A stretch of 64,000 nucleotides of DNA, taken from Brevundimonas viscosa. GTDB lineage: Bacteria; Pseudomonadota; Alphaproteobacteria; Caulobacterales; Caulobacteraceae. Positions 1 through 64,000 of the stretch are shown in pieces. The translations under genes and the position numbers were made by a program. Positions within the stretch are counted from its first letter, which is position 1. Every line of letters starts with the position of its first letter. The notes under the pieces were generated by a model. That model made no database searches. It saw only the letters and a program-made list of their open reading frames with translations, and had not been told where the DNA came from. The stretch spans positions 124,001 through 188,000 of the forward strand of contig NZ_FOZV01000001.1 of assembly GCF_900116065.1 (NCBI RefSeq), read 5' to 3'.

Positions 1-37
1 GGCCCGCAAGGACCTCGACTTCGGCGGCGTGGCCTAG
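1..37 (+). CDS. C-terminal fragment of an unidentified protein
   Basis: Only the last eleven codons and a TAG stop (35-37) are in the window, reading ARKDLDFGGVA. This is too short to identify. The next gene is on the opposite strand, so this gene converges on the phaR group. About 130 bases without a supported gene follow. Confidence 0.4.
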   Translation, partial: ARKDLDFGGVA

Positions 38-167
38 ATCAGCTGAAGGCCACGAAGATAAGGGCCACGACGGTCACGTCGATGGTGCGGGTCAGGAAGC
101 TGAGCATTGGCGGCGGTCCGGAAACGGGCGTGAACCCCGGGGGTTCAGCAAGGACCATGCCGCAGCT

Positions 168-515
168 TCAGATGTCGGTGTCCTCCGTACGGCCGGGCTT
201 CGGACGTCGGTCGGCGGCGCCGGAATACCGGGTTTCGAGATAGGCGGCGCGGGCGGCGTCGAGCACCGGCGGGCCGCCCTTGAGGCCCCGCCGCTGGCCG
301 GTCTGGCCCATCAGCTGGGCCGCAAAGACCGCGGCTCCGGGATCGGAGGGCGGGGGCGAGGCAGCTCTTGCCGCCTCCCCGGCAGCTTCCTCCGGCGGCG
401 CGGCCGGAACCAGGGCGCGCGAGGCGGAGGCGACCCGGCGTTCGGCCGCCCGGCGCTCGGCGGCGCGGCGGTCGCGGCTTCCGACCGGGGCGACAGGGGC
501 CACCTCGTCGGTCAT
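168..515 (-). CDS. Small basic hypothetical protein coupled to phaR
   Basis: A 115-residue protein of unknown function. It starts at MTDEVAPVAPV. The ATG (515-513) overlaps the TGA stop of phaR in an ATGA arrangement, which decides the start and points to translational coupling. The N-terminal third has a duplicated arginine/alanine run (RRAAERRAAERR), the middle is proline/alanine-rich and probably disordered, and the C-terminal part (LKGGPPVLDAARAAYLETR) looks like a short ordered segment. No signal peptide or membrane segment is visible. Co-translation with PhaR suggests a role near polyhydroxyalkanoate control, but that is inference. A longer upstream reading in the same frame is a shadow of phaR. 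Confidence 0.65.
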   Translation of the reverse strand: MTDEVAPVAPVGSRDRRAAERRAAERRVASASRALVPAAPPEEAAGEAARAASPPPSDPGAAVFAAQLMGQTGQRRGLKGGPPVLDAARAAYLETRYSGAADRRPKPGRTEDTDI

Positions 516-1096
516 GGCTTCGACAGCTTGTCGAGGCGGGCGCGCATCTCGTCCATCTGCCGACGCATCTCGGCCAGGGCGTCGTCGCCCCCGGCGGCGG
601 CCTTCGGCGGCTCTTCCGGGCGGGGAGCGCCGGCGGCGAAGCCGGGCCACATCTTCATCGCCTCGGAGAAGAGAGCCATGTTGCGGCGGGCCATCTCGTC
701 GAGCAGGCCCGCGCCCGGCGTGGCGCCGAAGGCCTTGGTGAACTGGCTGCGGATCTGTTCCTGTTGCCGCGAGAAGTTGTCGAGCGACATCTCGAGGTAG
801 CCCGGCAGGACGCCCTGCATCTGGCCGCCGTAGAAGCCGATCAGCTGGCGCAGGAACTGGACCGGGAGCAGGGCCTCGCCGCGGCTCTCTTCCTCGAAGA
901 TGATCTGGGTGAGGATCTGCCGGGTCAGGTCCTCGTTGGTGCGGGCGTCATAGACCACGAAGTCCACGCCTTCGCGGACCATGCGGGCGAGGTCGTCGAG
1001 GGTGACGTAGGCGCTGCTGGCGGTGTTGTAGAGGCGCCGGTTGGCGTACTTCTTGATGACGACGGTCTCGTCGCTCGCGGACTTCCTGTCAGCCAC
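512..1096 (-). CDS. phaR: Polyhydroxyalkanoate synthesis regulator PhaR
   Basis: DNA- and PHA-granule-binding repressor that controls phasin and PHA synthesis genes. The 194-residue product begins at a GTG (VADRKSASDE) preceded by a GGGGGA ribosome site. Residues about 12-73 form the PHB accumulation regulatory N-domain (KKYANRRLYNTASSAYVTLDDL), with the conserved YANRRLYNT core, followed by the LPVQFLRQLIGFYGGQMQ segment typical of the PHB_acc repeats and a C-terminal helix rich in Met, Arg and Glu. Length is normal for the family. It ends in ATGA overlap with the downstream small gene, so the two form one transcript. No PHA synthase is in the window. Confidence 0.93.
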   Translation of the reverse strand: MADRKSASDETVVIKKYANRRLYNTASSAYVTLDDLARMVREGVDFVVYDARTNEDLTRQILTQIIFEEESRGEALLPVQFLRQLIGFYGGQMQGVLPGYLEMSLDNFSRQQEQIRSQFTKAFGATPGAGLLDEMARRNMALFSEAMKMWPGFAAGAPRPEEPPKAAAGGDDALAEMRRQMDEMRARLDKLSKP

Positions 1097-1152
1097 CCGT
1101 CGTCCCCCAAGCTGTTGCGCCGCGTCAGTTTCCGCGCTGCGGCTGCGAAAGT

Positions 1153-1926
1153 CTAGCCGAGGCCGCCGGGGGCGAGGACGACGCCGACCAGGACCGCGGC
1201 CCAGTGCACGGTGGCGCCGGTGACCACGAAGCCGTGCCAGATGGCGCGGCGGAACTTCACCTGCGGACTGATGAAGACGAACACGCCGGCCGTGTAGATC
1301 AGGCCGCCGGCGACCAGCAGGGCGAGGGCGAGCGGATGGACGGTGTCCATCATCGGCTTCAGCGCGATCACCGCCAGCCAGCCGAAGGCCACATAGACGG
1401 CGCTCCAGATGGCGTCCGACAGGCGCGGCAGGATGACCTTGGCGAAGGCGCCGCCGAGGCCGATGGCCCACACCAGCAGGGTGAAGCCGATCGCCCACGC
1501 GCCCTCGAAACGCTGGGTGGTGAAGGGGGTGTAGCTGCCGGCGATCATCAGGAAGATGGCCGCCTCGTCGAGGCGACGCAGCACCGGCCGGGCGGGGCAT
1601 GGACGGGTCAGGTTGTAGACCGTCGAGGCGGCCAGCATGCCGATCAGGCACAGGGCGTAGACGGCGGTGGCGGCCACCGCCCCGACGCCGGAATAGAGCG
1701 CCGCCAGCACCGCCAGCACGACGCCGCCGACCGCAGCCAGGGTCAGGCCGACGACGTGGACGACGAGGTCGGCTGTCTTCTCCGCGTCGGTGCGGTAGTG
1801 CTCGACCATGTCGAGCTCGTCGGGCGTGCAGACGTGCTTCGCCAGCCTTTTCAGTTGCATGAGCATGGCCTGTTCAAAGCCGTACCTCGCCGCTTCGTTC
1901 CGACACCGTATCGCGGACATGGTCAC
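1153..1926 (-). CDS. Hemolysin III / TrhA family membrane protein
   Basis: Member of the PAQR-like hemolysin III family (TrhA/YqfA), integral inner-membrane proteins linked to membrane-lipid or energy homeostasis; 'hemolysin' is a historical name. About seven hydrophobic segments follow a short cytoplasmic N-terminus. Family marks are ADLVVHVVG near the first helix, STVYNL and RRLDEAAIFLMIAGSYTPF in the middle, and ATVHWAAVLV at the C-terminus, which carries one of the conserved histidines. The start is uncertain: GTG at 1926 gives 257 residues, while ATG at 1866 (MLMQLKRLAKH) gives 237. Neither has a clear ribosome site. The long leader upstream holds several strong hairpins. Confidence 0.85.
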   Translation of the reverse strand: MTMSAIRCRNEAARYGFEQAMLMQLKRLAKHVCTPDELDMVEHYRTDAEKTADLVVHVVGLTLAAVGGVVLAVLAALYSGVGAVAATAVYALCLIGMLAASTVYNLTRPCPARPVLRRLDEAAIFLMIAGSYTPFTTQRFEGAWAIGFTLLVWAIGLGGAFAKVILPRLSDAIWSAVYVAFGWLAVIALKPMMDTVHPLALALLVAGGLIYTAGVFVFISPQVKFRRAIWHGFVVTGATVHWAAVLVGVVLAPGGLG

Positions 1927-2533
1927 GGGCCGGTGAATCGGGCGCCCGGAAGCGAAGGTTGGCGGGGGTATGCGGCAAAAGCGTCACGACTCCTTTCCGG
2001 GAGGTTTCCACCGCCCTCTTCCCGAGAGGGTGCGATCGCGCATGACTCTTCGCCGCCTGCGGGAGCAGGACGGGCGGGAAGGGAGCGGGGCGCCGGGCCT
2101 TCGCCCGGTCGGTGCAGTTTGGGTGACCGTATTCGGCGGAAGCCTGCGCCCCGCGTGGTCGTTTTCCGTTCACCCCGCCGACTGGCGGCCCTGTTCCGGC
2201 CTTGAAGACTCGCCGGTTCGGCCTTGCGGCGTCGCCGGGAGGCAGGACTTTCCGGATCATGTCCGCATCGACCCCGCCTTGTTGGGCGCGCGGCGAGCAA
2301 GGGACGCCATCCACTCGACGTCCACGAGGCCCCCGGGACTCTCCTCCACCCCGGCTTCATCGCTCGACCACAGCCCGCCGTCGTCGAGGTCGTGGATCCG
2401 ACGCCCTCCCCACCGACGGGATGGGGCAGTGTGGGGGCGGTTCTTCCCATGGCGGGGAAATGACGCTGCCTGCCCCTCATTGTTGAAGCAAATCAACGGG
2501 CGATCTGCGCGAGATAGGGGATTCAAACATTAA
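1927..2533. other. Long intergenic region with stacked hairpins
   Basis: About 600 bases with no protein gene I can support; the reading frames here lack family features. Near its left end are three clean hairpins: CCCTCT...AGAGGG (about 2013-2029), CCTGC...GCAGG (about 2056-2069) and CCGGGC-CTTC-GCCCGG (2093-2108). On the minus strand this is the upstream leader of the trhA-type gene. I compared it by eye with RNase P RNA, SRP RNA, 6S RNA, tmRNA and common riboswitches and could not match any. It could be a leader, an sRNA or terminator debris. Confidence 0.35.
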
Positions 2534-2560
2534 CTCCCGGCGCCGGAGAAGGGCCGGGAG
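2534..2560 (-). terminator. Hairpin downstream of small membrane protein gene
   Basis: Perfect 8-bp stem CTCCCGGC/GCCGGGAG (2534-2541 and 2553-2560) with an 11-nt loop, located 14 bases after the stop of the minus-strand gene 2575-2874. The following minus-strand sequence has only a weak T run (TTAATGTTTG), so this is a probable rather than certain intrinsic terminator. Confidence 0.5.
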
Positions 2561-2574
2561 TACTGCTCCGGTCG

Positions 2575-2874
2575 TCAGCGCTCGACCGGCTGCGCGCCGG
2601 GAGCCGGGTCGAGGCCGCGTTCATCTTCGGGCGCGACAGCGTTTCCGACGCCGGTGGCTCCAGGCTCGGCGGGGACGGCGCCGGCGTCGGGAGGCGGCAG
2701 TTCGGCGGGCTGGACCATGGCCTCACCGGCCTCGTCGGCGGCGGTGACCGCGTCGGCGCTCCAGCGCATCCAGACGAAGGCGCCGGCGGCGACGAACAGC
2801 AGCACCAGGCCGAGCACGACGAGGCTATTGAAGCGGGGCGAGCGGCGCGGGCCGCCGGGGGGTGTCTGGGTCAC
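2575..2874 (-). CDS. Small single-pass membrane protein, unknown function
   Basis: A 99-residue protein whose function I do not recognise. It starts at a GTG (VTQTPPGGPRR) chosen because GAGGAGAGG lies immediately upstream; a longer in-frame reading has no ribosome site. Residues about 17-35 (LVVLGLVLLFVAAGAFVWM) form one membrane helix after a short basic cytoplasmic tail. The remaining 60 residues are acidic, rich in Pro, Ala and Glu, and probably disordered in the periplasm. Hairpins on both sides suggest its own transcript, downstream of pstS on the same strand. Confidence 0.7.
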   Translation of the reverse strand: MTQTPPGGPRRSPRFNSLVVLGLVLLFVAAGAFVWMRWSADAVTAADEAGEAMVQPAELPPPDAGAVPAEPGATGVGNAVAPEDERGLDPAPGAQPVER

Positions 2875-2941
2875 GGACCTCTCCTCAGGGACTGGCGTCT
2901 GACAACCGGTCGAAGGCGGAGAGCGTTCCCGCAAACGACAA

Positions 2942-2965
2942 AGGCCCCGGCCGGAGCCGGGGCCT
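2942..2965 (-). terminator. Intrinsic terminator after pstS
   Basis: Perfect 10-bp GC-rich stem AGGCCCCGGC/GCCGGGGCCT with a 4-nt loop. Read on the minus strand it is followed by TTTGTCGTTTG. It lies 22 bases beyond the pstS stop codon and separates pstS from the next minus-strand gene. Confidence 0.85.
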
Positions 2966-2986
2966 TCAGCGTCCGATGGCGAGGCC

Positions 2987-4048
2987 TCAGTTGGCCGGGG
3001 CCGACATCGGCGTCAGGGCGTTGGCGACGGCGCGCTGGGCGGCGAGCTCTTCAGCGGGCAGCGGCACCAGGCCGCGATCCTGAAGGTAGCCGCCGCGGCC
3101 GGCCGAGGCCTCGGACATGAACTCCATGACGAACTGCTCGAGGCCGGGGATCACGCCCACGTGCTGCTTCTTCACATAGATGTAGAGGCTGCGGGCCAGC
3201 GGGTACGAGCCGTCGGCGATGGTCTCGACCGAGGGCGCGATCCCGTCGATGGTCTCGGCCTTCACCGTGTCCATGTTCTGCTCGAGGAAGCTGAAGCCGA
3301 ACACGCCCAGCGAGCCGGGGGTGCGGGTCAGGGTCTGGACGATGGCGTTGTCGTTCTCGCCCGAGTCGATCCAGGCGTTGTCCTCGCGCAGGGTGTGGGC
3401 CAGCGTTTCGAAGCGGTCCTCGTCGGACTCCGACAGGGCGGCGAGAGCCGGGATGCGCTCAGCGCCCGGGGCCATGCCCAGTTCGAGGAAGGCGTCGCGG
3501 GTGCCCGAGGTCGGCGGCGGGCCGTAGACCTGGATGCGCTGGGCGGGCAGGCCCGGGTTGACCTGGTTCCAGGTCGTGGCCGGGTTGGCGACGAAGGCGC
3601 CGCCCTCGCCGGGGACTTCCTTGGCGAGGGCCAGATAGAGGTCCTGCAGGCGCAGGTCGAAGCTGCCGCCATTGCGGGCCGTGGCGACGACGATCCCGTC
3701 GTAGCCGATCTTGATCTCGACGATCTCGGTGACGCCGTTCTTCTGGCACTCGGCGAACTCCGAGGCCTTCATCGGGCGCGAGGCGTTGGCGATGTCCGGG
3801 GTGGTCGGGCCGACGCCCTGGCAGAAGGCCTTGATGCCGCCGCCGGTGCCGAGCGACTCGACCCGCGGCGCGGCGCCGCCGGCGGTGCGCGAGAAGTTCT
3901 CGGCCACGCGCGTGGCGAAGGGGAAGACCGTCGACGAGCCGGCCGCCCAGATGCCGTCGCGGGTCTGGTTAGCGCCGCCGCCCTGGCCGCAGGCGCCGAG
4001 GGCGAGGAGGGCGACCGCCGAGGCGGCGGCGAGGAGGGTGCGGGTCAT
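2987..4048 (-). CDS. pstS: Phosphate ABC transporter substrate-binding lipoprotein PstS
   Basis: Periplasmic phosphate receptor of the PstSCAB importer. The 353-residue precursor has a lipoprotein signal (MTRTLLAAASAVALLALGAC, lipid-modified Cys20). The mature part has the PBP-like phosphate fold: the GSSTVFPFA loop near residue 38, ESLGTGGGIKAFC near 65, DIANASRPMK near 85 and the PTSGTRDAF phosphate loop near 180 are all present. The usual neighbours pstC, pstA, pstB and phoU are not in the window, so this may be a stand-alone or second receptor. Upstream lies a 12-bp direct repeat that may be a regulator site; a strong terminator follows. Confidence 0.9.
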   Translation of the reverse strand: MTRTLLAAASAVALLALGACGQGGGANQTRDGIWAAGSSTVFPFATRVAENFSRTAGGAAPRVESLGTGGGIKAFCQGVGPTTPDIANASRPMKASEFAECQKNGVTEIVEIKIGYDGIVVATARNGGSFDLRLQDLYLALAKEVPGEGGAFVANPATTWNQVNPGLPAQRIQVYGPPPTSGTRDAFLELGMAPGAERIPALAALSESDEDRFETLAHTLREDNAWIDSGENDNAIVQTLTRTPGSLGVFGFSFLEQNMDTVKAETIDGIAPSVETIADGSYPLARSLYIYVKKQHVGVIPGLEQFVMEFMSEASAGRGGYLQDRGLVPLPAEELAAQRAVANALTPMSAPAN

Positions 4049-4095
4049 GTCGATCTCCGGACAGGCCTTGTTCGCGGCCGCTTAGACCAGAGGAC

Positions 4096-4130
4096 TGTGA
4101 CGGTTCGCCCGGCGGAGGTGTGACGGTTCG
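4096..4130 (-). promoter_or_regulatory. Direct repeat in the pstS promoter region
   Basis: The 12-mer CGAACCGTCACA (minus strand) occurs exactly twice, at 4107-4096 and 4130-4119, 23 bp start to start, about 50-80 bp before the pstS ATG. PhoB boxes are direct repeats of a CTGTCAT-like half site with 11-bp spacing, and CCGTCAC resembles that half site at about two turns. A PhoB role is inference. Confidence 0.45.
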
Positions 4131-4147
4131 GCGACGGACGAGGGAGC

Positions 4148-4227
4148 AGGAATCGGGAATCAGAAAGGACGTCAGAACAAGCGCGACCGACTAGTTCCTG
4201 ATTCCTACGACCCAAGCCCTCTCCTAG
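4148..4227. repeat. Heptad-arm inverted element, locus A
   Basis: Left arm heptads AGGAATC, GGGAATC, AGAAAGG at 4148-4168. Right arm heptads AGTTCCT, GATTCCT, ACGACCC, AAGCCCT, CTCCTAG at 4193-4227. The outer 16 bases of the arms are complementary at 13 positions. The last right-arm heptad contains the stop codon of lpd (4226-4224). It is the most diverged copy of the family seen at 35.9, 50.5, 51.9, 60.0 and 61.0 kb. Confidence 0.5.
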
Positions 4228-5621
4228 ATATGGATCGCGTGCCCCAGCGCGCGCAGGGAGGCTTCGTGGAAGGCCTCGCCCATGGTCGGGTGGACGTGGA
4301 TGGTTCCGGCGACGTCCTCGAGCAGGGCGCCCATCTCCAGCATCTGGGCGAAGCTGTTCGAGAGTTCCGAGACGTGCTGGCCGACGGCCTGGACGCCGAG
4401 CAGGCGGTGGTCGGTCTTGGAGGCCAGGACGCGGACGAAGCCGCCGTCCGAGCCGGCCTCGATAGCCAGGGCGCGGCCCAGCGCCATCAACGGGAAGACC
4501 GCCTGGATGACGTCGTCGCGGCCCTCAACGTCCAGCGGGCCGAGGCCGGCGGAGACGATCTCCGGCTCGGTGAAGCAGACGGCGGCGATGCTGACGGGGT
4601 CGAAGCGCTTGTCATGACCCGCGATGATCTCGGCGACGATCTCACCCTGGGCCGAGCCCTTGTGGGCCAGCATGGGTTCGCCGGTCAGGTCGCCGACGGC
4701 CCAGACGTTGCGCATCGAAGTGGCGCAGCGGTCGTCGATCTTCACGAACGGACCGGCCATGGCCACGCCCATGTTCTCCAGACCCCAGCCCTTCGTCCGG
4801 GGCTTGCGCCCGACGGTGACGAGGACCTTGTCGGCCTTGAGCTTGACCGCCTGCCCGTCCTTGGTCGTGACGTTGAGCTGGCCCTTCTCGAACGACCCTG
4901 CCTTGGCGCCGAGGTGCAGTTCGACGCCGTGGGCCTCCAGCCATTTGCCGACCGGATCGGTCAGGGCCTTGTCGTAGAGCGGCAGCAGGCGGCCGGCCAT
5001 TTCGACGATGGCGACCTCGGCCCCCAGCTTGCGGAAGGCGATGCCCAGCTCGAGGCCGATATAGCCGCCGCCGACCACGACCAGCTTGCCGGGGACCTTG
5101 TCCAGCGACAGGGCCTCGGTCGAGGAGATGACGTCGCCGCCGAAGGGCAGGAAGGGCAGTTCGACCGGCTCGGAGCCGGTGGCGAGGATGACGTGTTCGG
5201 CGCTGATGACGATGTCGCCGTCGCCAGTCTTCACCGTGCAGGTCTTGGCGTCGGAGAAGGTGGCCCAGCCGTTGATTACCTTGACCTTGGCCTTCTTCAG
5301 CAGGCCGGCGACGCCCGCGTTCAGCTTGCGGACGATGCCGTCCTTCCACTCGACCGTCTGCTTCAGGTCGATGGCCGGCTTGCTGGCCGTGATGCCCATG
5401 GTGCCGCCGTCGGCGGCCTTGGCCACGGTCTCGAACTTGTGCGCCGCGTGGATGATGGCCTTGGACGGGATGCAGCCGACGTTCAGGCAGGTGCCGCCGA
5501 GGCCGTCGCCGCCGTCGACCAGCACGGTGTCGAGCCCCAGCTGGCCGCAACGGATGCCGGCGACATAGCCGCCGGTGCCGGCGCCGATGATGAGGACTTT
5601 GGTGGTGAGGGTTTCAGTCAC
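4224..5621 (-). CDS. lpdA: Dihydrolipoyl dehydrogenase (E3 of branched-chain 2-oxoacid dehydrogenase)
   Basis: FAD flavoprotein that reoxidises dihydrolipoamide on E2 with NAD+. It has 465 residues, normal for the family. The N-terminal FAD motif is IIGAGTGGYVAG, the redox disulfide is in GGTCLNVGCIPSK (Cys45/Cys50), the NAD motif is VVVGGGYIGLELG near residue 180, and the C-terminal interface has the catalytic HVHPTMGE (His444, Glu449). It is the last gene of the bkd operon, 3 bases after E2. Its TAG stop lies inside heptad locus A. Confidence 0.95.
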   Translation of the reverse strand: MTETLTTKVLIIGAGTGGYVAGIRCGQLGLDTVLVDGGDGLGGTCLNVGCIPSKAIIHAAHKFETVAKAADGGTMGITASKPAIDLKQTVEWKDGIVRKLNAGVAGLLKKAKVKVINGWATFSDAKTCTVKTGDGDIVISAEHVILATGSEPVELPFLPFGGDVISSTEALSLDKVPGKLVVVGGGYIGLELGIAFRKLGAEVAIVEMAGRLLPLYDKALTDPVGKWLEAHGVELHLGAKAGSFEKGQLNVTTKDGQAVKLKADKVLVTVGRKPRTKGWGLENMGVAMAGPFVKIDDRCATSMRNVWAVGDLTGEPMLAHKGSAQGEIVAEIIAGHDKRFDPVSIAAVCFTEPEIVSAGLGPLDVEGRDDVIQAVFPLMALGRALAIEAGSDGGFVRVLASKTDHRLLGVQAVGQHVSELSNSFAQMLEMGALLEDVAGTIHVHPTMGEAFHEASLRALGHAIHI

Positions 5622-5624
5622 GGT

Positions 5625-7343
5625 CTAGTCCATGAACAGCACCGCCGGGTGCTCCAGCAGCGCCTTGATCTTCTGGATGAACTCCGCGGCGTCGTAGCCG
5701 TCGACGATGCGGTGGTCGAAACTCGAGGAGATGTTCATCATCTTGCGCACGACCATCTGGCCGTCTTGCACCACCACCCGTTCGACGATCTTGTTGGGGC
5801 CGACGATGGCCACCTCGGGGTGGTTGATCACCGGCGTGTGGACGATGCCGCCCAGCGGCCCCAGCGAGGTGATGGTGATGGTCGAGCCTGACAGCTCCTC
5901 GCGCGTCGCCTTGCCGGCCTTGGCGGCGGACGAGACGCGGGCGATCTCCTCGGCCAGGCCGTAGACGTCCAGCGCCTCTGCGTTCTTCACCACCGGCACC
6001 ATCAGGCCGTTGGGCGTCTGAGCGGCGATGCCCAGATGCACCCCGGCGTGGCGGTACAGCACGCCGGCGTCGTCGTCATAGGTGGCGTTGATCTGCGGAT
6101 AGTCGGGCAGGGTCCGGGTCAGGGCCGTGGCGATGAACGGCAGCAGGGTCAGCTTGGGCCTGTCCGTCCCCTTGTTGGTCGCGTTGAGGTGCTGGCGCAG
6201 GGCCTCCAGCTCGGTGACGTCGACCTCTTCGGCGTACATGAAGTGCGGGATGCGCCGCTTGGCGTCCTGCATCTTCTCCGCGATCTTGCGGCGCAGGCCG
6301 ATGACCTTGATCTCCTCGACGCCCTCGCGGCGCACGCGGGTCGCGCCGGCGCCGGCCGGGGCGGCGGGGCGGCCGCCGGAGGCGAGGAAGGCGTCGAGGT
6401 CGCCGTGCTCGATGCGGCCGGCGGGGCCGGAGCCGGGGACGTACTGGAGCTCGACGCCGAGCTGGCGCGCGCGCTGGCGCACGGCGGGCGAGGCGAGGGG
6501 GCGCTGGTTGCGGTCGGAGAGCTGCCGTGAGCCCTCCCCCTTGAAGGGGGAGGGTTGGGTGGGGGTGGTGGCAGGCTGTTTCGAGGAAGACGCGGGTGGG
6601 CTGGCTTTCGACGGAGCCTCACGCGCCACGTCCTGACGCGATGCGCCTCCACCCCCACCCCCGGCCCCTCCCCCCTCGAGGGGGAGGGGAGAAGAAATGT
6701 TGCCCTTGCCCTCGACCTGGAAGCTGACCAGCGGGCCGCCGACGGCGATCTGCTGGCCCTCGTCGCCGTGCAGGGCGACGACGGTTCCGGCCACCGGGGA
6801 GGTCAGTTCGACGGTGGCCTTGTCGGTCATGACCTCGGCGAGAATCTGGTCCTCCTCGACCGCGTCGCCGACCGCGACGCGCCACCCGACCAGTTCGGCC
6901 TCGGCGGTGCCCTCGCCGACGTCGGGGAGCTTGAAGACGTAGTTGGCGCCGGGGGCGGAAGCGGACTCGCCCCCTCCACCATGCTTCGCATGGTCCCCCT
7001 CCCCCTGCGGGGGAGGAACTTCGGCGCGCTGCCCCCCCGCCGGGGGGACCGGAGCCTGCGCATCGGGCTCCGAGGGGGGCGCGTCATCGCTGTTCCCCGC
7101 CCCCTCGACCTCGAACTCGACCAGCGGGCCGCGGACGGCCAGCATCTGGCCGGGCTCGCCGTGCAGCCGGGAGACCGTGCCGGCGACCGGCGAGGTGATC
7201 TCGACGGTGGCCTTGTCGGTCATGACGTCGGCGACGATCTGGTCCTCGGCGACCGCGTCGCCGACCTTGACGTGCCAGCCGACCAGTTCGGCCTCGGCGG
7301 TGCCTTCGCCCACGTCGGGCAGCTTGAAGACATAGCGACCCAT
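5625..7343 (-). CDS. bkdB: Dihydrolipoamide acyltransferase E2, two lipoyl domains
   Basis: E2 core of the branched-chain 2-oxoacid dehydrogenase; transfers acyl groups from E1 to CoA. The 572 residues contain lipoyl domain 1 (1-80, MTDKATVE with Lys44), lipoyl domain 2 (133-212, Lys175), the E1/E3-binding domain (about 281-318, ASPAVRQRARQLG) and the catalytic domain (from about 340) ending with FDHRIVDGYDAAEF (His544, Asp548). Two nearly identical lipoyl domains are unusual for a bkd E2, which commonly has one. The linkers at residues about 110-125, 219-233 and 259-271 are encoded by palindromic repeat elements inserted in frame and are Gly/Pro-rich. It sits between E1beta and E3. Confidence 0.93.
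   Translation of the reverse strand: MGRYVFKLPDVGEGTAEAELVGWHVKVGDAVAEDQIVADVMTDKATVEITSPVAGTVSRLHGEPGQMLAVRGPLVEFEVEGAGNSDDAPPSEPDAQAPVPPAGGQRAEVPPPQGEGDHAKHGGGGESASAPGANYVFKLPDVGEGTAEAELVGWRVAVGDAVEEDQILAEVMTDKATVELTSPVAGTVVALHGDEGQQIAVGGPLVSFQVEGKGNISSPLPLEGGGAGGGGGGASRQDVAREAPSKASPPASSSKQPATTPTQPSPFKGEGSRQLSDRNQRPLASPAVRQRARQLGVELQYVPGSGPAGRIEHGDLDAFLASGGRPAAPAGAGATRVRREGVEEIKVIGLRRKIAEKMQDAKRRIPHFMYAEEVDVTELEALRQHLNATNKGTDRPKLTLLPFIATALTRTLPDYPQINATYDDDAGVLYRHAGVHLGIAAQTPNGLMVPVVKNAEALDVYGLAEEIARVSSAAKAGKATREELSGSTITITSLGPLGGIVHTPVINHPEVAIVGPNKIVERVVVQDGQMVVRKMMNISSSFDHRIVDGYDAAEFIQKIKALLEHPAVLFMD
6532..6570. repeat. Palindromic repeat (type 1) inside the E2 gene
   Basis: A CCCTCCCCCTT-GAAGGGGGAGGG palindrome followed by TTGGGTGGGGGTGG. 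It encodes E2 linker residues about 259-271 and faces the copy at 6646-6690 in opposite orientation. Elements of this look are usually intergenic; here it is part of a coding frame. Confidence 0.7.
6646..6690. repeat. Palindromic repeat (type 1, inverted copy) inside the E2 gene
   Basis: CCTCCACCCCCACCCCC followed by a CCCCTCCCCC-CTCGAG-GGGGAGGGG palindrome, the reverse-orientation partner of the element at 6532-6570. It encodes the glycine run at E2 residues about 219-233. Confidence 0.7.
6970..7017. repeat. Palindromic repeat (type 2) inside the E2 gene
   Basis: CCCCCTCCACCATG-CTTCG-CATGG-TCCCCCTCCCCCTGCGGGGGAGGA layout: two hairpins in a row. It aligns nearly base for base with 19088-19132 near rnpA. 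Here it encodes E2 residues about 110-125, between the two lipoyl domains. Confidence 0.75.
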
Positions 7344-7344
7344 C

Positions 7345-8465
<1,121 letters not shown>

Positions 8466-8469
<4 letters not shown>

Positions 8470-8555
8470 CGGCTCAGCCACAGTCCTGCGATGGTCACGA
8501 TGGGGATCAGGGCGACGAGAATGTAGAAGAGCGCCCGGCGCTGTTTCTGGCTCAT
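8466..8555 (-). CDS. 29-residue single-pass membrane microprotein inside the bkd operon
   Basis: A tiny gene between E1alpha and E1beta, of unknown function. Its ATG (8555-8553) overlaps the E1alpha TGA, and its own TGA (8468-8466) overlaps the E1beta ATG; both junctions are 4-nt ATGA overlaps. It therefore fills the gap exactly and is likely co-translated. The product begins MSQKQRRALFYILVALIPI and ends GLWLSR: a basic N-terminus, one hydrophobic helix (residues about 8-27) and a short basic end, predicting an inner-membrane peptide with its N-terminus in the cytoplasm. It might tether the complex, or act in another way; no family is recognised. It is too short for most gene callers. Confidence 0.7.
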
Positions 8556-9787
8556 ACCCCCACCTCGCGGCGCTGTTCGACGAGGCGCCAGTCCTCGGTG
8601 GCGTAGACCTCCTCGAACATGGTCTTCACCGAGGGGCGCGACTGGCCCAGCGTGCCGATGGCCTCGGCCTCCTTGCCGGCGGCGCGAACCTGTTCGACGG
8701 CGTCCTTCTCGGCCGCTTCCTGCTGCTCGTCGGACCATTCGCCCAAGGCGATCAGGTGCTGCTTCAGGCGGGCGACGGGATCGCCCAGCGGCCATTTCTC
8801 GTGCTCGTCGCCGGGGCGGTAGCGGCTGGGGTCGTCCGAGGTCGAGTGCGGCGCGCCGCGGTAGGTGAACAGCTCGATGACCGTCGCGCCCTGGTTGGTG
8901 CGGGCGCGCTCCTCGGCCCACTGGGTCGCGGCCCAGACGGCGAGGAAGTCGTTGCCGTCGACGCGCAGGGCCGGCAGGCCGTAGCCGATGGCCTTCGAAG
9001 CGAAGGTCGTCTCCAGCCCGCCGGCGATGCCCATGAAGGACGAGATGGCCCACTGGTTGTTGACGACGTTGAGGATCACCGGCGCGCGATAGACGGCGGC
9101 GAAGGTCAGGGCGTTGTGGAAATCGCCCTCGGCCGTCGCCCCGTCGCCGATCCAGCTGATGGCGATGCGGTCGTCGCCCTTGTAGGCCGAGGCCATGGCC
9201 CAGCCGACGGCCTGGGGCACCTGGGTGCCGAGATTGCCCGAAATGGTGAAGAAGCCGTACTCGCGCGAGGAGTACATGATCGGCAGCTGCCGCCCTTTGA
9301 TCGGGTCGGAAGCGTTCGAATAGATCTGGTTCATCATGTCGACGAGCGGATAGCCGCGCGCGATGAGCAGACCCTGCTGGCGGTAGGTGGGGAAGCCCAT
9401 GTCCTCGCGGCTGAGGATCATGCCCTGGGCCACGGCGATGGCCTCCTCGCCGGTGCACTTCATGTAGAAGCTGGTCTTCCCCTGACGGTGGGCGCGGTGC
9501 ATGCGGTCGTCGAAGGCGCGGGTCAGGATCATCGCCTTGAGGCCCCGACGCAGGGTCTCCGCGTCGAGCTTCGGGTTCCACGGACCGACCGCATGGCCGT
9601 CGTCGTCGAGCACCCGGACCAGCCGGAAGGCGTGGTCGCGCATGTCGAACGGCGTGGTCGACACCGCCGGCCGCTCGACCGCGCCCGGCGCATCGAGTTT
9701 CAGGTGGCTGAAGTCAGGCTTGTCGCCCGGGCGGCCCGAGGGTTCGGGCACCCGCAGGCTGAGCGGTTGCGTGTTGGGCTTCTTCAT
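8552..9787 (-). CDS. bkdA1: Branched-chain 2-oxoacid dehydrogenase E1 alpha subunit
   Basis: Alpha subunit of the thiamine-diphosphate E1 that decarboxylates 2-oxo acids from valine, leucine and isoleucine. It has 411 residues, beginning MKKPNTQPLSLRVPEPSG. The ThDP-binding motif is present as GDGATAEGDFHNAL...NNQWAIS near residues 215-245, and YRGAPHSTSDDPSRYRP is the phosphorylation-loop-like region typical of the branched-chain type rather than pyruvate dehydrogenase. First gene of the operon, with ATGA overlap to the microprotein. The promoter must lie in 9788-9934, shared with the divergent Lrp-type regulator. Confidence 0.94.
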   Translation of the reverse strand: MKKPNTQPLSLRVPEPSGRPGDKPDFSHLKLDAPGAVERPAVSTTPFDMRDHAFRLVRVLDDDGHAVGPWNPKLDAETLRRGLKAMILTRAFDDRMHRAHRQGKTSFYMKCTGEEAIAVAQGMILSREDMGFPTYRQQGLLIARGYPLVDMMNQIYSNASDPIKGRQLPIMYSSREYGFFTISGNLGTQVPQAVGWAMASAYKGDDRIAISWIGDGATAEGDFHNALTFAAVYRAPVILNVVNNQWAISSFMGIAGGLETTFASKAIGYGLPALRVDGNDFLAVWAATQWAEERARTNQGATVIELFTYRGAPHSTSDDPSRYRPGDEHEKWPLGDPVARLKQHLIALGEWSDEQQEAAEKDAVEQVRAAGKEAEAIGTLGQSRPSVKTMFEEVYATEDWRLVEQRREVGV

Positions 9788-9934
9788 TCCGTCCTGCCGT
9801 CCGGTTGATCCGACCGCGTTTCCTCTGAGCGCGCATCTAGCACGGGCCGCGCGGGAAGGCTCGCTTGATTTCGACCTTGCGTCTGGCGGTTTGCCGGTAT
9901 TTTATTGCGCGAATACCTTAGCTGGAGAAACGCC

Positions 9935-10423
9935 TTGGCTGACGAGCTGGATCCCGTCGACGCCCGCATCCTCGATATCCTGCAGCAGGACGCCGGCCTG
10001 TCGGTGGCCGAGGTGGCGGAGCGGGTCGGCCTGTCGGCCTCGCCCTGCTGGCGGCGGATCAAGCGGCTGGAGGACTCCGGCCTGATCCGCAAGCGCGTCA
10101 CCCTGCTGGACGCGGCGAAGCTGGGGCTGGATTTCGAGGTCTACGCCATCGTCAAGCTGAACCTGCCGTCGAGCGACAATCTCGACGTTTTCGAACAGGC
10201 CGTGGCCGGCTGGCCGGAGGTGGTGCAGTGCGCCACCATCACCGGCCGCGAGGACTATGTGCTTCGCATCGTCACTTCGGACATGCACGCCTTCGACAAG
10301 TTCCTGCGCGAGAAGCTGCTCAGCCTCGGCATCGTCTCCGACTGCGAGAGCCACATCGTCACCCGCGGCGTGAAGAACGTGACCGCCCTCCCCCTCGGGA
10401 TCGTGACGCCGCACGTCAACTGA
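9935..10423 (+). CDS. Lrp/AsnC family transcriptional regulator, probably BkdR
   Basis: A 162-residue feast/famine regulator. The N-terminal winged helix (about 5-60) has ARILDILQQDAGLSVAEVAERVGLSASPCWRRIKRLE, and the C-terminal RAM ligand/oligomer domain includes GREDYVLRIVTSDMHAFDKF. The chosen start is TTG (MADELDPVD) because GGAG lies 7 bases upstream; another TTG 30 bases earlier lacks a site. It is divergent from the bkd operon with about 150 bases between, the classic placement of BkdR, which activates bkd genes in response to branched-chain amino acids. That target assignment is inference from position. Confidence 0.9.
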   Translation: MADELDPVDARILDILQQDAGLSVAEVAERVGLSASPCWRRIKRLEDSGLIRKRVTLLDAAKLGLDFEVYAIVKLNLPSSDNLDVFEQAVAGWPEVVQCATITGREDYVLRIVTSDMHAFDKFLREKLLSLGIVSDCESHIVTRGVKNVTALPLGIVTPHVN

Positions 10424-10491
10424 GCCACATTGCCGATCCTTGAACTGTCTGAGGCCGCGCCGATGGTTGTGGCCCGGCCGGGGGGATCGTC

Positions 10492-11778
10492 ATGCGCCTT
10501 GCCGCCGCCATCGCACTCGCCGCGCTACTGGCCGGTCCTACGCAAGCTCTGGCGCAGGCGGCGGCTGAGACCGACGTGGCCGCGTTCTACCGACTGCGCG
10601 CTGAGGGCGTGGCGGCGGCGAACGCCGACGATCTGACGACGGCGTCGGCGCGGCTGGCCGAGGCGGACGAGCGCATCTCCAACCACCCGGGCCTGATGTT
10701 GATGCGGCTCCGGCTGGCCGTCGCGGCCGGGCGACACGCGGAGGCGATGGCGATGGCGCAGCGCTATGCAGCCACGGGATTGTCGATGAACCTCGGGGGC
10801 GATCCGGCGCTGGGGGAGCTGCGGGGTCAGCCGGGATTCGAGGCCCTGGCGGCGACGGTGGAGGAGAACCGGGAGCCCGTCGGCGCCGATCGGCTGGCGC
10901 CCCTCGCGGCGATTCCGGGCGGGGGGCTGGTCGAGAGCGTGGTTTGGGACGAGCAGCGCGGGCGCTGGCTCGCATCCATGGTCAGGGATCGGACGATCGT
11001 GGCGCTGGACGAAGCCGGTGCGACCTCGCCGTTTCTCCAGCCCGACGGAGAGATCGGCGGCGTACTCGGGCTGGCCATGGACCCGGCGGCCGGCGTGCTG
11101 TGGGCCGCCAGCGCGCCGCTGCCGCCGGCGGCGCAGGGGCGGCCAGGCGACGCGCCGCCCCTCGCCAGCGCCCTGCTGAAGATCGACGCGGCCAGCGGAC
11201 GGGTGTTGGCCCGCCATCCGGCGCCGGCAGGTCGGATGCTGGGCGATGTGACGCTGGGACCGGACGGAACGGTCTATGTGGCGGGCGAAGACCTGTTCCG
11301 ACTGAGGCCCGGACGCGATGGGCTGGAGGTGCTTTTGCCCGCCGGTCAGATGCGGTCGCCCCAAGGGATGGCGGTCACGCCGGACGGCGCCGCCCTGATC
11401 GTGGCCGACTACTCCTCCGGACTGTGGCGGGTGGACCGGGCCAGCGGCGCGGCCATCCGCCTGCCGGCGCCCTCGAGCGCCAGTCTGATCGGTCTCGACG
11501 GCCTGATTACTGACGGCCGCGTCCTCTATTCGCTGCAGAACGGTACGGCGCCGCAGCGGGTGCTGAAGCTGGTCCCGGACGCGGCCTGGAGCCGGATCGA
11601 GGCGGTCGAGGTGCTCGCCGCCAACCTACCGCAGATCGACGAGCCGACGACGGGTCTGGTCCACGACGGTGAACTGGTGTTCGTATCGCGGTCGCAGTGG
11701 AGTGATTTCGACGGGGAGGGGGCGTTGCGCACGCCGGCGCCGCAACCGGCCCTGATCTCCCGCCTGCGGCTCGACTGA
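10492..11778 (+). CDS. Secreted SMP-30/NHL-like beta-propeller protein
   Basis: A 428-residue exported protein with a signal peptide (MRLAAAIALAALLAGPTQALA, cleavage near residue 22). Residues about 25-125 look like a helical, TPR-like segment (ISNHPGLMLMRLRLAVAAGRHAEAM). The rest is a six-bladed beta-propeller of the SMP-30/YncE/NHL kind, with blade motifs such as VTLGPDGTVYVAG, MAVTPDGAALIVADY and LDGLITDGRVLYSL. Substrate and reaction cannot be told from sequence; a lactonase-like or scaffold role are options. It stands 12 bases before the pirin gene on the same strand and may be co-transcribed. Confidence 0.75.
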   Translation: MRLAAAIALAALLAGPTQALAQAAAETDVAAFYRLRAEGVAAANADDLTTASARLAEADERISNHPGLMLMRLRLAVAAGRHAEAMAMAQRYAATGLSMNLGGDPALGELRGQPGFEALAATVEENREPVGADRLAPLAAIPGGGLVESVVWDEQRGRWLASMVRDRTIVALDEAGATSPFLQPDGEIGGVLGLAMDPAAGVLWAASAPLPPAAQGRPGDAPPLASALLKIDAASGRVLARHPAPAGRMLGDVTLGPDGTVYVAGEDLFRLRPGRDGLEVLLPAGQMRSPQGMAVTPDGAALIVADYSSGLWRVDRASGAAIRLPAPSSASLIGLDGLITDGRVLYSLQNGTAPQRVLKLVPDAAWSRIEAVEVLAANLPQIDEPTTGLVHDGELVFVSRSQWSDFDGEGALRTPAPQPALISRLRLD

Positions 11779-11790
11779 GGGGGACAGACA

Positions 11791-12729
11791 ATGATCGAGA
11801 TGGTGATCGAGGCCCGGCGCAAGGACCTGGGCGGGTTCGAGGTCGGGCGGGTGTTGCCGTTCCACGCCCGGCGCATGGTCGGGCCGTTCATCTTCCTGGA
11901 CGAGATGGGGCCGGCCGAGTTCGCGGCGGGGGCCGAGGCGATCAATGTGCGGCCGCATCCGCACATCGGCCTGTCGACCCTGAGCTACCTGTTCGAGGGC
12001 GAAATCCTGCACCGCGACTCCACCGGCGCGACGCAGCCGATCCGGCCCGGCGAGGTCAACTGGATGACCGCCGGCAGGGGCATCGTCCACTCCGAGCGCA
12101 CCGACCCGCTGAAGAAGAGCCGGGGCGGTCCGATGCACGGCATGCAGGCCTGGGTGGCGCTGCCGACCGAGGCGGAGGATGTCGACCCGTCGTTCCATCA
12201 CCACGGCGAGGAAGGCCAGCCCTCCTACGAGAACGGCGGGCTGTTCGCGCGCCTGGTGGCCGGCGAGGCGTACGGGGCAAAGGCGGCGGCGCCGGTGTCG
12301 TCGCCGCTGTTCTATGTGCACTGGGAGCTGGCCGAGGGCGTGCGCACGGCGCCGCCGCCCGGCCGCGGGGTGGGCGGCTACGCCGAGCGGGCGCTGTACG
12401 TCGTGAAGGGCGAGGTCGAGATCGGTGACCGGGTGTTCCGCGGCGGCCAGATGGTGGTGCTGGAGCCCACCGCGGAGCCGACCATCAAGGCGCTGACGCC
12501 CGCGACGGTCATGGTGCTGGGCGGAGAGCCGGTCGGGCCGCGGGTCATCTGGTGGAACTTCGTCTCATCGTCGCAGGCGAAGATCGACGCAGCCAAGGCC
12601 GACTGGAAGGCCGGCCGCATGGCCCTGCCGAAGGACGACGATCAGGAGTTCATCCCCCTGCCCGACGTGCCGGCGACCCCGGAACCGGCCCCGGCGCCGG
12701 TGAAGCCGGATCCCACCGACCCGGTCTAG
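11791..12729 (+). CDS. Pirin family cupin protein
   Basis: A 312-residue bicupin with the pirin N-terminal domain and C-terminal cupin. The metal site is visible as RPHPHIGLSTL (two His), GIVHSER (His) and a Glu of the ELAEGV/ERALYV region. Bacterial pirins bind Fe or Ni and can act as quercetinases or redox-sensing modulators. Residues after about 285 form a proline-rich tail (PATPEPAPAPVKPDP) not part of the fold. A GGGGGA ribosome site precedes the ATG. Its TAG stop shares the palindromic CTAG at 12726-12729 with the convergent hydrolase gene. Confidence 0.9.
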   Translation: MIEMVIEARRKDLGGFEVGRVLPFHARRMVGPFIFLDEMGPAEFAAGAEAINVRPHPHIGLSTLSYLFEGEILHRDSTGATQPIRPGEVNWMTAGRGIVHSERTDPLKKSRGGPMHGMQAWVALPTEAEDVDPSFHHHGEEGQPSYENGGLFARLVAGEAYGAKAAAPVSSPLFYVHWELAEGVRTAPPPGRGVGGYAERALYVVKGEVEIGDRVFRGGQMVVLEPTAEPTIKALTPATVMVLGGEPVGPRVIWWNFVSSSQAKIDAAKADWKAGRMALPKDDDQEFIPLPDVPATPEPAPAPVKPDPTDPV

Positions 12730-14084
12730 AGGCCGGAGCGGGCGGCGACCCAGTCGACGACCGTTTCGATCACCGAGGGATCCAGCGTGGTTTCGATCTG
12801 GCCGTACTCGGTCGGCAGCCCGGTTTCCGCCGGCTGGAACAGGTGATTCAGGCCCGGCAGGACCACCACTTCGGCGTCCGGCTTGTGGCGCGACAGGGCG
12901 GCGGCGTTCTGATCGGCGGGGACCTGCAGGTCCTTGCCGCCGAAGACGGCCAGCATCGGCGCACGGATGGCGCGAATGGCGTCGGCCGGATCGAGGGCGA
13001 CCATGCCGCGGTACCAGTCGCCGGACATCGCCGTGGCGAGTTGTGCGGCCTCGGCTGGCGACCGGCCGCTCTCCAGCAGCAATGGTTCGAGGGCGAGCCG
13101 TGCGGCGTCTGCGTCTTCGGCGTGGGACGCGAGGGTCTGCATCAGACGCCGCTGCAAGGCGACGTTCCGGGCCACGGCCTCGGCCGGCATGCCAGACGCG
13201 TGGGCGATCTGCTCAACCTGCGCCGTGATGGTCTCGCCGCCGGACAGCGCCGGTCCGGCCAGGGCGACCAGCCAGGCGGGCCGGGCGCCGTCCTCGATGG
13301 CCAGCTCGGCGAAGGTCGCGCCTTCGCTGTGACCGATCAGGCCGATGCGCGCCGCGTCGATCTCGGGTCGGGCGACGAGCCAGGTCAGGGCGGCCTTCAC
13401 GTCCGAGGCGAAGTCCCTCTGGGTGGCGGCGGCGAAGACGCCGGTCGAGCCGGCTACCCCGCGGTCGTCGTAACGCAGGACGGCGACGCCGCGGCGGGTC
13501 AGTGCGTCGGCCCAGATCGCGAAGGGCTTGTGTCCTTCGATGGTTTCGTCGCGGTCCTGCGGCCCGGTTCCCGTGATCAGGATGGCGGCGGGGAAGGGCC
13601 CGGCTCCCTGCGGCAGGGTCAGGGTCGCCGCCAGACGGACGCCGGGCGCCTCCGGATTGTCGAAGGCCACTTCCTCCGCGCGATAGGGGAAGGGCGGTGT
13701 CGGGGTCTGGGGGCGCGCGGCGAGGGTCGCCGTCTCCGCCGTCCGGCTGAGCACCAGCGGCAGGGTGGCGCCGCCCTGCGAAAGCACCCCCGTCAGGGTC
13801 TCGCCGTCTTCCGAGCGGCTCCCTTGGAACTGCCCGCGAATGACCGGAACCACGAAGCGGACAACACCGCCTTCCGCCGTCGGCCGGTCCACCGCGATGT
13901 TGCGTGCGCCCTGGTCGGGACTGTCCATCACGGCGTTGCCGTCGGCGCCGACGCGGAAGACGATGCGGATCGACTGGCCGCCGACGTTGATCCGCCCCTC
14001 CCAGACGCCGGCGAGCGAGGCCGGGTCCTGGGGCGCGACCGGAGCGACAACGGCGGCAGCGAGCAGGGCGGTGAGAAGGTTCAT
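12726..14084 (-). CDS. Secreted alpha/beta hydrolase (serine aminopeptidase / S33-like)
   Basis: A 452-residue exported hydrolase with a short signal peptide (MNLLTALLAAAVVAPVAP). Residues about 20-135 form a beta-rich lipocalin-like N-domain (GVWEGRINVGGQSIRIVF) often seen before this hydrolase type, and the alpha/beta-hydrolase fold follows. The nucleophile elbow is GLIGHSEGATFAEL (Ser about 245), the oxyanion region is AILITGTGPQDRDE, the acid is around MLAVFGGKDLQVP and the histidine in GLNHLFQP. Substrate unknown; peptide, ester or lactone are possible. Converges on the pirin gene with shared CTAG stops. Confidence 0.85.
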   Translation of the reverse strand: MNLLTALLAAAVVAPVAPQDPASLAGVWEGRINVGGQSIRIVFRVGADGNAVMDSPDQGARNIAVDRPTAEGGVVRFVVPVIRGQFQGSRSEDGETLTGVLSQGGATLPLVLSRTAETATLAARPQTPTPPFPYRAEEVAFDNPEAPGVRLAATLTLPQGAGPFPAAILITGTGPQDRDETIEGHKPFAIWADALTRRGVAVLRYDDRGVAGSTGVFAAATQRDFASDVKAALTWLVARPEIDAARIGLIGHSEGATFAELAIEDGARPAWLVALAGPALSGGETITAQVEQIAHASGMPAEAVARNVALQRRLMQTLASHAEDADAARLALEPLLLESGRSPAEAAQLATAMSGDWYRGMVALDPADAIRAIRAPMLAVFGGKDLQVPADQNAAALSRHKPDAEVVVLPGLNHLFQPAETGLPTEYGQIETTLDPSVIETVVDWVAARSGL

Positions 14085-14179
14085 CGGCAGTCCTTGATCT
14101 GGAAGCGCAACCGTAGCCGCTGGGCGCGGGGTGCGCCAAGGGCTCTTGAATCCCCGCTCCGCAACCCGACCTGTGACGG

Positions 14180-15166
14180 ATGACCGCCTTCTCCGTGCTC
14201 GACCTGTCGCCCATCGTGGAGGGCGGCGACGCCCGCCGCGCCCTGCTGGAAACCACCCAACTGGCGCGCGACGCCGAGCGGCTGGGCTTCACCCGCTTCT
14301 GGCTGGCCGAGCATCACAACATGCCCGGCATCGCCAGCGCGGCGACCGCCGTGGCGCTGGCGCACGTGGCGGCGAACACGCAGACCATCCGCGTCGGGTC
14401 GGGCGGGGTGATGCTGCCCAACCATGCGCCCATGGTGATCGCCGAACAGTTCGGAACGCTGGAGGCGTTGCACCCCGGCCGCATCGACCTGGGGCTGGGG
14501 CGGGCGCCGGGGACCGACGGGGCGACGGCGCGGGCGCTGCGCCGCTATTTCGAGGCCGCCGACCAGTTCCCGCGCGACGTGATGGAGCTGCAGGCCTTCC
14601 TCGCCGATCCGGTCGAGGGGCAGCGGGTCACCGCCTGGCCGGGGGCCGGCTCGAAAGTGCCGATCTGGCTGCTGGGCTCCAGCCTGTTCAGCGCCGAGCT
14701 GGCGGCGCAGCTGGGCCTGCCGTTCGCCTTCGCCAGCCATTTCGCCCCGGAGATGCTGCTGCAGGCGCTGCGCGTCTACCGCGAGGGCTTCCGGCCGTCG
14801 ACGCAGCTGGAACGGCCGTACGCCATGGCGGCGATCAACGTCATCGCGGCGGAGACGGACGAGGAGGCGCGGCGACTGTCGACCTCGATGCAGCAGTCGT
14901 TCGCGGCGGTGGTCACCGGCAAGCCGGGCCGGCTGAAGCCGCCGGTGGACGACATCGCCGCCGTGCTGGACGCACGCCAGATCGCGGCGGTGCAGAGCCG
15001 GCTGACCTATGCCGCGATCGGCGGCGAGGCGACGGTGCGGGAGAAACTGGCCGAGTTCATCGCCCTGACCGGCGTCGACGAGGTCATGGTCACCGGCATG
15101 ATCCACGACCTCGAGGCGCGGCTGCGCAGCCTGGAGATCACCGCGAAGGCGGCGAAGGGGCTCTAG
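14180..15166 (+). CDS. LLM-class flavin-dependent oxidoreductase
   Basis: A 328-residue luciferase-like monooxygenase of the single-component, cytoplasmic type (YhbW/'MsnO8' group). Visible marks are [13 protein letters not shown] at the N-terminus, [39 protein letters not shown] and [13 protein letters not shown], all typical of the FMN barrel. No companion flavin reductase is adjacent. Substrate unknown. Convergent with the epoxide-hydrolase-like gene through a shared CTAG stop at 15163-15166. Confidence 0.88.
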
Positions 15167-16122
15167 AGGCCGCGCAGGAAGTCGAGCAGGAAGGCGTTCA
15201 CCTCATCGGGGCGCTCCTGCTGGATCCAGTGGCCGGCGCCGGGCAGGACCCGCTGGACGCGGAGGTCGGGGATCCAGTCCTTCATCGCCGCCTCGTGGGC
15301 CCCGGCGTAGCGGCGGACGGGGTCGCGCTCGCCGACCATGAAGGCGGCCGGAACGCGGACCCGGGCGTCCTGCAGGAAGGCGGTCTGCGCCCAGTTCAGG
15401 TCGAGGCAGCGGTACCAGTCGAGCGGGGCGCGGAAGCCGCCGGCGGCGAAGGCGGCGACGTATTCCGCGAAATGCGGATCGCTCATCCATGGCGGCAGCG
15501 GGACATCGTCGGGGATGGAGCCGATGAGGCTTTCGCCGGGAGCGAGGAAGCCGGTCGACTGGCGGTCGGCCGGGGTCGCGCCGTCGTAGGCGTGGAACAT
15601 CTTGCGCAGGGCGGTCGCCGGATCGGCGTCGAAGACGAGGTGGGCGTCGTTGGCCTGGAAGCGGCTGATGTAGAGGTCGCCGAGGCCGGCCCGCTTCGAA
15701 AGGGCCGCCATGGCGGCCGTGGGCGGCCCCTTCGGCCGGCGCGGCTGGAACGGCACCGACAGGGCGGCGACGGCGGTGAACAGGTCGGGCCGCATCAGGG
15801 CGCAGTGCCAGGCGACCGCCGCGCCCCAGTCATGGCCGACGACGGTGCAGCGGTCGCGCCCCAGCGCCCGGACCAGATCGACCATGTCGCCGACGAGATG
15901 GAGGATCGAATAGCCGTCGCGATCGGCAGGCTTCTCCGTCCCGCCGTAGCCGCGCATGTCGGGGGCGACGGCGTGAAAGCCGGCCGCGGCCAACGCCTCG
16001 AGCTGGGCGCGCCAGCTGATCGAGAGCTCGGGGAAGCCGTGGACCAGCAGCACCAGCGGCCCGGAGCCGGCCTCGAGGATCTGCTGGGTCAGGCGGTCGG
16101 TGCGGATGTGGCGCTGGGGCAT
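15163..16122 (-). CDS. Alpha/beta hydrolase, epoxide hydrolase or haloalkane dehalogenase-like
   Basis: A 319-residue cytoplasmic hydrolase. The oxyanion motif is [20 protein letters not shown], followed by [13 protein letters not shown] and the nucleophile elbow [13 protein letters not shown] with Asp as nucleophile, the pattern of soluble epoxide hydrolases. The acid region is [14 protein letters not shown] and the catalytic His is in [15 protein letters not shown]. Length fits the family (about 300-330). Substrate unknown. It shares its stop with the LLM gene on the other strand and lies 37 bases upstream of engB. Confidence 0.88.
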
Positions 16123-16159
16123 GCCGCCAGCGGACCATCGGCCGGGGAGGCTGGCAAGC

Positions 16160-16801
16160 CTAGAGGCTGACGCCCGTGGTGCGCATGATCTCGGCGCGGA
16201 GCTCCGGCAGGCCCTCGCCCTTCTCGGCCGAGGTCAGGGCCACGGCGGGGTAGGCGGCGGGGCGCTTGGCGACGGCCTTGAGGGTGGCGGCGACCATCTT
16301 CTCGCCCTCGCCCTTCTTGAGCTTGTCGGCCTTGGTCAGGACGATCTGGTAGCTGACGGCGGCGAGGTCGAGCGCGTCCAGCGCCTCGTCGTCGACCTTC
16401 TTCAGGCCGTGACGGGCGTCGATCAGGAGGTAGACCCGCTTCAGGGTGACGCGGCCGCGCAGGTAGTCGCGGCCGAGGTCCTGGAACTTCTTCACCGTCG
16501 CCTTCGAGGCCTTGGCCCAACCGTAGCCGGGCAGGTCGACCAGCCGCAGCCGGCCGTCCAGATCGAAGAAGTTGACCTCGCGCGTGCGGCCCGGCTCGTT
16601 GGAGGCCCGCGCCAGCTTCGACATACCGACGAGGCCGTTGATCAGGCTGGACTTGCCCACGTTCGAGCGACCGGCGAAGGCGATCTCCGGCAGGTCCGGC
16701 TCCGGCAGCTGCTCGATCTTCGCGCACCCCATGACGAAGGTCGCCGGGCGCGCGAACAGGATGCGCGCCTGCTCCAGTTCCTCGGGGGTGAAGTCCTCCA
16801 C
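16160..16801 (-). CDS. engB: Ribosome biogenesis GTPase EngB/YsxC (YihA)
   Basis: Essential GTPase for late 50S assembly, 213 residues. Motifs in order: G1 [13 protein letters not shown] (near residue 40), G2 TREVNFF, G3 [11 protein letters not shown]4 TKADKLKK, and G5-like [11 protein letters not shown]. It follows yidC by one base, the usual alphaproteobacterial rpmH-rnpA-yidC-engB order, so it is probably co-transcribed from the rpmH promoter. Confidence 0.95.
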
Positions 16802-16802
16802 C

Positions 16803-18599
16803 CTAGGCCTTCGCCTTCTTCAGCCGCGCGAAGAACGTGTCGATCGGGTTCTCGGCCTTCAGGCGATGCATGATCACGTACTGCTGGACGATGGTCAGGA
16901 CGTTCGACCAGCCCCAGTAGAGCAGCAGGCCGGCCGGGAAGGTGGCCATGATGAAGGTGAAGACGATCGGCATCAGCTGGAACAGGCGGCGCTGCATCGG
17001 ATCGGGCGCCGGCGGGCTCATGGCCATCTGCAGCCACATGGTCAGGCCGTAGACGATGGCGAGGATGCTGAGCGAGAAGGTCCCGGTCAGGTGCGGCCCG
17101 AGCAGCGGCACCACGGCCGGATCCCAGGGGATCAGGCCCCACAGGTTCCAGATGGTGGTCGGATCCTTGGCCGAGAGATCCTGCAGCCAGCCGAAGAAGG
17201 GCGCGTGACGCATCTCGATGGTCACGAACAGCATCTTGTACACGGCGTAGAAGACCGGGATCTGGAGCAGCAGCGGCAGGCAGCCGGCCAGCGGGTTGAT
17301 CTTCTCCTTCTGGTACAGCGCCATCAGCTCCTGCTGCTGCTTGGGCGCGTCGTCGGGGTACTTCTTCTTGATCTCCTCCATCTTCGGCTGGAGGTTCCGC
17401 ATCTTCGACATGCTCTCGTAGGCCTTGTTGGCCAACGGGAACATGACCAGGCGGACGACCAGGGTCAGGGCGAGGATGGCGAGGCCGAAGTTGCCCAGGA
17501 TGCCGTAGAAGAACTCGATGATGATGAAGATCGGCCGGGTCAGGAAGAACAGGAAGCCCCAGTCGATCGCGTAGATGAAGCGCGGCAGCTCCAGCGACTT
17601 CTCGTAGGCGGCCAGCACCTCGTTGCGCTTGGCGCCGGCGAACAGCCGGGTGGTCTCGGTGATCTGGCGGTTCGGCCCGATGGTGTGGGCTTCGCCCAGC
17701 ATGGTCGCCGAGTGGGTGGCGGATTCACGCTGCTCGCCGGACACCCGGAAGGCGGCCTCGATGCGTTCGTCCTGCGGGGGGATCAGGGCCGACATCCAGT
17801 ACTTGTCGGTGATGCCGAGCCAGCCGCCGGTGGACTCGTGCTCCTGCACCGGCTTCTTGATCCAGCCGCCGTACTTCAGCTGTTCAGTGGTGTAGCGGTC
17901 GCCGGCGCCGAAGGTGCCGATGGCGCCTTCGTGCAGGATCTGGTTGCGACCCAGCTCGTCCGGCACGCCCTGGCGCTCGACCCGACCCCAGGGGGCGAGG
18001 GTGACCGGCTGGGCCGAGAAGTTGGCGACCGTGTCGGTCACCGTGAACATGTAGCTGTCGTCGACCGAGATGCGGCGGGTGAAGCGCAGGCCGGCGCCGT
18101 TGTCCCAGACCAGGGTGACCGGGGTGGTCGGGGTCAGGGTGGCGCCCTCGGTCAGCCGCCAGGGCGTGGTCTTGCCGGGCACGCCGCCCGGGATGTTTGG
18201 GCCGTTCCAGCCGAACAGGGCCTGGTAGGCGTGGCGCATGCCTTCCGGGCGGAACAGCTCGACCGCCGGAGAGTCCGGGTCGAGGCGCTCGCGGTAGTCG
18301 GTCAGGAACAGGTCGTCGATCCGGGCGCCGGTCAGCGACAGCGAGCCGCGCAGCTTCGGCGTCTCGATCGGCACGCGGACCGAGGTCGCCATGGCCGCGG
18401 TGCGGTCGGTGGTGAAGATGGCGGCGCTGGGCGACGGGGTCGTCACCGGCGACGAGGTGGTCTGCTCGGCCGCGGCCTGCTGGGCGGCGCGCCGCTTCTC
18501 CGCCTGCGGCTGCATGACGAAATAGCTGTAGCCGAGCAGCATGATGGCCGCGATCACGACGAAGAGGATCGTGTTGCGGCTGTTGTCTTGAGGGGGCAT
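16803..18599 (-). CDS. yidC: Membrane protein insertase YidC
   Basis: Inserts and folds inner-membrane proteins with or without SecYEG. At 598 residues it has the Gram-negative layout: an N-terminal helix ([20 protein letters not shown]), a large periplasmic beta-sandwich domain (about 70-360), then five conserved helices from [17 protein letters not shown] onward with the coiled cytoplasmic loop ([18 protein letters not shown]) and [19 protein letters not shown]. The C-terminal tail is basic. Four bases separate it from rnpA; the small yidD gene found between rnpA and yidC in many bacteria is absent here. Confidence 0.96.
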
Positions 18600-18603
18600 G
18601 GAG

Positions 18604-19014
18604 TCAGGAATCCTGGCCGGCGGACGTGGGCGGGCGAGACGTTGGGGGCGCGTCTTCGAGCGCCGTTCGCGGGGTCGCGAGCCTTGTAAGCGCCGATTTC
18701 ACATCGTCAAGCAAACGCTCCCATGGACGGTCGGCCGTGCCCATGCGCGCGATGAAGACATAGTCGCTGCCGGGGACGCCATGGGCGGGGACCAGCGCGC
18801 GCGCGGCCTCGCGCAGGCGGCGCTTGGCGCGGTTGCGGACCACGGCGCCGCCGATCTTGCGGGTGGCGGTGAAACCAACCCGGATGACGGGGTCGCCGTC
18901 GCCGCGCTCGAGGCGCTGGACGACCACGGCGCCCCGGGCCTGGGAATTGCCTTTCGCGGCCGCCAGGAACTGGGGCCGCGACTTCAGGCGCTCGATTGCG
19001 GGAACTTGATCCAT
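18604..19014 (-). CDS. rnpA: Ribonuclease P protein component
   Basis: Protein subunit of RNase P, which with the RNA subunit trims tRNA 5' ends. 136 residues from MDQVPAIERLKSRPQFL. The RNR signature is VRNRAKRRLREAAR and the central strand RVGFTATRKIGGA is present. An upstream in-frame extension comes from repeat sequence and is rejected. The ribosome site GGGGGAGGA, five bases before the ATG, is part of a palindromic repeat element. A Pro/Ser/Thr tail after residue about 118 is extra. Second gene of the rpmH operon. Confidence 0.94.
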   Translation of the reverse strand: MDQVPAIERLKSRPQFLAAAKGNSQARGAVVVQRLERGDGDPVIRVGFTATRKIGGAVVRNRAKRRLREAARALVPAHGVPGSDYVFIARMGTADRPWERLLDDVKSALTRLATPRTALEDAPPTSRPPTSAGQDS

Positions 19015-19016
19015 GG

Positions 19017-19057
19017 TCCTCCCCCATCGGGGGAGGGGGACCGCGAAGCGGTGGAGC
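19017..19057. repeat. Palindromic repeat (type 2, inverted) in the rnpA leader
   Basis: TCCTCCCCCATCGGGGGAGG then GGGACCGCGAAGCGGTGGAGC. It is the reverse-orientation relative of 6970-7017 and 19088-19132. On the minus strand its GGGGGAGGA end is the rnpA ribosome-binding site. With the copy at 19088-19132 it could form a long imperfect hairpin between rpmH and rnpA. Confidence 0.75.
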
Positions 19058-19087
19058 GGAAAACCGTCCACCGGCGTTCGGGCCGTG

Positions 19088-19132
19088 CCCCCTCCACCAT
19101 CCTTCGGATGGTCCCCTCCCCTGCGGGGAGGA
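19088..19132. repeat. Palindromic repeat (type 2) between rpmH and rnpA
   Basis: CCCCCTCCACCATC-CTTCG-GATGG followed by TCCCCTCCCCTGCGGGGAGGA. It matches the E2-internal copy at 6970-7017 except for a few changes, mostly compensated within the small hairpin (ATGC/GCAT versus ATCC/GGAT), a sign that structure is kept. Confidence 0.78.
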
Positions 19133-19142
19133 ACGGAAGGAA

Positions 19143-19277
19143 TCAGGCCGTCAGGCGCTTGCGGCCCTTGGCGCGGCGGCGGGCGACGATCTTCTGACCG
19201 TTCTTGGTGGCCATCCGCGAACGGAAGCCGTGACGGCGCTTGCGCACGAGTCGCGACGGCTGATAGGTCCGCTTCAC
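19143..19277 (-). CDS. rpmH: 50S ribosomal protein L34
   Basis: 44-residue, very basic ribosomal protein: starts [19 protein letters not shown] and ends [12 protein letters not shown], matching L34 over the full length. The start codon is GTG, preceded by GAGGAG eight bases upstream. It is the first gene of the rpmH-rnpA-yidC-engB operon, with a strong promoter about 65 bases upstream. Confidence 0.97.
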
Positions 19278-19342
19278 GGTCGGCTCCTCACTCTTGTGGT
19301 CTTTACGGGCGACGGAAAGACGTCCGCCGCAGGAAGGGCGGG

Positions 19343-19371
19343 CGTATAAGGGGACCAGCCGGCCGAGTCAA
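19343..19371 (-). promoter_or_regulatory. Sigma-70-type promoter of rpmH
   Basis: On the minus strand: -35 TTGACT (19371-19366), exact 17-bp spacer, -10 TATACG (19348-19343), about 65 bases before the rpmH GTG. The -35 box overlaps a GANTC site (GAGTC at 19365-19369), the CcrM methylation target in Caulobacterales. Confidence 0.75.
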
Positions 19372-19394
19372 CGCCGGCGGGCCGCGGAGAGAGA

Positions 19395-20117
19395 ATGGAC
19401 CGGCTGAAGCGTTTCCTGCCCCTGATCGTGCTGGCCGGCGTCATCGCCCTGATCTTCGGCATGGGCTGGAACCGCTATCTGTCCCTCGACACCCTGCGAG
19501 AGCACGGCGAGGCCCTGCGGAACTACACGGCCGAGAACTACCTGCTGAGCCTGCTGATCCTGATGGCGGTGTTCGCCGTGCTGACCGCCAGCGTGGTGCC
19601 GGGGGTGTTCTTCGTGACCATCACCGCCGGCTACCTGTTCGGACCCTGGGTCGGGGGCGTGGCGACCTCGATCGCGGCGACGGCCGGGGCGCTGATCGTC
19701 TACGGGGTGACGCGCACGGCGCTGGGGCGCAGCCTGCGCGAGCGGGCGGAGCGGGACCGGGGCCTGATGCAGGCGGTCTGCTCGGCCATCGACCGCGACA
19801 CCTTCTGGTACGTGCTCGGCTCCCGGCTGGCGGTGGTGGTGCCGTTCCACATGATCAATGTGGCGGCGGGGCTGATGGCGGTGAAGCTGCGGCCCTACAC
19901 CCTGGCGACGGTGATCGGCCTGCTGCCGGCGCACACCATCTACTGCTGGATCGGGGCGCGGCTGAACGTCCTCCTGGCCGAGAATCCGGACCCGGATTTC
20001 CAGGCGCTGTTCGCCCGCTTCTGGGCCCCGATGGCCGGGGTCTTCGTGCTGGCCGTGGTCCTGCCGTTCGCGCTGAAGGCCGTCCAGAAGGCGTTGACGC
20101 GGAGGCGGGCGACGTGA
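19395..20117 (+). CDS. TVP38/TMEM64 family membrane protein
   Basis: A 240-residue inner-membrane protein of the VTT/DedA-related superfamily. About five to six hydrophobic segments: LPLIVLAGVIALIFGMGW (about 8-25), LLSLLILMAVFAVLTASVV, the re-entrant motif VPGVFFVTITAGYLFGPWVGG typical of the family, then VVVPFHMINVAAGL and a C-terminal helix. These proteins are thought to move or scramble lipids or act in proton-coupled transport; the cargo here is unknown. Followed 40 bases later by a sensor kinase on the same strand. Confidence 0.88.
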   Translation: MDRLKRFLPLIVLAGVIALIFGMGWNRYLSLDTLREHGEALRNYTAENYLLSLLILMAVFAVLTASVVPGVFFVTITAGYLFGPWVGGVATSIAATAGALIVYGVTRTALGRSLRERAERDRGLMQAVCSAIDRDTFWYVLGSRLAVVVPFHMINVAAGLMAVKLRPYTLATVIGLLPAHTIYCWIGARLNVLLAENPDPDFQALFARFWAPMAGVFVLAVVLPFALKAVQKALTRRRAT

Positions 20118-20157
20118 GCGGCGCAGCTTTCGGCACGAGCTTTGCGTTGGGCGTCCC

Positions 20158-21615
20158 ATGACCGGTCCCCGCGCCCTGCTGAGCGACTTGCGAGGCCGCC
20201 TCGGCGCGCCGGCGGACTGGCGGGAGCGTCTGGGTTTCCACGCGCCGGACGCCCTGGCGTGGCGGCTGCTGCTGCTCACCTTCGCCTTCACGGCGGTGGT
20301 CGAGGTTTTGATCGTGGCCCCGAGCGCGGCGAGCTTTCACGAGCGCTGGCTGCTGGACCGGCTGCAGTCGGCGGAGCTGGCCTCGGTCGGCGTCGAGGCC
20401 CTGCCCTACTCCGCCGTCGAGGATGAGACGGCCAACCAGCTGCTGGCCATCGGCGGGGTGCAGGCCGTGGTGGTCGGCGACCAGGGCGTGCGGCGACTGC
20501 TGTTGCAGGCGCCCAACCTGCCGCGCACGCCCGAGCTGATCGATCTGCGGCGGGACCGGCCGGTGACCCGGCTGATCGACCCGTGGCGCACCCTGTTCGG
20601 CCACCCGGATCGTTCGATCCGCGTCCAGGCCCGGCCGCGCTACCGCTCCGGCGACTTCATCGAGATCCTCGCCCCGGCCGAGCCGCTGAAGCAGGAGCTG
20701 CGCACCTTCCTGCTCAACAGCCTGCTGACCTCGCTGCTGATCTCGCTGGTGGCGGGGGGGCTGCTCTACGCCGGCCTGGCGGTGCTGGTGCTGCAGCCGC
20801 TGCGACGGGTGACGCGCTCGATCGAGCGGTTCGCCCGCGATCCGGAGGCGCCCGGCGACCCGCCCGGCGATCGGCACGACGAGATCGGGCGAGTCGAGCG
20901 CGAACTGTCGCGCATGCAGGAGGAGGTTCGGCAGTCGCTGCGGTCGCGGGCGCGGCTGGTCGCCCTGGGCGAGGCGGTGGCCAAGATCAATCACGACCTG
21001 CGCAACATGCTAACCTCGGCCCAGATGGCGTCGGAGCGGCTGGCGGCGTCGCCGGACCCGCAGGTGGCCAAGGCCCTGCCGCGGCTGGAGCGGGCGCTGG
21101 GCCGGGCTGCGGCCCTGTCGCGCAACGTGCTGGAGTACGGCCGCAGCGAGGAGCCTCCGCCGCAGACCGCGCGGCTGCCGCTGGCGGCGGCGGTGACCGC
21201 GGCGGCGGAAGACGCCGGGCTGACCCCCGACGGAGTGCGGCTGGTGAAGAGCCTGCCCGCCCGCTGCACGGTCAGCGCCGATCCCGAACAGCTGCACCGG
21301 ATTCTGGTCAACCTGATGCGAAACGCCCGGCAGGCTATCGAAGGCGACGCCGGGCGCGCGGGGCGCGGGACGGTGCGGGTCGGGGCGGAGGTCCGGGACG
21401 CCGAATGCGCGCTCCGGATCGCCGACGACGGGCCGGGCATTCCGCCGCGGCTTTCGGACCGGCTGTTCGAAGCCTTCGTGAGCGGTCGGGCGTCCGGCGG
21501 CAGCGGTCTGGGCTTGACCATATCCCGCGAGCTGGCCGAGCTTAACGGCGGCTCCCTCGCCCTCGTCGAGACCGGTCCCGGCGGGACGGTCTTCGAGCTG
21601 AGGTTGCCGAACTGA
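20158..21615 (+). CDS. Membrane sensor histidine kinase
   Basis: A 485-residue two-component sensor. One membrane helix near 38-58 (RLLLLTFAFTAVVEVLIV) and one near 185-205 (LLTSLLISLVAGGLLYAGL) flank a periplasmic domain of about 120 residues. A HAMP linker follows (PLRRVTRSIERFARDPE), then a divergent dimerisation box with the phospho-accepting His in AVAKINHDLRNMLTSAQ, and a GHKL ATPase domain with NLMRNARQAI (N box), DDGPGIPP (G1) and GSGLGLTISREL (G2). No response regulator gene is adjacent, so it is an orphan kinase. Confidence 0.88.
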   Translation: MTGPRALLSDLRGRLGAPADWRERLGFHAPDALAWRLLLLTFAFTAVVEVLIVAPSAASFHERWLLDRLQSAELASVGVEALPYSAVEDETANQLLAIGGVQAVVVGDQGVRRLLLQAPNLPRTPELIDLRRDRPVTRLIDPWRTLFGHPDRSIRVQARPRYRSGDFIEILAPAEPLKQELRTFLLNSLLTSLLISLVAGGLLYAGLAVLVLQPLRRVTRSIERFARDPEAPGDPPGDRHDEIGRVERELSRMQEEVRQSLRSRARLVALGEAVAKINHDLRNMLTSAQMASERLAASPDPQVAKALPRLERALGRAAALSRNVLEYGRSEEPPPQTARLPLAAAVTAAAEDAGLTPDGVRLVKSLPARCTVSADPEQLHRILVNLMRNARQAIEGDAGRAGRGTVRVGAEVRDAECALRIADDGPGIPPRLSDRLFEAFVSGRASGGSGLGLTISRELAELNGGSLALVETGPGGTVFELRLPN

Positions 21616-21691
21616 GCGCGCCGGAACGGCGTTATCAGGAGTCGAGTCCGCCGCACGGCCCTTGGGGCCGGAATGACTGGAGGAGAAGCCC

Positions 21692-22132
21692 ATGCACCGC
21701 ATCGTCCTGACCGGGGCACTCGCCCTGACCCTCGCCGCTCCCGCCCTCGCCCAGACGCCGCAGGCGGTTCCGGGCTCGGCGGAATGGCTGCGCATGCGCG
21801 GCGACACCTATCACCGCGCTCCGGATGCGGAACAGAACCCGGCCGAGGTGGAGGCGACCGCACGACTGAACGCCGACATCGCGGCCCGCAACCAGACCGC
21901 GGCGCAGACCGAGGCCGAGGCGCAGGCCGCCTGGGAGTCGGAGAACGCCAAATGGCGATCGGAATCCGCAGCCGCCGAGACGGCCCGGGCCCAGTGGGAG
22001 GCCGACGTCGCGGCGGCGGAGGCGGCGCGGGCGCAGTGGGAACGCGACCGGGCGGCGTGGGAGGCGGAGGTGGCCCGCTGCCGGGCCAGCGGCCGCCCCT
22101 GCGTGACCGCTCCGCCGACGGCGCCCAAGTAG
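21692..22132 (+). CDS. Small periplasmic coiled-coil protein
   Basis: A 146-residue exported protein of unknown function. Signal peptide MHRIVLTGALALTLAAPALA (cleavage near AQT), strong ribosome site GGAGGAG. Residues about 50-130 are an Ala/Glu/Gln/Trp-rich helix with a repeated pattern (ARAQWEADVAAAEAARAQWE and RAAWEAEVARC), likely a coiled coil. Two cysteines near the end (ARCRASGRPCV) could form a disulfide. No enzyme motifs. Confidence 0.7.
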   Translation: MHRIVLTGALALTLAAPALAQTPQAVPGSAEWLRMRGDTYHRAPDAEQNPAEVEATARLNADIAARNQTAAQTEAEAQAAWESENAKWRSESAAAETARAQWEADVAAAEAARAQWERDRAAWEAEVARCRASGRPCVTAPPTAPK

Positions 22133-22182
22133 GCTGAACGCACGGTGGCGGCGGGGGCGGGGCGGCGCCATACTCGGCGACC

Positions 22183-22917
22183 ATGAGCCCAGTCGCCGAC
22201 CGCACGCTCGGCCCGGGACGGACGGCGACCTATCGTCATCCGTGGCTGGTGCGCGTCACCCACTGGGTCAACGCGCTCTGCATCGCGGTGCTGGTCATGA
22301 GCGGGCTGCAGATCCTGAAGGCGCATCCGCACCTCTACTGGGGCCTGGCCTCGACCTTCGCCGATCCGTGGGTCAGCTTTCCCGACATTCCCGGCTGGGC
22401 CACGCTGCCGAGCTGGCGCGACCTGGCCCTGGGGCGTCGCTGGCACTTCTTCTTCGCCTGGCTGTTCGTGCTGAACGGCGCCCTCTACCTCGTCTGGGTG
22501 GTGCTGAGCGGCCGGGTCCGGCGGGTGCTGGAGCCGACGCGCGAGGACTTCGCCGGCCTCGGCCGCAGCCTCGGGGAGCACGCGCGCCTGCGGTTTCCCG
22601 AAGGCGAGGCGGCGCGCCGCTACAATGTGATCCAGAAGCTCAGCTACCTCACGGTCCTGCTGGGCCTGCTGCCGCTGATGCTGGCGACCGGCCTGGCGAT
22701 GTCGCCGGCGATGAACGCGGCGCTGCCGGGCCTGCTGGAGCTGCTGGGCGGCCGCCAGTCGGCGCGGACGCTGCACTTCCTCTCGGCGGCCGGCCTGGTC
22801 CTGTTCACCGTGGTGCACGTGCTGCTGGTGCTGCTTTCGGGGCCGGCCAACCATCTGAGGGCGATGATCACCGGCTGGTACGTGATCCGCGAGCCGACAA
22901 GGGAGGATGAGTCGTGA
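22183..22917 (+). CDS. Cytochrome b/b6-type membrane subunit
   Basis: A 244-residue di-heme cytochrome b561-like protein, probably the membrane electron partner of the molybdopterin oxidoreductase encoded next. It has four main helices: RVTHWVNALCIAVLVMSGLQI (His in the first), WHFFFAWLFVLNGALYLVWVV (His), KLSYLTVLLGLLPLMLATGL and TLHFLSAAGLVLFTVVHVLLV (two His). The histidines fit heme ligation. Its TGA overlaps the GTG start of the next gene (GTGA), so the two are coupled. Confidence 0.88.
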   Translation: MSPVADRTLGPGRTATYRHPWLVRVTHWVNALCIAVLVMSGLQILKAHPHLYWGLASTFADPWVSFPDIPGWATLPSWRDLALGRRWHFFFAWLFVLNGALYLVWVVLSGRVRRVLEPTREDFAGLGRSLGEHARLRFPEGEAARRYNVIQKLSYLTVLLGLLPLMLATGLAMSPAMNAALPGLLELLGGRQSARTLHFLSAAGLVLFTVVHVLLVLLSGPANHLRAMITGWYVIREPTREDES

Positions 22918-23678
22918 CCGACACAGACCGACGCGAGCTTGTCGTGGGCGGCCTGCTTGCAGGCCTCCCGCTGCTCACCGCCTGCGACGCGGTCTCCGGA
23001 TCACCCCGGGCCCAGGGCGTTCTGCAAGGCGCCGAACCGCTCACCCGGCGCGCACAGCGGGCCCTGGTGCGGAACGCCCTGGCCCCCGAGTACGCCGAGA
23101 GGGACATCTCTCCCGATTTCCGGGCTAACGGCTCGGTGGACCCGGCCGACGCGGAGTATCGGCGGCTGCGGGCCGACGGCTTCCGCGGCTACCGGCTGCA
23201 GGTCGCCGGCCTCGTGGAGCGTCCGCTGTCGTTGTCGCTGGTCGAGCTGGCCGCGATGGCCACGCGCACCCAGATCACCAAGCACGACTGCGTCGAAGGT
23301 TGGACCTCGATCGGCAAGTGGACGGGAACGCGGCTGTCGGCGGTTCTGGACCGCGCCGGACTGCGGCCGGAGGCCCGCTTCATCGTCTTCGACTGCTTCG
23401 ACGCCCTGGACCAGAGGCCCGGGGGCGAGCGCTACTATGAGAGCATCGGCCTGGACGACGCCTTCCACGAGCAGACGATCCTCGCCTGGCGGATGAACGA
23501 CCAGCCCCTGCCCGTGCGGCACGGGGCGCCGCTCCGCCTGCGGGTGGAGCGGCAGCTGGGCTACAAGCACGCCAAGTACATCCGGCGCATCGAGGCGGTG
23601 GCGAGCTTCTCCCACATCGGCCGCGGCAAGGGCGGCTACTGGGAGGACCGCGGCTACGAATGGTACGCCGGAATCTGA
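22914..23678 (+). CDS. Molybdopterin-dependent oxidoreductase (sulfite oxidase / MsrP-like)
   Basis: A 254-residue Mo-cofactor enzyme of the SUOX/YedY fold. The N-terminus carries twin arginines (TDRRELVVGGLLAGLPLLTAC), compatible with Tat export and a lipoprotein-like Cys. The Mo-ligating Cys is in ITKHDCVEGWTSIGKWTG near residue 126, and the C-terminal RVERQLGYKHAKYIRRIE is conserved in the family. The actual substrate (methionine sulfoxide, sulfite or other) cannot be decided. Translationally coupled to the cytochrome b gene, giving a two-gene redox module. Confidence 0.88.
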   Translation: MTDTDRRELVVGGLLAGLPLLTACDAVSGSPRAQGVLQGAEPLTRRAQRALVRNALAPEYAERDISPDFRANGSVDPADAEYRRLRADGFRGYRLQVAGLVERPLSLSLVELAAMATRTQITKHDCVEGWTSIGKWTGTRLSAVLDRAGLRPEARFIVFDCFDALDQRPGGERYYESIGLDDAFHEQTILAWRMNDQPLPVRHGAPLRLRVERQLGYKHAKYIRRIEAVASFSHIGRGKGGYWEDRGYEWYAGI

Positions 23679-23685
23679 GGCGGCC

Positions 23686-24735
23686 TCAGCCCTCGGCGAC
23701 AGCCTCTTCCTTGCGGCGCTTCATCATCGCGTCGAAGCTGCCCCAGACGCCTTCCGGGCCGTGCCAGGCGCCCCTGGTGGCGGCCTTGGAGTATTCGGTG
23801 GCGCGGGCCTCGAAGAAGTTGGCGTGCTCGACGCCGGACAGCAGGGCCTGCAGCCAGGGCAGCGGGTTGTCCTTGACGCCGTAGACTTCGGGCAGCTGCA
23901 GCTGGCGCAGGCGCCAGTCGGCGATGAAGCGGATGTAGGCCTTGATGTCGTCCGGGGTCATGCCGTTCACCGGCCCCATCTCGAAGGCCAGGTCGATGAA
24001 CTTGTCCTCCATGTCGACCACGGTCTTGCAGCAGTCGACGATGTCGTCGGCGACGGCCTTCGTCACCGCGCCGGTCTCCTTGTTGAAGGCATGGTAGAGC
24101 TTGATGATGCCCTCGCAGTGCAGGCTCTCGTCGCGCACCGACCACGACACGATCTGGCCCATGCCCTTCATCTTGTTCTGGCGCGGGAAGTTCATCAGCA
24201 TCGCGAACGAGGCGAACAGCTGAAGGCCTTCGGAGAAGCCGCCGAACATGGCCAGGGTGCGGGCGATGTCGGCGTCGGTGTCGACCCCGAAGCGGCCCAT
24301 GAAGTCATGCTTGTCGCGCATGGCCTCGTATTCCATGAAGGCCCCGAACTCGCTCTCGGGCATGCCGATGGTCTCGAGCAGCAGGGCGTAGGCCGCGATG
24401 TGGACGGTCTCCATGTTGGCGAAGCTCGCCAGCATCATCTTGACCTCGGTCGGTTTGAACACCCGACCGTAGCGCTCCATGTAGTTGTCCTGGACCTCGA
24501 TGTCGGCCTGGGTGAAGAAGCGGAAAATCTGGGTCAGCAGGTTGCGCTCGGCGTCGGTCAGATTGGCCGCCCAGTCCTTGCAGTCCTCGCCCAGCGGCAC
24601 CTCTTCCGGCAGCCAGTGGACCTGCTGCTGCTTCTTCCACATGTCGAAGGCCCACGGGTAGCGGAACGGCTTGTAGGCCGCCGACGGGGTCAGGAGACCG
24701 GGCCTGGAGGGCGTGATCTGGACGTGCGCGTTCAT
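23686..24735 (-). CDS. nrdB: Ribonucleoside-diphosphate reductase beta subunit, class Ia
   Basis: Radical-generating subunit of aerobic ribonucleotide reductase, 349 residues. Iron ligands and the radical tyrosine are visible: IEVQDNY (Asp), NMETVHIAAY (Glu, His and Tyr four after His) and DESLHCEG (Glu, His). The tyrosine argues for class Ia rather than Ic. No N-terminal ATP-cone. nrdA lies about 8 kb away on the other strand, an uncommon separation. The upstream region has a pair of NrdR-like boxes. Confidence 0.95.
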   Translation of the reverse strand: MNAHVQITPSRPGLLTPSAAYKPFRYPWAFDMWKKQQQVHWLPEEVPLGEDCKDWAANLTDAERNLLTQIFRFFTQADIEVQDNYMERYGRVFKPTEVKMMLASFANMETVHIAAYALLLETIGMPESEFGAFMEYEAMRDKHDFMGRFGVDTDADIARTLAMFGGFSEGLQLFASFAMLMNFPRQNKMKGMGQIVSWSVRDESLHCEGIIKLYHAFNKETGAVTKAVADDIVDCCKTVVDMEDKFIDLAFEMGPVNGMTPDDIKAYIRFIADWRLRQLQLPEVYGVKDNPLPWLQALLSGVEHANFFEARATEYSKAATRGAWHGPEGVWGSFDAMMKRRKEEAVAEG

Positions 24736-24809
24736 CGGACGACTCGGACTGGAAGGCGAAAGGAGCGACGCCCACCATGCGGCCGGACCGGCCCGGCGCC
24801 AAGCCGGAA

Positions 24810-24856
24810 TGCGGCTATATTGCGATCACATTTTTCGCGACCGCTAGATGTGGTGG
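24810..24856 (-). promoter_or_regulatory. Pair of NrdR-like boxes upstream of nrdB
   Basis: Two 16-bp sites fit the NrdR consensus ACACWATATATWGTGT: CCGCTAGATGTGGTGG at 24841-24856 (10 of 16 positions by eye) and TGCGGCTATATTGCGA at 24810-24825 (better in the right half). Their centres are 31 bp apart, the spacing known for NrdR pairs. The second overlaps a TATAGC -10-like hexamer on the minus strand. Confidence 0.6.
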
Positions 24857-24955
24857 TCGAGCGCCTTGTTTCTGGGGATGAGCCGGGGATAAGCCGGGCG
24901 GGGCCGTGGCACGGTTTCGGGGCGCCAAACCTGCCAAACGTGACACGGGTCGAGG

Positions 24956-25561
24956 TCACGACGCCTCCCCCTCCGCCCCGGCCCGGCCCTCGCTCGCGCC
25001 GTCGCCGTTGCGGGCGGCCTCTTCGGCGGCCGCGATCTTCATACGGGTGTCGTCCGACATCCGGCGAAGGAGGGCGACGCGGAGCATGTCCGCCTCGCTG
25101 GCGTCGATCGCTTCGTCCTCGATGCGGGCGCCAGACCGGTCGAGCTGCTGGACCAGACGCATCCAGACCACCGCCTCGGAGGCCCGGTCCATGGCCGCGC
25201 ACTCCGCAGCGCGCTTGAAGGCGAACTGGCGCAGGTAACGCTGGTCCGGCGTGAACAGAAGAAGCGCGGCGTCGACGGCGTTCGCCTCCTGGACCTCCGC
25301 GAACTCGGGGAAACGGGCGGCGGCGGCCTGGATATCGAGATAGCCGCGACGCCGCGACGGCGGCTCGGTCGCGACGGTGTGGTCGCAGCGCCGCCACCCG
25401 CCCTCGGCGGCCTTGCGGCGAACGGTGCGCTCGGAGACGCCGTAGCGACGGGCGACCAGCGCAGCGGGCATGCCGGCGACGAAGTCGTCGTGGATCCGGC
25501 GCCAGAACTCGGCGGTCTCGGGAAGGTCGGGTGGGGTGGGAGCGTCGGGGGGAACTCTCAT
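24956..25561 (-). CDS. Helix-turn-helix hypothetical protein
   Basis: A 201-residue soluble protein of unknown role. Residues about 22-55 contain a Hin/homeodomain-like HTH (DFVAGMPAALVARRYGVSER, then TVRRKAAEGGWRR), like the DNA-binding ends of small terminases and some regulators. The middle (residues about 70-160) is helical (ANAVDAALLLFTPDQRYLR), and the tail after 180 is Ala/Glu/Gly-rich and disordered. No phage genes lie nearby. It faces away from the GST gene and toward nrdB. Confidence 0.65.
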   Translation of the reverse strand: MRVPPDAPTPPDLPETAEFWRRIHDDFVAGMPAALVARRYGVSERTVRRKAAEGGWRRCDHTVATEPPSRRRGYLDIQAAAARFPEFAEVQEANAVDAALLLFTPDQRYLRQFAFKRAAECAAMDRASEAVVWMRLVQQLDRSGARIEDEAIDASEADMLRVALLRRMSDDTRMKIAAAEEAARNGDGASEGRAGAEGEAS

Positions 25562-25775
25562 GCGCCATTGTCACCCCTTCCCGGCGGGCGCCGGAGATTC
25601 ACGAATCTGATTGCGTAGAGATCAGAGAAGGCGGCACTTTTTCCGAAGAGCCGGGCCGAGAGTTAATGTCGCCCGGCGCTCAAGCGACAAACAGGCCTTG
25701 TCCCGCGCGTAACGTTTTCAGGGACGCGCCGGCGGCGCATCCGGGCCATGCTCGGGCTGAACGAGGAGGACCCCC

Positions 25776-26408
25776 ATGACCTACACCGTCTATGGCGCCG
25801 CCGGTTCGGGCTCGGTCCCGGTGGAGGCGGCGCTGACCCTGATCGGCGCGCCCTTCGAGGTGGTCGAGGCCGTGACCTGGCAGGACGAGGCCGAGCGCGA
25901 CAAGGTCGCGCCGGTCAATCCGATGCGGCAGATTCCCGTGCTGGTGACGCCGGAGGGCGAGACCCTGACAGAGAGCGCCGCCATCCTGATCTGGCTGGCC
26001 GAGCAGCATCCGGAGGCGGCCCTGGCGCCGGAGCCGGGCGACCCGCGGCGCGGGCAGTTCATGCGCTGGATGACCTTCGTGCCCGCCTCGATCTACTCGA
26101 TGTTCTGGGTGAGGGACGACCCGGCGCGGCTGGGCGGCGACGATCCCGCGGCGCAGGCGCGGATCAAGGAACGGACGGCCGGGCGCATCGCCGACTGCTG
26201 GGCCGCGATGGAGAGCCAGATCACGCCAGACCGATTCCTGCTGGGAGAGGAACTGACGGTGCTGGACCTCTATGTCGCCGTGGCCAGCCGGTGGACGCCG
26301 CGGCGCAAGCGCTTCGCGGAGGTCGCGCCGCGGATGCATGCGGTGGTGGAGCGTGTGGATGCGCTGCCGGAGCTGGAGGCGTTCTGGGCGGAGCGGTTTC
26401 CGGGGTAG
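25776..26408 (+). CDS. Glutathione S-transferase family protein
   Basis: A 210-residue GST. N-terminal thioredoxin-like domain (1-80): MTYTVYGAAGSGSVPVEAAL, then NPMRQIPVLVTPEGETLTES with the cis-Pro and the Glu-Ser pair that binds the gamma-glutamyl group. C-terminal helical domain from about 90, with LLGEELTVLDLYVAV as the N-capping-box region. Ribosome site GAGGAGG. Substrate unknown; a detoxification role is likely. Confidence 0.9.
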   Translation: MTYTVYGAAGSGSVPVEAALTLIGAPFEVVEAVTWQDEAERDKVAPVNPMRQIPVLVTPEGETLTESAAILIWLAEQHPEAALAPEPGDPRRGQFMRWMTFVPASIYSMFWVRDDPARLGGDDPAAQARIKERTAGRIADCWAAMESQITPDRFLLGEELTVLDLYVAVASRWTPRRKRFAEVAPRMHAVVERVDALPELEAFWAERFPG

Positions 26409-26499
26409 ATGGGCCTGGTGCGCCCGGCGTGTCCTGATCCGGCCGTTGCGGTGGCGCGGCGGCCGCGTGAGTGTTCCGCCAGCCCAAGGAAACGCCGAA

Positions 26500-26766
26500 A
26501 TGAAAACGCCGGGTCTGTCCCTGATCGCCGTCGCCACGGCCGGTCTCGCCGCCTGCGCCGCAACCGCTACCCCGGCGCAGACCTGCCAGGCGTTCGCTTT
26601 CCGGCATGATGTCGCCCTGGGAGCGCCCGATGAAGCCGACTGGATCGCCGACACCACCGAATGCGAGCTCAGATGGTCAGCGACAGCGGCGCGTCCGGCC
26701 GTGACCTGTTCGATCCAGGACGGTCGGGTGCTGCGGCTGGGCGTCGGAGATCAGATCTATCGGTAG
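26500..26766 (+). CDS. Small lipoprotein, unknown function
   Basis: An 88-residue predicted lipoprotein. Signal MKTPGLSLIAVATAGLAAC with lipobox LAAC (Cys19). The mature part contains three further cysteines (TCQAF, ECELRW, TCSIQDG) that could pair, and ends VGDQIYR. A preceding AAGGAAA serves as ribosome site. No family recognised. Overlapping longer readings in this frame are rejected because they start inside the GST gene. Confidence 0.6.
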   Translation: MKTPGLSLIAVATAGLAACAATATPAQTCQAFAFRHDVALGAPDEADWIADTTECELRWSATAARPAVTCSIQDGRVLRLGVGDQIYR

Positions 26767-26804
26767 GATCCGCCCGACGGCGACCTCACCCCGATCCCCA
26801 GGCC

Positions 26805-29015
26805 CTAGGCCGCCACGGGCAGGCGGGCGGTCGGGAGGTCGCCGGCGAGGGCGCGGGTGACCACGGCGAAGAGGCCGGCCTGGTTGATCGGCTTGGCGAG
26901 GTGGGCGTTCATGCCGGCGGCGAGGCAGCGCTCGACGTCCTCGGGCATGGCGTCGGCGGTCATGGCCACGATGGCCAGGTCCCCGGGTTCCCCGGGCAAC
27001 AGCCGGATCTGGCGGGTCGCCTCGAGGCCGTCCATGCGCGGCATGCGGACGTCCATAAGCACGAGGTCGAACGGGAGGTCGCGCACGGCGTCCACGGCCT
27101 CGACCCCGTCGGCGACCTCGGCCACCTCGCAGCCCAGGGCCTCGAGCATGATGCGGGCGACCTCGCGGTTGACCGGGTGGTCGTCGACGACGAGCACGCG
27201 CGGCGCCCGGTCCTCCGCGTCCTCCCGCTCCGGCGAGTCCGCCGCCGGCGCAGCCACTGGCGCAGGCGCTGGCGGGGAAGCGGCGCAGACGGCTTCCGCG
27301 GCCGGCGCCGGCCCGGCGACCGGCGTCGGCTCGGGCGCGTCGGCGGCGCGCGGCAGCGGCAGGTGAAGGGTGAAGGTGGAGCCCTCGCCGGGACGGCTGT
27401 CCACCTCGATGCGGCCGCCGAGGCGGCGAACGTGGCGGGCCGCCAGGGCGAGGCCGAGGCCCACGCCGGAATGGACCCGGCTGATCGAGGCGTCGCCCTG
27501 GGCGAAGGCCTCGAACAGACGCGGCTGGAGGTCGGGGTGGATGCCGCAGCCGGTGTCCGACACCTGGACGGTCACGCCGTCGGCGGCCCGGTCGAGGCGG
27601 ATCCGTATCTCGCCTTCGGCGGTGAATTTGAGGGCGTTGGCGACCAGCGGGTGGATGGCCTGACGCAGGGCGCGCGGATCGGCCATGTAGCGGGCGCGCG
27701 GCGGCAGGCGGTTGTCGACCACGAGCAGCACGCCCCGCGCGTCGGCCGCGTCCTGACCGTGAGCGGCGGCGTCGCGCGCGACCGCGGCGAGATCCACCGG
27801 CTCCGGGGCGACGGCGTCGTCGCCACGGGCGAAATCGAGGATGTCTTCCACCAGCTTCAGCAGGGCGTCCGAGGACTGGCGGATCTGGCGGGCGTGACGC
27901 ACGGCTTCCGGGTCAAGTCCCGGGCGGCCGGCGAGCAGGTCGGCGAATCCGGCCACGCCGTTGAGGGGCGTGCGCATCTCGTGGCTCATCATGGCCAGGA
28001 AGCGCGAGCGGGCGGCGGCGGCGTCCTCGGCCCGGCGGCGGGCCTCGTGCGCCGCGGCGGTGCGGGCGCGCAGCCGCGCCTCGAGCCGCCGGCGCTCGGT
28101 CATCACCGTGCTGAGCGGCAGCACGGTCGCCACCATGGTCAGGATGTAGAGATTGTAGACGCCCAGCTGGCGGAAGATCGGCGGGATCGACTCCAGACCC
28201 GGCGCCTCGTCGAGCCGCACCAGATGCACCGGGCCCTGCCCGGTCAGGGTCGCCACGCCGCTCAGCGCCGCCAGCACGATGAGGGCCGCCGCTGTCATGG
28301 TGGGCGACAGCCGCAGGCCGATCAGCAGCATGGGCATGAGCGTGAGGAAGAGCAGCGGAGAGTCGGTCTGCCAGAAGACCCAGGTGGTGACGAAAACCAT
28401 CAGGGCCATCAGGGTGGTCGCCTCGGGCCACCGGGCGCGGCCGAGCCCCGCGAAGCGATGACGGCGGGCGAGCAGCAGGAGGATGGGCGTGACCAGCAGC
28501 AGCCCCATCAGCTCCATGACGAAGAATTTCTGCAGCTGGAAGAACCACACCGCCGCCGGCGGCTCCCGCAGCAGCCACAGCAGCCCCATGCCGACGAGGC
28601 TGGTGACCGCCACGGCGCTGGCGGCGCAACCGGCGAAGCGGACAAGGCGGCGCGGCCGGCGCATGTCGAGCGCCGCCCCGCAGTAGCGACGGGCCAGCAG
28701 GGCCGCGAGGGAGGCTTCGCCGAGATTGAGCAGCGGGTTGATCCAGAGGAAGGCTCCCGGATCGCCCCGAACGCTGTTGCTGAGCAGGTTGATGCCGAAG
28801 CAGGCGGCCAGCACCAGCATCGCCGGACGCCGGTGAAGCTGCAGCAGGGCCGCGGCCATGATGCCGTTGGACAGCCAGACGACGACGGCGCCGTAGGTGG
28901 CGACGCTCCAGTGACCGAGCAACTGGGAGACGGCGAACAGGACGACGTAGGCCCACGCGGGCGGCCCCGCGACGCGGCCCGCCTCATGCCTGAACAAACG
29001 CCAACGACCCCTCAA
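26805..29015 (-). CDS. Hybrid sensor histidine kinase with MASE1 membrane domain
   Basis: A 736-residue membrane-bound hybrid kinase. The N-terminal 300 residues form about eight to nine helices of MASE1 type (SVATYGAVVVWLSNGIMAAA, RGDPGAFLWINPLLNLGEA). A short coiled coil leads to the HisKA box FLAMMSHEMRTPLNG (near residue 350), then the GHKL domain (PLVANALKFTAEG, DTGCGIHPD, GVGLGLALA), a Pro/Ala linker and a C-terminal receiver domain with Asp in FDLVLMDVRMPRMDG and Lys in HLAKPIN. The start is a TTG chosen because GGGAGGA lies six bases upstream. The output partner is not in the window. Confidence 0.9.
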   Translation of the reverse strand: MRGRWRLFRHEAGRVAGPPAWAYVVLFAVSQLLGHWSVATYGAVVVWLSNGIMAAALLQLHRRPAMLVLAACFGINLLSNSVRGDPGAFLWINPLLNLGEASLAALLARRYCGAALDMRRPRRLVRFAGCAASAVAVTSLVGMGLLWLLREPPAAVWFFQLQKFFVMELMGLLLVTPILLLLARRHRFAGLGRARWPEATTLMALMVFVTTWVFWQTDSPLLFLTLMPMLLIGLRLSPTMTAAALIVLAALSGVATLTGQGPVHLVRLDEAPGLESIPPIFRQLGVYNLYILTMVATVLPLSTVMTERRRLEARLRARTAAAHEARRRAEDAAAARSRFLAMMSHEMRTPLNGVAGFADLLAGRPGLDPEAVRHARQIRQSSDALLKLVEDILDFARGDDAVAPEPVDLAAVARDAAAHGQDAADARGVLLVVDNRLPPRARYMADPRALRQAIHPLVANALKFTAEGEIRIRLDRAADGVTVQVSDTGCGIHPDLQPRLFEAFAQGDASISRVHSGVGLGLALAARHVRRLGGRIEVDSRPGEGSTFTLHLPLPRAADAPEPTPVAGPAPAAEAVCAASPPAPAPVAAPAADSPEREDAEDRAPRVLVVDDHPVNREVARIMLEALGCEVAEVADGVEAVDAVRDLPFDLVLMDVRMPRMDGLEATRQIRLLPGEPGDLAIVAMTADAMPEDVERCLAAGMNAHLAKPINQAGLFAVVTRALAGDLPTARLPVAA

Positions 29016-29178
29016 CCGGATTCCTCCCGGCTCATACCCGACGCGACACCCCTAGCGCGAAATCCGTAAACAAAATGGAGCGCTGCGCCGGCGCCGCTGT
29101 CGGGCGAGGAACCGGCGCGGGAGCGGGGCCGTTTCCCCGACCGCGCCGCCTCCCGCGTCGCGGAGAGTGCGAATTCCG

Positions 29179-29958
29179 ATGTCAGACACCGTTCCCGACC
29201 CCAGCTTCAGCCCGCCTCCGGAGGCGGTCGCCTTCTACGAGGAGGCTCTGGGTCTGCTGAAGGAGAGCGGCATCCCCTTCCTGCTCTCGGGGACCTATGC
29301 GGTGACGGCCTATACCGGCATCCGGCGGCCGACCAAGGACCTGGACGTCTTCTGCAAGCCGGGGGACTACCCGCGCATCCTCGCCTACTTCCAGGCCCGC
29401 GGCTTCCGGACGGACGTCGAGGACGAGCGCTGGATCGCCAAGGTGTGGAAGGACGACAAGCACTTCTTCGATGTGATCTTCGCCATGTCGAACGGGACGA
29501 TCGCGGTCAACGACAGCTGGTTCGGCGACGACGTCATCGAGGTCTACGGCCACCGCGTGGGGATCACCCCGCCCACCGCGCTGATCCTGTCCAAGGTCTT
29601 CATCCAGGACCGCTACCGCTACGACGGGGCGGACGTGAACCACGTCATCCTGAAGCAGGCCGACGCCATCGACTGGAAGAGCCTGCTGGACCAGATGGAC
29701 CTGTACTGGGAGGTGCTGCTGGCGCACCTGCTGAACTTCCGCTTCGCCTACCCCACCGAGCGCGACAAGACGCCGCGCTGGCTGATCGCCGAGCTGACCG
29801 AGCGGCTGCAGGCCCAGGTCGACCTGCCCGCCCCCCGGATCAGGGTGTGCCGCGGACGGTTGTTCAGTCCACGCGACTACATCGCCGACATCACCGAATG
29901 GGGCTTCGGCGACGTGGTCGGCAAGGGGCTCGAGGAACGCCATGAACCGATTGACTGA
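29179..29958 (+). CDS. Nucleotidyltransferase-fold protein
   Basis: A 259-residue cytoplasmic protein with a Pol-beta-like nucleotidyltransferase signature: LLSGTYAVTAYTGIRRPTKD followed by LDVFC gives the G-S...D-x-D pattern near residues 37-60, followed by a likely third acid around KHFFDVIFAMS. This pattern is found in MNT/AbiEii-like and 'nucleotidyltransferase family' proteins. The helical C-terminal half (LLDQMDLYWEVLLAHLLNF) is family-specific. ATG at 29179 is preferred over a GTG twelve bases earlier. A metallophosphoesterase gene follows 78 bases later on the same strand; the two may act as an add-and-remove pair, which is inference. Confidence 0.7.
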   Translation: MSDTVPDPSFSPPPEAVAFYEEALGLLKESGIPFLLSGTYAVTAYTGIRRPTKDLDVFCKPGDYPRILAYFQARGFRTDVEDERWIAKVWKDDKHFFDVIFAMSNGTIAVNDSWFGDDVIEVYGHRVGITPPTALILSKVFIQDRYRYDGADVNHVILKQADAIDWKSLLDQMDLYWEVLLAHLLNFRFAYPTERDKTPRWLIAELTERLQAQVDLPAPRIRVCRGRLFSPRDYIADITEWGFGDVVGKGLEERHEPID

Positions 29959-29980
29959 GAGGCGCTGTCGCGCGGCGCGC

Positions 29981-30004
29981 GTCCCTGCTTGCGCGGGGAT
30001 GACG
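29981..30004. repeat. Dispersed short palindrome (GTCCCTGC...GCGGGGAT)
   Basis: GTCCCTGCTTGCGCGGGGAT followed by GACG. This resembles the widespread dRS3-like element that, when translated, gives the SSPRKQG or VIPAQAGT strings seen as spurious peptides in many proteobacteria. Here it sits between the nucleotidyltransferase and phosphoesterase genes. Confidence 0.55.
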
Positions 30005-30036
30005 GGTGCGCCGCCTGAGCGCCGGAAGGAGCCTGG

Positions 30037-30807
30037 ATGACTGACCACCCCGATCCGCAGACGCCGCAGCCGGGGCTGGAGCCGGGCCCGTCGAAGAAGC
30101 TGCGGGTGGCGGCGGTCGGCGACCTGCATGTCGGCGAGCGCCACGACGCGCCGCACCGGGACCTGTTCGACCGGGTGCACGAGGACGCCGACGTGCTGTG
30201 CCTGTGCGGCGACCTGACGAACTTCGGCAAGACCCGCGAGGTCGAAATCCTGCTCGAGGACCTGCGCCACTGCCGCATCCCCATGGTCGGGGTGCTGGGC
30301 AACCACGAGCACGAGTGCGGCCAGCCCGAGAAGGTCAAGGACATGCTGTGCGACGCCGGGGTGAAGATCCTCGACGGCCAGTCCTACGAGATCGACGGCG
30401 TCGGCTTCGCCGGGGGCAAGGGGTTCGTGGGCGGCTTCGGCCGCTACATGCTGAGCTCGTTCGGCGAGGACTCGATCAAGCGCTTCGTGCAGGAGGCGGT
30501 CGACGACGCCAATGTGATCGAGAACTCGATCCGCATGCTGCGCACCGAGCGGTCGGTGGTGGTGCTGCACTATTCGCCGGTGGTCGACACGGTGATGGGC
30601 GAGCCGCCGGAGATCCACGCCTTCCTCGGCTCGTCGCGGCTGGGCGAGACGGTGGACCGCTACGACAACATCAGCCTGGTGGTGCACGGCCACGCCCATC
30701 GCGGGGCGGCCGAGGGGCGGACCAACAAGGGCACGCCGGTCTACAACGTCGCCCTGCCGGTGCTGCGGACCCTGGGCGAGACGCCCTACCGGGTGTTCGA
30801 GGTCTGA
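30037..30807 (+). CDS. Calcineurin-like metallophosphoesterase
   Basis: A 256-residue cytoplasmic phosphoesterase with the full metal-binding motif set: AVGDLHVGE (Asp, His), CLCGDLTNFG (Asp), GVLGNHEHE (Asn, His), VVLHYSPV (His) and VVHGHAHRG (two His). The region FAGGKGFVGGFGRYML and IENSIRMLRTERSVVVLHYS mark a subfamily found in alphaproteobacteria whose substrate is not known. Start ATG follows a GGAAGGAG site. Linked to the upstream nucleotidyltransferase. Its 3' end overlaps the convergent vanZ-like gene by 22 bases. Confidence 0.88.
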   Translation: MTDHPDPQTPQPGLEPGPSKKLRVAAVGDLHVGERHDAPHRDLFDRVHEDADVLCLCGDLTNFGKTREVEILLEDLRHCRIPMVGVLGNHEHECGQPEKVKDMLCDAGVKILDGQSYEIDGVGFAGGKGFVGGFGRYMLSSFGEDSIKRFVQEAVDDANVIENSIRMLRTERSVVVLHYSPVVDTVMGEPPEIHAFLGSSRLGETVDRYDNISLVVHGHAHRGAAEGRTNKGTPVYNVALPVLRTLGETPYRVFEV

Positions 30808-31151
30808 AACGCCGCGCGCGGGCGGAAGCCGCGCCATACGGCCCAGAGCAGCAGGGCGACGGCGATGCCGAGGGCGTCGGCGAGCAGGTCGCCCCAGCTG
30901 GCGTCGCGGCCGACCAGCCCCTGGACCACCTCGACCGCACCCCCGAGGGCCAGCGCCAGAAGGGCGGCGACGGTCCGCGGCAGCCGCCGGAACAGCACCC
31001 CCAGGCTCCACAGGATCAGCCCGAACACCACGAAGTGGGCGCCCTTGTCCCAGACGCCGCTGGCCGCCTCGACGTTTCCGAAGGGGCCGATCATCAGGGT
31101 CAGGGAGACGACGAGGATGGCGACCGCAACGAGGCGGAGCAGATGCGACAT
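30786..31151 (-). CDS. VanZ-like membrane protein
   Basis: A 121-residue protein with four hydrophobic segments, VanZ-like family: LVAVAILVVSLTLMIGPF, the GVWDKGAHFVVFGLILWSL segment with the conserved D-K-x-x-H, TVAALLALALGGAVEVVQGL with Glu, and DLLADALGIAVALLLW with the conserved Asp residues. VanZ proteins affect glycopeptide sensitivity in Gram-positives; in proteobacteria the role is unknown. Overlaps the metallophosphoesterase gene tail to tail. Confidence 0.85.
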   Translation of the reverse strand: MSHLLRLVAVAILVVSLTLMIGPFGNVEAASGVWDKGAHFVVFGLILWSLGVLFRRLPRTVAALLALALGGAVEVVQGLVGRDASWGDLLADALGIAVALLLWAVWRGFRPRAAFQTSNTR

Positions 31152-31189
31152 GGAGGGCTCGGAAGGTCCGGGGGAGGAGCCGGTCTATA

Positions 31190-31753
31190 TCAGCCGGTCG
31201 CCAGAACCCACACCCCCGTGGCGGCGAAACCGAGCGCGGCGGCGACGCGGATCCAGCGCAGCGGCAGGCGGCGCGCGGCCGCCTCGCCGAGGAAGACGGC
31301 GGGGCCGTTGACCAGCATCATGCCCAGGGTCGAGCCGGCTACGACGGCGACGACGGACTGGAACTGGGCGGCGAGCATGGCCGTGGCGACCTGGGTCTTG
31401 TCGCCCATCTCGATGACGAAGAAGGCGGCGGCGGTGGTCCAGAACACGCCGGAGAAGGTCTTCTCGGTGGTGTCGGGGCGCTCGTCGAAGCGGTCGGGGA
31501 TGAGGGCCCAGGCCGCGAAGCCGAGGAAGGCGAAGCCGACCACCCAGCGCACCCAGGGACCGTGCATCCAGTGCGAGAGCACGGCGCCGGCGGCGGCGGC
31601 GAACAGGTGATTGCCCAGGGTCGCGGCGAGGATGCCGAGCAGGATCGGCAGCGGCCGGCGCCAGGCGGCGGCCAGCACGATGGCCAGCAACATGGTCTTG
31701 TCCCCGATCTCCGCGATGGAGACGAGGCCGGTCGAGATCAGGAAGGCGTCCAA
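31190..31753 (-). CDS. TMEM165/GDT1 (UPF0016) family manganese/calcium exporter
   Basis: A 187-residue inner-membrane cation exporter. It has two inverted copies of the hallmark motif, SIAEIGDKTMLLAIVLA (first helix) and FVIEMGDKTQVATAMLA (fourth helix), that together form the cation site, and six hydrophobic helices in all. Bacterial members export Mn2+. The start is a weak TTG (MDAFLISTGL) with only GAAGAAG before it, fitting control at the translation step. A manganese-riboswitch-like leader lies 80-190 bases upstream, beginning in the end of the PAP2 gene. So Mn2+ probably induces it. Confidence 0.93.
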   Translation of the reverse strand: MDAFLISTGLVSIAEIGDKTMLLAIVLAAAWRRPLPILLGILAATLGNHLFAAAAGAVLSHWMHGPWVRWVVGFAFLGFAAWALIPDRFDERPDTTEKTFSGVFWTTAAAFFVIEMGDKTQVATAMLAAQFQSVVAVVAGSTLGMMLVNGPAVFLGEAAARRLPLRWIRVAAALGFAATGVWVLATG

Positions 31754-31829
31754 GACTTCTTCGTGCGCGGGGGCCTCGGCGGACGGACCTGTGGCGTTCG
31801 CAGCCGGACCCCCGCGTGGAAGCGCCCTG

Positions 31830-31945
31830 CGAAGCCAGCGGTCTTGCCAGGACCCGAAGGTCCGATCGCGCCATTCCCTCCGGGCGAGGGAAAGTGTGTT
31901 GACGCGAACCCCGCTGACAGGCGCGGGCGGCTACTCCCCGATGAC
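31830..31945 (-). promoter_or_regulatory. yybP-ykoY type manganese riboswitch
   Basis: Minus-strand leader of the TMEM165 gene. It has the three class landmarks in order: GGGGAGTAG (31939-31931), CGTCAACA in the middle junction (about 31904-31897), and GGCAAGACC (31848-31840), with stems between them (for example TTTCCCTC/GAGGGAA and GGACC-TTCG-GGTCC). This class senses Mn2+ and is known upstream of Mn exporters including UPF0016 proteins. Its first landmark contains the TAG stop of the PAP2 gene, so sensor and upstream gene overlap. Expression platform details are not resolved. Confidence 0.8.
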
Positions 31946-32695
31946 GGCGGGGTCTGTAGCGGCGGGCGGGGCGTCGTGCAAGCCGCCGGCGTGGCGGGCC
32001 TGCCATCGCTGCGCCGCCCAGGCGACCAGCCACAGGGCCATGGCCCAGGCCGCGCCGGCGCACCAGCCGGCGACGACGTCCGAGGTCCAGTGGGCGCCGA
32101 GATAGATGCGGGTGAGGCCGACCAGGGCGGCGATCAGCATGGCCGCCCCAAGCGCGAAGGCCTTGAGCCGACGGCGCGGCAGGACGCGGATCAGCATCAC
32201 CCCGAGGCTGAGGTAGAAGACGGTCGCGAGCAGGGCGTGGCCGGAGGGGAAGCTGGCGTTCAGGGTCTCCACCGCCTGGTAGGCGGCGGGCGGACGCTCG
32301 CGTTCGAACAGGGCCTTCAGCCCCTCGCTGAGACCGACCCCGCCGGCCAGTCCGAGGGCGAGCAGCGCCGCCGACAGGCGCTTGCCCTGGATCAGCAGGA
32401 AGGCGAAGGCGATGAGGGCGAACAGGGCCAGGACGGAGATGCCGCCGAGCGAGGTCAGGTCGGCGGCGGCCTCGTGCAGCCACCACGGGCCGCGCGGCTC
32501 GCCGGGGACCGGCTGCAGCCACAGCAGCACCGCCTCGTCGATGGCGCGGCCGTCCGCCTCGGTCATGTCGTCGGCGATCTCGATGAAGGTCATCACGCCC
32601 AGCGCAATGATCGTGAGGGCGGCGAGGGCGGCGATTTCGGCGCGCGCCAGACGCAGGGTCCGGCGCAGGAGATCGAGGGCGGCGGCGCGGTTCAT
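31931..32695 (-). CDS. PAP2 family membrane phosphatase
   Basis: A 254-residue membrane phosphatase with the acid-phosphatase motif set: KALFERERPPAAY (C1 KX6RP), FPSGHAL (C2 PSGH) and SRIY-like TRIYLGAHWTSDVVAGW (C3 SRX5HX3D, here with Thr for Ser). Six helices are predicted. Likely substrates are undecaprenyl pyrophosphate or phosphatidic acid/PGP. The start at 32695 (MNRAAALDLLRR) is preferred; a GTG at 32731 is possible. The stop codon TAG is the end of the GGGGAGTAG riboswitch motif. Confidence 0.88.
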   Translation of the reverse strand: MNRAAALDLLRRTLRLARAEIAALAALTIIALGVMTFIEIADDMTEADGRAIDEAVLLWLQPVPGEPRGPWWLHEAAADLTSLGGISVLALFALIAFAFLLIQGKRLSAALLALGLAGGVGLSEGLKALFERERPPAAYQAVETLNASFPSGHALLATVFYLSLGVMLIRVLPRRRLKAFALGAAMLIAALVGLTRIYLGAHWTSDVVAGWCAGAAWAMALWLVAWAAQRWQARHAGGLHDAPPAATDPAVIGE

Positions 32696-32868
32696 GGCGA
32701 GGCAAACGGTCCCGCTTGTGGGACGTTCCACTCACGCGTTCGTGATGAATAATTCCGGGCCGGCGTCATGCCCTCGTCGTGGGCCGTCCACAGGCTCATC
32801 CCCCGCCTTGATCGCGATTCGCCCAGAAAGTGATCGTCAAGCCCGTTGACGGTTGGTTAGCCATCTGC

Positions 32869-32915
32869 GCCCCATATGTGGGCTTGGGGAGCGCTACGGC
32901 CACTAGATGCTGTGG
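32869..32915 (+). promoter_or_regulatory. Pair of NrdR-like boxes upstream of nrdA
   Basis: GCCCCATATGTGGGCT at 32869-32884 and CCACTAGATGCTGTGG at 32900-32915. The second matches the NrdR consensus ACACWATATATWGTGT at 11 of 16 positions. Centres are 31 bp apart, the same as at nrdB. They end 50 bases before the nrdA ATG and would overlap the core promoter. Confidence 0.65.
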
Positions 32916-32964
32916 TCGGCGGCGCAGGCAGTCCTTTTCTCGATTTTGTTCAGGGCGATATCCG

Positions 32965-34851
32965 ATGGCCGGCGGCGAAGCGTTGAAGACGGTGGAATTC
33001 CAGGGGATCGAGGCGGCCGAGGCGGGTCAGCGACCCCATCTTTCGCTCGTGCCCTCGATCCAGATCGACCGCTCGCGCGACGCGCTGCTGACCGACTTCG
33101 GCAAGAAGACGCTGGAGGATCGCTACCTGCTGAAGGGCGAGTCCTACCAGGACATGTTCGCCCGGGTGGCGACGGCCTTCTCGGATGACGCCGAGCACGC
33201 CCAGCGCGTCTACGACTACATGTCCAAGCTGTGGTTCATGCCGGCCACGCCGGTGCTGTCCAACGGCGGCGCCGACCGCGGTCTGCCGATCAGCTGCTTC
33301 CTCAACGCCGTGGGCGACAGCCTGGACGGCATCCAGAACGTCTGGAACGAGAACGTGGCCCTGGCCTCGAACGGCGGCGGCATCGGCACCTACTGGGGCG
33401 GCGTCCGCTCGATCGGCGAGAAGGTCAAGGGCGCCGGCCAGACCTCGGGCATCATCCCGTTCATCCGGGTGATGGACTCGCTGACCCTGGCCATCTCGCA
33501 GGGCTCGCTGCGGCGCGGCTCGGCGGCGGTCTATCTCGACGTCCACCACCCGGAGATCGAGGAATTCCTCGAGATCCGCAAACCCTCGGGCGACTTCAAC
33601 CGCAAGTCCCTGAACCTGCACCACGGCATCTCGATCAGCGACGCCTTCATGGAGGCGGTGCGCGACGGCAAGCCGTTCGAACTGAAGTCGCCCAAGACCG
33701 GCGAGGTCATGAAGACGGTCGACGCCCGCACCCTGTGGCAGAAGATCCTCGAGATCCGCCTGCAGACGGGCGAGCCCTACCTGATCTTCTCGGACACTGT
33801 GAACCGGCAGATGGCCCCGCACCAGCGCGAGCTGGGCCTGTCGGTGAAGCAGTCGAACCTGTGCGCCGAGATCATGCTGCACACCGGCCGGGACCACCTG
33901 GGCGTGGACCGCACCGCGGTCTGCTGCCTGTCGTCGGTCAACGCCGAGAAGTTCCTGGAGTGGCGCGAGGAGCCGCGCTTCGTCGAGGACCTGATGCGCT
34001 TCCTCGACAACGTGCTGGAGGACTTCATCCGCCGCGCGCCGCCGGCCATGGCCGCGGCGGTCTATTCGGCAAAGCGCGAGCGTTCGGTGGGTCTGGGCCT
34101 GATGGGTTTCCACTCCTTCCTGCAACAGCAGGGCGTGGCCTTCGAGAGCGCCATGGCCAAGTCGTGGAACATGCGGCTGTTCAAGCACCTGCGCCGCGAG
34201 GCCGACAAGGCCAGCCGCCTGCTGGCCGAGGAGAAGGGCCCCTGCGAGGACGCCGCCGAGCGCGGCGTGATGGAGCGCTTCAGCCACAAGCTGGCGATCG
34301 CGCCGACCGCCTCGATCTCGATCATCTGCGGCGGCACCAGCGCCGGCATCGAGCCGATCCCGGCCAACATCTACACCCACAAGACCCTGTCGGGCTCGTT
34401 CGCCGTGAAGAACCCGTACCTGGAGAAGATCCTGGGCGAGAAGGGCATCGACACCGAGGCGGTGTGGAGCTCGATCCTCGAGCACGAAGGGTCGGTGCAG
34501 CACCTCGAGCAGCTGTCCGACGAGGAGAAGGCCGTGTTCAAGACCGCCTTCGAGCTGGACCAGCGCTGGGTGGTGGAGCTGTCGGCCGACCGCGCGCCCG
34601 AGATCTGCCAGGCCCAGTCGATCAACCTGTTCATCCCGGGCGACGTCGACAAGTGGGACCTGCACATGCTGCACTGGTCGGCCTGGGAGCGGGGCGTGAA
34701 GTCGCTCTACTACCTGCGCTCAAAGTCGGTGCAGCGCGCCGCCTTCGCCGGCGGCGAGGACAAGTCCGGCGAGCCCGAGGTGGATCCGAACCAGCCCGAC
34801 CTCTTCGCCGTGGCCCGCACCGACTACGACGAGTGCCTGGCCTGCCAGTGA
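32965..34851 (+). CDS. nrdA: Ribonucleoside-diphosphate reductase alpha subunit, class Ia
   Basis: Catalytic subunit that reduces NDPs to dNDPs. From ATG at 32965 it has 628 residues. Catalytic cysteines are visible: PISCFLN (first redox Cys), NLCAEIML (thiyl-radical Cys with Asn and Glu) and AVCCLSS (second redox Cys); the C-terminal shuttle pair is DECLACQ. The N-terminus starts directly at the catalytic lead-in (LLTDFGKKTLEDRYLL), about 100 residues shorter than E. coli NrdA, so the ATP-cone that senses dATP is missing. Longer upstream readings in frame lack a site. NrdR boxes precede it; nrdB is 8 kb away. Confidence 0.95.
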   Translation: MAGGEALKTVEFQGIEAAEAGQRPHLSLVPSIQIDRSRDALLTDFGKKTLEDRYLLKGESYQDMFARVATAFSDDAEHAQRVYDYMSKLWFMPATPVLSNGGADRGLPISCFLNAVGDSLDGIQNVWNENVALASNGGGIGTYWGGVRSIGEKVKGAGQTSGIIPFIRVMDSLTLAISQGSLRRGSAAVYLDVHHPEIEEFLEIRKPSGDFNRKSLNLHHGISISDAFMEAVRDGKPFELKSPKTGEVMKTVDARTLWQKILEIRLQTGEPYLIFSDTVNRQMAPHQRELGLSVKQSNLCAEIMLHTGRDHLGVDRTAVCCLSSVNAEKFLEWREEPRFVEDLMRFLDNVLEDFIRRAPPAMAAAVYSAKRERSVGLGLMGFHSFLQQQGVAFESAMAKSWNMRLFKHLRREADKASRLLAEEKGPCEDAAERGVMERFSHKLAIAPTASISIICGGTSAGIEPIPANIYTHKTLSGSFAVKNPYLEKILGEKGIDTEAVWSSILEHEGSVQHLEQLSDEEKAVFKTAFELDQRWVVELSADRAPEICQAQSINLFIPGDVDKWDLHMLHWSAWERGVKSLYYLRSKSVQRAAFAGGEDKSGEPEVDPNQPDLFAVARTDYDECLACQ

Positions 34852-35003
34852 CCGGCTGACGCCCGGCGGCCAAGCGACGCCGTATGGAACCCACCCACAG
34901 CGCTGCCGTTCGTCGAGGCAGTTCTGTGGCATGAAAATGTCAGTTGGCGGGACGGCCCCGATGGTGCAGGGTCGAATCCGTTAACGGACTGAGGGGACCG
35001 TTG

Positions 35004-35879
35004 ATGCGTGCAGTGGCGTTCGTCGCCGGAATCCTGGTCAGCGCGGTCGCCGCGACCCCCGTGGTCGCCGGCGGAGCCGCCGCCCGTCAGGTCGCCCTGC
35101 CCGACCCGTGGACGACGCCCGAACGGCCGACGACGGTCTCGGGCCTTCTCACCCGCCTCAGTCACGACGACGCTTTCGCCGACATCGACGGGCGCGAACC
35201 CGCCTACGCCTGGGATCGCGGCGATTACGGGCGTGCCGATGAAGCCGGGTCGCCCTGGGCCGTATCCAGGAGGGCCGTGCGCTTCGAGAGCCAGGGCTTC
35301 AGCGACCGGCTGAGCCTGCGCACCGAAGGCCGGTTGCGCCGCGCCGACGGTTCGCCCCTGCCCCCCGGCCCGCTGGACCGCGCCGCCGTCGAGGCCGAGC
35401 ACTACGACCTGACCTACACCCGCGGCTGGACCGAGACGCTGGCGCGCACCGAGTCGGGGCTGGACGTGACCCTGACGCCGCATGTCGGCGTCGGGGTGGG
35501 CAGCCGTGGTCGGGCCGCCGAGGCCGGGGCCACCCTGCGCATCGGACCGGACCTCGACCGGCTGGTGCCCGACGGGGCCGACGCCTTCGGCGACCGTCCG
35601 CGCTGGTACCTGTACGCGGCGGGCTCGGGCCGGGCGGTGGGCTACAACTTCGCCCGCACCCGCGACGGCGATTTCGCCCGCTCGGGCGTCAGCCACGACT
35701 CCGGCGCCTTCCTTGGCGACGCCTCGCTGGGCGTGGCCATGCGCCGCGGCCCGATCCACAGCTCGTTCGGCTTGGTCTATCGCGAGATCGAGACCGAGGG
35801 CCTGCGCGCCGGCCACGGCGTCGACACCGACGTGTCGGAAGGGCTGGTGGCGTTCCAGCTGTCGATCAAGCCCGAGTAG
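35004..35879 (+). CDS. LpxR-like (DUF2219) outer-membrane protein
   Basis: A 291-residue exported protein, signal MRAVAFVAGILVSAVAATPV, ribosome site GAGGGGA. The second half resembles the lipid A deacylase LpxR family: a run of amphipathic strands with DRPRWYLYAAGSGRAVGYNF and FLGDASLGVAMRRGPIHSSF and a terminal SEGLVAFQLSIKPE strand. The N-terminal part lacks the DND...YTNG strand where LpxR has its catalytic Asn/Asp, so deacylase activity is doubtful. It could be a structural barrel or a diverged enzyme. Confidence 0.6.
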   Translation: MRAVAFVAGILVSAVAATPVVAGGAAARQVALPDPWTTPERPTTVSGLLTRLSHDDAFADIDGREPAYAWDRGDYGRADEAGSPWAVSRRAVRFESQGFSDRLSLRTEGRLRRADGSPLPPGPLDRAAVEAEHYDLTYTRGWTETLARTESGLDVTLTPHVGVGVGSRGRAAEAGATLRIGPDLDRLVPDGADAFGDRPRWYLYAAGSGRAVGYNFARTRDGDFARSGVSHDSGAFLGDASLGVAMRRGPIHSSFGLVYREIETEGLRAGHGVDTDVSEGLVAFQLSIKPE

Positions 35880-35890
35880 GGATGAGGTTC

Positions 35891-35966
35891 CAGGTTCTAG
35901 GGGCTAGGGGCTAGGGGCTAGGCGCGAGAGCCCCACTAGAACCTAGAAACTAGAACCTAGAACCTG
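35891..35966. repeat. Heptad-arm inverted element, locus B (CTAG type)
   Basis: Left arm: CTAG at 35897, 35904, 35911 and 35918, each 7 bases apart, as CTAGGGG units. Right arm: CTAG at 35936, 35943, 35950 and 35957, again 7 apart, as CTAGAAC/CTAGAAA units. Outer ends CAGGTTCTAGG / CCTAGAACCTG are perfect inverted repeats. Central spacer CGCGAGAG. The right arm contains the ggt stop codon (35959-35957). Confidence 0.85.
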
Positions 35967-37711
35967 ACTGTCCCTTCCCGCCGGTCGTCCGCGCCGCCGT
36001 CCCAGCCCCAGGCGCCGTCGCGGCCCTGGCGCCAGAGGCCGCCGTGAAGGCCGGACGTTTCGCTGTCGTTGGGCTCCAGTTCGATGCCGTTGGCCGCCAG
36101 CGCCGCGCGCAGGTCCGGGCTGAAGCGCTCGGTGTCGGCCCCGAAGCCGTCGCCGCGGGCGACCAGGTTGGGCAGGTCGAAGGCGGCCTGCATCGGCAGC
36201 CCCCAGTCGAGTACGGCGATCAGCGCCCGGGCGTTGTAGGCGAGGATCGAGGTCCCGCCCGGCGAACCGAGCGCGCCGAGAAAGCGACCGTCGCGATCGA
36301 GGATCAGCACCGGCGACATCGACGAGCGCGGCCGCTTGCCGGGCGCCACGGCGTTGGCGGCCGGGGCCCCGTCGGGGCGGGTCGGGCTGAAGGAGAAGTC
36401 GGTCAGCTGGTTATTGAGGAAGAAGCCGGCGGCCATGCGCCCGGAGCCGAACACGCTCTCCACCGTGGTGGTCATGCTGACGGCGTTCCCCCCGGCGTCG
36501 ACGATCACGAAGTGCGAGGTGCCGGACGGCTCACGCGTGGCGTCGGGGCCGGCGAAGACCCCGCCCGGCGGCGCGCCCGGCTCGGCGGCGCCGGTCAGGG
36601 TGGGGGCCAGCGCCGCGCGGCCGGCGACATAGTCGGGGTCGAGCAGGCCCTGGACCGGCACGCGGACGAAGCCGGGGTCGCCGACGTAACGGTCGCGGTC
36701 GGCGTACATCAGCCGCTGCAGCTGGGCGAAGGCGGTCCAGGCGTCGGCGCTGTCGGGTCCCTCGAGGAGGGTCGGGCTGTGCTCGGCCATCAGCAGCAGC
36801 TGCAGCACGGCGACGCCGGAGGACGGCGGCGGCGGCACGCAGATCACCCAGATGCGGTACGGCCGGCACAGGGCGCCCCGCTCGATCGGGCGGTAGGCGG
36901 CGAGGTCGGCGTGGGTCAGGGCGCCGGGGCGCGGCCCGGCGCCGACGGTGGCGACGATCTCGTCGGCGATGCGGCCCCGGTAGAAGGCCTCCGGTCCGCC
37001 GGCGGCGATCTCGGCCACGGTGTCGGCGTAGGCCGGATTGCGCAGCACGTCGCCGGCGACGTAGCGGTCGCCGTCCGCCCTGGTGAAGTACGCGTCCGCC
37101 CAGCGGGTGCGGGCCTGGCCGCGCGTCGCCGCGATGAATCCGGCCAGCCGCGGGCTGACCACGAAGCCGTCGCGGGCCAGGCGTTCGGCGTCGGCGAACA
37201 GGGCGGACCACGCCAGCCGGCCATGCTCGGCCTGGGCCATGGCCAGCATGGCCACCGCGCCCGGGGCGCCGGTCGAGCGGCCGCTGAGCACGGCCTCCGG
37301 GAAGGGCAGCGGGCGGCCGTTCTCGTAGAACAGCTCGGGCGTGGCCGCGGCGGGGGCGGTCTCGCGTCCGTCGTAGCTGGTCACCTCGCCGGTCGAGGCG
37401 TCGTAGAGCATCATGAAGGCGCCGCCGCCGAGGCCGGAGGACTGCGGCTCGACCAGGCCGAGCACCGCCTGCACCGCCACGGCGGCGTCGACCGCCGAGC
37501 CGCCCTCGCGCAGCACCCGCATCCCCGCCTCGACGGCCAGCGGATTGGCCGCGGCGACGAAGGGGCCGCGGGCCGGCGGCGGGGCGGGCGCCGCGTGCGT
37601 CCGCGATCCGGGGCCGACCGGCGCGCCGCTCGCGCAGCCCGCCAGCGCTAGTCCGCATGCCAGCACGGCGGCCGTGAGGGTGCGGAGGCGGCGGAAGGGC
37701 GCTGGGGTCAT
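35957..37711 (-). CDS. ggt: Gamma-glutamyltransferase (lipoprotein type)
   Basis: Periplasmic enzyme that hydrolyses glutathione and transfers the gamma-glutamyl group; 584 residues from ATG at 37711 (MTPAPFRRLRTL). Signal with lipobox LALAGC. The Ntn-hydrolase autoprocessing threonine is near residue 398 in EPSGTSHFVIVDAGG, followed by the small subunit with SMTTTVESVFGSG, NNQLTDFSF, PRSSMSPVLI and GSPGGTSI. The large subunit holds EPQSSGLGGGAFML-like EPQSSGLGGGAFMM. A longer frame to 38245 crosses the tRNA and is rejected. The last residue codons and stop fall in heptad element B. Confidence 0.93.
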   Translation of the reverse strand: MTPAPFRRLRTLTAAVLACGLALAGCASGAPVGPGSRTHAAPAPPPARGPFVAAANPLAVEAGMRVLREGGSAVDAAVAVQAVLGLVEPQSSGLGGGAFMMLYDASTGEVTSYDGRETAPAAATPELFYENGRPLPFPEAVLSGRSTGAPGAVAMLAMAQAEHGRLAWSALFADAERLARDGFVVSPRLAGFIAATRGQARTRWADAYFTRADGDRYVAGDVLRNPAYADTVAEIAAGGPEAFYRGRIADEIVATVGAGPRPGALTHADLAAYRPIERGALCRPYRIWVICVPPPPSSGVAVLQLLLMAEHSPTLLEGPDSADAWTAFAQLQRLMYADRDRYVGDPGFVRVPVQGLLDPDYVAGRAALAPTLTGAAEPGAPPGGVFAGPDATREPSGTSHFVIVDAGGNAVSMTTTVESVFGSGRMAAGFFLNNQLTDFSFSPTRPDGAPAANAVAPGKRPRSSMSPVLILDRDGRFLGALGSPGGTSILAYNARALIAVLDWGLPMQAAFDLPNLVARGDGFGADTERFSPDLRAALAANGIELEPNDSETSGLHGGLWRQGRDGAWGWDGGADDRREGTVRF

Positions 37712-37829
37712 CGGGATCCTCGGCGAGGCGATCGGGGGAAAAGCGGCGCACCTTGGCGCGGCGGGCCGCCGAGCGGAAGCCCCGCCCGCCTCGCCGCGAG
37801 AACGTCGCGCAAAACCCGCCGTTCGGGAC

Positions 37830-37858
37830 TTGCCCCCTCTCCCCCCGTGCGCTAGAGA
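37830..37858 (+). promoter_or_regulatory. Probable promoter of tRNA-Arg
   Basis: TTGCCC (37830-37835), 17-bp spacer, TAGAGA (37853-37858), ending 26 bases before the tRNA 5' end. The -35 half matches well, the -10 moderately. Confidence 0.5.
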
Positions 37859-37884
37859 CCCGCCCTCGCCGTTCGCGGCCGTGC

Positions 37885-37961
37885 GCACCCGTAGCTCAGC
37901 TGGATAGAGCACCAGACTACGAATCTGGGGGTCAGGAGTTCGAATCTCTTCGGGTGCGCCA
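37885..37961 (+). tRNA. tRNA-Arg (anticodon ACG)
   Basis: A 77-nt cloverleaf. Acceptor stem GCACCCG/CGGGTGC, D-arm GCTCAGCTGGATAGAGC, anticodon stem-loop CCAGA-CTACGAA-TCTGG with anticodon ACG, T-arm AGGAG-TTCGAAT-CTCTT (with one weak pair), discriminator G and encoded CCA. ACG is edited to ICG and reads CGU, CGC and CGA. Confidence 0.97.
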
Positions 37962-37974
37962 TTTTCCTTCCCGC

Positions 37975-38388
37975 TCAGACTGACCTGCGGCGCGTCTTCG
38001 GCGTGCCTTTCGACAGGTTCAGCTCGACCGCCGCGCGGATGAGGGCGCGGAAGGCGGGGGCGTCGAGCGTCTCGCCCTCGCGGATGTCGATGGCCCGACG
38101 GTCGTTGCCCTCGAGACTGGCGTTGAACAGGCCGGCCGGATCCGGCAGGGCGGCGCCGCGGGCGAAGGTCAGCTTCACCGCCGCCTTGTAGGTCTCGCCG
38201 GTGCACAGGATGCCGGCGTGCTCCCACACCGGAACGCCGCGCCACTTGACCGTCTCGATGACCGCCGGATCGGCCTCGTGGATGAGGGCGCGGACGCGGG
38301 CGAGCGCGGCGCCGCGCCAGTCGCCCAGGGCGGCGATCCTGGCGTCGATGAGGCGGGCCGGTGATTCCTCTTCCGCGGCGTCGGACAT
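37975..38388 (-). CDS. DUF1801 domain protein (first of two)
   Basis: A 137-residue protein with the YdhG/DUF1801 fold: ALARVRALIHEADPAVIETVKWRGVPVWEHAGILC, then YKAAVKLTFARGAALPDP and the LEGNDRRAIDIREGETLD end. Such proteins have an SRPBCC-like fold and unknown function. The ATG at 38388 is at the better distance from GGAG; one two codons upstream is possible. It follows a second DUF1801 gene and an ArsR/SRPBCC pair on the same strand. Confidence 0.82.
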   Translation of the reverse strand: MSDAAEEESPARLIDARIAALGDWRGAALARVRALIHEADPAVIETVKWRGVPVWEHAGILCTGETYKAAVKLTFARGAALPDPAGLFNASLEGNDRRAIDIREGETLDAPAFRALIRAAVELNLSKGTPKTRRRSV

Positions 38389-38414
38389 GGTCATGATCTC
38401 CGTCGGGTTCGGGC

Positions 38415-38837
38415 TCACATCTTCTCGCCGGGGAGGCGGCTGGCCTGCCGCACCCAGTCGACGAACTGCGCTTCGTCGAAGGCTTCGTCCTCGTGGATGT
38501 GGAGGTAGCGGACGTGCTTCTGTTTCGAGCCGACCGGCGGCGGCGGCTCCAGTCCGGCGCCGCGGAAGAAGCTCACCTTCAGATAGCGCGCGTAGACGTG
38601 GACGCCGAGGAACCAGGTCCCCTCCTCCGCCCCATAGAGCGGCGAGTTCCACTTGACCGCCTTGCGCACCCCCGGAACGGCGTCCTCGATGAGCCTGTCG
38701 AGGCGGCGCCAGACCTCGCCCTTCCAGCCGGGCGCGGCCGCGATCCACGCCTGCACCGGGGCGTCGCCGTAGCCCTTGGCGATCTGCGGATTGCCGCCGG
38801 AGAGGAGGACGGGTTTTTCACGGGGACCGCCGGACAT
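38415..38837 (-). CDS. DUF1801 domain protein (second of two)
   Basis: A 140-residue DUF1801 protein: GWKGEVWRRLDRLIEDAVPG and VRKAVKWNSPLYGAEEGTWF, then YARYLKVSFFRGAGLEPPPP, with the conserved KWN/W-x-x-P-x-Y core that binds in the family pocket, and a His-rich HVRYLHIHEDE stretch. It is only distantly similar to its downstream neighbour, so an old duplication or two recruited paralogues. Part of the ArsR-led operon. Confidence 0.85.
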   Translation of the reverse strand: MSGGPREKPVLLSGGNPQIAKGYGDAPVQAWIAAAPGWKGEVWRRLDRLIEDAVPGVRKAVKWNSPLYGAEEGTWFLGVHVYARYLKVSFFRGAGLEPPPPVGSKQKHVRYLHIHEDEAFDEAQFVDWVRQASRLPGEKM

Positions 38838-38841
38838 GCCG

Positions 38842-39057
38842 TCACTCCCGGCCCGGGACGCGGGCGCCGAGCCAGGGACGCACGAACAGGTACAGCCCGG
38901 TGAGCGTCAGCACGAGGAGCGGCGCCAGCGGCGCGTAGAAGACGGGGCTTCCCGTATCCTGGCCGGTCGCGGCGGCCGCCGTCGCCGCGATGACGCAGGC
39001 GACGAAGATCGCCGATACCCAGCGGTGAAACCATCGAATCCGTTTGCCGAGAGCCAC
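38842..39057 (-). CDS. Small two-helix membrane protein
   Basis: A 71-residue protein with two hydrophobic segments (WVSAIFVACVIAATAAAATG and APLAPLLVLTLTGLYLFV) and basic ends (GKRIRWFHRW and RPWLGARVPGRE), predicting both termini in the cytoplasm. Ribosome site GAAAGGAGG. Function unknown. It lies four bases upstream of the second DUF1801 gene. Confidence 0.75.
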   Translation of the reverse strand: MALGKRIRWFHRWVSAIFVACVIAATAAAATGQDTGSPVFYAPLAPLLVLTLTGLYLFVRPWLGARVPGRE

Positions 39058-39079
39058 GTCGGCCTCCTTTCTGCAGCCA

Positions 39080-39511
39080 TCAATCTTCGGTCGAGAGAAC
39101 CTCGTCCAGCTTGTCGAGGAACCGGGCCCAACCGGCGCGGGCGCCGCCGAAGGCCTGCTTCTGCTGCGGACGGAAGCCGACCTGCTCGACCTGCAACCGG
39201 GTCCCCGCCGCCGTCGGTTCGAGGGTGAAGGTCACCACGCTTCTGAGGTCGAAGGCGGGATCCTCGTGGGTGAAGTCCCAGGTGTAGGACAGGCGCCGCT
39301 CCGGCTCGACCAGGCGGACCTCGCAATCCAGCACCCCGCCCCAGTCGCCGCGCAGGTTGAAGCGGTGCCCCACGACGGGGGCGAAATCGTTCTTCATCAG
39401 CCACGCCTCGATCAGGTGCGGCTGGGTGAGGGCGCGCCAGAGCTTTTCCGGGGGCCAGGGGAAGTCGCGCTCGACGACGACGGAGCGGGATGCAGGCGGG
39501 GCGTCGTTCAT
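39080..39511 (-). CDS. SRPBCC/AHSA1 domain protein
   Basis: A 143-residue START-like protein of the activator of Hsp90 ATPase type: VVVERDFPWPPEKLWRALTQ and PHLIEAWLMKNDFAPVVGHR, then SYTWDFTHEDPAFDLRSVVTF and the terminal GWARFLDKLDEVL helix. Such proteins bind small hydrophobic ligands. It follows the ArsR gene with a 4-nt ATGA overlap, a very common pairing, and is probably repressed by that regulator. Confidence 0.9.
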   Translation of the reverse strand: MNDAPPASRSVVVERDFPWPPEKLWRALTQPHLIEAWLMKNDFAPVVGHRFNLRGDWGGVLDCEVRLVEPERRLSYTWDFTHEDPAFDLRSVVTFTLEPTAAGTRLQVEQVGFRPQQKQAFGGARAGWARFLDKLDEVLSTED

Positions 39512-39831
39512 TGGTCCATCCTCTTCAGAAGGTCCTCGAGACCGTCGAGTCGGGCTTCCCAGAAACCTTCCATCCGCCGGGTCCAGTCGATCAGAGGGAC
39601 CAGGGCGCCGGGGCGGGCGCTGTAGTGGATGCGCCGGCCCTCCGGCCGGTCGCGGACCAGCCCCGCCTGTTTGAGCACGCCGAGGTGCTTGGAGACCGCC
39701 GGCTGCGACACCCCTGCGGCGCCGGTCAGGGCGCCGACGGTCTGTTCGCCGTCGCGGCAGAGCCGTTCGAAGATGGCCCGCCGGGTCGGGTCGGCCAGCG
39801 TCCGGAATAGGGCGTCGGGGGTATCCGCCAT
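39508..39831 (-). CDS. ArsR family transcriptional regulator
   Basis: A 107-residue winged-helix repressor: MADTPDALFRTLADPTRRAI, then VGALTGAAGVSQPAVSKHLG (recognition helix) and LVRDRPEGRRIHYSARPG (wing). No metal-binding cysteines, so it belongs to the non-metal 'SRPBCC-linked' group. The start is MADTPD; earlier readings in the frame run into the TonB receptor promoter. First gene of a five-gene operon (ArsR, SRPBCC, small membrane protein, two DUF1801). Confidence 0.92.
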   Translation of the reverse strand: MADTPDALFRTLADPTRRAIFERLCRDGEQTVGALTGAAGVSQPAVSKHLGVLKQAGLVRDRPEGRRIHYSARPGALVPLIDWTRRMEGFWEARLDGLEDLLKRMDQ

Positions 39832-40067
39832 ACGATCGATAACCCTACAGCTATAGATCAATCCATAACCACGGAGGAATGCGTCGTCAAGGTCGGGCGG
39901 AGCCGGATTGTCTGGGCCGGCCCGGCGCGGCGTTGACGTCGCGGTCCGTTCGCGGCAGTCCGGCGCCCACGGGAGCCGCATCGGCGGCCGCAACCTTTGC
40001 CGCTGTGCGCGGTTGTCCCTGTACGGCAGAAACCTTTGAAACGGGCTCGCCGAGGGGAAAGTCGCCT

Positions 40068-41939
40068 ATGTCCATCGTCGCCGGCCTCGCTGCCGTGAGT
40101 GTTCTGGGAGCGGGAGGCGAGGCCGCAGCCGATGCGCAGGGGCCGCAGCCGCAGGATCTGAGCGGACTGACGCTGGAGCAGCTGGCCGACATCCAGGTCA
40201 CCTCGGTGTCGCGCCGGCCGGAACAGCTGTCGGGCGCCGCCGCATCGGTCTATGTGATCACCCGCGACGACATCCGGCGGTCGGGCGCCGCGAGCCTGCC
40301 CGAGGTCCTGCGGCTCGCGCCGAACCTGCAGGTTCAGCGGGTCGGCTCGGTCGACTACGCCATCACCGCGCGCGGCTTCAACTCGTTCGAGACGGCCAAC
40401 AAGCTGCTCGTGCTGATCGACGGGCGCAGCATCTACACCACCCTGTTCTCCGGGGTGCTGTGGGACGCCCAGGGCCTGGTGCTGGAGGACATCGAGCGGA
40501 TCGAGGTGATCAGCGGCCCGGGCGGGGCGCTGTACGGCGCCAATGCGGTGAACGGGGTGATCAACATCACCACCCGCTCCGCGCGCGACACGCAGGGTCC
40601 AGCCATCTCGGCGGGGGTTGGGACGGACGACCGGACGCTCAGCCTGCGGCACGGCGGCGCCCTCGGCGAGGCCGGGGCATGGCGGCTTTTCCTGACCGGT
40701 TTCGACCGCAGCGACACGGAGATGGTGGGCGGCGGATCGGGCCTGGACGCCGCGGCCGGCATCCGCGCGGGGGGACGGGTCGACTGGTCCAACGGCCATG
40801 GCGACTGGATGCTGCAGGGCGACGTGTACGATCACGAGTCGCCGGGCGACGTGGCGCTGCGCGGCGGCTTCGCCCTCGGCCGCTGGGGACGGCAGTTGGG
40901 CGACTACGGCCGCATCGACGTGCAGGCCTATTACGACCGGGCCGACCGGGTGAACGGCCCGGTCGAGGAGGAGGTGCGCACCTGGGACGTGTCGCTGCAG
41001 CAGGCGATCGACCTCGGGCGGCACGCCATCGTCTGGGGCGGCGGCCACCGCTGGGTCGAGAACACCCTGACCAGCCCGCCCGGCGCGGCGACGCTCGTGC
41101 CCGCGAGCCGCGACATCACGCTGGGCAACCTGTTCGTGCAGGACCAGATCTCGCTGCGGGACGACCTGGTCCTGACGCTCGGGGTGAAGGTCGAGGACAG
41201 CAGCTTCACCGGCGTGGAGGTGCTGCCGAACGCCCGGCTGGCGTGGAGCCTCGACAACGGATCGCTGCTCTGGGGCGCCGTCTCGCGGGCCGCGCGCACC
41301 GCCAGCCGGATCGACCGCGACCTGACATTGCCCGGCTTCCTGGTCGGCGGGAGCTTCCAGTCGGAGATCCTGACCGCCTACGAGCTCGGCTATCGGGCCC
41401 GGCCCGCGCGTAATCTGAACCTGTCGGTGTCGGCCTTCTATCACGACTATACGGACCTGCGGACCGTCGCGCCCGATCCGGCGACGATCCTGCCGCTGCG
41501 GTTCGCCAACGGCGGCGAAGGCCACACCAGCGGGATCGAGGCCTGGGGCAGTTACGAGGTGTCGCCACGCTGGCGCCTCGACCTCGGCGTGGTCACCCTC
41601 GACAAGGAGTTCCGTCTCAAGCCGGGCGAGACCGACATCTCCAGCCTGGCGTCGGTGGGCGACGACCCGTCGTGGCAGGTGCTTCTCAACTCGCGCGCAC
41701 AGCTGACCGATCGGCTGGAGCTGGACGTCCATCTGCGGGCGGTCGATGAGCTGGCGGCGTCCGGCGTCGACGGTTACGTGGAGGCCGACCTTCGCCTCGG
41801 CTGGCGCTTCGACAACGGCGTCGAGCTGGCCCTGACCGGCTCCAACCTGATCAACGACACCCGCCTGGAAACCGGCGATCCCGGCCGGCAGCGGGTGCTT
41901 GGGCGCAGCGCCTACCTGACCCTCAGGGCGGGCTTCTGA
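40068..41939 (+). CDS. TonB-dependent outer-membrane receptor
   Basis: A 623-residue receptor, starting MSIVAGLAAVSVLGAGGEAA (signal peptide), GAGGGGAAA ribosome site. After the signal, LEQLADIQVTSVSRRPEQLS is the N-terminal plug region with a TonB-box-like VTSVS, followed by the plug domain (YVITRDDIRRSGAASLPEVL, GALYGANAVNGVINITTRSA) and a barrel of about 22 strands ending RSAYLTLRAGF with the terminal Phe. It is short for the family and resembles CirA/'ImpA-like' receptors linked to YfiR genes. Substrate unknown. First gene of an operon with yfiR and a hybrid kinase. Confidence 0.9.
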   Translation: MSIVAGLAAVSVLGAGGEAAADAQGPQPQDLSGLTLEQLADIQVTSVSRRPEQLSGAAASVYVITRDDIRRSGAASLPEVLRLAPNLQVQRVGSVDYAITARGFNSFETANKLLVLIDGRSIYTTLFSGVLWDAQGLVLEDIERIEVISGPGGALYGANAVNGVINITTRSARDTQGPAISAGVGTDDRTLSLRHGGALGEAGAWRLFLTGFDRSDTEMVGGGSGLDAAAGIRAGGRVDWSNGHGDWMLQGDVYDHESPGDVALRGGFALGRWGRQLGDYGRIDVQAYYDRADRVNGPVEEEVRTWDVSLQQAIDLGRHAIVWGGGHRWVENTLTSPPGAATLVPASRDITLGNLFVQDQISLRDDLVLTLGVKVEDSSFTGVEVLPNARLAWSLDNGSLLWGAVSRAARTASRIDRDLTLPGFLVGGSFQSEILTAYELGYRARPARNLNLSVSAFYHDYTDLRTVAPDPATILPLRFANGGEGHTSGIEAWGSYEVSPRWRLDLGVVTLDKEFRLKPGETDISSLASVGDDPSWQVLLNSRAQLTDRLELDVHLRAVDELAASGVDGYVEADLRLGWRFDNGVELALTGSNLINDTRLETGDPGRQRVLGRSAYLTLRAGF

Positions 41940-41941
41940 CC

Positions 41942-42463
41942 GTGGCCGGCCGACAGGCCATCGCGGGCGCCCTCGCCGCCCTCGTCCTGCTCGGCGAGGC
42001 CGGGATGGCCCGCGCACAGACCCTCGAGTACCAGGTCAAGGCCAACTACCTGGTCCGGTTCGCCGCCTTCGTGGAGTGGCCGCCGTCGGCGTTCGCCTCG
42101 GCCTCCGCGCCGCTGACGCTGTGCGTGGCGGGGCGAGATCCGTTCGGACGCGCGCTGGAAACCGCGGCGGCGGCCCAGACCGCCCACGGGCGGCGGATCG
42201 CCCTGCGCCGGCTCGGCGACAGGTCGGCCGTGACCGGTTGCCACATCGTCTACCTCGGGCGGGGCGCGGAGGCGCCGGAAACCGGGGCGGCCGTGCTGGT
42301 GGTCAGCGACTCCGCCGTGACCGCGCGGCGGGCGATGATCCACTTCGTGATCTCCAGCAACCGGGTCCGCTTCCACATCGACAAGGTCGCGGCCGAACAG
42401 GCACGCCTGCAGCTCAGCTCGCGCCTGCTCAACCTGGCCGTGGATGTGCGGGGGCGCGGCTGA
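41942..42463 (+). CDS. YfiR family periplasmic protein (DUF4154)
   Basis: A 173-residue exported protein, GTG start two bases after the receptor stop; signal MAGRQAIAGALAALVLLGEAG. The DUF4154 core is clear: YQVKANYLVRFAAFVEWPPS, LTLCVAGRDPFG, GCHIVYLGRG, VLVVSDSAVTARRAMIHFVI and RVRFHIDKVAAEQARLQLSS with SRLLNLA at the end. In Pseudomonas YfiR inhibits a membrane diguanylate cyclase in response to the envelope state; here the coupled partner is a histidine kinase with a periplasmic sensing domain, which YfiR may modulate. That is inference. Confidence 0.9.
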   Translation: MAGRQAIAGALAALVLLGEAGMARAQTLEYQVKANYLVRFAAFVEWPPSAFASASAPLTLCVAGRDPFGRALETAAAAQTAHGRRIALRRLGDRSAVTGCHIVYLGRGAEAPETGAAVLVVSDSAVTARRAMIHFVISSNRVRFHIDKVAAEQARLQLSSRLLNLAVDVRGRG

Positions 42464-42464
42464 G

Positions 42465-44240
42465 ATGACCTGGGTCTCGGCCATCCGCACACGCGGCGTT
42501 CCGCTTGTCGCCCTCGCCTGCCTGGCGGTGCTGCTGGTCGTCGGGGTGTTCGTCTCGATTACCCACGAGCGGGCGATGAAGGTCGAGCTGGCGCGCGACG
42601 CCGGCGCCCAGGCCGATCTGCTGGCTTCGGCGGTCAGCGGGGCCCTCGCCTTCGACGACGCCGAAGCCGCCCAGGACTACGTCGACGCCGTACAGGTGAA
42701 TCCCAACGTGCTGGCCGCGGCCGTCTATGACGAGAACAACCGGCTGGTCGCCAGCTACGCCCGCGCCGGCGAGACGATCCCGGCGACGGCGACGCCCAGG
42801 CCCGAGACGACGCAGTTCCAGGACGGCCGTCTGTACGTCGTGCGGCCGGTGACGGAAGGCGGACAGACGCTCGGCACCGCCCGTCTGCGCCTGATGGACA
42901 CCCCCGCCAGCCAGCGGTTCTCGCGCTACGCCGGCATGATGCTGGTGCTGGCCCTGGCCGCCCTGCTGATTGCGGTGCTGGCGCTGACGCAGTCGGCCCT
43001 GCGTCGGGCGAACCGCAGCCTGTCGACGCGGGCGGCCGAGCTGGCGGAGGCGAACGCGCGCCTGCAGGAGGAGATGGTCGAGCGCGAGAAGGCCGAGGAG
43101 GCCCTGCGCCAGAGCCAGAAGATGGAGGCGATCGGCCGACTGACCGGCGGCGTCGCCCACGATTTCAACAACCTGCTGATGGTCGTCTCCAGCGCCATCG
43201 ACCTGATGCAGCGCAGCGATAATCCGGAACGCCGCCGGACCCTGATGGACGGCATGCGGCAGGCGGTCGACCGCGGCTCCGGCCTGACCCGGCAACTGCT
43301 CGCCTTCTCGCGTCAGACGCCGCTGCGCACCGCCGTGATCGACGCCGGCGAGCAGATCGAGTCCATGCGCATCCTGCTGGAGCGATCGCTGCGCGAGGAC
43401 ATCGCGGTGGAGATCGACGTGCGACGGCCGCTGAAGCCGATCGAGGTCGACGTCGGCGAACTGGAGCTGGCCATCCTCAACCTGGCGGTCAACGCCCGCG
43501 ACGCGATGCCCGAAGGCGGCACGCTGAGCATTTCGGTGCGCCCCCGGGGGGAGACGGTCTGCGTCGAGGTGCGCGACACCGGCGTGGGCATCCCGCCGGA
43601 CCTGATCGGCCGCATCTTCGAACCCTTCTTCACCACCAAGGCGGTCGGCAAGGGAACGGGTCTGGGGTTGAGCCAGGTCTACGGTTTCGCCCGCTCGTCC
43701 GGAGGGAGCGTCACCGTGGCGTCTCCGGCCGACGGCGGCGCGATCTTCAGTCTTTGCCTGCCGGCGACCGACAAGGCCATGCCGGCCACCGCGGAGCCGC
43801 GGGCGACCGTCCCGGCGACGGCCGGGGCCGGCCACATCCTGCTGGTCGAGGACGACGACGCGGTCGCCGCCGGCGTGGAGGGGATGCTGGCCGATCTCGG
43901 CTACACCCACGAACGCGCCGCCACCGGCGATGCGGCGCTGGAGCTGGTGCGCGGCGGCCGCCGCTATGATCTGATCCTGTCCGACATGGTCATGCCCGGC
44001 GACCTGAACGGTCTGGGCCTGGCTACGGAACTGCGAAGCCTCAAGCCCGGCCTGCCGGTGATCCTGACCACCGGGTTCAGCGAGGCGGCGGCGACGGCCA
44101 ACAAGGCGGGCTTCAGGTTGCTGAGCAAGCCATACGGTCTCGACGAGCTTGCCGGGACGCTGGCGGCCGCGCTGGCGAGCGCGGGCGGTCACGCGAAGGT
44201 GAGGGAACCCGGCGACCACCGGGACGATCTCCAAGCGTAG
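42465..44240 (+). CDS. Hybrid histidine kinase with CHASE8-like sensor
   Basis: A 591-residue kinase beginning one base after the yfiR stop. Two membrane helices (about 14-33 and 150-172) enclose a CHASE8-like periplasmic domain (ALAFDDAEAAQDYVDAVQVN and NVLAAAVYDENNRLVASY). A coiled-coil linker leads to HisKA with KMEAIGRLTGGVAHDFNNLL, the GHKL domain (LNLAVNARDAMPEGG, GVGIPPDLIGRIFEPFFTTK, GTGLGLSQVYGF) and a C-terminal receiver with Asp in YDLILSDMVMPGDLNG. It probably receives a signal from YfiR or the receptor. Output partner not visible. Confidence 0.92.
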   Translation: MTWVSAIRTRGVPLVALACLAVLLVVGVFVSITHERAMKVELARDAGAQADLLASAVSGALAFDDAEAAQDYVDAVQVNPNVLAAAVYDENNRLVASYARAGETIPATATPRPETTQFQDGRLYVVRPVTEGGQTLGTARLRLMDTPASQRFSRYAGMMLVLALAALLIAVLALTQSALRRANRSLSTRAAELAEANARLQEEMVEREKAEEALRQSQKMEAIGRLTGGVAHDFNNLLMVVSSAIDLMQRSDNPERRRTLMDGMRQAVDRGSGLTRQLLAFSRQTPLRTAVIDAGEQIESMRILLERSLREDIAVEIDVRRPLKPIEVDVGELELAILNLAVNARDAMPEGGTLSISVRPRGETVCVEVRDTGVGIPPDLIGRIFEPFFTTKAVGKGTGLGLSQVYGFARSSGGSVTVASPADGGAIFSLCLPATDKAMPATAEPRATVPATAGAGHILLVEDDDAVAAGVEGMLADLGYTHERAATGDAALELVRGGRRYDLILSDMVMPGDLNGLGLATELRSLKPGLPVILTTGFSEAAATANKAGFRLLSKPYGLDELAGTLAAALASAGGHAKVREPGDHRDDLQA

Positions 44241-44254
44241 CTGGGGAGAGTTCC

Positions 44255-44527
44255 ATGTTGTTGAAACGTCTGCTGTTCGCCGCCGCCGTCGGCGTCGCCA
44301 CGCTCGCCGGGGCCGGCGGCGAAACCGGCGCCACGGCCGCCTTCGCCATGACCCGCGTCGCGCAGGACGCGAACTGCGTCGCGGCCTGCCAGGCGACCTT
44401 CGAGGCGGAGGACGCGCGCTGCTTCGCGGCCGACCTCGCGGGCGGCTTCCGCGGCGGCTTCTACCGGCCCTGCGTCAGCTACGCCCAGTACCAGTACAAC
44501 AACTGCGTGGCGGCCTGCCCGGCCTGA
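44255..44527 (+). CDS. Small secreted four-cysteine protein
   Basis: A 90-residue exported protein of unknown function, 14 bases after the hybrid kinase gene and with its own GGGGAG site. Signal MLLKRLLFAAAVGVATLAGA. The mature chain has two CxxxC pairs plus two single Cys: NCVAACQATF, RCFAAD, RPCVSY and NCVAACPA. The same NCVAAC string occurs at both ends, suggesting internal duplication or a disulfide-bonded hairpin. Confidence 0.7.
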   Translation: MLLKRLLFAAAVGVATLAGAGGETGATAAFAMTRVAQDANCVAACQATFEAEDARCFAADLAGGFRGGFYRPCVSYAQYQYNNCVAACPA

Positions 44528-44530
44528 CCA

Positions 44531-45013
44531 TCACGCCTTGCCGAGCGCGGTGCGGGCCTTGTCGAGGCGCGCCTGCAGCCGGTCGCGCTCGCGGCCCTGG
44601 GCCAGCGTCAGGCGTTCGAGGGCGCGGGCGACGCGCGCCGCCTCGGCTTCGAGGTCCCGCCGCGCCGCCGCCTGCTCCCGCTGCAGCGCCCTGAGCTCCG
44701 CCTCGAGAGAACGGACGCGTTCGCGAGCCGCCGGCGAGGGCCCCTTGCGCTTCCCGGTCGCGGCGCGCCGGGCCTTCTTGCGACGGGGCGCCGCCTCGCC
44801 GACATCCACCGCCAGTCCACGCTCGATCACCTCGCCGGGGCGGGCGAGCGCGGCCTCGTAGTCCGGGCCCTCCCGGATCTCGCGCGCCAGGCCGCTGGCG
44901 AAGATGTCGCGCTCCATGCCCCACGCCGCCAGCGCCTTGGGGCGCGAGCTGGCGGCGACAGTGAAGGCATGGAAGCCGTCGGACCAGGTGAAGACCTTCA
45001 GACGCGGAGCCAT
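44531..45013 (-). CDS. Coiled-coil hypothetical protein beside a DNA methyltransferase
   Basis: A 160-residue protein. The N-terminal 70 residues (PRLKVFTWSDGFHAFTVAAS and SRPKALAAWGMERDIFASGL) form a small domain seen in hypothetical proteins of Alphaproteobacteria, followed by a basic linker (RRKKARRAATGKRKG) and a long Arg/Glu/Ala coiled coil (residues about 92-155). The basic linker could contact nucleic acid. It converges on the four-cysteine gene with a 3-base gap and diverges from the methyltransferase gene with about 70 bases between. Confidence 0.75.
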   Translation of the reverse strand: MAPRLKVFTWSDGFHAFTVAASSRPKALAAWGMERDIFASGLAREIREGPDYEAALARPGEVIERGLAVDVGEAAPRRKKARRAATGKRKGPSPAARERVRSLEAELRALQREQAAARRDLEAEAARVARALERLTLAQGRERDRLQARLDKARTALGKA

Positions 45014-45086
45014 GGCGGCACAGCGGACGGCGGCCGCCCGCGGTTCCGCGATGGACTTGGCGCCTGCTAGGCCGCAGCCTGCGCGG

Positions 45087-46256
45087 ATGGTCGAATCGCC
45101 GCCCTGTCCGTTCGACGCGCCCGGCGTCTACGAGTTCTTCGCCGGCGGCGGCATGGTCCGGGCCGGGCTGGGCGAGGGCTGGCGCTGCCGGTTCGCCAAC
45201 GACATCGACCCGGCCAAGGCGGCGGCCTACAGGGCCAATTGGGGGGACGCGGAGCTGAGGGTCGGGGACATCGGCGCCCTGACGCCGGCGGACCTGCCGG
45301 GGACGGCCGACCTGATGTGGGGCTCCTTTCCGTGCCAGGACCTGTCGCTGGCCGGCGCCGGCGCCGGTCTGGCGGGGGCGCGGTCGGGGACCTTTCACAC
45401 TTTCTGGAATCTGGCGCAGGGGCTGGCGGCCGAGGGGCGCGCGCCCCGCGTCGTGGCCATCGAGAACGTCTGCGGGGCGCTGACCTCGCGCGGGGGGCGA
45501 GACTTCGAGGTCCTGTGCCGGGCCTGGGCCGAGGCGGGCTATGTGTTCGGCGCGCTGGTGATCAATGCGGACCGCTTCCTGCCGCAGTCGCGGCCGCGGC
45601 TGTTCGTGATCGGCGTGCGCGGCGACGTCGTCATCGATCCCGCCCTGCTCGCGGACGGGCCGGAGGCGCCGTTCCACCCGCCGACGCTGGTTCGCGCCGC
45701 CGCCCGGCTGCCGCGGGAGACGGCGGAGCGCATGGTCTGGTGGCGGCTGCCCGCCCCGACCGCGGCGACGCCGACGCTGGCCGACCTGGTCGAGGCGGAC
45801 GGGGCGTCGCTGCGGTGGCATGCGGACGCACAGACCCGCCGGCTCCTTGAGCTGATGACACCGGTCAACCGGGCCAAGGTCGAGGCGGCCCGGGCCGCCG
45901 GCGGACGCCGCGTCGGCGCCCTGTACCGACGCACCCGGACGACGCCTGACGGCCGCAAGGCGCAGCGGGCGGAGGTGCGCTTCGACCTCGCCGGCTGCCT
46001 GCGCACGCCCGGCGGGGGATCCAGTCGCCAGACCCTGCTGATCGTCGAGGACGGGCGCGTACGGTCGCGGCTGATGACGGCGCGCGAGATGGCGCGGCTG
46101 ATGGGTCTGCCCGACGGCTATCGTCTGCCGGCCTCGCACAGCGCGGCCTGCCACCTGGCCGGCGACGGGGTGGCCGTGCCGGTCGTGCGGCACCTGGCGC
46201 AATGGCTGTTCGAACCGCTGGTGAGATGCGGCGAGGCGCTGTCGCGGGCGGCCTGA
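45087..46256 (+). CDS. DNA (cytosine-5-)-methyltransferase
   Basis: A 389-residue C5 methyltransferase (Dcm family). Motif I VYEFFAGGGMVRAGLG (SAM binding), motif IV SFPCQDLSLAG with catalytic Cys83, motif VI VAIENVCGAL (the ENV triplet), motif VIII QSRPRLFVIGVR and motif X near AREMARLMGLPDGY. The target-recognition region lies at about 240-330. ATG at 45087 is preferred; 45051 is possible. No restriction enzyme gene is adjacent, so it looks like an orphan epigenetic or phage-derived enzyme. Confidence 0.92.
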   Translation: MVESPPCPFDAPGVYEFFAGGGMVRAGLGEGWRCRFANDIDPAKAAAYRANWGDAELRVGDIGALTPADLPGTADLMWGSFPCQDLSLAGAGAGLAGARSGTFHTFWNLAQGLAAEGRAPRVVAIENVCGALTSRGGRDFEVLCRAWAEAGYVFGALVINADRFLPQSRPRLFVIGVRGDVVIDPALLADGPEAPFHPPTLVRAAARLPRETAERMVWWRLPAPTAATPTLADLVEADGASLRWHADAQTRRLLELMTPVNRAKVEAARAAGGRRVGALYRRTRTTPDGRKAQRAEVRFDLAGCLRTPGGGSSRQTLLIVEDGRVRSRLMTAREMARLMGLPDGYRLPASHSAACHLAGDGVAVPVVRHLAQWLFEPLVRCGEALSRAA

Positions 46257-46321
46257 CCCCTCCCCTTGCCAAGCGCGTCCGTCGGCGCATCATGGCGAGC
46301 GACGATCTGGGGAGGTCATCG

Positions 46322-46756
46322 ATGAAGCGTATTGTGATCGGGGCGACGGCCCTGCTGGTCGCGGCGGGGCCGGCGGCGGCGGAGAACTGGAACGCCTACT
46401 CGCGCAGCGCCAACAACGTGTTCATGGCCGATGTGGACAGCATCGCGAGCACGGACGGGGTCACCTCGGTGGTGATCGCCATGGTGCCGCTGCGGGCCGA
46501 GGCGGGAGACTACAGCCACTCTCTGGAGACCTACGAGTTCCAGTGCGACCGCAACCGCTGGCGCCCGGCAGGCGTGGTGGAGATCGGCCCGGACGGGGCC
46601 GAGCTGGACCGCTTTCCGGAAGAAGGCGCGGACTGGGAGCCCATCCGGGCCAACACCCAGCCCGATTTCCTGAAGCAGATCGCCTGCGACGGCTCCCGGG
46701 CCGACCCGCCGACCTGGCCCACGATACGGGCCTTCATCGACGCCGGCCGACCCTGA
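46322..46756 (+). CDS. Exported hypothetical protein
   Basis: A 144-residue secreted protein with signal MKRIVIGATALLVAAGPAAA and ribosome site GGGGAGG. The mature part (NWNAYSRSANNVFMADVDSI, LETYEFQCDRNRWRPAGVVE) resembles small periplasmic proteins sometimes labelled surface-adhesin-like, with a YSR...VDxxSI strand pattern and two Cys (EFQCDR, QIACDG). Function unknown. It converges on gyrB with a 6-base gap. Confidence 0.75.
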   Translation: MKRIVIGATALLVAAGPAAAENWNAYSRSANNVFMADVDSIASTDGVTSVVIAMVPLRAEAGDYSHSLETYEFQCDRNRWRPAGVVEIGPDGAELDRFPEEGADWEPIRANTQPDFLKQIACDGSRADPPTWPTIRAFIDAGRP

Positions 46757-46762
46757 ACGCGA

Positions 46763-50486
<3,724 letters not shown>

Positions 50487-50488
50487 GA

Positions 50489-50603
50489 GGTGGTCGGTGA
50501 TTGGTGGTTGGTGGCTGGTGGCGAACGCGTCATCGCCGCCGTCCGATCAGGTACGGCGGCGATCCAGCAATCACCAATCACCAGCCACCAATCACCGCAC
50601 TAC
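50489..50603. repeat. Heptad-arm inverted element, locus C (GGTGNNN type) with inner stem
   Basis: Left arm: GGTGGTC, GGTGATT, GGTGGTT, GGTGGCT, GGTGGCG in five uninterrupted heptads (50489-50523). Right arm: AATCACC, AATCACC, AGCCACC, AATCACC (50569-50596), which read GGTGATT, GGTGGCT, GGTGATT, GGTGATT on the other strand. Between them is a perfect 11-bp stem, ATCGCCGCCGT/ACGGCGGCGAT (50532-50542 and 50553-50563). It fills the whole gap between dnaN and recF and reaches the dnaN stop codon at 50602. Confidence 0.88.
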
Positions 50604-51718
50604 ACCCGCAGCGGCATCAGCACGTACTGAACGCCCGGGTCGCCCGGATCGAGCACCAGCGTCGGCGAGGCCGGGTCGGCGAACTTGAACATGGCGGTCT
50701 CGCCGGTGATCTGGCCGGCGACGTCGAGCAGGTAGCGGGCGTTGAAGCCGATCTCGAAGGGCTCGTCGGAATAGCCGATCTCGACCTCCTCGACCCCCTG
50801 CCCGGCCTCCATGTTGCGCACCGTCAGGGTCACGCGGTCCAGCTCGAAGGCCAGCTTCACCGAGCGGCTCTTCTCGGCCGAGATGGTGGCGACGCGGTCG
50901 ACGGCCGAGGCGAAGACGGCGTTGTCGATGTCGGCCTGCTTGTCGTTGCCCTTGGGGATGACGCGCATGTAGTCGGGGAAGGCGCCGTCGATGACCTTGG
51001 AGGTCAGGCTGGCCTGGCCGAACTCGAAGCGGATCTTCTGCGGGCTGACCATGATCTCGACCGGGCCGGAGCCGTCGTCGAGCAGGCGGCGGACCTGGTC
51101 GACCGTCTTGCGCGGCACGATGACGCCGGGACCGCCAGCGGCGCCTTCGGGCGCCGGGGTCTCGGCAAGGGCCAGGCGGTGGCCGTCGGTGGCCACGGCG
51201 CGCAGCAGCGGAATGCCGGCCTCGGCCACGGTGTGGAGGTAGAGGCCGTTCAGATAGTAGCGGGTCTCCTCCGTCGAGACGGCGAAGCGGGTCTTGTCGA
51301 TCAGCCGGGCCAGATCTTCCTTGGCCAGGGTAAAGCGGGTCCCCGAGGTGTCGGTCGACATCACCGGGAAGTCGCCGGCCGGCAACACCGGCAGGTTGAA
51401 CTTCGAACGCCCAGCCTGGACCACCAGGCGCGGATCGTCGCCGGAGTAGCTGAGCGAGACCTCGGCGCCGTCGGGCAGCTTGCGGACGATCTCGTACAGG
51501 GTGTGGGCCGGGGCGGTGATCTGGCCCTCGACGTTCACCTGGGCCTCGGCCTCGTCGACCATCTCCATGTCGAGGTCGGTGGCGGCGAAGGACAGGCGGT
51601 CGCGCCCGGCGCTCAGCAGCACGTTCGACAGGATCGGGATGGTGTTGCGCCGTTCCACCACGCTCTGGACGTGCCCGAGGGCCTTCAGGAGCGCGGAACG
51701 TTCGATGGTCAGCTGCAT
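50600..51718 (-). CDS. dnaN: DNA polymerase III beta subunit (sliding clamp)
   Basis: Ring-shaped clamp that holds the replicative polymerase on DNA. 372 residues, MQLTIERSALLKALGHVQSV at the start and VQYVLMPLRV at the end, a standard clamp C-terminus. Three clamp domains are evident, including LLSAGRDRLSFAATDLDMEM, TRYYLNGLYLHTVAEAG and NARYLLDVAGQI. Lies between dnaA and recF; heptad elements occupy both flanks. Confidence 0.97.
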   Translation of the reverse strand: MQLTIERSALLKALGHVQSVVERRNTIPILSNVLLSAGRDRLSFAATDLDMEMVDEAEAQVNVEGQITAPAHTLYEIVRKLPDGAEVSLSYSGDDPRLVVQAGRSKFNLPVLPAGDFPVMSTDTSGTRFTLAKEDLARLIDKTRFAVSTEETRYYLNGLYLHTVAEAGIPLLRAVATDGHRLALAETPAPEGAAGGPGVIVPRKTVDQVRRLLDDGSGPVEIMVSPQKIRFEFGQASLTSKVIDGAFPDYMRVIPKGNDKQADIDNAVFASAVDRVATISAEKSRSVKLAFELDRVTLTVRNMEAGQGVEEVEIGYSDEPFEIGFNARYLLDVAGQITGETAMFKFADPASPTLVLDPGDPGVQYVLMPLRV

Positions 51719-51806
51719 GTGGTGGTCTCGCCCCGTGGAGCGACTCAGAGGCCGCCCCGCACACTATGGGCCAGCGACACTAGCGGATTGGCCGTGCGGG
51801 GCAAGG

Positions 51807-51924
51807 AAGGGGCTGGGGTCCAGGCGCCGCGGGCTAGGGACGCTGTCCCACGAGATGTGGATAATCCCGACCACCACGCGCAAGGGCCCCTGATCCCCAG
51901 CCCTGGAATCCGGACCCTATCCCC
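51807..51924. repeat. Heptad-arm inverted element, locus D, between dnaA and dnaN
   Basis: Left arm heptads AAGGGGC, TGGGGTC, CAGGCGC, CGCGGGC, TAGGGAC (51807-51841). Right arm heptads AGGGCCC, CTGATCC, CCAGCCC, TGGAATC, CGGACCC, TATCCCC (51883-51924). The arms share a perfect GGGCTGGGG/CCCCAGCCC core and keep the same 7-nt register. The loop carries a DnaA box. The right arm contains the dnaA stop codon (51919-51917). Confidence 0.7.
51856..51864 (-). promoter_or_regulatory. Perfect DnaA box
   Basis: TTATCCACA on the minus strand, the consensus DnaA binding site, in the loop of heptad element D between dnaA and dnaN. It could tune dnaN transcription or titrate DnaA. One box alone does not make an origin. 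Confidence 0.65.
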
Positions 51925-53329
51925 TGAGCTTGCGCGTCAGCGCCTCGACGTCGCGGGCGATCTGGTCGTCCTGGGCCATCAGCTCCTCGATCTTGCGCAC
52001 GCCGTGCAGGACCGTGGTGTGATCGCGCCCGCCGAAGCGGCGGCCGATGTCGGGATAGGAGCGCGTCGTATGCTGCTTGCACAGATACATGGCGATCTGG
52101 CGCGGGCGGGCCACCGAGCGGGTGCGGCGCTCGCTGAGCAGATCGGCCTGCTTCAGGGTGAAATGCTCGGCGACGGTCTTCTGGATCTCGTCGACGGTGA
52201 TGCGGCGCTCGGGGCCGCCGCGCAGGGCGGAGCCGAGCAGGGCCTGGGTCTCGTCGAGGCCGAGAGTGGACAGGCGCGCGCCGGCGACGGCCGCGAGGGT
52301 GTTCACCGCGCCCTCGAGCTCGCGCATCGAGCCGGGGGTGCGGTCGACGAGGTGCTCGAGCACCTCGGCCCGAACCTCGCCGGAGACGACGCCGAGGCGG
52401 GCGAGGGCCTCGATGCGGTTGCGGGCCACGGCCAGCTTGAGGCTGCGATCGGCCGGCTCGACCGGGCAGGTCAGGCCCGACGCCAGGTGGCTGCGCAGGC
52501 GCGGCTCGACCTCGGTCAGGGCCATCGGCGGCTTGTCGGCCGAGAGCACGATCTTCTTGCCGTCCTCGATCAGGGCCGTGAGGGTCGAGAGCAGCTCTTC
52601 CTGGGTCGAGGCCTTGCCGCCGACGAACTGGACGTCGTCGATGAGCAGCATGTCGGCGCCGCGCAGGCTGTCCTTGAAGGCCGCGGTGGAACGGTCCTGC
52701 ATGGCCCGCACGAAGGTCGACAGGAAGCGCTCGGCGGTCAGGTAGACCACCTTGGCGTCCGGCCGCAGGCGCTGCGCCTCCCAGGCGATGGCGTTGAGCA
52801 GGTGGGTCTTGCCGTAGCCGTAGGGGCCGCAGAAGAAGATCGGGTTGAAGTGGCCGTCGGCCCAGGCCGCGGCCTGGCGGGCGATGGCGAGGGCGAAGGC
52901 GTTGCCCTGGCCTTCCACGAAGCTGTCGAAGGTCAGTCGTTCCTGCAGGCCGGCGGCGCGCACCGCGCGGGCGCCGTCGGCGACCGGGGCCACCGTGGCC
53001 ATGGGCATGGAGACGACATTGCCGGAATGGGCCGGAGCGCGGCCGGCGGCCACCTGGGAGGCGGGCGGGGTCGAGCCCATCTCGGCGCGGCAGCGGACGT
53101 CCAGCCGGCGGTTGAGGCCGTCGAGGCCGAGCCACAGCTCGTTCATGCGGCGCAGGGCGTTCTTGCGCACCCAGTCGCGGGCGTAGGCGGTCGGGGTGAC
53201 CAGGATGAGCTGCCCGGAGCCGTCCACCCGCACGGCCGACGGCGCGATGTAGGAGCTGAACGCCCCCTCGCCGATCTCGCCGCGCAGACGTCCCGCCGCC
53301 TCGGTCCAGATGCGATCCGGATCCGTCAT
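51917..53329 (-). CDS. dnaA: Chromosomal replication initiator DnaA
   Basis: AAA+ initiator that binds DnaA boxes at oriC. 470 residues from ATG at 53329 (MTDPDRIWTEA), chosen because GAGG precedes it; ATGs at 53356, 53353 and 53338 are alternatives. Domain I covers about 1-85, a variable linker follows, AAA+ domain III begins LTFDSFVEGQGNAFAL with Walker A GPYGYGKTHLL and Walker B LLIDDVQF, sensor regions follow, and domain IV ends with RRFGGRDHTTVLHGVRKIEE. The sequence is close to Caulobacter DnaA in pattern. First of the dnaA-dnaN-recF-gyrB series. Confidence 0.97.
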   Translation of the reverse strand: MTDPDRIWTEAAGRLRGEIGEGAFSSYIAPSAVRVDGSGQLILVTPTAYARDWVRKNALRRMNELWLGLDGLNRRLDVRCRAEMGSTPPASQVAAGRAPAHSGNVVSMPMATVAPVADGARAVRAAGLQERLTFDSFVEGQGNAFALAIARQAAAWADGHFNPIFFCGPYGYGKTHLLNAIAWEAQRLRPDAKVVYLTAERFLSTFVRAMQDRSTAAFKDSLRGADMLLIDDVQFVGGKASTQEELLSTLTALIEDGKKIVLSADKPPMALTEVEPRLRSHLASGLTCPVEPADRSLKLAVARNRIEALARLGVVSGEVRAEVLEHLVDRTPGSMRELEGAVNTLAAVAGARLSTLGLDETQALLGSALRGGPERRITVDEIQKTVAEHFTLKQADLLSERRTRSVARPRQIAMYLCKQHTTRSYPDIGRRFGGRDHTTVLHGVRKIEELMAQDDQIARDVEALTRKLRG

Positions 53330-53551
53330 GCCCGCCATCCTCGCGCCCCCCATCATCGGTCAGCCCACCCGCTTGAAATCCATCACCGGACGCTCTTCGA
53401 GACGCCCTGACGCAGGGACGACTTCTCCTGTCGGGTGCGGCGCAGGCCGCCCCGGTCGGGGTCGTTCTCTCGATCAGACATCTCACGCCGCCGCGAAACC
53501 AGGTCCCGCGCCGTCTTCATCCGTGTGGGGATGGAAGTGCGTCAGACCTCA

Positions 53552-53620
53552 AACTTACGCCGGGCGAGGGGGGCGTCAACGCTGATTCGCGAGTCGATTC
53601 GAAGTTAAAATTGTTGACTC
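53552..53620 (-). promoter_or_regulatory. dnaA promoter with a cluster of GANTC sites
   Basis: Minus-strand promoter: -35 TTGACG (53579-53574), 16-bp spacer, -10 TAAGTT (53557-53552), about 220 bases before the dnaA ATG. Immediately upstream are four GANTC sites in 37 bp: 53584-53588, 53591-53595, 53596-53600 and 53616-53620. GANTC is the CcrM target that couples dnaA transcription to methylation state in Caulobacter. The rest of 53330-53800 holds no gene; it is AT-richer around 53601-53612. Confidence 0.65.
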
Positions 53621-53710
53621 CGCTAAAGGCCGTGACGGCCTCGAAAAATCGGGTTTTCGCCACAGGGGCGAGCACCGATAGGCCCTGTGAAGGTTAGCGG
53701 CGCGCATGCA

Positions 53711-53742
53711 AACGGCGAGGGAGCCGAAGCGCCCTCGCCGTT
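53711..53742 (-). terminator. Intrinsic terminator after rpsT
   Basis: Perfect 11-bp stem AACGGCGAGGG/CCCTCGCCGTT (53711-53721 and 53732-53742) with a 10-nt loop, followed on the minus strand by TTTGCATG. It lies about 60 bases past the rpsT stop. Confidence 0.82.
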
Positions 53743-53799
53743 GAAATCACTCGAAAATCCCATGACGGAACAGTGAAGCTCCGTCCGGTAGCCGACAGA

Positions 53800-54069
53800 T
53801 CAGGCGGCCGACATCTTCTTCAGCTGGGCGGCCAGGCGGGACACCTTCCGCGAGCCGGTGTTCTTGTGAACCACGCCCTTCGAAACAGCCCGCATCAGCT
53901 CGGACTGGGCCTCGACGAAAGCCGTCTTCGCAGCGCCCGCGTCGCCGCCGGCGACGGCTTCCTGGAACTTGCGCAGGAAGGTGCGCACGCGGGTGCGGCG
54001 CGCCTTGTTGACTTCGGTCCGGGCGGCGATCTTGCGGATCGCCTTCTTGGCGCCGGGGTTGTTGGCCAT
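53800..54069 (-). CDS. rpsT: 30S ribosomal protein S20
   Basis: 89-residue helical ribosomal protein that binds 16S r[23 protein letters not shown] and [18 protein letters not shown], with [20 protein letters not shown] near the end, matching S20 along its length. It lies upstream of dnaA on the same strand, an arrangement known from Caulobacter. Own promoter and terminator present. Confidence 0.96.
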
Positions 54070-54139
54070 CGGGTAAACCTATCGAACGGAAAACGCCGCG
54101 GAACACCGTCCACGGCGCGGAAAATCTCAAGAGCGCGCG

Positions 54140-54168
54140 GCTATAGCGGAAAGCCCCGACCGGTTCAA
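54140..54168 (-). promoter_or_regulatory. Sigma-70-type promoter of rpsT
   Basis: On the minus strand: -35 TTGAAC (54168-54163), exact 17-bp spacer, -10 TATAGC (54145-54140), about 70 bases before the rpsT start codon. One of the clearest promoters in the window. Confidence 0.78.
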
Positions 54169-54236
54169 GGCGAGTCTGGCGGCGGCGCGGAACGATCGCC
54201 GTGGCCCGGGGTTGGCTTCTACCGAAAGGAGCCGAC

Positions 54237-54806
54237 ATGTCCGAACAACCCCTGTCGACCGACGCCGACGTCGCCTCGCCCGCCTTCCTCGACCAGGATC
54301 GGGTGGAGGGTGAGTTCGACGCCGCCAGCATCCGCGCCGCCATGATCAACCGGCCGCGGCGCGAGCTGTACGACTTCTGGCGCGACGTCCGGAACCTGCC
54401 GCTGTTCATGGAGAACGTGAAGTCGGTGGAGCTGCTGGAGGACGACCGCTCCAGCTGGCTGGTGGCCGGCCCGGCGGGCAGCGAGATCGAGCTGGTCAGC
54501 GAGATCACCGAGGACCGGCCCGGCGAGTACATCGCCTGGCGATCGCTGGAGGAGAGCGACATCGATCACGAGGGCTGGATCGAGTTCCGCGACAATCCCT
54601 TCGGGCGCGGCACCGAGGTGCGCGTGTTCATCAGCTACGACCCGCCCGCCGGCGCGCTCGGCAAGGTGGTCGCCAAGGTCATGCAGCGCGAACCGCGGGT
54701 GCAGGCCCGCCGCGAGCTGCGCCGCTTCAAGCAGCTGATGGAGACCGGCGAGGTCTCGACCTCCCGCGCCCCCGACGCGGCGCCGCGCGCCGACCGCCAC
54801 CCCTGA
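54237..54806 (+). CDS. SRPBCC/cyclase-dehydrase family protein
   Basis: A 189-residue START-like protein: the domain ([80 protein letters not shown]) is the polyketide-cyclase/dehydrase type, and the C-terminal helix ends [12 protein letters not shown]. Residues 1-35 are an acidic leader. Likely ligand-binding. It heads a strand-wise series with an alcohol dehydrogenase, two small proteins and a GH65-like hydrolase; SRPBCC plus this dehydrogenase recurs in stress-related clusters. Confidence 0.88.
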
Positions 54807-54834
54807 GCCCCCTCCCCGAACGAAAGAGCCCCTC

Positions 54835-56007
54835 ATGCGCGCCCTCGCCTGGCACGGAAAACACAACATCCAGGTCGACACCGTCCCGGATCCGCAGATC
54901 ATCAATCCCCGCGACGCCATCATCAGGATCACCGCCACCGCCATCTGCGGCTCGGACCTGCACCTCTACGACAGCGTCATCCCCGGCATGTCGAACGGCG
55001 ACGTCCTCGGCCACGAGTTCATGGGCGTGGTCGAGGAGGTGGGCCCGCGCTCGACCCTGAAGCGCGGCCAGAAGGTGGTGGTCCCCTTCACCATCTCCTG
55101 CGGCTCGTGCTTCTTCTGCGGCAAGCAGCAGTACTCGGCTTGCGACAATTCGAATCCCGCCGACAAGTCGGACGCCTCCGAGATCGCCTACGGCTATCCG
55201 ATGGCTGGCATCTACGGCTATTCGCACCTGACCGGGGGCTATGCCGGAGGCCAGGCCGAGTACGCCCGCGTCCCCTATTCCGACGTCGGCCCGATCGTCA
55301 TCCCGGACGGCATCGAGGACGAGAAGGTGCTGTTCCTGTCGGACATCTTCCCGACAGGCTGGATGGCGGCGGAGAACGCCGGGATCGAGCCGGGCGACAC
55401 GGTGGCGATCTGGGGCTGCGGGCCGGTCGGCCTGTTCGCCATCAAGAGCGCCCTGCTGATGGGCGCGGGACGGGTCATCGCCATCGACCACCATCCTCGC
55501 CGTCTGGAGCTGGCGAAGAAGAACGGCGCCGAGGTGCTGAACTATCATGAGGTCAAGGTGCGCGAGGCCCTGACCGAGATGACCGCCGGCATCGGTCCGG
55601 ACGCCTGCATCGATGCGGTCGGCATGGAGGCGCACGGCTTCGCGCCCGACAACATCATCGACGCGGTCAAGCAGGAGACGAAGCTGGGCACCGACCGCCA
55701 GCACGTGCTGCGCGAGACCATCATGGCCTGCCGCAAGGGCGGGCGGGTGTCGGTGCCGGGGGTCTACGGCGGCATCGGCGACAAGCTGCCGATCGGCGCC
55801 TTCATGCAGAAGGGGCTGACCCTCAAGACCGGCCAGACGCACGTGCAGAAATATCTGCCGCAGCTGCTGCAGATGATCCTCGAGGGCAAGGTCGACACCA
55901 CCGACCTGATCAGCCACCGGCTGCCGCTGGAGCAGGGCCCCGAGGCCTACCGCAACTTCCACTCCAGCCAGAACGAATGGACCAAGGTGGTCCTGAAACC
56001 GCACTGA
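54835..56007 (+). CDS. Zinc-dependent alcohol/formaldehyde dehydrogenase (FdhA-like)
   Basis: A 390-residue medium-chain dehydrogenase. Catalytic zinc: [12 protein letters not shown] (Cys) and [12 protein letters not shown] (His, Glu). Structural zinc: [15 protein letters not shown]. The NAD fold is [20 protein letters not shown] followed by [17 protein letters not shown]. The length and insert ([12 protein letters not shown]-like [19 protein letters not shown]) match the glutathione-independent formaldehyde dehydrogenase group. Substrate could be formaldehyde or other small alcohols/aldehydes. Ribosome site GAAAGAG. Confidence 0.92.
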
Positions 56008-56045
56008 CGGCGCGGCCGTTCTCCCTACAGCGAAAGGACCCTGCC

Positions 56046-56246
56046 ATGACCGACAAGCCGCAGACCGACATCAGCCAGAACGACCGCCCGCCGGACCCGA
56101 CCGACGCCGCCACCGGCGGTTCGGCCGGCCACCGGCGACCGGACCAGGGCGGAGCCCCTCCCGGCAAGGCCGAGCCGCAGCCCGCCACCGGCGGCGAGGG
56201 CGCGGCCGGCGCCGGCGGGCCCGGCGGCTTCGGGACGGGAGACTGA
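56046..56246 (+). CDS. Small disordered Gly/Pro-rich protein
   Basis: A 66-residue hydrophilic protein beginning MTDKPQTDISQNDRPPDPTD and ending PGGFGTGD, with AAAGGA ribosome site. Composition (Gly, Pro, Ala, Asp, Gln) predicts full disorder, like many small stress-induced proteins. Upstream in-frame codons come from the dehydrogenase end and are rejected. Function unknown. Confidence 0.6.
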   Translation: MTDKPQTDISQNDRPPDPTDAATGGSAGHRRPDQGGAPPGKAEPQPATGGEGAAGAGGPGGFGTGD

Positions 56247-56248
56247 GC

Positions 56249-56467
56249 ATGCGCATCTATCGCGTGACCGTGGGCCGCGAGGGCGGCGAAAGCCGCGTCC
56301 TCAAGGTGCCTTCCAAGACCGACGTGCAGGCCGCCGACGCGGCCGCGCCGCTGATGGCCGAGGGCGAGAGCGTCCTCGCCATCCACGAGACCGACGACGC
56401 CTATCAGGAGGTCAGCGAAGGCGCCCGCCCGCCGGGGACGCAGACGCATCCGGACCGGATCGTCTGA
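56249..56467 (+). CDS. Small protein, unknown function
   Basis: A 72-residue soluble protein. It starts two bases after the previous stop (MRIYRVTVGREGGESRVLKV) with GGGAG upstream. A beta-hairpin-like start is followed by a helix (DVQAADAAAPLMAEGESVLA) and a disordered tail. No family recognised. Tight packing with its neighbours argues it is real. Confidence 0.65.
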   Translation: MRIYRVTVGREGGESRVLKVPSKTDVQAADAAAPLMAEGESVLAIHETDDAYQEVSEGARPPGTQTHPDRIV

Positions 56468-56529
56468 GCCGGCGCCCCGGGGGCGGCCGGGCCTGCAACG
56501 CGGGTTGATCGCCCGCGTTGTCTGAGCCG

Positions 56530-58611
56530 ATGGACCCGCACCTTCCGATCAGTCCGCCGCCGGCGCGCGGCCCCCGCGGGGCTGACCTGCCGGCCTATGT
56601 CTCCAACGGCCTGGTCGGCCTGCGCGTGCGCGAGAACCCGTGGCAGGCGGGGATGTGCATCGTCTCCGGCTTCGCCGGCGAGCATCACGAGACGCGCGTC
56701 GAGGCTGCGGCGGCCGGGCCCTACCCTCTCGGCGGCGACATCGCCCTCGACGGCCTGTGGGCGTCCGACCAGCCGCAGGCGGTGGAGCCGCTGGAGCAGG
56801 CCTACGATTTCGCCACCGGCGAGCTGACCAGCCGGCTCGCCGTGCGCATCAGGGAAAGGCGGGCCGAGGTGGAGATCGTCACCTTCGCCAGCCGCACCCA
56901 CCCGACCGTCGTCTGCCAGCAGGTGACGGTGGAGGTGGACGCCGCCTGCGACCTGATGGTGCGGTCGCGGCTCGACGTCGACGGCCTGCGCGGACGGATG
57001 CTGGAGCGGCGGCTGGATACGCCCGGGGAGACGGAGCCGGTCTGCGACGGCTCGATCCTGTGGGAGTCCGAGGGCGCGCTGGGCCGGCTGGGCCTGGCGA
57101 TGACGACCTCCGTGGGCCACGAGGCGAAGCGGACGCAGGAGCCGTGGGACCAGCTGGGGCCGCTGTCGACCACGTGGACGCAGCGGGCGGCCAAGGGTCG
57201 TCCGTTGCGCTTTCATGTCCTGACCAGCCTGGTCCCGGACGTCATGCACCATCAGCCGCACCGCCAGGCCGTCCGCATGGTCGCCATGGCCGGAGAGCTG
57301 GGCCTTGACGAGCTGAGGCGCCGGAACCGCGCGGTCTGGCGCGACCTCTGGCGGGGTCGCATCCGCCTGGTGGGCGCCGAGCCGAAATGGCAGGCCATGG
57401 CCGACGCCGCCTTCTTCTATCTGAACAGCTCGGTGCACAGTTCGTCGCCGTCCTCGACGTCCATCTACGGTCTCGCGACCTGGCGGGACCACCACTACTA
57501 TTTCGGACATGTGATGTGGGACGTGGACGCGTTCGCGATTCCGCCTCTCGCGTTGATGCAGCCGGACGCCGCGCGGGCGATGCTGGAGTACCGATTCCGC
57601 GGCCTGCCCGCCGCGCGCCGAAACGCCCAGCTGCTCGGGCGGCTGGGCGTCCAGTTCCCGTGGGAGGCGGGGCCGCTGGCCGGCGAGGAGGCGGCGCCCG
57701 GCGGCGCGAGCGCGGCGGCGCGCGAGGACCACATCAATCTTCACGTCGCCCGCGCCTTCGCCTGGTATGCCGACGTGACCGGCGACGTCCGCTTCCTCCG
57801 GGAGCGGGCCTGGCCCGTCGTGTCGGGCGTGGCCGACTGGTTCGTCGACCGGGTCGACCGCGGACGGGCGGGTTACGACCTTCGCGGGGGCGGCGGGCCG
57901 GCTGAGCGCAAGGACACTGACGACAACGACGCCATGACCCTGATGGCGGCGCGGATCCTGCTTGAACGGGCCGCGCGACTGGCGGAGGCCATGGACCTGC
58001 CCCCTCCGGACAGCTGGCGCACCGTAGCGAAAGGGCTGCATCTGCCGATGCGGGCGGACGGCGTGATCGCCTCGCACGACGGTTACCGGTCGTCGGAAGA
58101 GAAGGGGGCGACGCCCTCGCCGCTGATGGGGTTCTTCCCGTTCTGGGCCGACGTCGACGAGGACACCAGGCGCCGGACCCTGGCCTTCTACCTCGGGCTA
58201 TGGAGAGACTACGTCGGATCCCCCATGCTTCCGGCGTTGTACGGCGCCTGGGCCGCCTGGGCCGGGGATCGCGACCTGTCGCTGAAGCTGCTCGACGAGG
58301 GCTATGGCCTCTACCAGTACGGCCGCTTCCAGCAGACGCTCGAGTACCGCCTCGATCTCCCGTCGGAAGGCGTCGCCACGGGGCCGTTCTTCGCCAACAT
58401 GGGCGGCTTCGTCACCGGCCTGCTGTTCGGCCTTCCCGGGCTGAAGGTGACCGACGCCGACCCGGAGCAGTGGCCGTCGCGGCCGGTGGTGCTGCCGGCC
58501 GGCTGGGAGGCCATCGAGTGCGACCGCCTGTGGGTGCGCGGCCGCCCCTGCCGCCTGCGGGCGCGGCAGGGCGCGGAACGGGCGGAGCTGATGTTCGCTA
58601 CCGCCCCCTGA
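56530..58611 (+). CDS. Glycoside hydrolase family 65-like protein
   Basis: A 693-residue (alpha/alpha)6-barrel enzyme of the GH65 / ATHL1-like clan. The N-terminal beta-sandwich (about 1-240) is followed by a helical linker (LRRRNRAVWRDLWRGRIRLV) and the barrel: GLATWRDHHYYFGHVMWDVD (substrate loop), LPAARRNAQLLGRLGVQFPW, REDHINLHVARAFAWYADVT with the likely general acid, and LPSEGVATGPFFANMGGFVT. Known members cleave or phosphorolyse alpha-glucosides such as trehalose, kojibiose or glucosylated acceptors. The reaction here is uncertain. It overlaps the convergent enoyl-CoA hydratase gene by 14 bases. Confidence 0.82.
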   Translation: MDPHLPISPPPARGPRGADLPAYVSNGLVGLRVRENPWQAGMCIVSGFAGEHHETRVEAAAAGPYPLGGDIALDGLWASDQPQAVEPLEQAYDFATGELTSRLAVRIRERRAEVEIVTFASRTHPTVVCQQVTVEVDAACDLMVRSRLDVDGLRGRMLERRLDTPGETEPVCDGSILWESEGALGRLGLAMTTSVGHEAKRTQEPWDQLGPLSTTWTQRAAKGRPLRFHVLTSLVPDVMHHQPHRQAVRMVAMAGELGLDELRRRNRAVWRDLWRGRIRLVGAEPKWQAMADAAFFYLNSSVHSSSPSSTSIYGLATWRDHHYYFGHVMWDVDAFAIPPLALMQPDAARAMLEYRFRGLPAARRNAQLLGRLGVQFPWEAGPLAGEEAAPGGASAAAREDHINLHVARAFAWYADVTGDVRFLRERAWPVVSGVADWFVDRVDRGRAGYDLRGGGGPAERKDTDDNDAMTLMAARILLERAARLAEAMDLPPPDSWRTVAKGLHLPMRADGVIASHDGYRSSEEKGATPSPLMGFFPFWADVDEDTRRRTLAFYLGLWRDYVGSPMLPALYGAWAAWAGDRDLSLKLLDEGYGLYQYGRFQQTLEYRLDLPSEGVATGPFFANMGGFVTGLLFGLPGLKVTDADPEQWPSRPVVLPAGWEAIECDRLWVRGRPCRLRARQGAERAELMFATAP

Positions 58612-59386
58612 ACGCCGGCTTCCGCTTCTCCACGAAGGCGCTCATGCCTTCCTTCTGGTCCTCGAAGGCGAAGAGGCTGTGGAACAGGCGGCGTTCGAAC
58701 TGGACGCCCTGGGTCAGGGTGGTCTCCAGCGCGGCGTTGACCATCTCCTTGTTGGCCATGACCGCCAGCGGGCTCTGGGCGGCGATCCTCGCGGCGATGG
58801 CGCGGGCCTCGTCGAGCAGGATCTCGTGGGGGAAGACGCGGGAGACCAGGCCGGCGCGTTCGGCCTCGGCGGCGTCCATCATGCGGGCGGTCAGCATCAT
58901 GTCCATGGCCTTGGACTTGCCGACGAGGCGGGTCAGGCGCTGCGAGCCGCCGATGCCGGGGGCGACGCCGAGGTTGATCTCGGGCTGGCCGAACTTCGCC
59001 TTCTCCGACGCGACGATGAAGTCGCACAGCATGGCCAGTTCGCAGCCGCCGCCGAGGGCGAAGCCGTTGACCGCGGCGATGATCGGCTTGCGGAAGCGGG
59101 TGATGCGGTCGTGGCCGAGCGAGAAGAAGTTGGCCTTGTACATGTCGGCGTAGGACTGGTCGGCCATCTCCTTGATGTCGGCGCCGGCGGCGAAGGCCTT
59201 GTCGCCCGAGCCGGTCAGGACCAGGCAGCGCACGCTGTCGTCGTGCTCGACCGCGTCGAGGAAGTCGGCGAGGTCCTGGAAGAGAGCGGTGTTGAGCGCG
59301 TTCAGCGCCTCGGGCCGGTTCAGGGTGACGACCGCATAGCCGTCGGCGTGGCGTTCGATCAGCAGGTTCGCATAGGTGTCGGCCAT
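58598..59386 (-). CDS. Enoyl-CoA hydratase
   Basis: Crotonase that hydrates trans-2-enoyl-CoA in beta-oxidation. 262 residues from MADTYANLLIERHADGYAVV. The oxyanion/CoA motif is KAFAAGADIKEMAD, the catalytic glutamates are in NGFALGGGCELAMLCD and FGQPEINLGVAPGIGGSQRL, and the C-terminus FVEKRKPAFRGR is typical (FxxKRxPxFxGR). It sits beside mutM, as in Caulobacter. The long upstream frame is a shadow of neighbours. Confidence 0.95.
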   Translation of the reverse strand: MADTYANLLIERHADGYAVVTLNRPEALNALNTALFQDLADFLDAVEHDDSVRCLVLTGSGDKAFAAGADIKEMADQSYADMYKANFFSLGHDRITRFRKPIIAAVNGFALGGGCELAMLCDFIVASEKAKFGQPEINLGVAPGIGGSQRLTRLVGKSKAMDMMLTARMMDAAEAERAGLVSRVFPHEILLDEARAIAARIAAQSPLAVMANKEMVNAALETTLTQGVQFERRLFHSLFAFEDQKEGMSAFVEKRKPAFRGR

Positions 59387-59427
59387 GGGGCGGGTCTCCT
59401 CGTCAGGCGGCCTGCATAGCGAGCCGG

Positions 59428-59967
59428 TCAGCGGGACGGAAGGCCGACCATATCCGCCAGCCTGAGCACCGTGTTCCAGTTGCGGCCGGTGCCGACGCCG
59501 ATCAGGCGCGGCTGGGCCTTCTCCGCCAGCTTCGAACGGCCGATCCCCTCGGGATGCCAGAAGAACAGGGCGCCGTCGGCCGGTTCGACGCGCTCGCCGG
59601 GGCCGGAGAAGGCGCGCAGGGCATCGAGGACGCCGGGCCGGATCCCGTCCTTCATGAGCATGACCAGCAGCTTGGAGGGCGCGGCCTTCGCCTCGTCCGG
59701 GAAGGGGTTGGCGGCGATCAGGCCCGCCCACTGCTCCGGCGTGCGGACGACGGCGGCGAGGGTCAGGCCGAAGCGTCTCTCCATGGCGGCCTCGACCTCC
59801 GCCTCCAGGGACCGGGGATCGCGGTCGCTGTCGACGACGAGGTTGCCGCTGGCCAGCAGGGTGCGCGGGTTCGCCAGCCCCATCTCCACGGCCATGGCGC
59901 GCTGCTCCGCGACCGGGGCGCGGACGCCGCCGGTGTTCATGCCGCGGAAGAGGATGATGCGGTGCAT
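59428..59967 (-). CDS. DUF1697 family protein
   Basis: A 179-residue protein with the DUF1697 layout: MHRIILFRGMNTGGVRAPVA, then MGLANPRTLLASGNLVVDSD, DVRTPEQW-like VVRTPEQWAGLIAANPFPDE and IGRSKLAEKAQPRLIGVGTG followed by RNWNTVLRLADM. Cytoplasmic, function unknown. The start MHRIILFRG is at 59967; longer frames run into heptad element E. Follows mutM on the same strand. Confidence 0.92.
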   Translation of the reverse strand: MHRIILFRGMNTGGVRAPVAEQRAMAVEMGLANPRTLLASGNLVVDSDRDPRSLEAEVEAAMERRFGLTLAAVVRTPEQWAGLIAANPFPDEAKAAPSKLLVMLMKDGIRPGVLDALRAFSGPGERVEPADGALFFWHPEGIGRSKLAEKAQPRLIGVGTGRNWNTVLRLADMVGLPSR

Positions 59968-59973
59968 GGGAGT

Positions 59974-60052
59974 GGCTGGTGGCTGGTGGCTGGTGGCCAT
60001 CAGACGGCATGTCGGCGGCGGCGCCAATCACCAATCACCCGTCACCCGTCAC
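59974..60052. repeat. Heptad-arm inverted element, locus E (GGTG type)
   Basis: Left arm: GGCTGGT three times plus GGCCATC (59974-60001). Right arm: CAATCAC, CAATCAC, CCGTCAC, CCGTCAC (60025-60052). Reading the right arm on the minus strand gives GGTGACG, GGTGACG, GGTGATT, GGTGATT in the same register as the left GGTGGCT units. It fills the space between mutM and the DUF1697 gene; the right arm holds the mutM TGA stop (60051-60049). Confidence 0.85.
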
Positions 60053-60912
60053 CGCTTCTGGCATGACGGGCACCAGAAGGTGGAGCGGCCAGCCTGCACC
60101 GTGCGTCTGACCACGCCGGAGCAGCCGTCGCCGGCGCAGGGCTTGCCCTCGCGGCCGTAGACGTCGAAGCGGTGCTGGAAATAGCCCTGTCCGCCCTCGG
60201 CGTTGGCGAAGTCCCGCAGGGTCGAGCCGCCGGCGGCGATGGCGTCGTTCAGCACGTTGCGGACCTCGGCGGCGAGGGTCTCGAGCCGCGGCCGGGAGAC
60301 CTTGCCCGCGGCCGTGAGCGGCGAGACGCGGGCGCGGAACAGGGCCTCGCAGACGTAGATGTTGCCCAGGCCGGCGACGATGCGCTGGTCCAGCAGGCTG
60401 ACCTTGACGTTCTGCTTCTTGCCGCGGAACGCCTCGGCCAGATGAGCCCCGGAGAAGGCGTTGCCCAGCGGCTCGGGGCCAAGGCCGGCGAACCACGGGT
60501 GGGTCTCGACGGCCTCGGTCGGGATCAGGCCCATGAAGCCGAAGCGGCGGGCGTCGGCGAACCCCACCCGCGTCGCGCGGCCGTCGCGGACGGCGCACAG
60601 GCTGAGGTGTTCGTGCTTTCCCGTTGCGGGCGCCGTCTCCTCGAACTCCCCGATCTGGTCGCCGTCCAGCGTGAAACGCCCGGTCATGCCGAGGTGGGTC
60701 ACCCAGGTCTCGCCGGTCGACAGGGGCATGAGCAGGTATTTGGCGCGGCGCTCGAGGCGCTCGACCGTCGCCCCTTCCAGCCGCTCGCGGAAGCGCTCGG
60801 GGAAGGGAAAGCGGAGGTCCGGCCGGTTCTGCCGCACCCGGGTCAGGCGTGCGCCCTCCAGCACCGGCTCCAGGCCGCGGCGGACGGTTTCGACTTCGGG
60901 CAGTTCAGGCAT
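60049..60912 (-). CDS. mutM: Formamidopyrimidine-DNA glycosylase
   Basis: Base-excision repair enzyme (Fpg) that removes 8-oxoguanine and cuts the backbone. 287 residues from MPELPEVETVRRGLEPVLEG, with catalytic Pro2 and Glu3, the VTHLGMTGRF loop, the KVSLLDQRIVAGLGNIYVCE helix-two-turn-helix and the C-terminal zinc finger built from CAGDGC and CPSCQ. Upstream in-frame residues (from 60984) come from repeat sequence and are rejected. Stop lies in heptad element E. Confidence 0.96.
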   Translation of the reverse strand: MPELPEVETVRRGLEPVLEGARLTRVRQNRPDLRFPFPERFRERLEGATVERLERRAKYLLMPLSTGETWVTHLGMTGRFTLDGDQIGEFEETAPATGKHEHLSLCAVRDGRATRVGFADARRFGFMGLIPTEAVETHPWFAGLGPEPLGNAFSGAHLAEAFRGKKQNVKVSLLDQRIVAGLGNIYVCEALFRARVSPLTAAGKVSRPRLETLAAEVRNVLNDAIAAGGSTLRDFANAEGGQGYFQHRFDVYGREGKPCAGDGCSGVVRRTVQAGRSTFWCPSCQKR

Positions 60913-60923
60913 GAGAGGCGCTG

Positions 60924-61021
60924 GATTCCAGGTTGCAGGGATCAGGGGCTCGGGGCGTCCGGAACTGGCGGGGGTGGAAACCAACTACCCTGAAACCTCG
61001 GCCCTGGAACCCAGAACCTGC
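60924..61021. repeat. Heptad-arm inverted element, locus F (CAGG type)
   Basis: Left arm heptads CCAGGTT, GCAGGGA, TCAGGGG, CTCGGGG (60928-60955). Right arm heptads ACCCTGA, AACCTCG, GCCCTGG, AACCCAG, AACCTGC (60987-61021), which read as GCAGGTT, CTGGGTT, CCAGGGC, CGAGGTT, TCAGGGT on the other strand. It lies between the divergent mutM and OPT starts, so unlike the other five it is not at a gene 3' end. Confidence 0.75.
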
Positions 61022-61076
61022 TTGGCGGCTTCGCCGTTTCGCGCTTTCCTCCGCGCCGACACCGGGAGAGGGACCC

Positions 61077-63134
61077 ATGAGCGACACACCCGCGACGCCC
61101 GCCGGCGGCAAGCGCATCGAGCTGACCCTGCGCGCCCTGGCGCTGGGCTGCCTGCTGGCGGTGATCTTCACCGCCGCCAACACCTACCTGGGCCTGCTGG
61201 TCGGCCTGACCTTCGCCTCGGCCATCCCCGCGGCGGTGATCTCCATGGCCGTGCTGCGGGCGTTCCGCGACTCCACCATCTGGGAGAACATGACGGTGCA
61301 GACGGTCGCCTCGGTGGGCGGCTCGATGAGCGCCATCATCTTCGTCCTGCCCGGGCTGGTGATGATCGGCTGGTGGACGGGCTTCCCCTTCTGGGAGTCG
61401 GTGCTGATCTGCACCCTCGGCGGCGTGCTGGGGGTGACCTTCTCGATCCCGCTGCGCCGCGCGCTGGTGGTCAACAGCGACCTGCCCTACCCCGAAGGCC
61501 GCGCGGCCGCCGAGGTGCTGAAGGTCGGTTCGCGCGGGGCCGAGCAGTCCGAGAGCGCGGTGCGCGAGAACAAGGCCGGGCTGTGGGTCGTCATCGCCGG
61601 CGCCGTGGTCTCTGCCGCCTACGCCATCGGCGTCGCGGCGCGGCTGTTCGCGGCCGAGGCGGCGCGCTTCGTCAAGCTGCCGGCGGCGCTGGGCGGCGGG
61701 GCGACCGGCATCGGCTTCGGCATGCAGTTCGCCCTGCTCGGGGCCGGCCACCTGATCGGCCTGACCGTCGGCCTGGCGCAGCTGTTCGGCCTGATCCTGG
61801 CCTGGGAGATCGCGGTGCCGATCCTCACCTCGCCCGATACGGTGGCGTGGCTGACCGCCAACGGCATCCCCTCGATCGCCTCGACCCTGCCCGCCGGCGC
61901 GCCGGCGGAGGAGCTGGCCGGGACCGTCTGGGGACAGGAAGTCCGCTTCATGGGCGCGGGGGTGATCGGCGTGGCCGCCATCTGGACGCTGATGAAGCTG
62001 GCGGGGCCGCTGGTCGGCGGGCTGACCTCGGCGCTGGCGGCCCAGTCCCGGCGCAAGGGCGGCGAGACGCTGGCCCGCGTCGAGCAGGACATTCCGATCA
62101 ACCTCGTCGGAGCCATCTCGGTGGCCTGCCTGGTCGGCATCGCCGGCCTGCTGGCCTGGCTGGCGCAGAGCTCGCCGACCCTCGCCGGATCGACCTGGCT
62201 GCTGGTCGGCGGGGGCCTGGTCTATGTGGTGATCATCGGCTTCGCCGTGGCCGCGATCTGCGGCTACATGGCCGGCCTGATCGGCTCGTCGAACAGCCCG
62301 GTGTCGGGCGTCGGCATCCTCGCGGTGGTCATCGCCTCGCTGCTGATGCTGGGCGTGCTGGCGCTGGCCGGCCTGCCCGCCGATCCGTCGATCATCGCCT
62401 TCGCCCTGATCGTCACCGCCGTGGTCTTCGCCGTGGCGGTCATCGCCAACGACAACCTGCAGGACCTGAAGACGGCGCAGCTGGTCGAGGCGACGCCGTG
62501 GCGCCAGCAGACGGCGCTGATCGTCGGCGTCGGCGCGGGGGCGCTGGTCATCCCCCTGATCCTCAACCTGCTCAACCAGGCCTTCGGCTTCGAGGGCGGG
62601 CCGCCGGCCATCGCCGAGAACGCCACCACCCTGGCGGCGCCGCAGGCGACGCTGATCTCGGCGCTGGCGCGCGGCGTGATCGGCGGCGACCTCCGTTGGG
62701 ACCTGATCGGCCTCGGCGGCGCCATCGGGGTGGTGATCATCATCCTCGACGAGGTGCTGACCCGCGCCAGCAAGGGCCGCGTCAAGCTGCCGCCGCTGGC
62801 CGTGGGGATCGGCTTCTACCTGCCGGCGGCGGTGACCACGATGCTGGTGGTCGGCGCCGTGGCCGGCTGGATCTACGAGAAGGGCATCCGCAAGACCCGC
62901 TTCGCCGACGTCGGCCGGCGGATGGGGGTGCTGCTCGCCTCGGGCCTGATCGTCGGCGAGAGCCTGTTCGGCGTGCTCAACGCCGGGATCATCGTGGCCA
63001 CCCAGAACGGCGAATGGGCCGTGGTCCTGCCCGAGGGCGCGGCCTGGCCCGCGATGATGGCCGGACTGGCGGCGTTCATCGCCCTGACGGCAGGCCTGTA
63101 CCTGTGGGTCCGCGGCCGGTCGGCGAAGGTCTAG
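61077..63134 (+). CDS. OPT family oligopeptide transporter
   Basis: A 685-residue polytopic inner-membrane transporter of the OPT/YSL superfamily, about 14-16 helices. Starts MSDTPATPAGGKRIELTLRA with GGGAGAGGG upstream; then LLAVIFTAANTYLGLLVGLT, SNSPVSGVGILAVVIASLLM (the family NxPxSG loop) and DEVLTRASKGRVKLPPLAVG with FYLPAAVTTML and GLIVGESLFGVLNAGI near the end. Bacterial OPTs take up small peptides or metal chelates; substrate unknown. A longer frame to 60933 runs into heptad element F and is rejected. Confidence 0.93.
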   Translation: MSDTPATPAGGKRIELTLRALALGCLLAVIFTAANTYLGLLVGLTFASAIPAAVISMAVLRAFRDSTIWENMTVQTVASVGGSMSAIIFVLPGLVMIGWWTGFPFWESVLICTLGGVLGVTFSIPLRRALVVNSDLPYPEGRAAAEVLKVGSRGAEQSESAVRENKAGLWVVIAGAVVSAAYAIGVAARLFAAEAARFVKLPAALGGGATGIGFGMQFALLGAGHLIGLTVGLAQLFGLILAWEIAVPILTSPDTVAWLTANGIPSIASTLPAGAPAEELAGTVWGQEVRFMGAGVIGVAAIWTLMKLAGPLVGGLTSALAAQSRRKGGETLARVEQDIPINLVGAISVACLVGIAGLLAWLAQSSPTLAGSTWLLVGGGLVYVVIIGFAVAAICGYMAGLIGSSNSPVSGVGILAVVIASLLMLGVLALAGLPADPSIIAFALIVTAVVFAVAVIANDNLQDLKTAQLVEATPWRQQTALIVGVGAGALVIPLILNLLNQAFGFEGGPPAIAENATTLAAPQATLISALARGVIGGDLRWDLIGLGGAIGVVIIILDEVLTRASKGRVKLPPLAVGIGFYLPAAVTTMLVVGAVAGWIYEKGIRKTRFADVGRRMGVLLASGLIVGESLFGVLNAGIIVATQNGEWAVVLPEGAAWPAMMAGLAAFIALTAGLYLWVRGRSAKV

Positions 63135-63179
63135 GGGGCGCCCTCAACCCGCCGCTTTCGGCGGCCATACGTCCCGGCG

Positions 63180-63210
63180 ACGCCAGTGCGTGTTCCCCGC
63201 GCACTGGCGT
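63180..63210 (+). terminator. Terminator after the OPT transporter gene
   Basis: Perfect 11-bp stem ACGCCAGTGCG/CGCACTGGCGT (63180-63190 and 63200-63210) with a 9-nt loop, followed by TTCGCC. It lies 46 bases past the OPT stop and before typA. Confidence 0.72.
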
Positions 63211-63314
63211 TTCGCCGTTCGCGCCTGTAAGAGGCGCGCCTTTCCCGCAATCACGCCCCTACCTGCAGCGGCGCGGACCATTCCGCGACCGAACACAGTC
63301 CGCCCGAGTCCGAA

Positions 63315-64000
<686 letters not shown>

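Follow-up and report, generated by a model that had tools for sequence, protein, structure and literature searches.

The manganese riboswitch ahead of a GDT1-family exporter gene in Brevundimonas viscosa probably has a sigma-70-type promoter of its own, and this promoter and the 5′ end of the aptamer also serve as the final codons of the upstream PAP2 gene. RNA is predicted to start at position 31945 on the minus strand, and switching would consist of a choice between helix P1.1 and a competing downstream hairpin. All positions refer to the window, the whole 64,000-nucleotide stretch of DNA that was analysed.

We searched the 64 kb with cmscan and Rfam 15. The window's sole riboswitch was a match to RF00080 (yybP-ykoY) at 31951-31849 on the minus strand, scoring 65.2 bits (gathering score 45) with E=8e-15 in 64 kb. 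The same RNA family was matched nowhere else in the 3.0 Mb genome; among 299 Caulobacteraceae genomes, 236 carry it. The class motifs GGGGAGUAG, CGUCAAC and GGCAAGACC occur in order at 31939-31931, 31904-31897 and 31848-31840. In the DNA, these landmarks are GGGGAGTAG (31931..31939, minus strand), on the L1 side and known also from the Rfam match and the ORF list; CGTCAACA (31897..31904, minus strand), on the L3 side and likewise within the Rfam match; and GGCAAGACC (31840..31848, minus strand), read from the sequence, which forms the 3′ strand of P1.2/L1 and the beginning of P1.1. Because the 3′ strand of P1.1 falls outside the Rfam match, the RNA element with its full P1.1 helix is better taken as 31945-31834 on the minus strand, as the match and the P1.1 pairing together indicate. 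The riboswitch precedes the manganese homeostasis gene GDT1 (PF01169), as class membership requires; in relatives the gene that follows it is GDT1, Mntp (PF02659) or Na_Ca_ex (PF01699). The original prediction had named a yybP-ykoY riboswitch with ordered motifs before a GDT1 exporter, and both the PF01169 match and an Infernal search of the kind that it had proposed bear this out. Judged by match and motifs, the locus is a genuine and ordinary, if compactly arranged, member of the Mn2+ riboswitch class, and would be expected to respond to Mn2+. It shares with other members, such as Lactococcus lactis yybP, the landmark order, the four-way-junction pairing found by the Rfam model, the manganese-exporter target and a P1.1 helix with a competing downstream hairpin. 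It differs in that its promoter and the 5′ end of its aptamer sit within the last codons of the upstream gene.

That upstream gene encodes a PAP2-superfamily phosphatase (PF01569, E=1e-21) and extends over 31931..32695 on the minus strand from an ATG at 32695; a GTG at 32731 is also possible and gives an ORF of 266 codons (32731-31931). The minus-strand junction reads GTCATC GGG GAG TAG, and the TAG at 31933-31931, inside GGGGAGTAG, is the PAP2 stop codon, so that the stop lies within the first conserved motif, as had been predicted. The final residues of the protein, TDPAVIGE, come from the stretch that runs from the promoter into the aptamer. Downstream, the GDT1/TMEM165-family exporter gene (PF01169, 1.2e-38) occupies 31190..31753 on the minus strand in the ORF list; among named sequences, its closest GDT1 match is from a Brevundimonas metagenome-assembled genome. 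Its TTG start at 31753, also part of the original prediction, aligns with a TTG in most Brevundimonas relatives and with an ATG in Caulobacter. Because the matching codon in relatives is TTG or ATG, the TTG start is plausible. A VanZ-like gene (PF04892; 31151-30786, minus strand) begins 38 nt past the exporter stop and may be on the exporter mRNA.

To locate conserved sequence outside the RNA, we aligned 75 GDT1-linked loci of the family on GGGGAGTA. Two spots separated by 17 nt stood out: cTTGc lies about 42 nt ahead of the motif, and cTAaa about 19 nt ahead of it. These sigma-70-like boxes keep a fixed distance from the aptamer irrespective of the upstream gene (columns -42/-41 and -19/-18 before GGGG), and the same two boxes were present in 35 loci with other targets. 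In the window they correspond to a predicted -35 box, TTGCAC (31976..31981, minus strand), assigned from the conserved cTTGc 17 nt before the -10 box, and a predicted -10 box, TACAGA (31953..31958, minus strand), assigned from the alignment and a weight matrix; both lie within PAP2 codons. At the -10 box, relatives carry TAAAG or a similar sequence, and in some of them it provides the PAP2 stop. The matrix was trained on 39 distinct PAP2-free sequence windows from other genera. Applied to the held-out B. viscosa sequence, it ranked TTGCAC 31981-31976/TACAGA 31958-31953 at the top of the window; none of the 839 other positions tested scored as high. Across the 32 PAP2-linked loci, the same matrix placed the expected site first in only 12 and among the best few in nearly all. 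In the clade of loci L027, L033 and L034 the score failed at the expected place, and by eye both boxes seem shifted by 2-3 nt. In many of 46 motif-bearing named GDT1 loci, beta- and gammaproteobacteria included, GTCATT likewise follows a -10-like box at a distance of about 7 nt. A scan with the strict E. coli sigma-70 consensus found no promoter, because the -10 box is TACAGA.

From the promoter geometry, the transcription start is predicted at the G of GTCAT (31945, minus strand), 7 nt past the -10 box. Exporter transcription, from its own sigma-70-type promoter, would thus most likely begin with the aptamer's first base, giving a main exporter mRNA that has the aptamer at its 5′ end and carries no translated PAP2. 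No start codon lies between 31945 and the TAG, so no ribosome would cross the 5′ strand of an RNA begun there. Such a start, with GTCAYY forming part of P1.1, would also explain the conservation of those letters in the Rfam model. A study of Caulobacter transcript maps (PMC4117421) reports 349 operons that have an alternative start site, and four 5′ UTRs in which conserved riboswitches are apparently encoded; internal promoters of that kind, located in the 3′ end of the preceding coding sequence, resemble the arrangement predicted here. A literature search that covered few subscription papers found no paper on a Caulobacter manganese riboswitch and none describing a riboswitch that overlaps the stop codon of the gene before it.

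We then compared the PAP2-exporter junction across relatives, as the original prediction had suggested. Of 50 Brevundimonas genomes with a GDT1 riboswitch, 26 had PAP2 upstream and 24 had no PAP2. PAP2 stops at the aptamer TAG in 18 of the 26 (tail VIGE), within the -10 box, 18-21 nt before GGGG, in six, and 67-79 nt before GGGG in two. All four PAP2-linked Caulobacter loci use the aptamer TAG (tail VTGE), and in a third genus PAP2 stops 50 nt earlier in two loci. Taken together, the 32 PAP2-linked genomes end the gene at the aptamer TAG (22), in the -10 box (6) or farther upstream (4). The overlap therefore recurs in two genera and the PAP2 stop varies, and the riboswitch is kept: it is intact in the Brevundimonas relatives with an earlier PAP2 stop and in the 24 without PAP2. 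Because close relatives end PAP2 earlier or lack it and yet keep the riboswitch, the overlap is, by this comparison, dispensable for the riboswitch. A PAP2 tree from which the tail was left out requires at least three changes of the overlap state; the stop position drifts, and the aptamer and promoter stay put. This pattern fits a PAP2 gene that runs into the adjacent promoter and aptamer and uses the earliest in-frame stop. The stop would simply be the first one met: in this genome the invariant TAG of the aptamer, in some relatives a -10-box stop. Selection for the overlap itself, for instance through a need of the protein for its PAP2 tail DPxV[IT]GE, is very improbable: the tails are much alike in Brevundimonas and Caulobacter, but VIGE and VTGE are wholly dictated by the aptamer's conserved GTCAYYGGGGAG, which is kept also in loci without PAP2, and other PAP2 homologues end ahead of GTCAYYGGGGAG.

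Other genes reading in frame over the aptamer were also sought in the remaining loci, and most long open +6 frames there proved to be shadows of other frames, without coding-like third-position GC. In one alphaproteobacterial metagenome-assembled genome (L133:1504-2331), a coding-like ORF of 275 codons ends at the aptamer TAG and may represent a third origin of the overlap; this ORF had no Pfam or NCBIfam match.

The original prediction was right about the riboswitch and its class, about the target gene and about the overlap with the stop codon, but its proposal that PAP2 translation competes with manganese sensing is unsupported as the main mode, given the conserved promoter before the aptamer. 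Competition requires the aptamer to be carried mainly on PAP2-containing mRNA, and the promoter predicts that most aptamer RNA starts at about 31945. We consider it unlikely that the aptamer sits mainly on a PAP2-exporter mRNA on which ribosomes ending at the TAG open P1.1/L1, setting PAP2 translation against Mn sensing. The stop codon does lie within L1, 22 of the 32 PAP2-linked genomes share the arrangement across two genera, and transcripts could read through, since a scan of 31600-32800 found no terminator separating PAP2 from the exporter. Against this stand the conserved promoter predicted to start RNA at the aptamer, the relatives that keep the same riboswitch with a PAP2 stop at least 24 nt farther upstream or with no PAP2, and the brief time for which a ribosome occupies a stop codon. 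Competition could act solely on RNA that reads through from the PAP2 promoter. There is a small chance that on such mRNA PAP2-terminating ribosomes at the L1 TAG hold P1.1 open, making exporter output depend on both Mn2+ and PAP2 translation; if true, this coupling would give a metal riboswitch a second input of an unusual kind. The arrangement has in common with upstream-ORF or leader-peptide control, in which a ribosome alters downstream RNA folding, a stop codon within a regulatory RNA fold. The frame here, in contrast, is a full enzyme gene, probably on a different, longer transcript.

An intercistronic riboswitch, in which a single PAP2-exporter transcript has no working internal promoter and the aptamer sets the exporter only, free of ribosome interference, also seems quite improbable. 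PAP2 and the exporter are close and on the same strand, and the strict promoter scan was negative; however, the promoter-like boxes keep their distance from the aptamer despite differing upstream genes, which PAP2 coding constraint cannot explain. We prefer a riboswitch transcribed from its own promoter.

The pairing suggests how the switch probably operates. The conserved GTCAYYGG start pairs with CC....GGC after AAGA/GAGA to form P1.1; in the window, 7 of the 8 positions of the 5′ strand GTCATCGG (31938..31945, minus strand) can pair with 31841-31834. The putative switching strand X, GACCGCTGGC (31834..31843, minus strand), can pair either with this aptamer 5′ strand or with strand Y, GCCACAGGTC (31786..31795, minus strand), according to pairing and covariation. 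The X/Y pairing is joined to an inner helix, TTCGCAG 31833-31827/CTGCGAA 31803-31797 (minus strand), in one long hairpin. The hairpin has 16 predicted pairs, of which 6 show compensated changes on both sides in a set of 25 relatives; most of these fall in the inner helix and fewer in the nearly invariant X/Y part. With Mn2+ bound, GTCATCGG would pair with CCGCTGGC in P1.1 and the exporter would be expressed; without Mn2+, the same 3′ strand would pair downstream with GCCACAGGTC in the long hairpin and exporter expression would be low. In L. lactis, P1.1 is the switch helix, and without Mn2+ its 3′ segment joins a terminator hairpin (PMC11087558). The topology is the same here, with the 3′ segment of P1.1 shared with the competing hairpin.

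Unlike the L. lactis type, the locus has no U-run intrinsic terminator: the scan of 31600-32800 gave 0 terminator-like sites, and no U-run follows the competing hairpin in the window. The output may instead be translation or, possibly Rho-dependent, transcription termination. Forced folds of the two states in 89 sequences (pseudoknot-free folding) gave no consistent change in exposure of the exporter start (mean 0.40 vs 0.41), and X/Y duplex energies gave no signal (own -16.2 vs swapped -15.9 kcal/mol). With own and foreign duplexes alike and start exposure unchanged, the output step is unsupported. Masking of the exporter start codon by GCAAGACC (GUCUUGG in the window) was rejected, as the complementarity is not conserved in relatives. 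Single-sequence folding alone indicated a second possible hairpin just ahead of the exporter start (31766..31816, minus strand), formed by CGCGGGGG (31816-31809) and CCCCCGCG (31773-31766).

The riboswitch also occurs before other genes. In 21 Brevundimonas genomes examined (L036, L017 and L051 among the loci), it was found at a place other than before GDT1. Where checked, these copies precede Mntp (PF02659), and their 5′ start is different, reading CCTGTTGGGGAGTAGCTTCC or GCCGTTGGGGAGTAGC. Within Brevundimonas, one kind of switch thus seems to be used for more than one exporter family. At locus L074, in another genus of the family, it precedes a sodium/calcium-exchanger-family gene (PF01699), a possible further Mn exporter, and L015, L022, L075, L079 and L095 are like L074 by sequence.

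Overall, the overlap is probably tidy gene packing, and a new control mechanism is unlikely. A stop codon inside a riboswitch should not be taken as coupling before asking where transcription starts. At this locus, a regulatory element and its predicted promoter supply the stop codon of the preceding gene, an arrangement kept in two genera.

Follow-up and report, generated by a model that had tools for sequence, protein, structure and literature searches.

A heptad-armed hairpin between dnaN and recF of Brevundimonas viscosa, a probable copy of a dispersed element family related to S23 intervening sequences

Introduction

The gap between dnaN and recF in Brevundimonas viscosa is taken up by one long hairpin, which raises the question of whether the structure serves the recF gene beside it or is there for reasons of its own. 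The initial annotation proposed that it may control the output of recF relative to dnaN, or be a processing or termination site. In what follows, the window is the whole stretch of 64,000 nucleotides that was analysed.

Anatomy and folding of the element

The element is a heptad-armed inverted repeat at 50489-50596, which occupies the whole 113-nt gap from the dnaN stop (50600) to the recF GTG (50486). The minus strand of the window carries dnaA, dnaN and recF (Pfam-checked), as well as gyrB (by eye). The features of the locus are as follows:

49362..50486, minus strand: recF, SMC_N (RecF/RecN/SMC) match in Pfam; GTG start 2 nt from the element
50489..50523, plus strand: left arm, five GGTGNNN heptads (sequence pattern)
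50532..50563, no strand: inner stem 50532-50542 / 50553-50563 with its 10-nt loop, specific to the dnaN-recF copy
50569..50596, minus strand: right arm, four complementary heptads (sequence pattern)
50600..51718, minus strand: dnaN, three DNA_pol3_beta domains in Pfam; stop codon 3 nt from the element

The sequence confirms the earlier description of five GGTGNNN heptads facing four complementary ones around a perfect 11-bp stem with a 10-nt loop, and an additional fifth heptad of the right arm (50562-50568) carries one mismatch. The arms pair over 50495-50520 / 50572-50597 as an inverted repeat that is 88% complementary. The gene-sense RNA folds at -72 kcal/mol (z -7.0), which bears out the proposal of a hairpin spanning the whole gap, and the plus strand folded as DNA gives -43.5 (z -8.1). 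Of the relatives with a match from residue 1 onwards, nearly all start recF with GTG, TTG or ATG.

The inner stem (ATCGCCGCCGT / ACGGCGGCGAT) is a perfect 11 bp, and when the inner 51 nt were shuffled, a stem as long as this arose in one of 5000 shuffles. Among 58 cores of 30-80 nt, a figure that includes duplicate fetches, only five have a perfect stem of at least 8 bp, and the nested perfect stem is no family feature of the heptad elements.

An intrinsic terminator has a G+C stem and then a T run on the gene strand; the stem of the element, read by eye, has no such run behind it, which speaks against a termination site. In the whole window, Rfam at its gathering thresholds returned only a tRNA and a manganese riboswitch (yybP-ykoY, window 31849-31951), with no known RNA family at the element. 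As a processing site, the hairpin is a plausible candidate. A side effect on recF is possible, because the dnaN stop and the recF start come to lie side by side when the hairpin folds, and this closeness in the folded RNA may also help the host to tolerate the element.

The dnaN-recF gap in relatives

The gap was surveyed at 70 loci, of which 13 without the dnaN end were left out, so that 57 were compared. A heptad element fills the whole gap in nine of these (the present one included), with 2-6 nt left on the stop side and 1-10 nt on the start side, while six have no element and a gap of only 22-29 nt, three have a different inverted repeat of 130 nt, and 39 have a long insert of at least 382 nt. 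Several of these long inserts resemble extra genes, and one of the 39 loci (L244) also ends in a heptad element. The unit is GGTGATT in the present genome, AGTGATT in L241 and AGTGGCG in L253, L263, L294, L288, L295, L262 and L259, and two of the latter (L262 and L295) resemble each other in their arms but not in their cores. The initial annotation had named a lack of conservation of the nested stem in close relatives as evidence against its reading, and such a lack is observed: the closest sampled congener by RecF (G143) has a different inverted repeat in the gap.

Other kinds of sequence were also observed in this gap. The 130-nt repeat, of the CTCCCCC...GGGGGAG type, fills it in L231, L249 and L289, which include G143. 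In about ten relatives (L237, L266, L274, L272, L251, L267, L270, L275, L243 and L240), the insert has a sequence like CCGCTCATCCCGGCGAAAGCCGGGACCCAGT near its start and mostly also inverted at its end, and a frame within it resembles, by eye, a small GIY-YIG nuclease. These inserts are possibly another class of intergenic element with a gene of its own.

Copies in the window, the genome and the genus

A pattern of three heptads has eight matches in the window, against 0.00 expected by chance, and all eight belong either to the dnaN-recF element or to a second element beside mutM, the TGA of which falls within the first heptad. A third inverted repeat was found by a search for periodic arms. 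These features are:

35885..35965, no strand: third heptad-armed inverted repeat, unit AGGTTCT / AGGGGCT, between convergent genes (periodic-arm search)
59971..60053, no strand: second heptad-armed element, from mutM to the next gene (heptad pattern; missing in G143)
60049..60984, minus strand: mutM (fpg), recognised by eye from its MPELPEVE start and C-terminal zinc finger

In the rest of the genome and in its relatives, the elements are dispersed. The four-heptad pattern occurs at seven places of the own genome, all of which were read and folded; a two-heptad match at C7:764 kb was dropped, given that it has no facing arm. The exact unit pattern is present in nine of the 299 genomes of the family, all nine within the genus, and the congener G165 has the most matches of the own-genome unit among the 299. 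In G165, a shorter pattern has at least 123 matches, and 31 paired elements were extracted from 20 stretches covering most of the listed places. A degenerate unit, RGKGNNN, is matched in 75 of the 81 genomes of the genus, a count for which there is no valid chance control, since heptad arrays and poly-G runs also match the reversed pattern and make this control unusable. The own unit carries GG rather than the GGG that is present in related units of the genus. Outside the family, a locus of Planctomycetota FR_29 (L158) has very long arms of GGTGGTT heptads, of approximately 129 nt each.

These copies bear directly on the function that had been proposed. A dedicated attenuator or terminator setting recF output relative to dnaN would agree with an element that fills the gap and folds strongly, but many copies stand beside unrelated genes, there is no T-run, and 48 of the 57 species lack a heptad element that directly fills the gap (in L244 one lies behind the long insert), so that this explanation is very improbable. 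Given both the dispersal and the 57-species census, recF-specific regulation was rejected as the reason for the element. Dispersed intergenic palindromes are also what a REP/BIME-type element moved by a RAYT (Y1 transposase) would produce; PF01797 was found in only one of 14 genomes (G306), which is neither the present one nor G165, and the PF01797-type RAYT, which has no match in the other 13, is refuted for those and is the least probable of the explanations considered.

Arms, cores and the seven-nucleotide period

The test of the period covered 157,734 nt, namely the window together with 29 recF loci, a sample that had not been picked for its heptads. Inverted repeats of at least 22 nt with periodic arms numbered eight at lag 7, one at lag 12 and none at lags 4-6 and 8-11, and the strictest settings found lag 7 alone. 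With settings of 18 nt and 0.8, on the other hand, there were seven at lag 7, ten at lag 12, three at lag 10 and two at lag 9, and the window at 14 nt gave seven hits at lag 7, 18 at lag 6 and 23 at lag 9; the test is specific for lag 7 at the stricter settings only and unspecific at the laxer ones.

The elements of G165 have arms of approximately 3 to 8 units and a core of 28 to 68 nt. When the cores were clustered, 35 remained singletons, and one cluster of 21, in which the dnaN-recF element is counted twice from two fetches, joined cores from G165, G183, L180 and L170. The membership of the dnaN-recF core in this cluster is weak, its score against the cluster consensus being only about two standard deviations above shuffles. 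The consensus fold of 13 cores is also weak, with a covariation term of 0.04.

If the pairing of the arms were under selection, the variable positions of true partners should match better than those of swapped arms, which they do not (0.855 vs 0.848). This result argues against selection for exact pairing, which was therefore rejected. At the ends of the elements, TGAAG stands in the last 10 nt before the arm or the first 4 nt of the arm at nine of the 62 ends in G165, and among TGA stops it is found in seven of the 31 that adjoin elements vs none of 50 others, which is suggestive of a terminal consensus TGAAG|GGTG.

Filled and empty sites

Sites at which the own genome or G165 is filled, and which were picked for that reason, were compared among congeners. 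At the mutM site (site 2, 59971-60053; 14 congeners), the nine that were classified are four filled versions, with units GGTGGCT, AGGGATT, GGTGATT and TAGGGAT, four empty ones and one with an insert of 571 nt; in G143, the genes are 2 nt apart, the flanks 95-98% identical, and the element is missing. At site 3 (C7:190.87 kb), seven of 14 have heptad elements of various units and seven have none (by eye). At site 4 (C7:354 kb), 11 were searched and 10 have the locus, of which five are filled, four are empty (17 nt) and one is of another kind. At site 5 (C7:799.6 kb), where ten of the 11 were classified, three are filled, one of these with degenerate arms missed by the finder, three are empty, with the stops of the convergent genes overlapping in CTAG, and four have other inserts. 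Clean empty versions thus exist at three sites across congeners, and no target-site duplication was seen by eye at the filled and empty sites compared. A separate observation at site 3 is that the seven relatives without heptads have a common leader like GTGACATGANGGCGGGGCGTGAGTATCCCGCC before the downstream gene.

The content of a site varies between species, given that the heptad unit and the core often differ, the cores often completely. L170, which is 88% identical to G165 over 4 kb, has the same element plus one extra heptad at one site, and elements that differ from those of G165 in arms or cores at two others. We infer that most of the empty sites reflect insertion rather than loss.

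One other possible origin is the growth of heptad arrays in place through polymerase slippage, with inversion by template switching in the hairpin, in which case nothing moves. Heptamers are reported as the most abundant class of such repeats in most genomes, and slippage has been proposed for them (PMC4679880; PMC4692102); the extra heptad in one orthologous element would also fit. This origin is nevertheless unlikely, because cores that are related to each other recur across many sites in either orientation (the clustered core has opposite orientations at site 5 in G165 vs G328), because whole elements occupy positions at which the flanking genes of relatives are 2 nt apart or overlap in their stops, and because heptad arms also enclose S23 genes, as described below.

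Position relative to genes

The position of 39 elements (31 from G165 and 8 from the own genome) was determined on genes called by a simple codon-usage finder: 13 lie between convergent genes, 25 between tandem genes and one between divergent genes. By gap, in stretches that were picked for holding elements, an element is present in one of 36 divergent, 13 of 33 convergent and 25 of 142 tandem gaps. The distance on the stop side is from -5 to +10 nt in 43 of 51 cases, and in the tandem gaps the stop side is the nearer one in 23 of 25, with a median of 2 nt vs 44 nt on the start side. In ten cases the distance is exactly -5, the stop being the TGA of the first heptad (GG-TGA-NN). As a frame that runs into an element soon meets a heptad TGA, forcing could partly account for these ten; contrary to a forced stop at the mutM site, however, relatives there without the element use the same stop codon. 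One exception is an element of L378 (G083:C2:336500-337700), with heptad arms and core in frame inside a mutL-like open frame (by eye), where it apparently extends a linker.

Hairpins selected as stabilisers or processing sites of mRNA 3' ends, with a content that turns over freely, would account for the strong 3'-end position, the near absence between divergent genes and the sites that are kept while their content changes. Several relatives, however, have no hairpin at the same site, and the arms have no covariation at their variable positions, which leaves this a rather improbable explanation, slightly more so than slippage.

S23 genes within heptad arms

Five loci whose arms stand apart were opened, and an S23 gene lies between the arms in three of them (G213, G279 and G078), with none in the two of G083 (L377, L378). 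The protein of G213 matches PF05635 23S_rRNA_IVP at 2.5e-38 and TIGR02436 'four helix bundle protein' at 8.5e-36, and its match to Avd families falls below their curated cut-offs. Two loci of other phyla, L201 and L148, fetched by the heptad pattern, also have an S23 gene within heptad arms. The arm units of the three genomes (GGTGGCT in G279, AGTGGCG in G078, AGGGAGT in G213, which carries other units as well) recur in gene-less matches of the same genome.

Given that all of these loci were found through their heptads, separate sets of S23 loci were collected by protein similarity, and an array was called wherever a 21-nt stretch in the 160 nt next to the gene, on one side or both, had a period match of at least 80%. 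A period-7 array is present at 30 of 46 S23 loci vs 10 of 178 control windows; the same 46 have period 8 in four, period 9 in one and lags 4-6 and 10-12 in none. In the first set (3 viral contigs and 18 of 36 plasmid records, with controls taken at a distance of 1 to 1.8 kb), period 7 was found in 14 of 21 loci, period 8 in three, period 9 in one and lags 4-6 and 10-12 in none, whereas the 112 controls gave four, two and three for periods 7, 8 and 9. Without the viral contigs, period 7 is found in 11 of 18. In the second set (33 further viral contigs from an alignment-based search, reduced to 25 by the removal of duplicates), period 7 was found in 16 of 25, period 8 in one and other lags in none, vs six of 66 controls for period 7, with S23 windows that could exceed those of the controls by as much as about 150 nt.

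The loci of these sets are partly non-independent, since L379 is 96% identical to the query (viral contig) and L383/L384 and L403/L404 are near-copies. At 16 of the 46, no period-7 array reaches the threshold, and sub-threshold heptads are visible by eye in L402, L409, L419 and L429; L392 meets the threshold yet shows no array by eye, and L430 and L432 are partial or weak S23 matches.

In annotated plasmids, the S23 gene lies between genes of operons (cas10/cmr3, cas6/cas4 and tra-like genes), and the arm starts no more than about 10 nt from the upstream stop in 10 of the 13 cases shown (by eye), the exceptions being L386, L398 and L399. Three S23 genes of cyanobacterial plasmids (L385, L395, L390) are situated within type I-D and type III-B CRISPR operons, where period-7 arrays flank the first two and a period-8 array the third. 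In L374 and L379, the S23 element adjoins a frame like the C-terminus of a terminase large subunit (by eye), a setting that is perhaps a gene-transfer-agent or prophage cluster.

At E 0.01, no S23 gene was found in the window or in the own-genome stretches taken, and no S23 remnant was found in the cores.

Comparison with known systems

The closest comparison is with the intervening sequence (IVS) in the 23S rRNA of Coxiella burnetii, in which an S23 ORF is preceded by tandem GACAGAT heptamers of strain-variable copy number; the ends of this IVS form a stem of 28 bp, and RNase III excises it (PMC4990558). The shared features are inverted terminal arms that form a long stem, as they do in the dnaN-recF element, heptameric repeats (in the 5' region of the IVS), an S23 ORF in the gene-bearing version and host genes that stay usable. 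The 23S rRNA IVS lies in helix 45 (PMC4990558), unlike the dnaN-recF element, which lies between protein genes and, unlike the ORF-bearing IVS, has no S23 gene, its S23-bearing siblings being those of G213, G279 and G078. For an S23-heptamer link outside rRNA, this was the only relevant paper among the matches listed by a literature search in which subscription journals are thinly covered.

Heptameric repeats are also described in Xanthomonas and Nostoc, with GGGAATC / GGGGA(C/T)T units (PMC4692102). Two Xanthomonas genomes have 70 and 75 inverted pairs, for which the excerpted text gives no known function; the pairs are nearer to the upstream ORF and scarce between divergent ORFs, and 83% are in the same gene context in a relative, with 16% missing or mutated (PMC4692102). 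As in the heptad elements, G-rich units of 7 nt in tandem form two convergent arrays close together, and the elements of the genus are similarly near the stop codon and scarce between divergent ORFs. On the other hand, the repeats are treated there as simple repeats whose GGG tracts have G-quadruplex potential, where the own unit has GG, and the excerpted description includes no precise empty sites, core family or S23 link (PMC4692102). An S23 protein of solved structure is present in X. campestris (XCC0516, 2gsc).

The TAACTGA heptamers of Beggiatoaceae are likewise intergenic units of 7 nt, with stops in all three frames, scattered over distant lineages; they differ in being direct repeats, save for one inverted case, and in lying mostly just upstream of starts (PMC4679880).

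Miniature inverted-repeat elements (MITEs) are similar in being small and dispersed, with inverted ends, a non-coding core and clean empty sites, and dissimilar in that the heptad elements have no target duplication or parental transposase that was seen, and arms of tandem heptads with a unit that varies between species. As the parent of MITE-like heptad copies, the S23 elements are only a candidate. Cyanobacterial STRR heptamers are also heptamer arrays, and resemble the heptad elements in this; to our knowledge, they have not been described as the arms of one element.

Origin and significance

Taken with the S23-bearing versions that have such arms in the genus and in other phyla, the dnaN-recF copy is read as a miniature relative without S23. 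We consider it probable, though well short of assured, that this element is a copy of a dispersed, probably mobile family of heptad hairpins, an S23-less relative of the S23 intervening sequences. In its members, a core that is usually short and non-coding stands between two inverted arms built from 7-nt units, RGKGNNN being their general form in the genus. Most members are found in intergenic gaps, close to where the upstream gene has its stop codon, and the S23-bearing elements would supply the mobility. The long double-stranded RNA may be cut by RNase III, as in the 23S rRNA IVS, which would explain the tolerance of the host; the dnaN-recF hairpin is probably an RNase III substrate that is nearly neutral to its host, and any effect on recF would be a by-product.

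The most economical reading is that of one class of element, with heptad arms and with or without S23, which is mostly intergenic or, in some bacteria, located in rRNA. A broader possibility can be put forward tentatively, and we hold it to be doubtful: S23 genes would be the core of a bacteria-wide mobile class with inverted ends of 7-nt (sometimes 8- or 9-nt) units and insertion mainly at intergenic stop codons, of which the rRNA intervening sequences would be the copies in rRNA, and the palindromes of this genus (perhaps those of Xanthomonas and others) the S23-less copies. S23, as a distant relative (below curated cut-offs) of Avd, a protein of diversity-generating retroelements, would then take part in copying or insertion at the RNA level, a step in which the heptad unit is rewritten as well.

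The rRNA intervening sequences and the heptamer repeats, each described with an unclear role and origin in the portions available (PMC4990558, PMC4692102), are tied together by the S23-heptad association, given that heptamer arrays border the gene in most of the S23 loci found by protein and that a stop codon tends to mark the start of gene-bearing and gene-less versions alike. If this connection is right, S23 would be an element-encoded protein, there would be a reason for the commonness of heptamers, and bacterial mRNAs would be predicted to carry insertions between genes that are cut by RNase III. The dnaN-recF case is a warning against reading such a hairpin as a regulator specific to the gene beside it.
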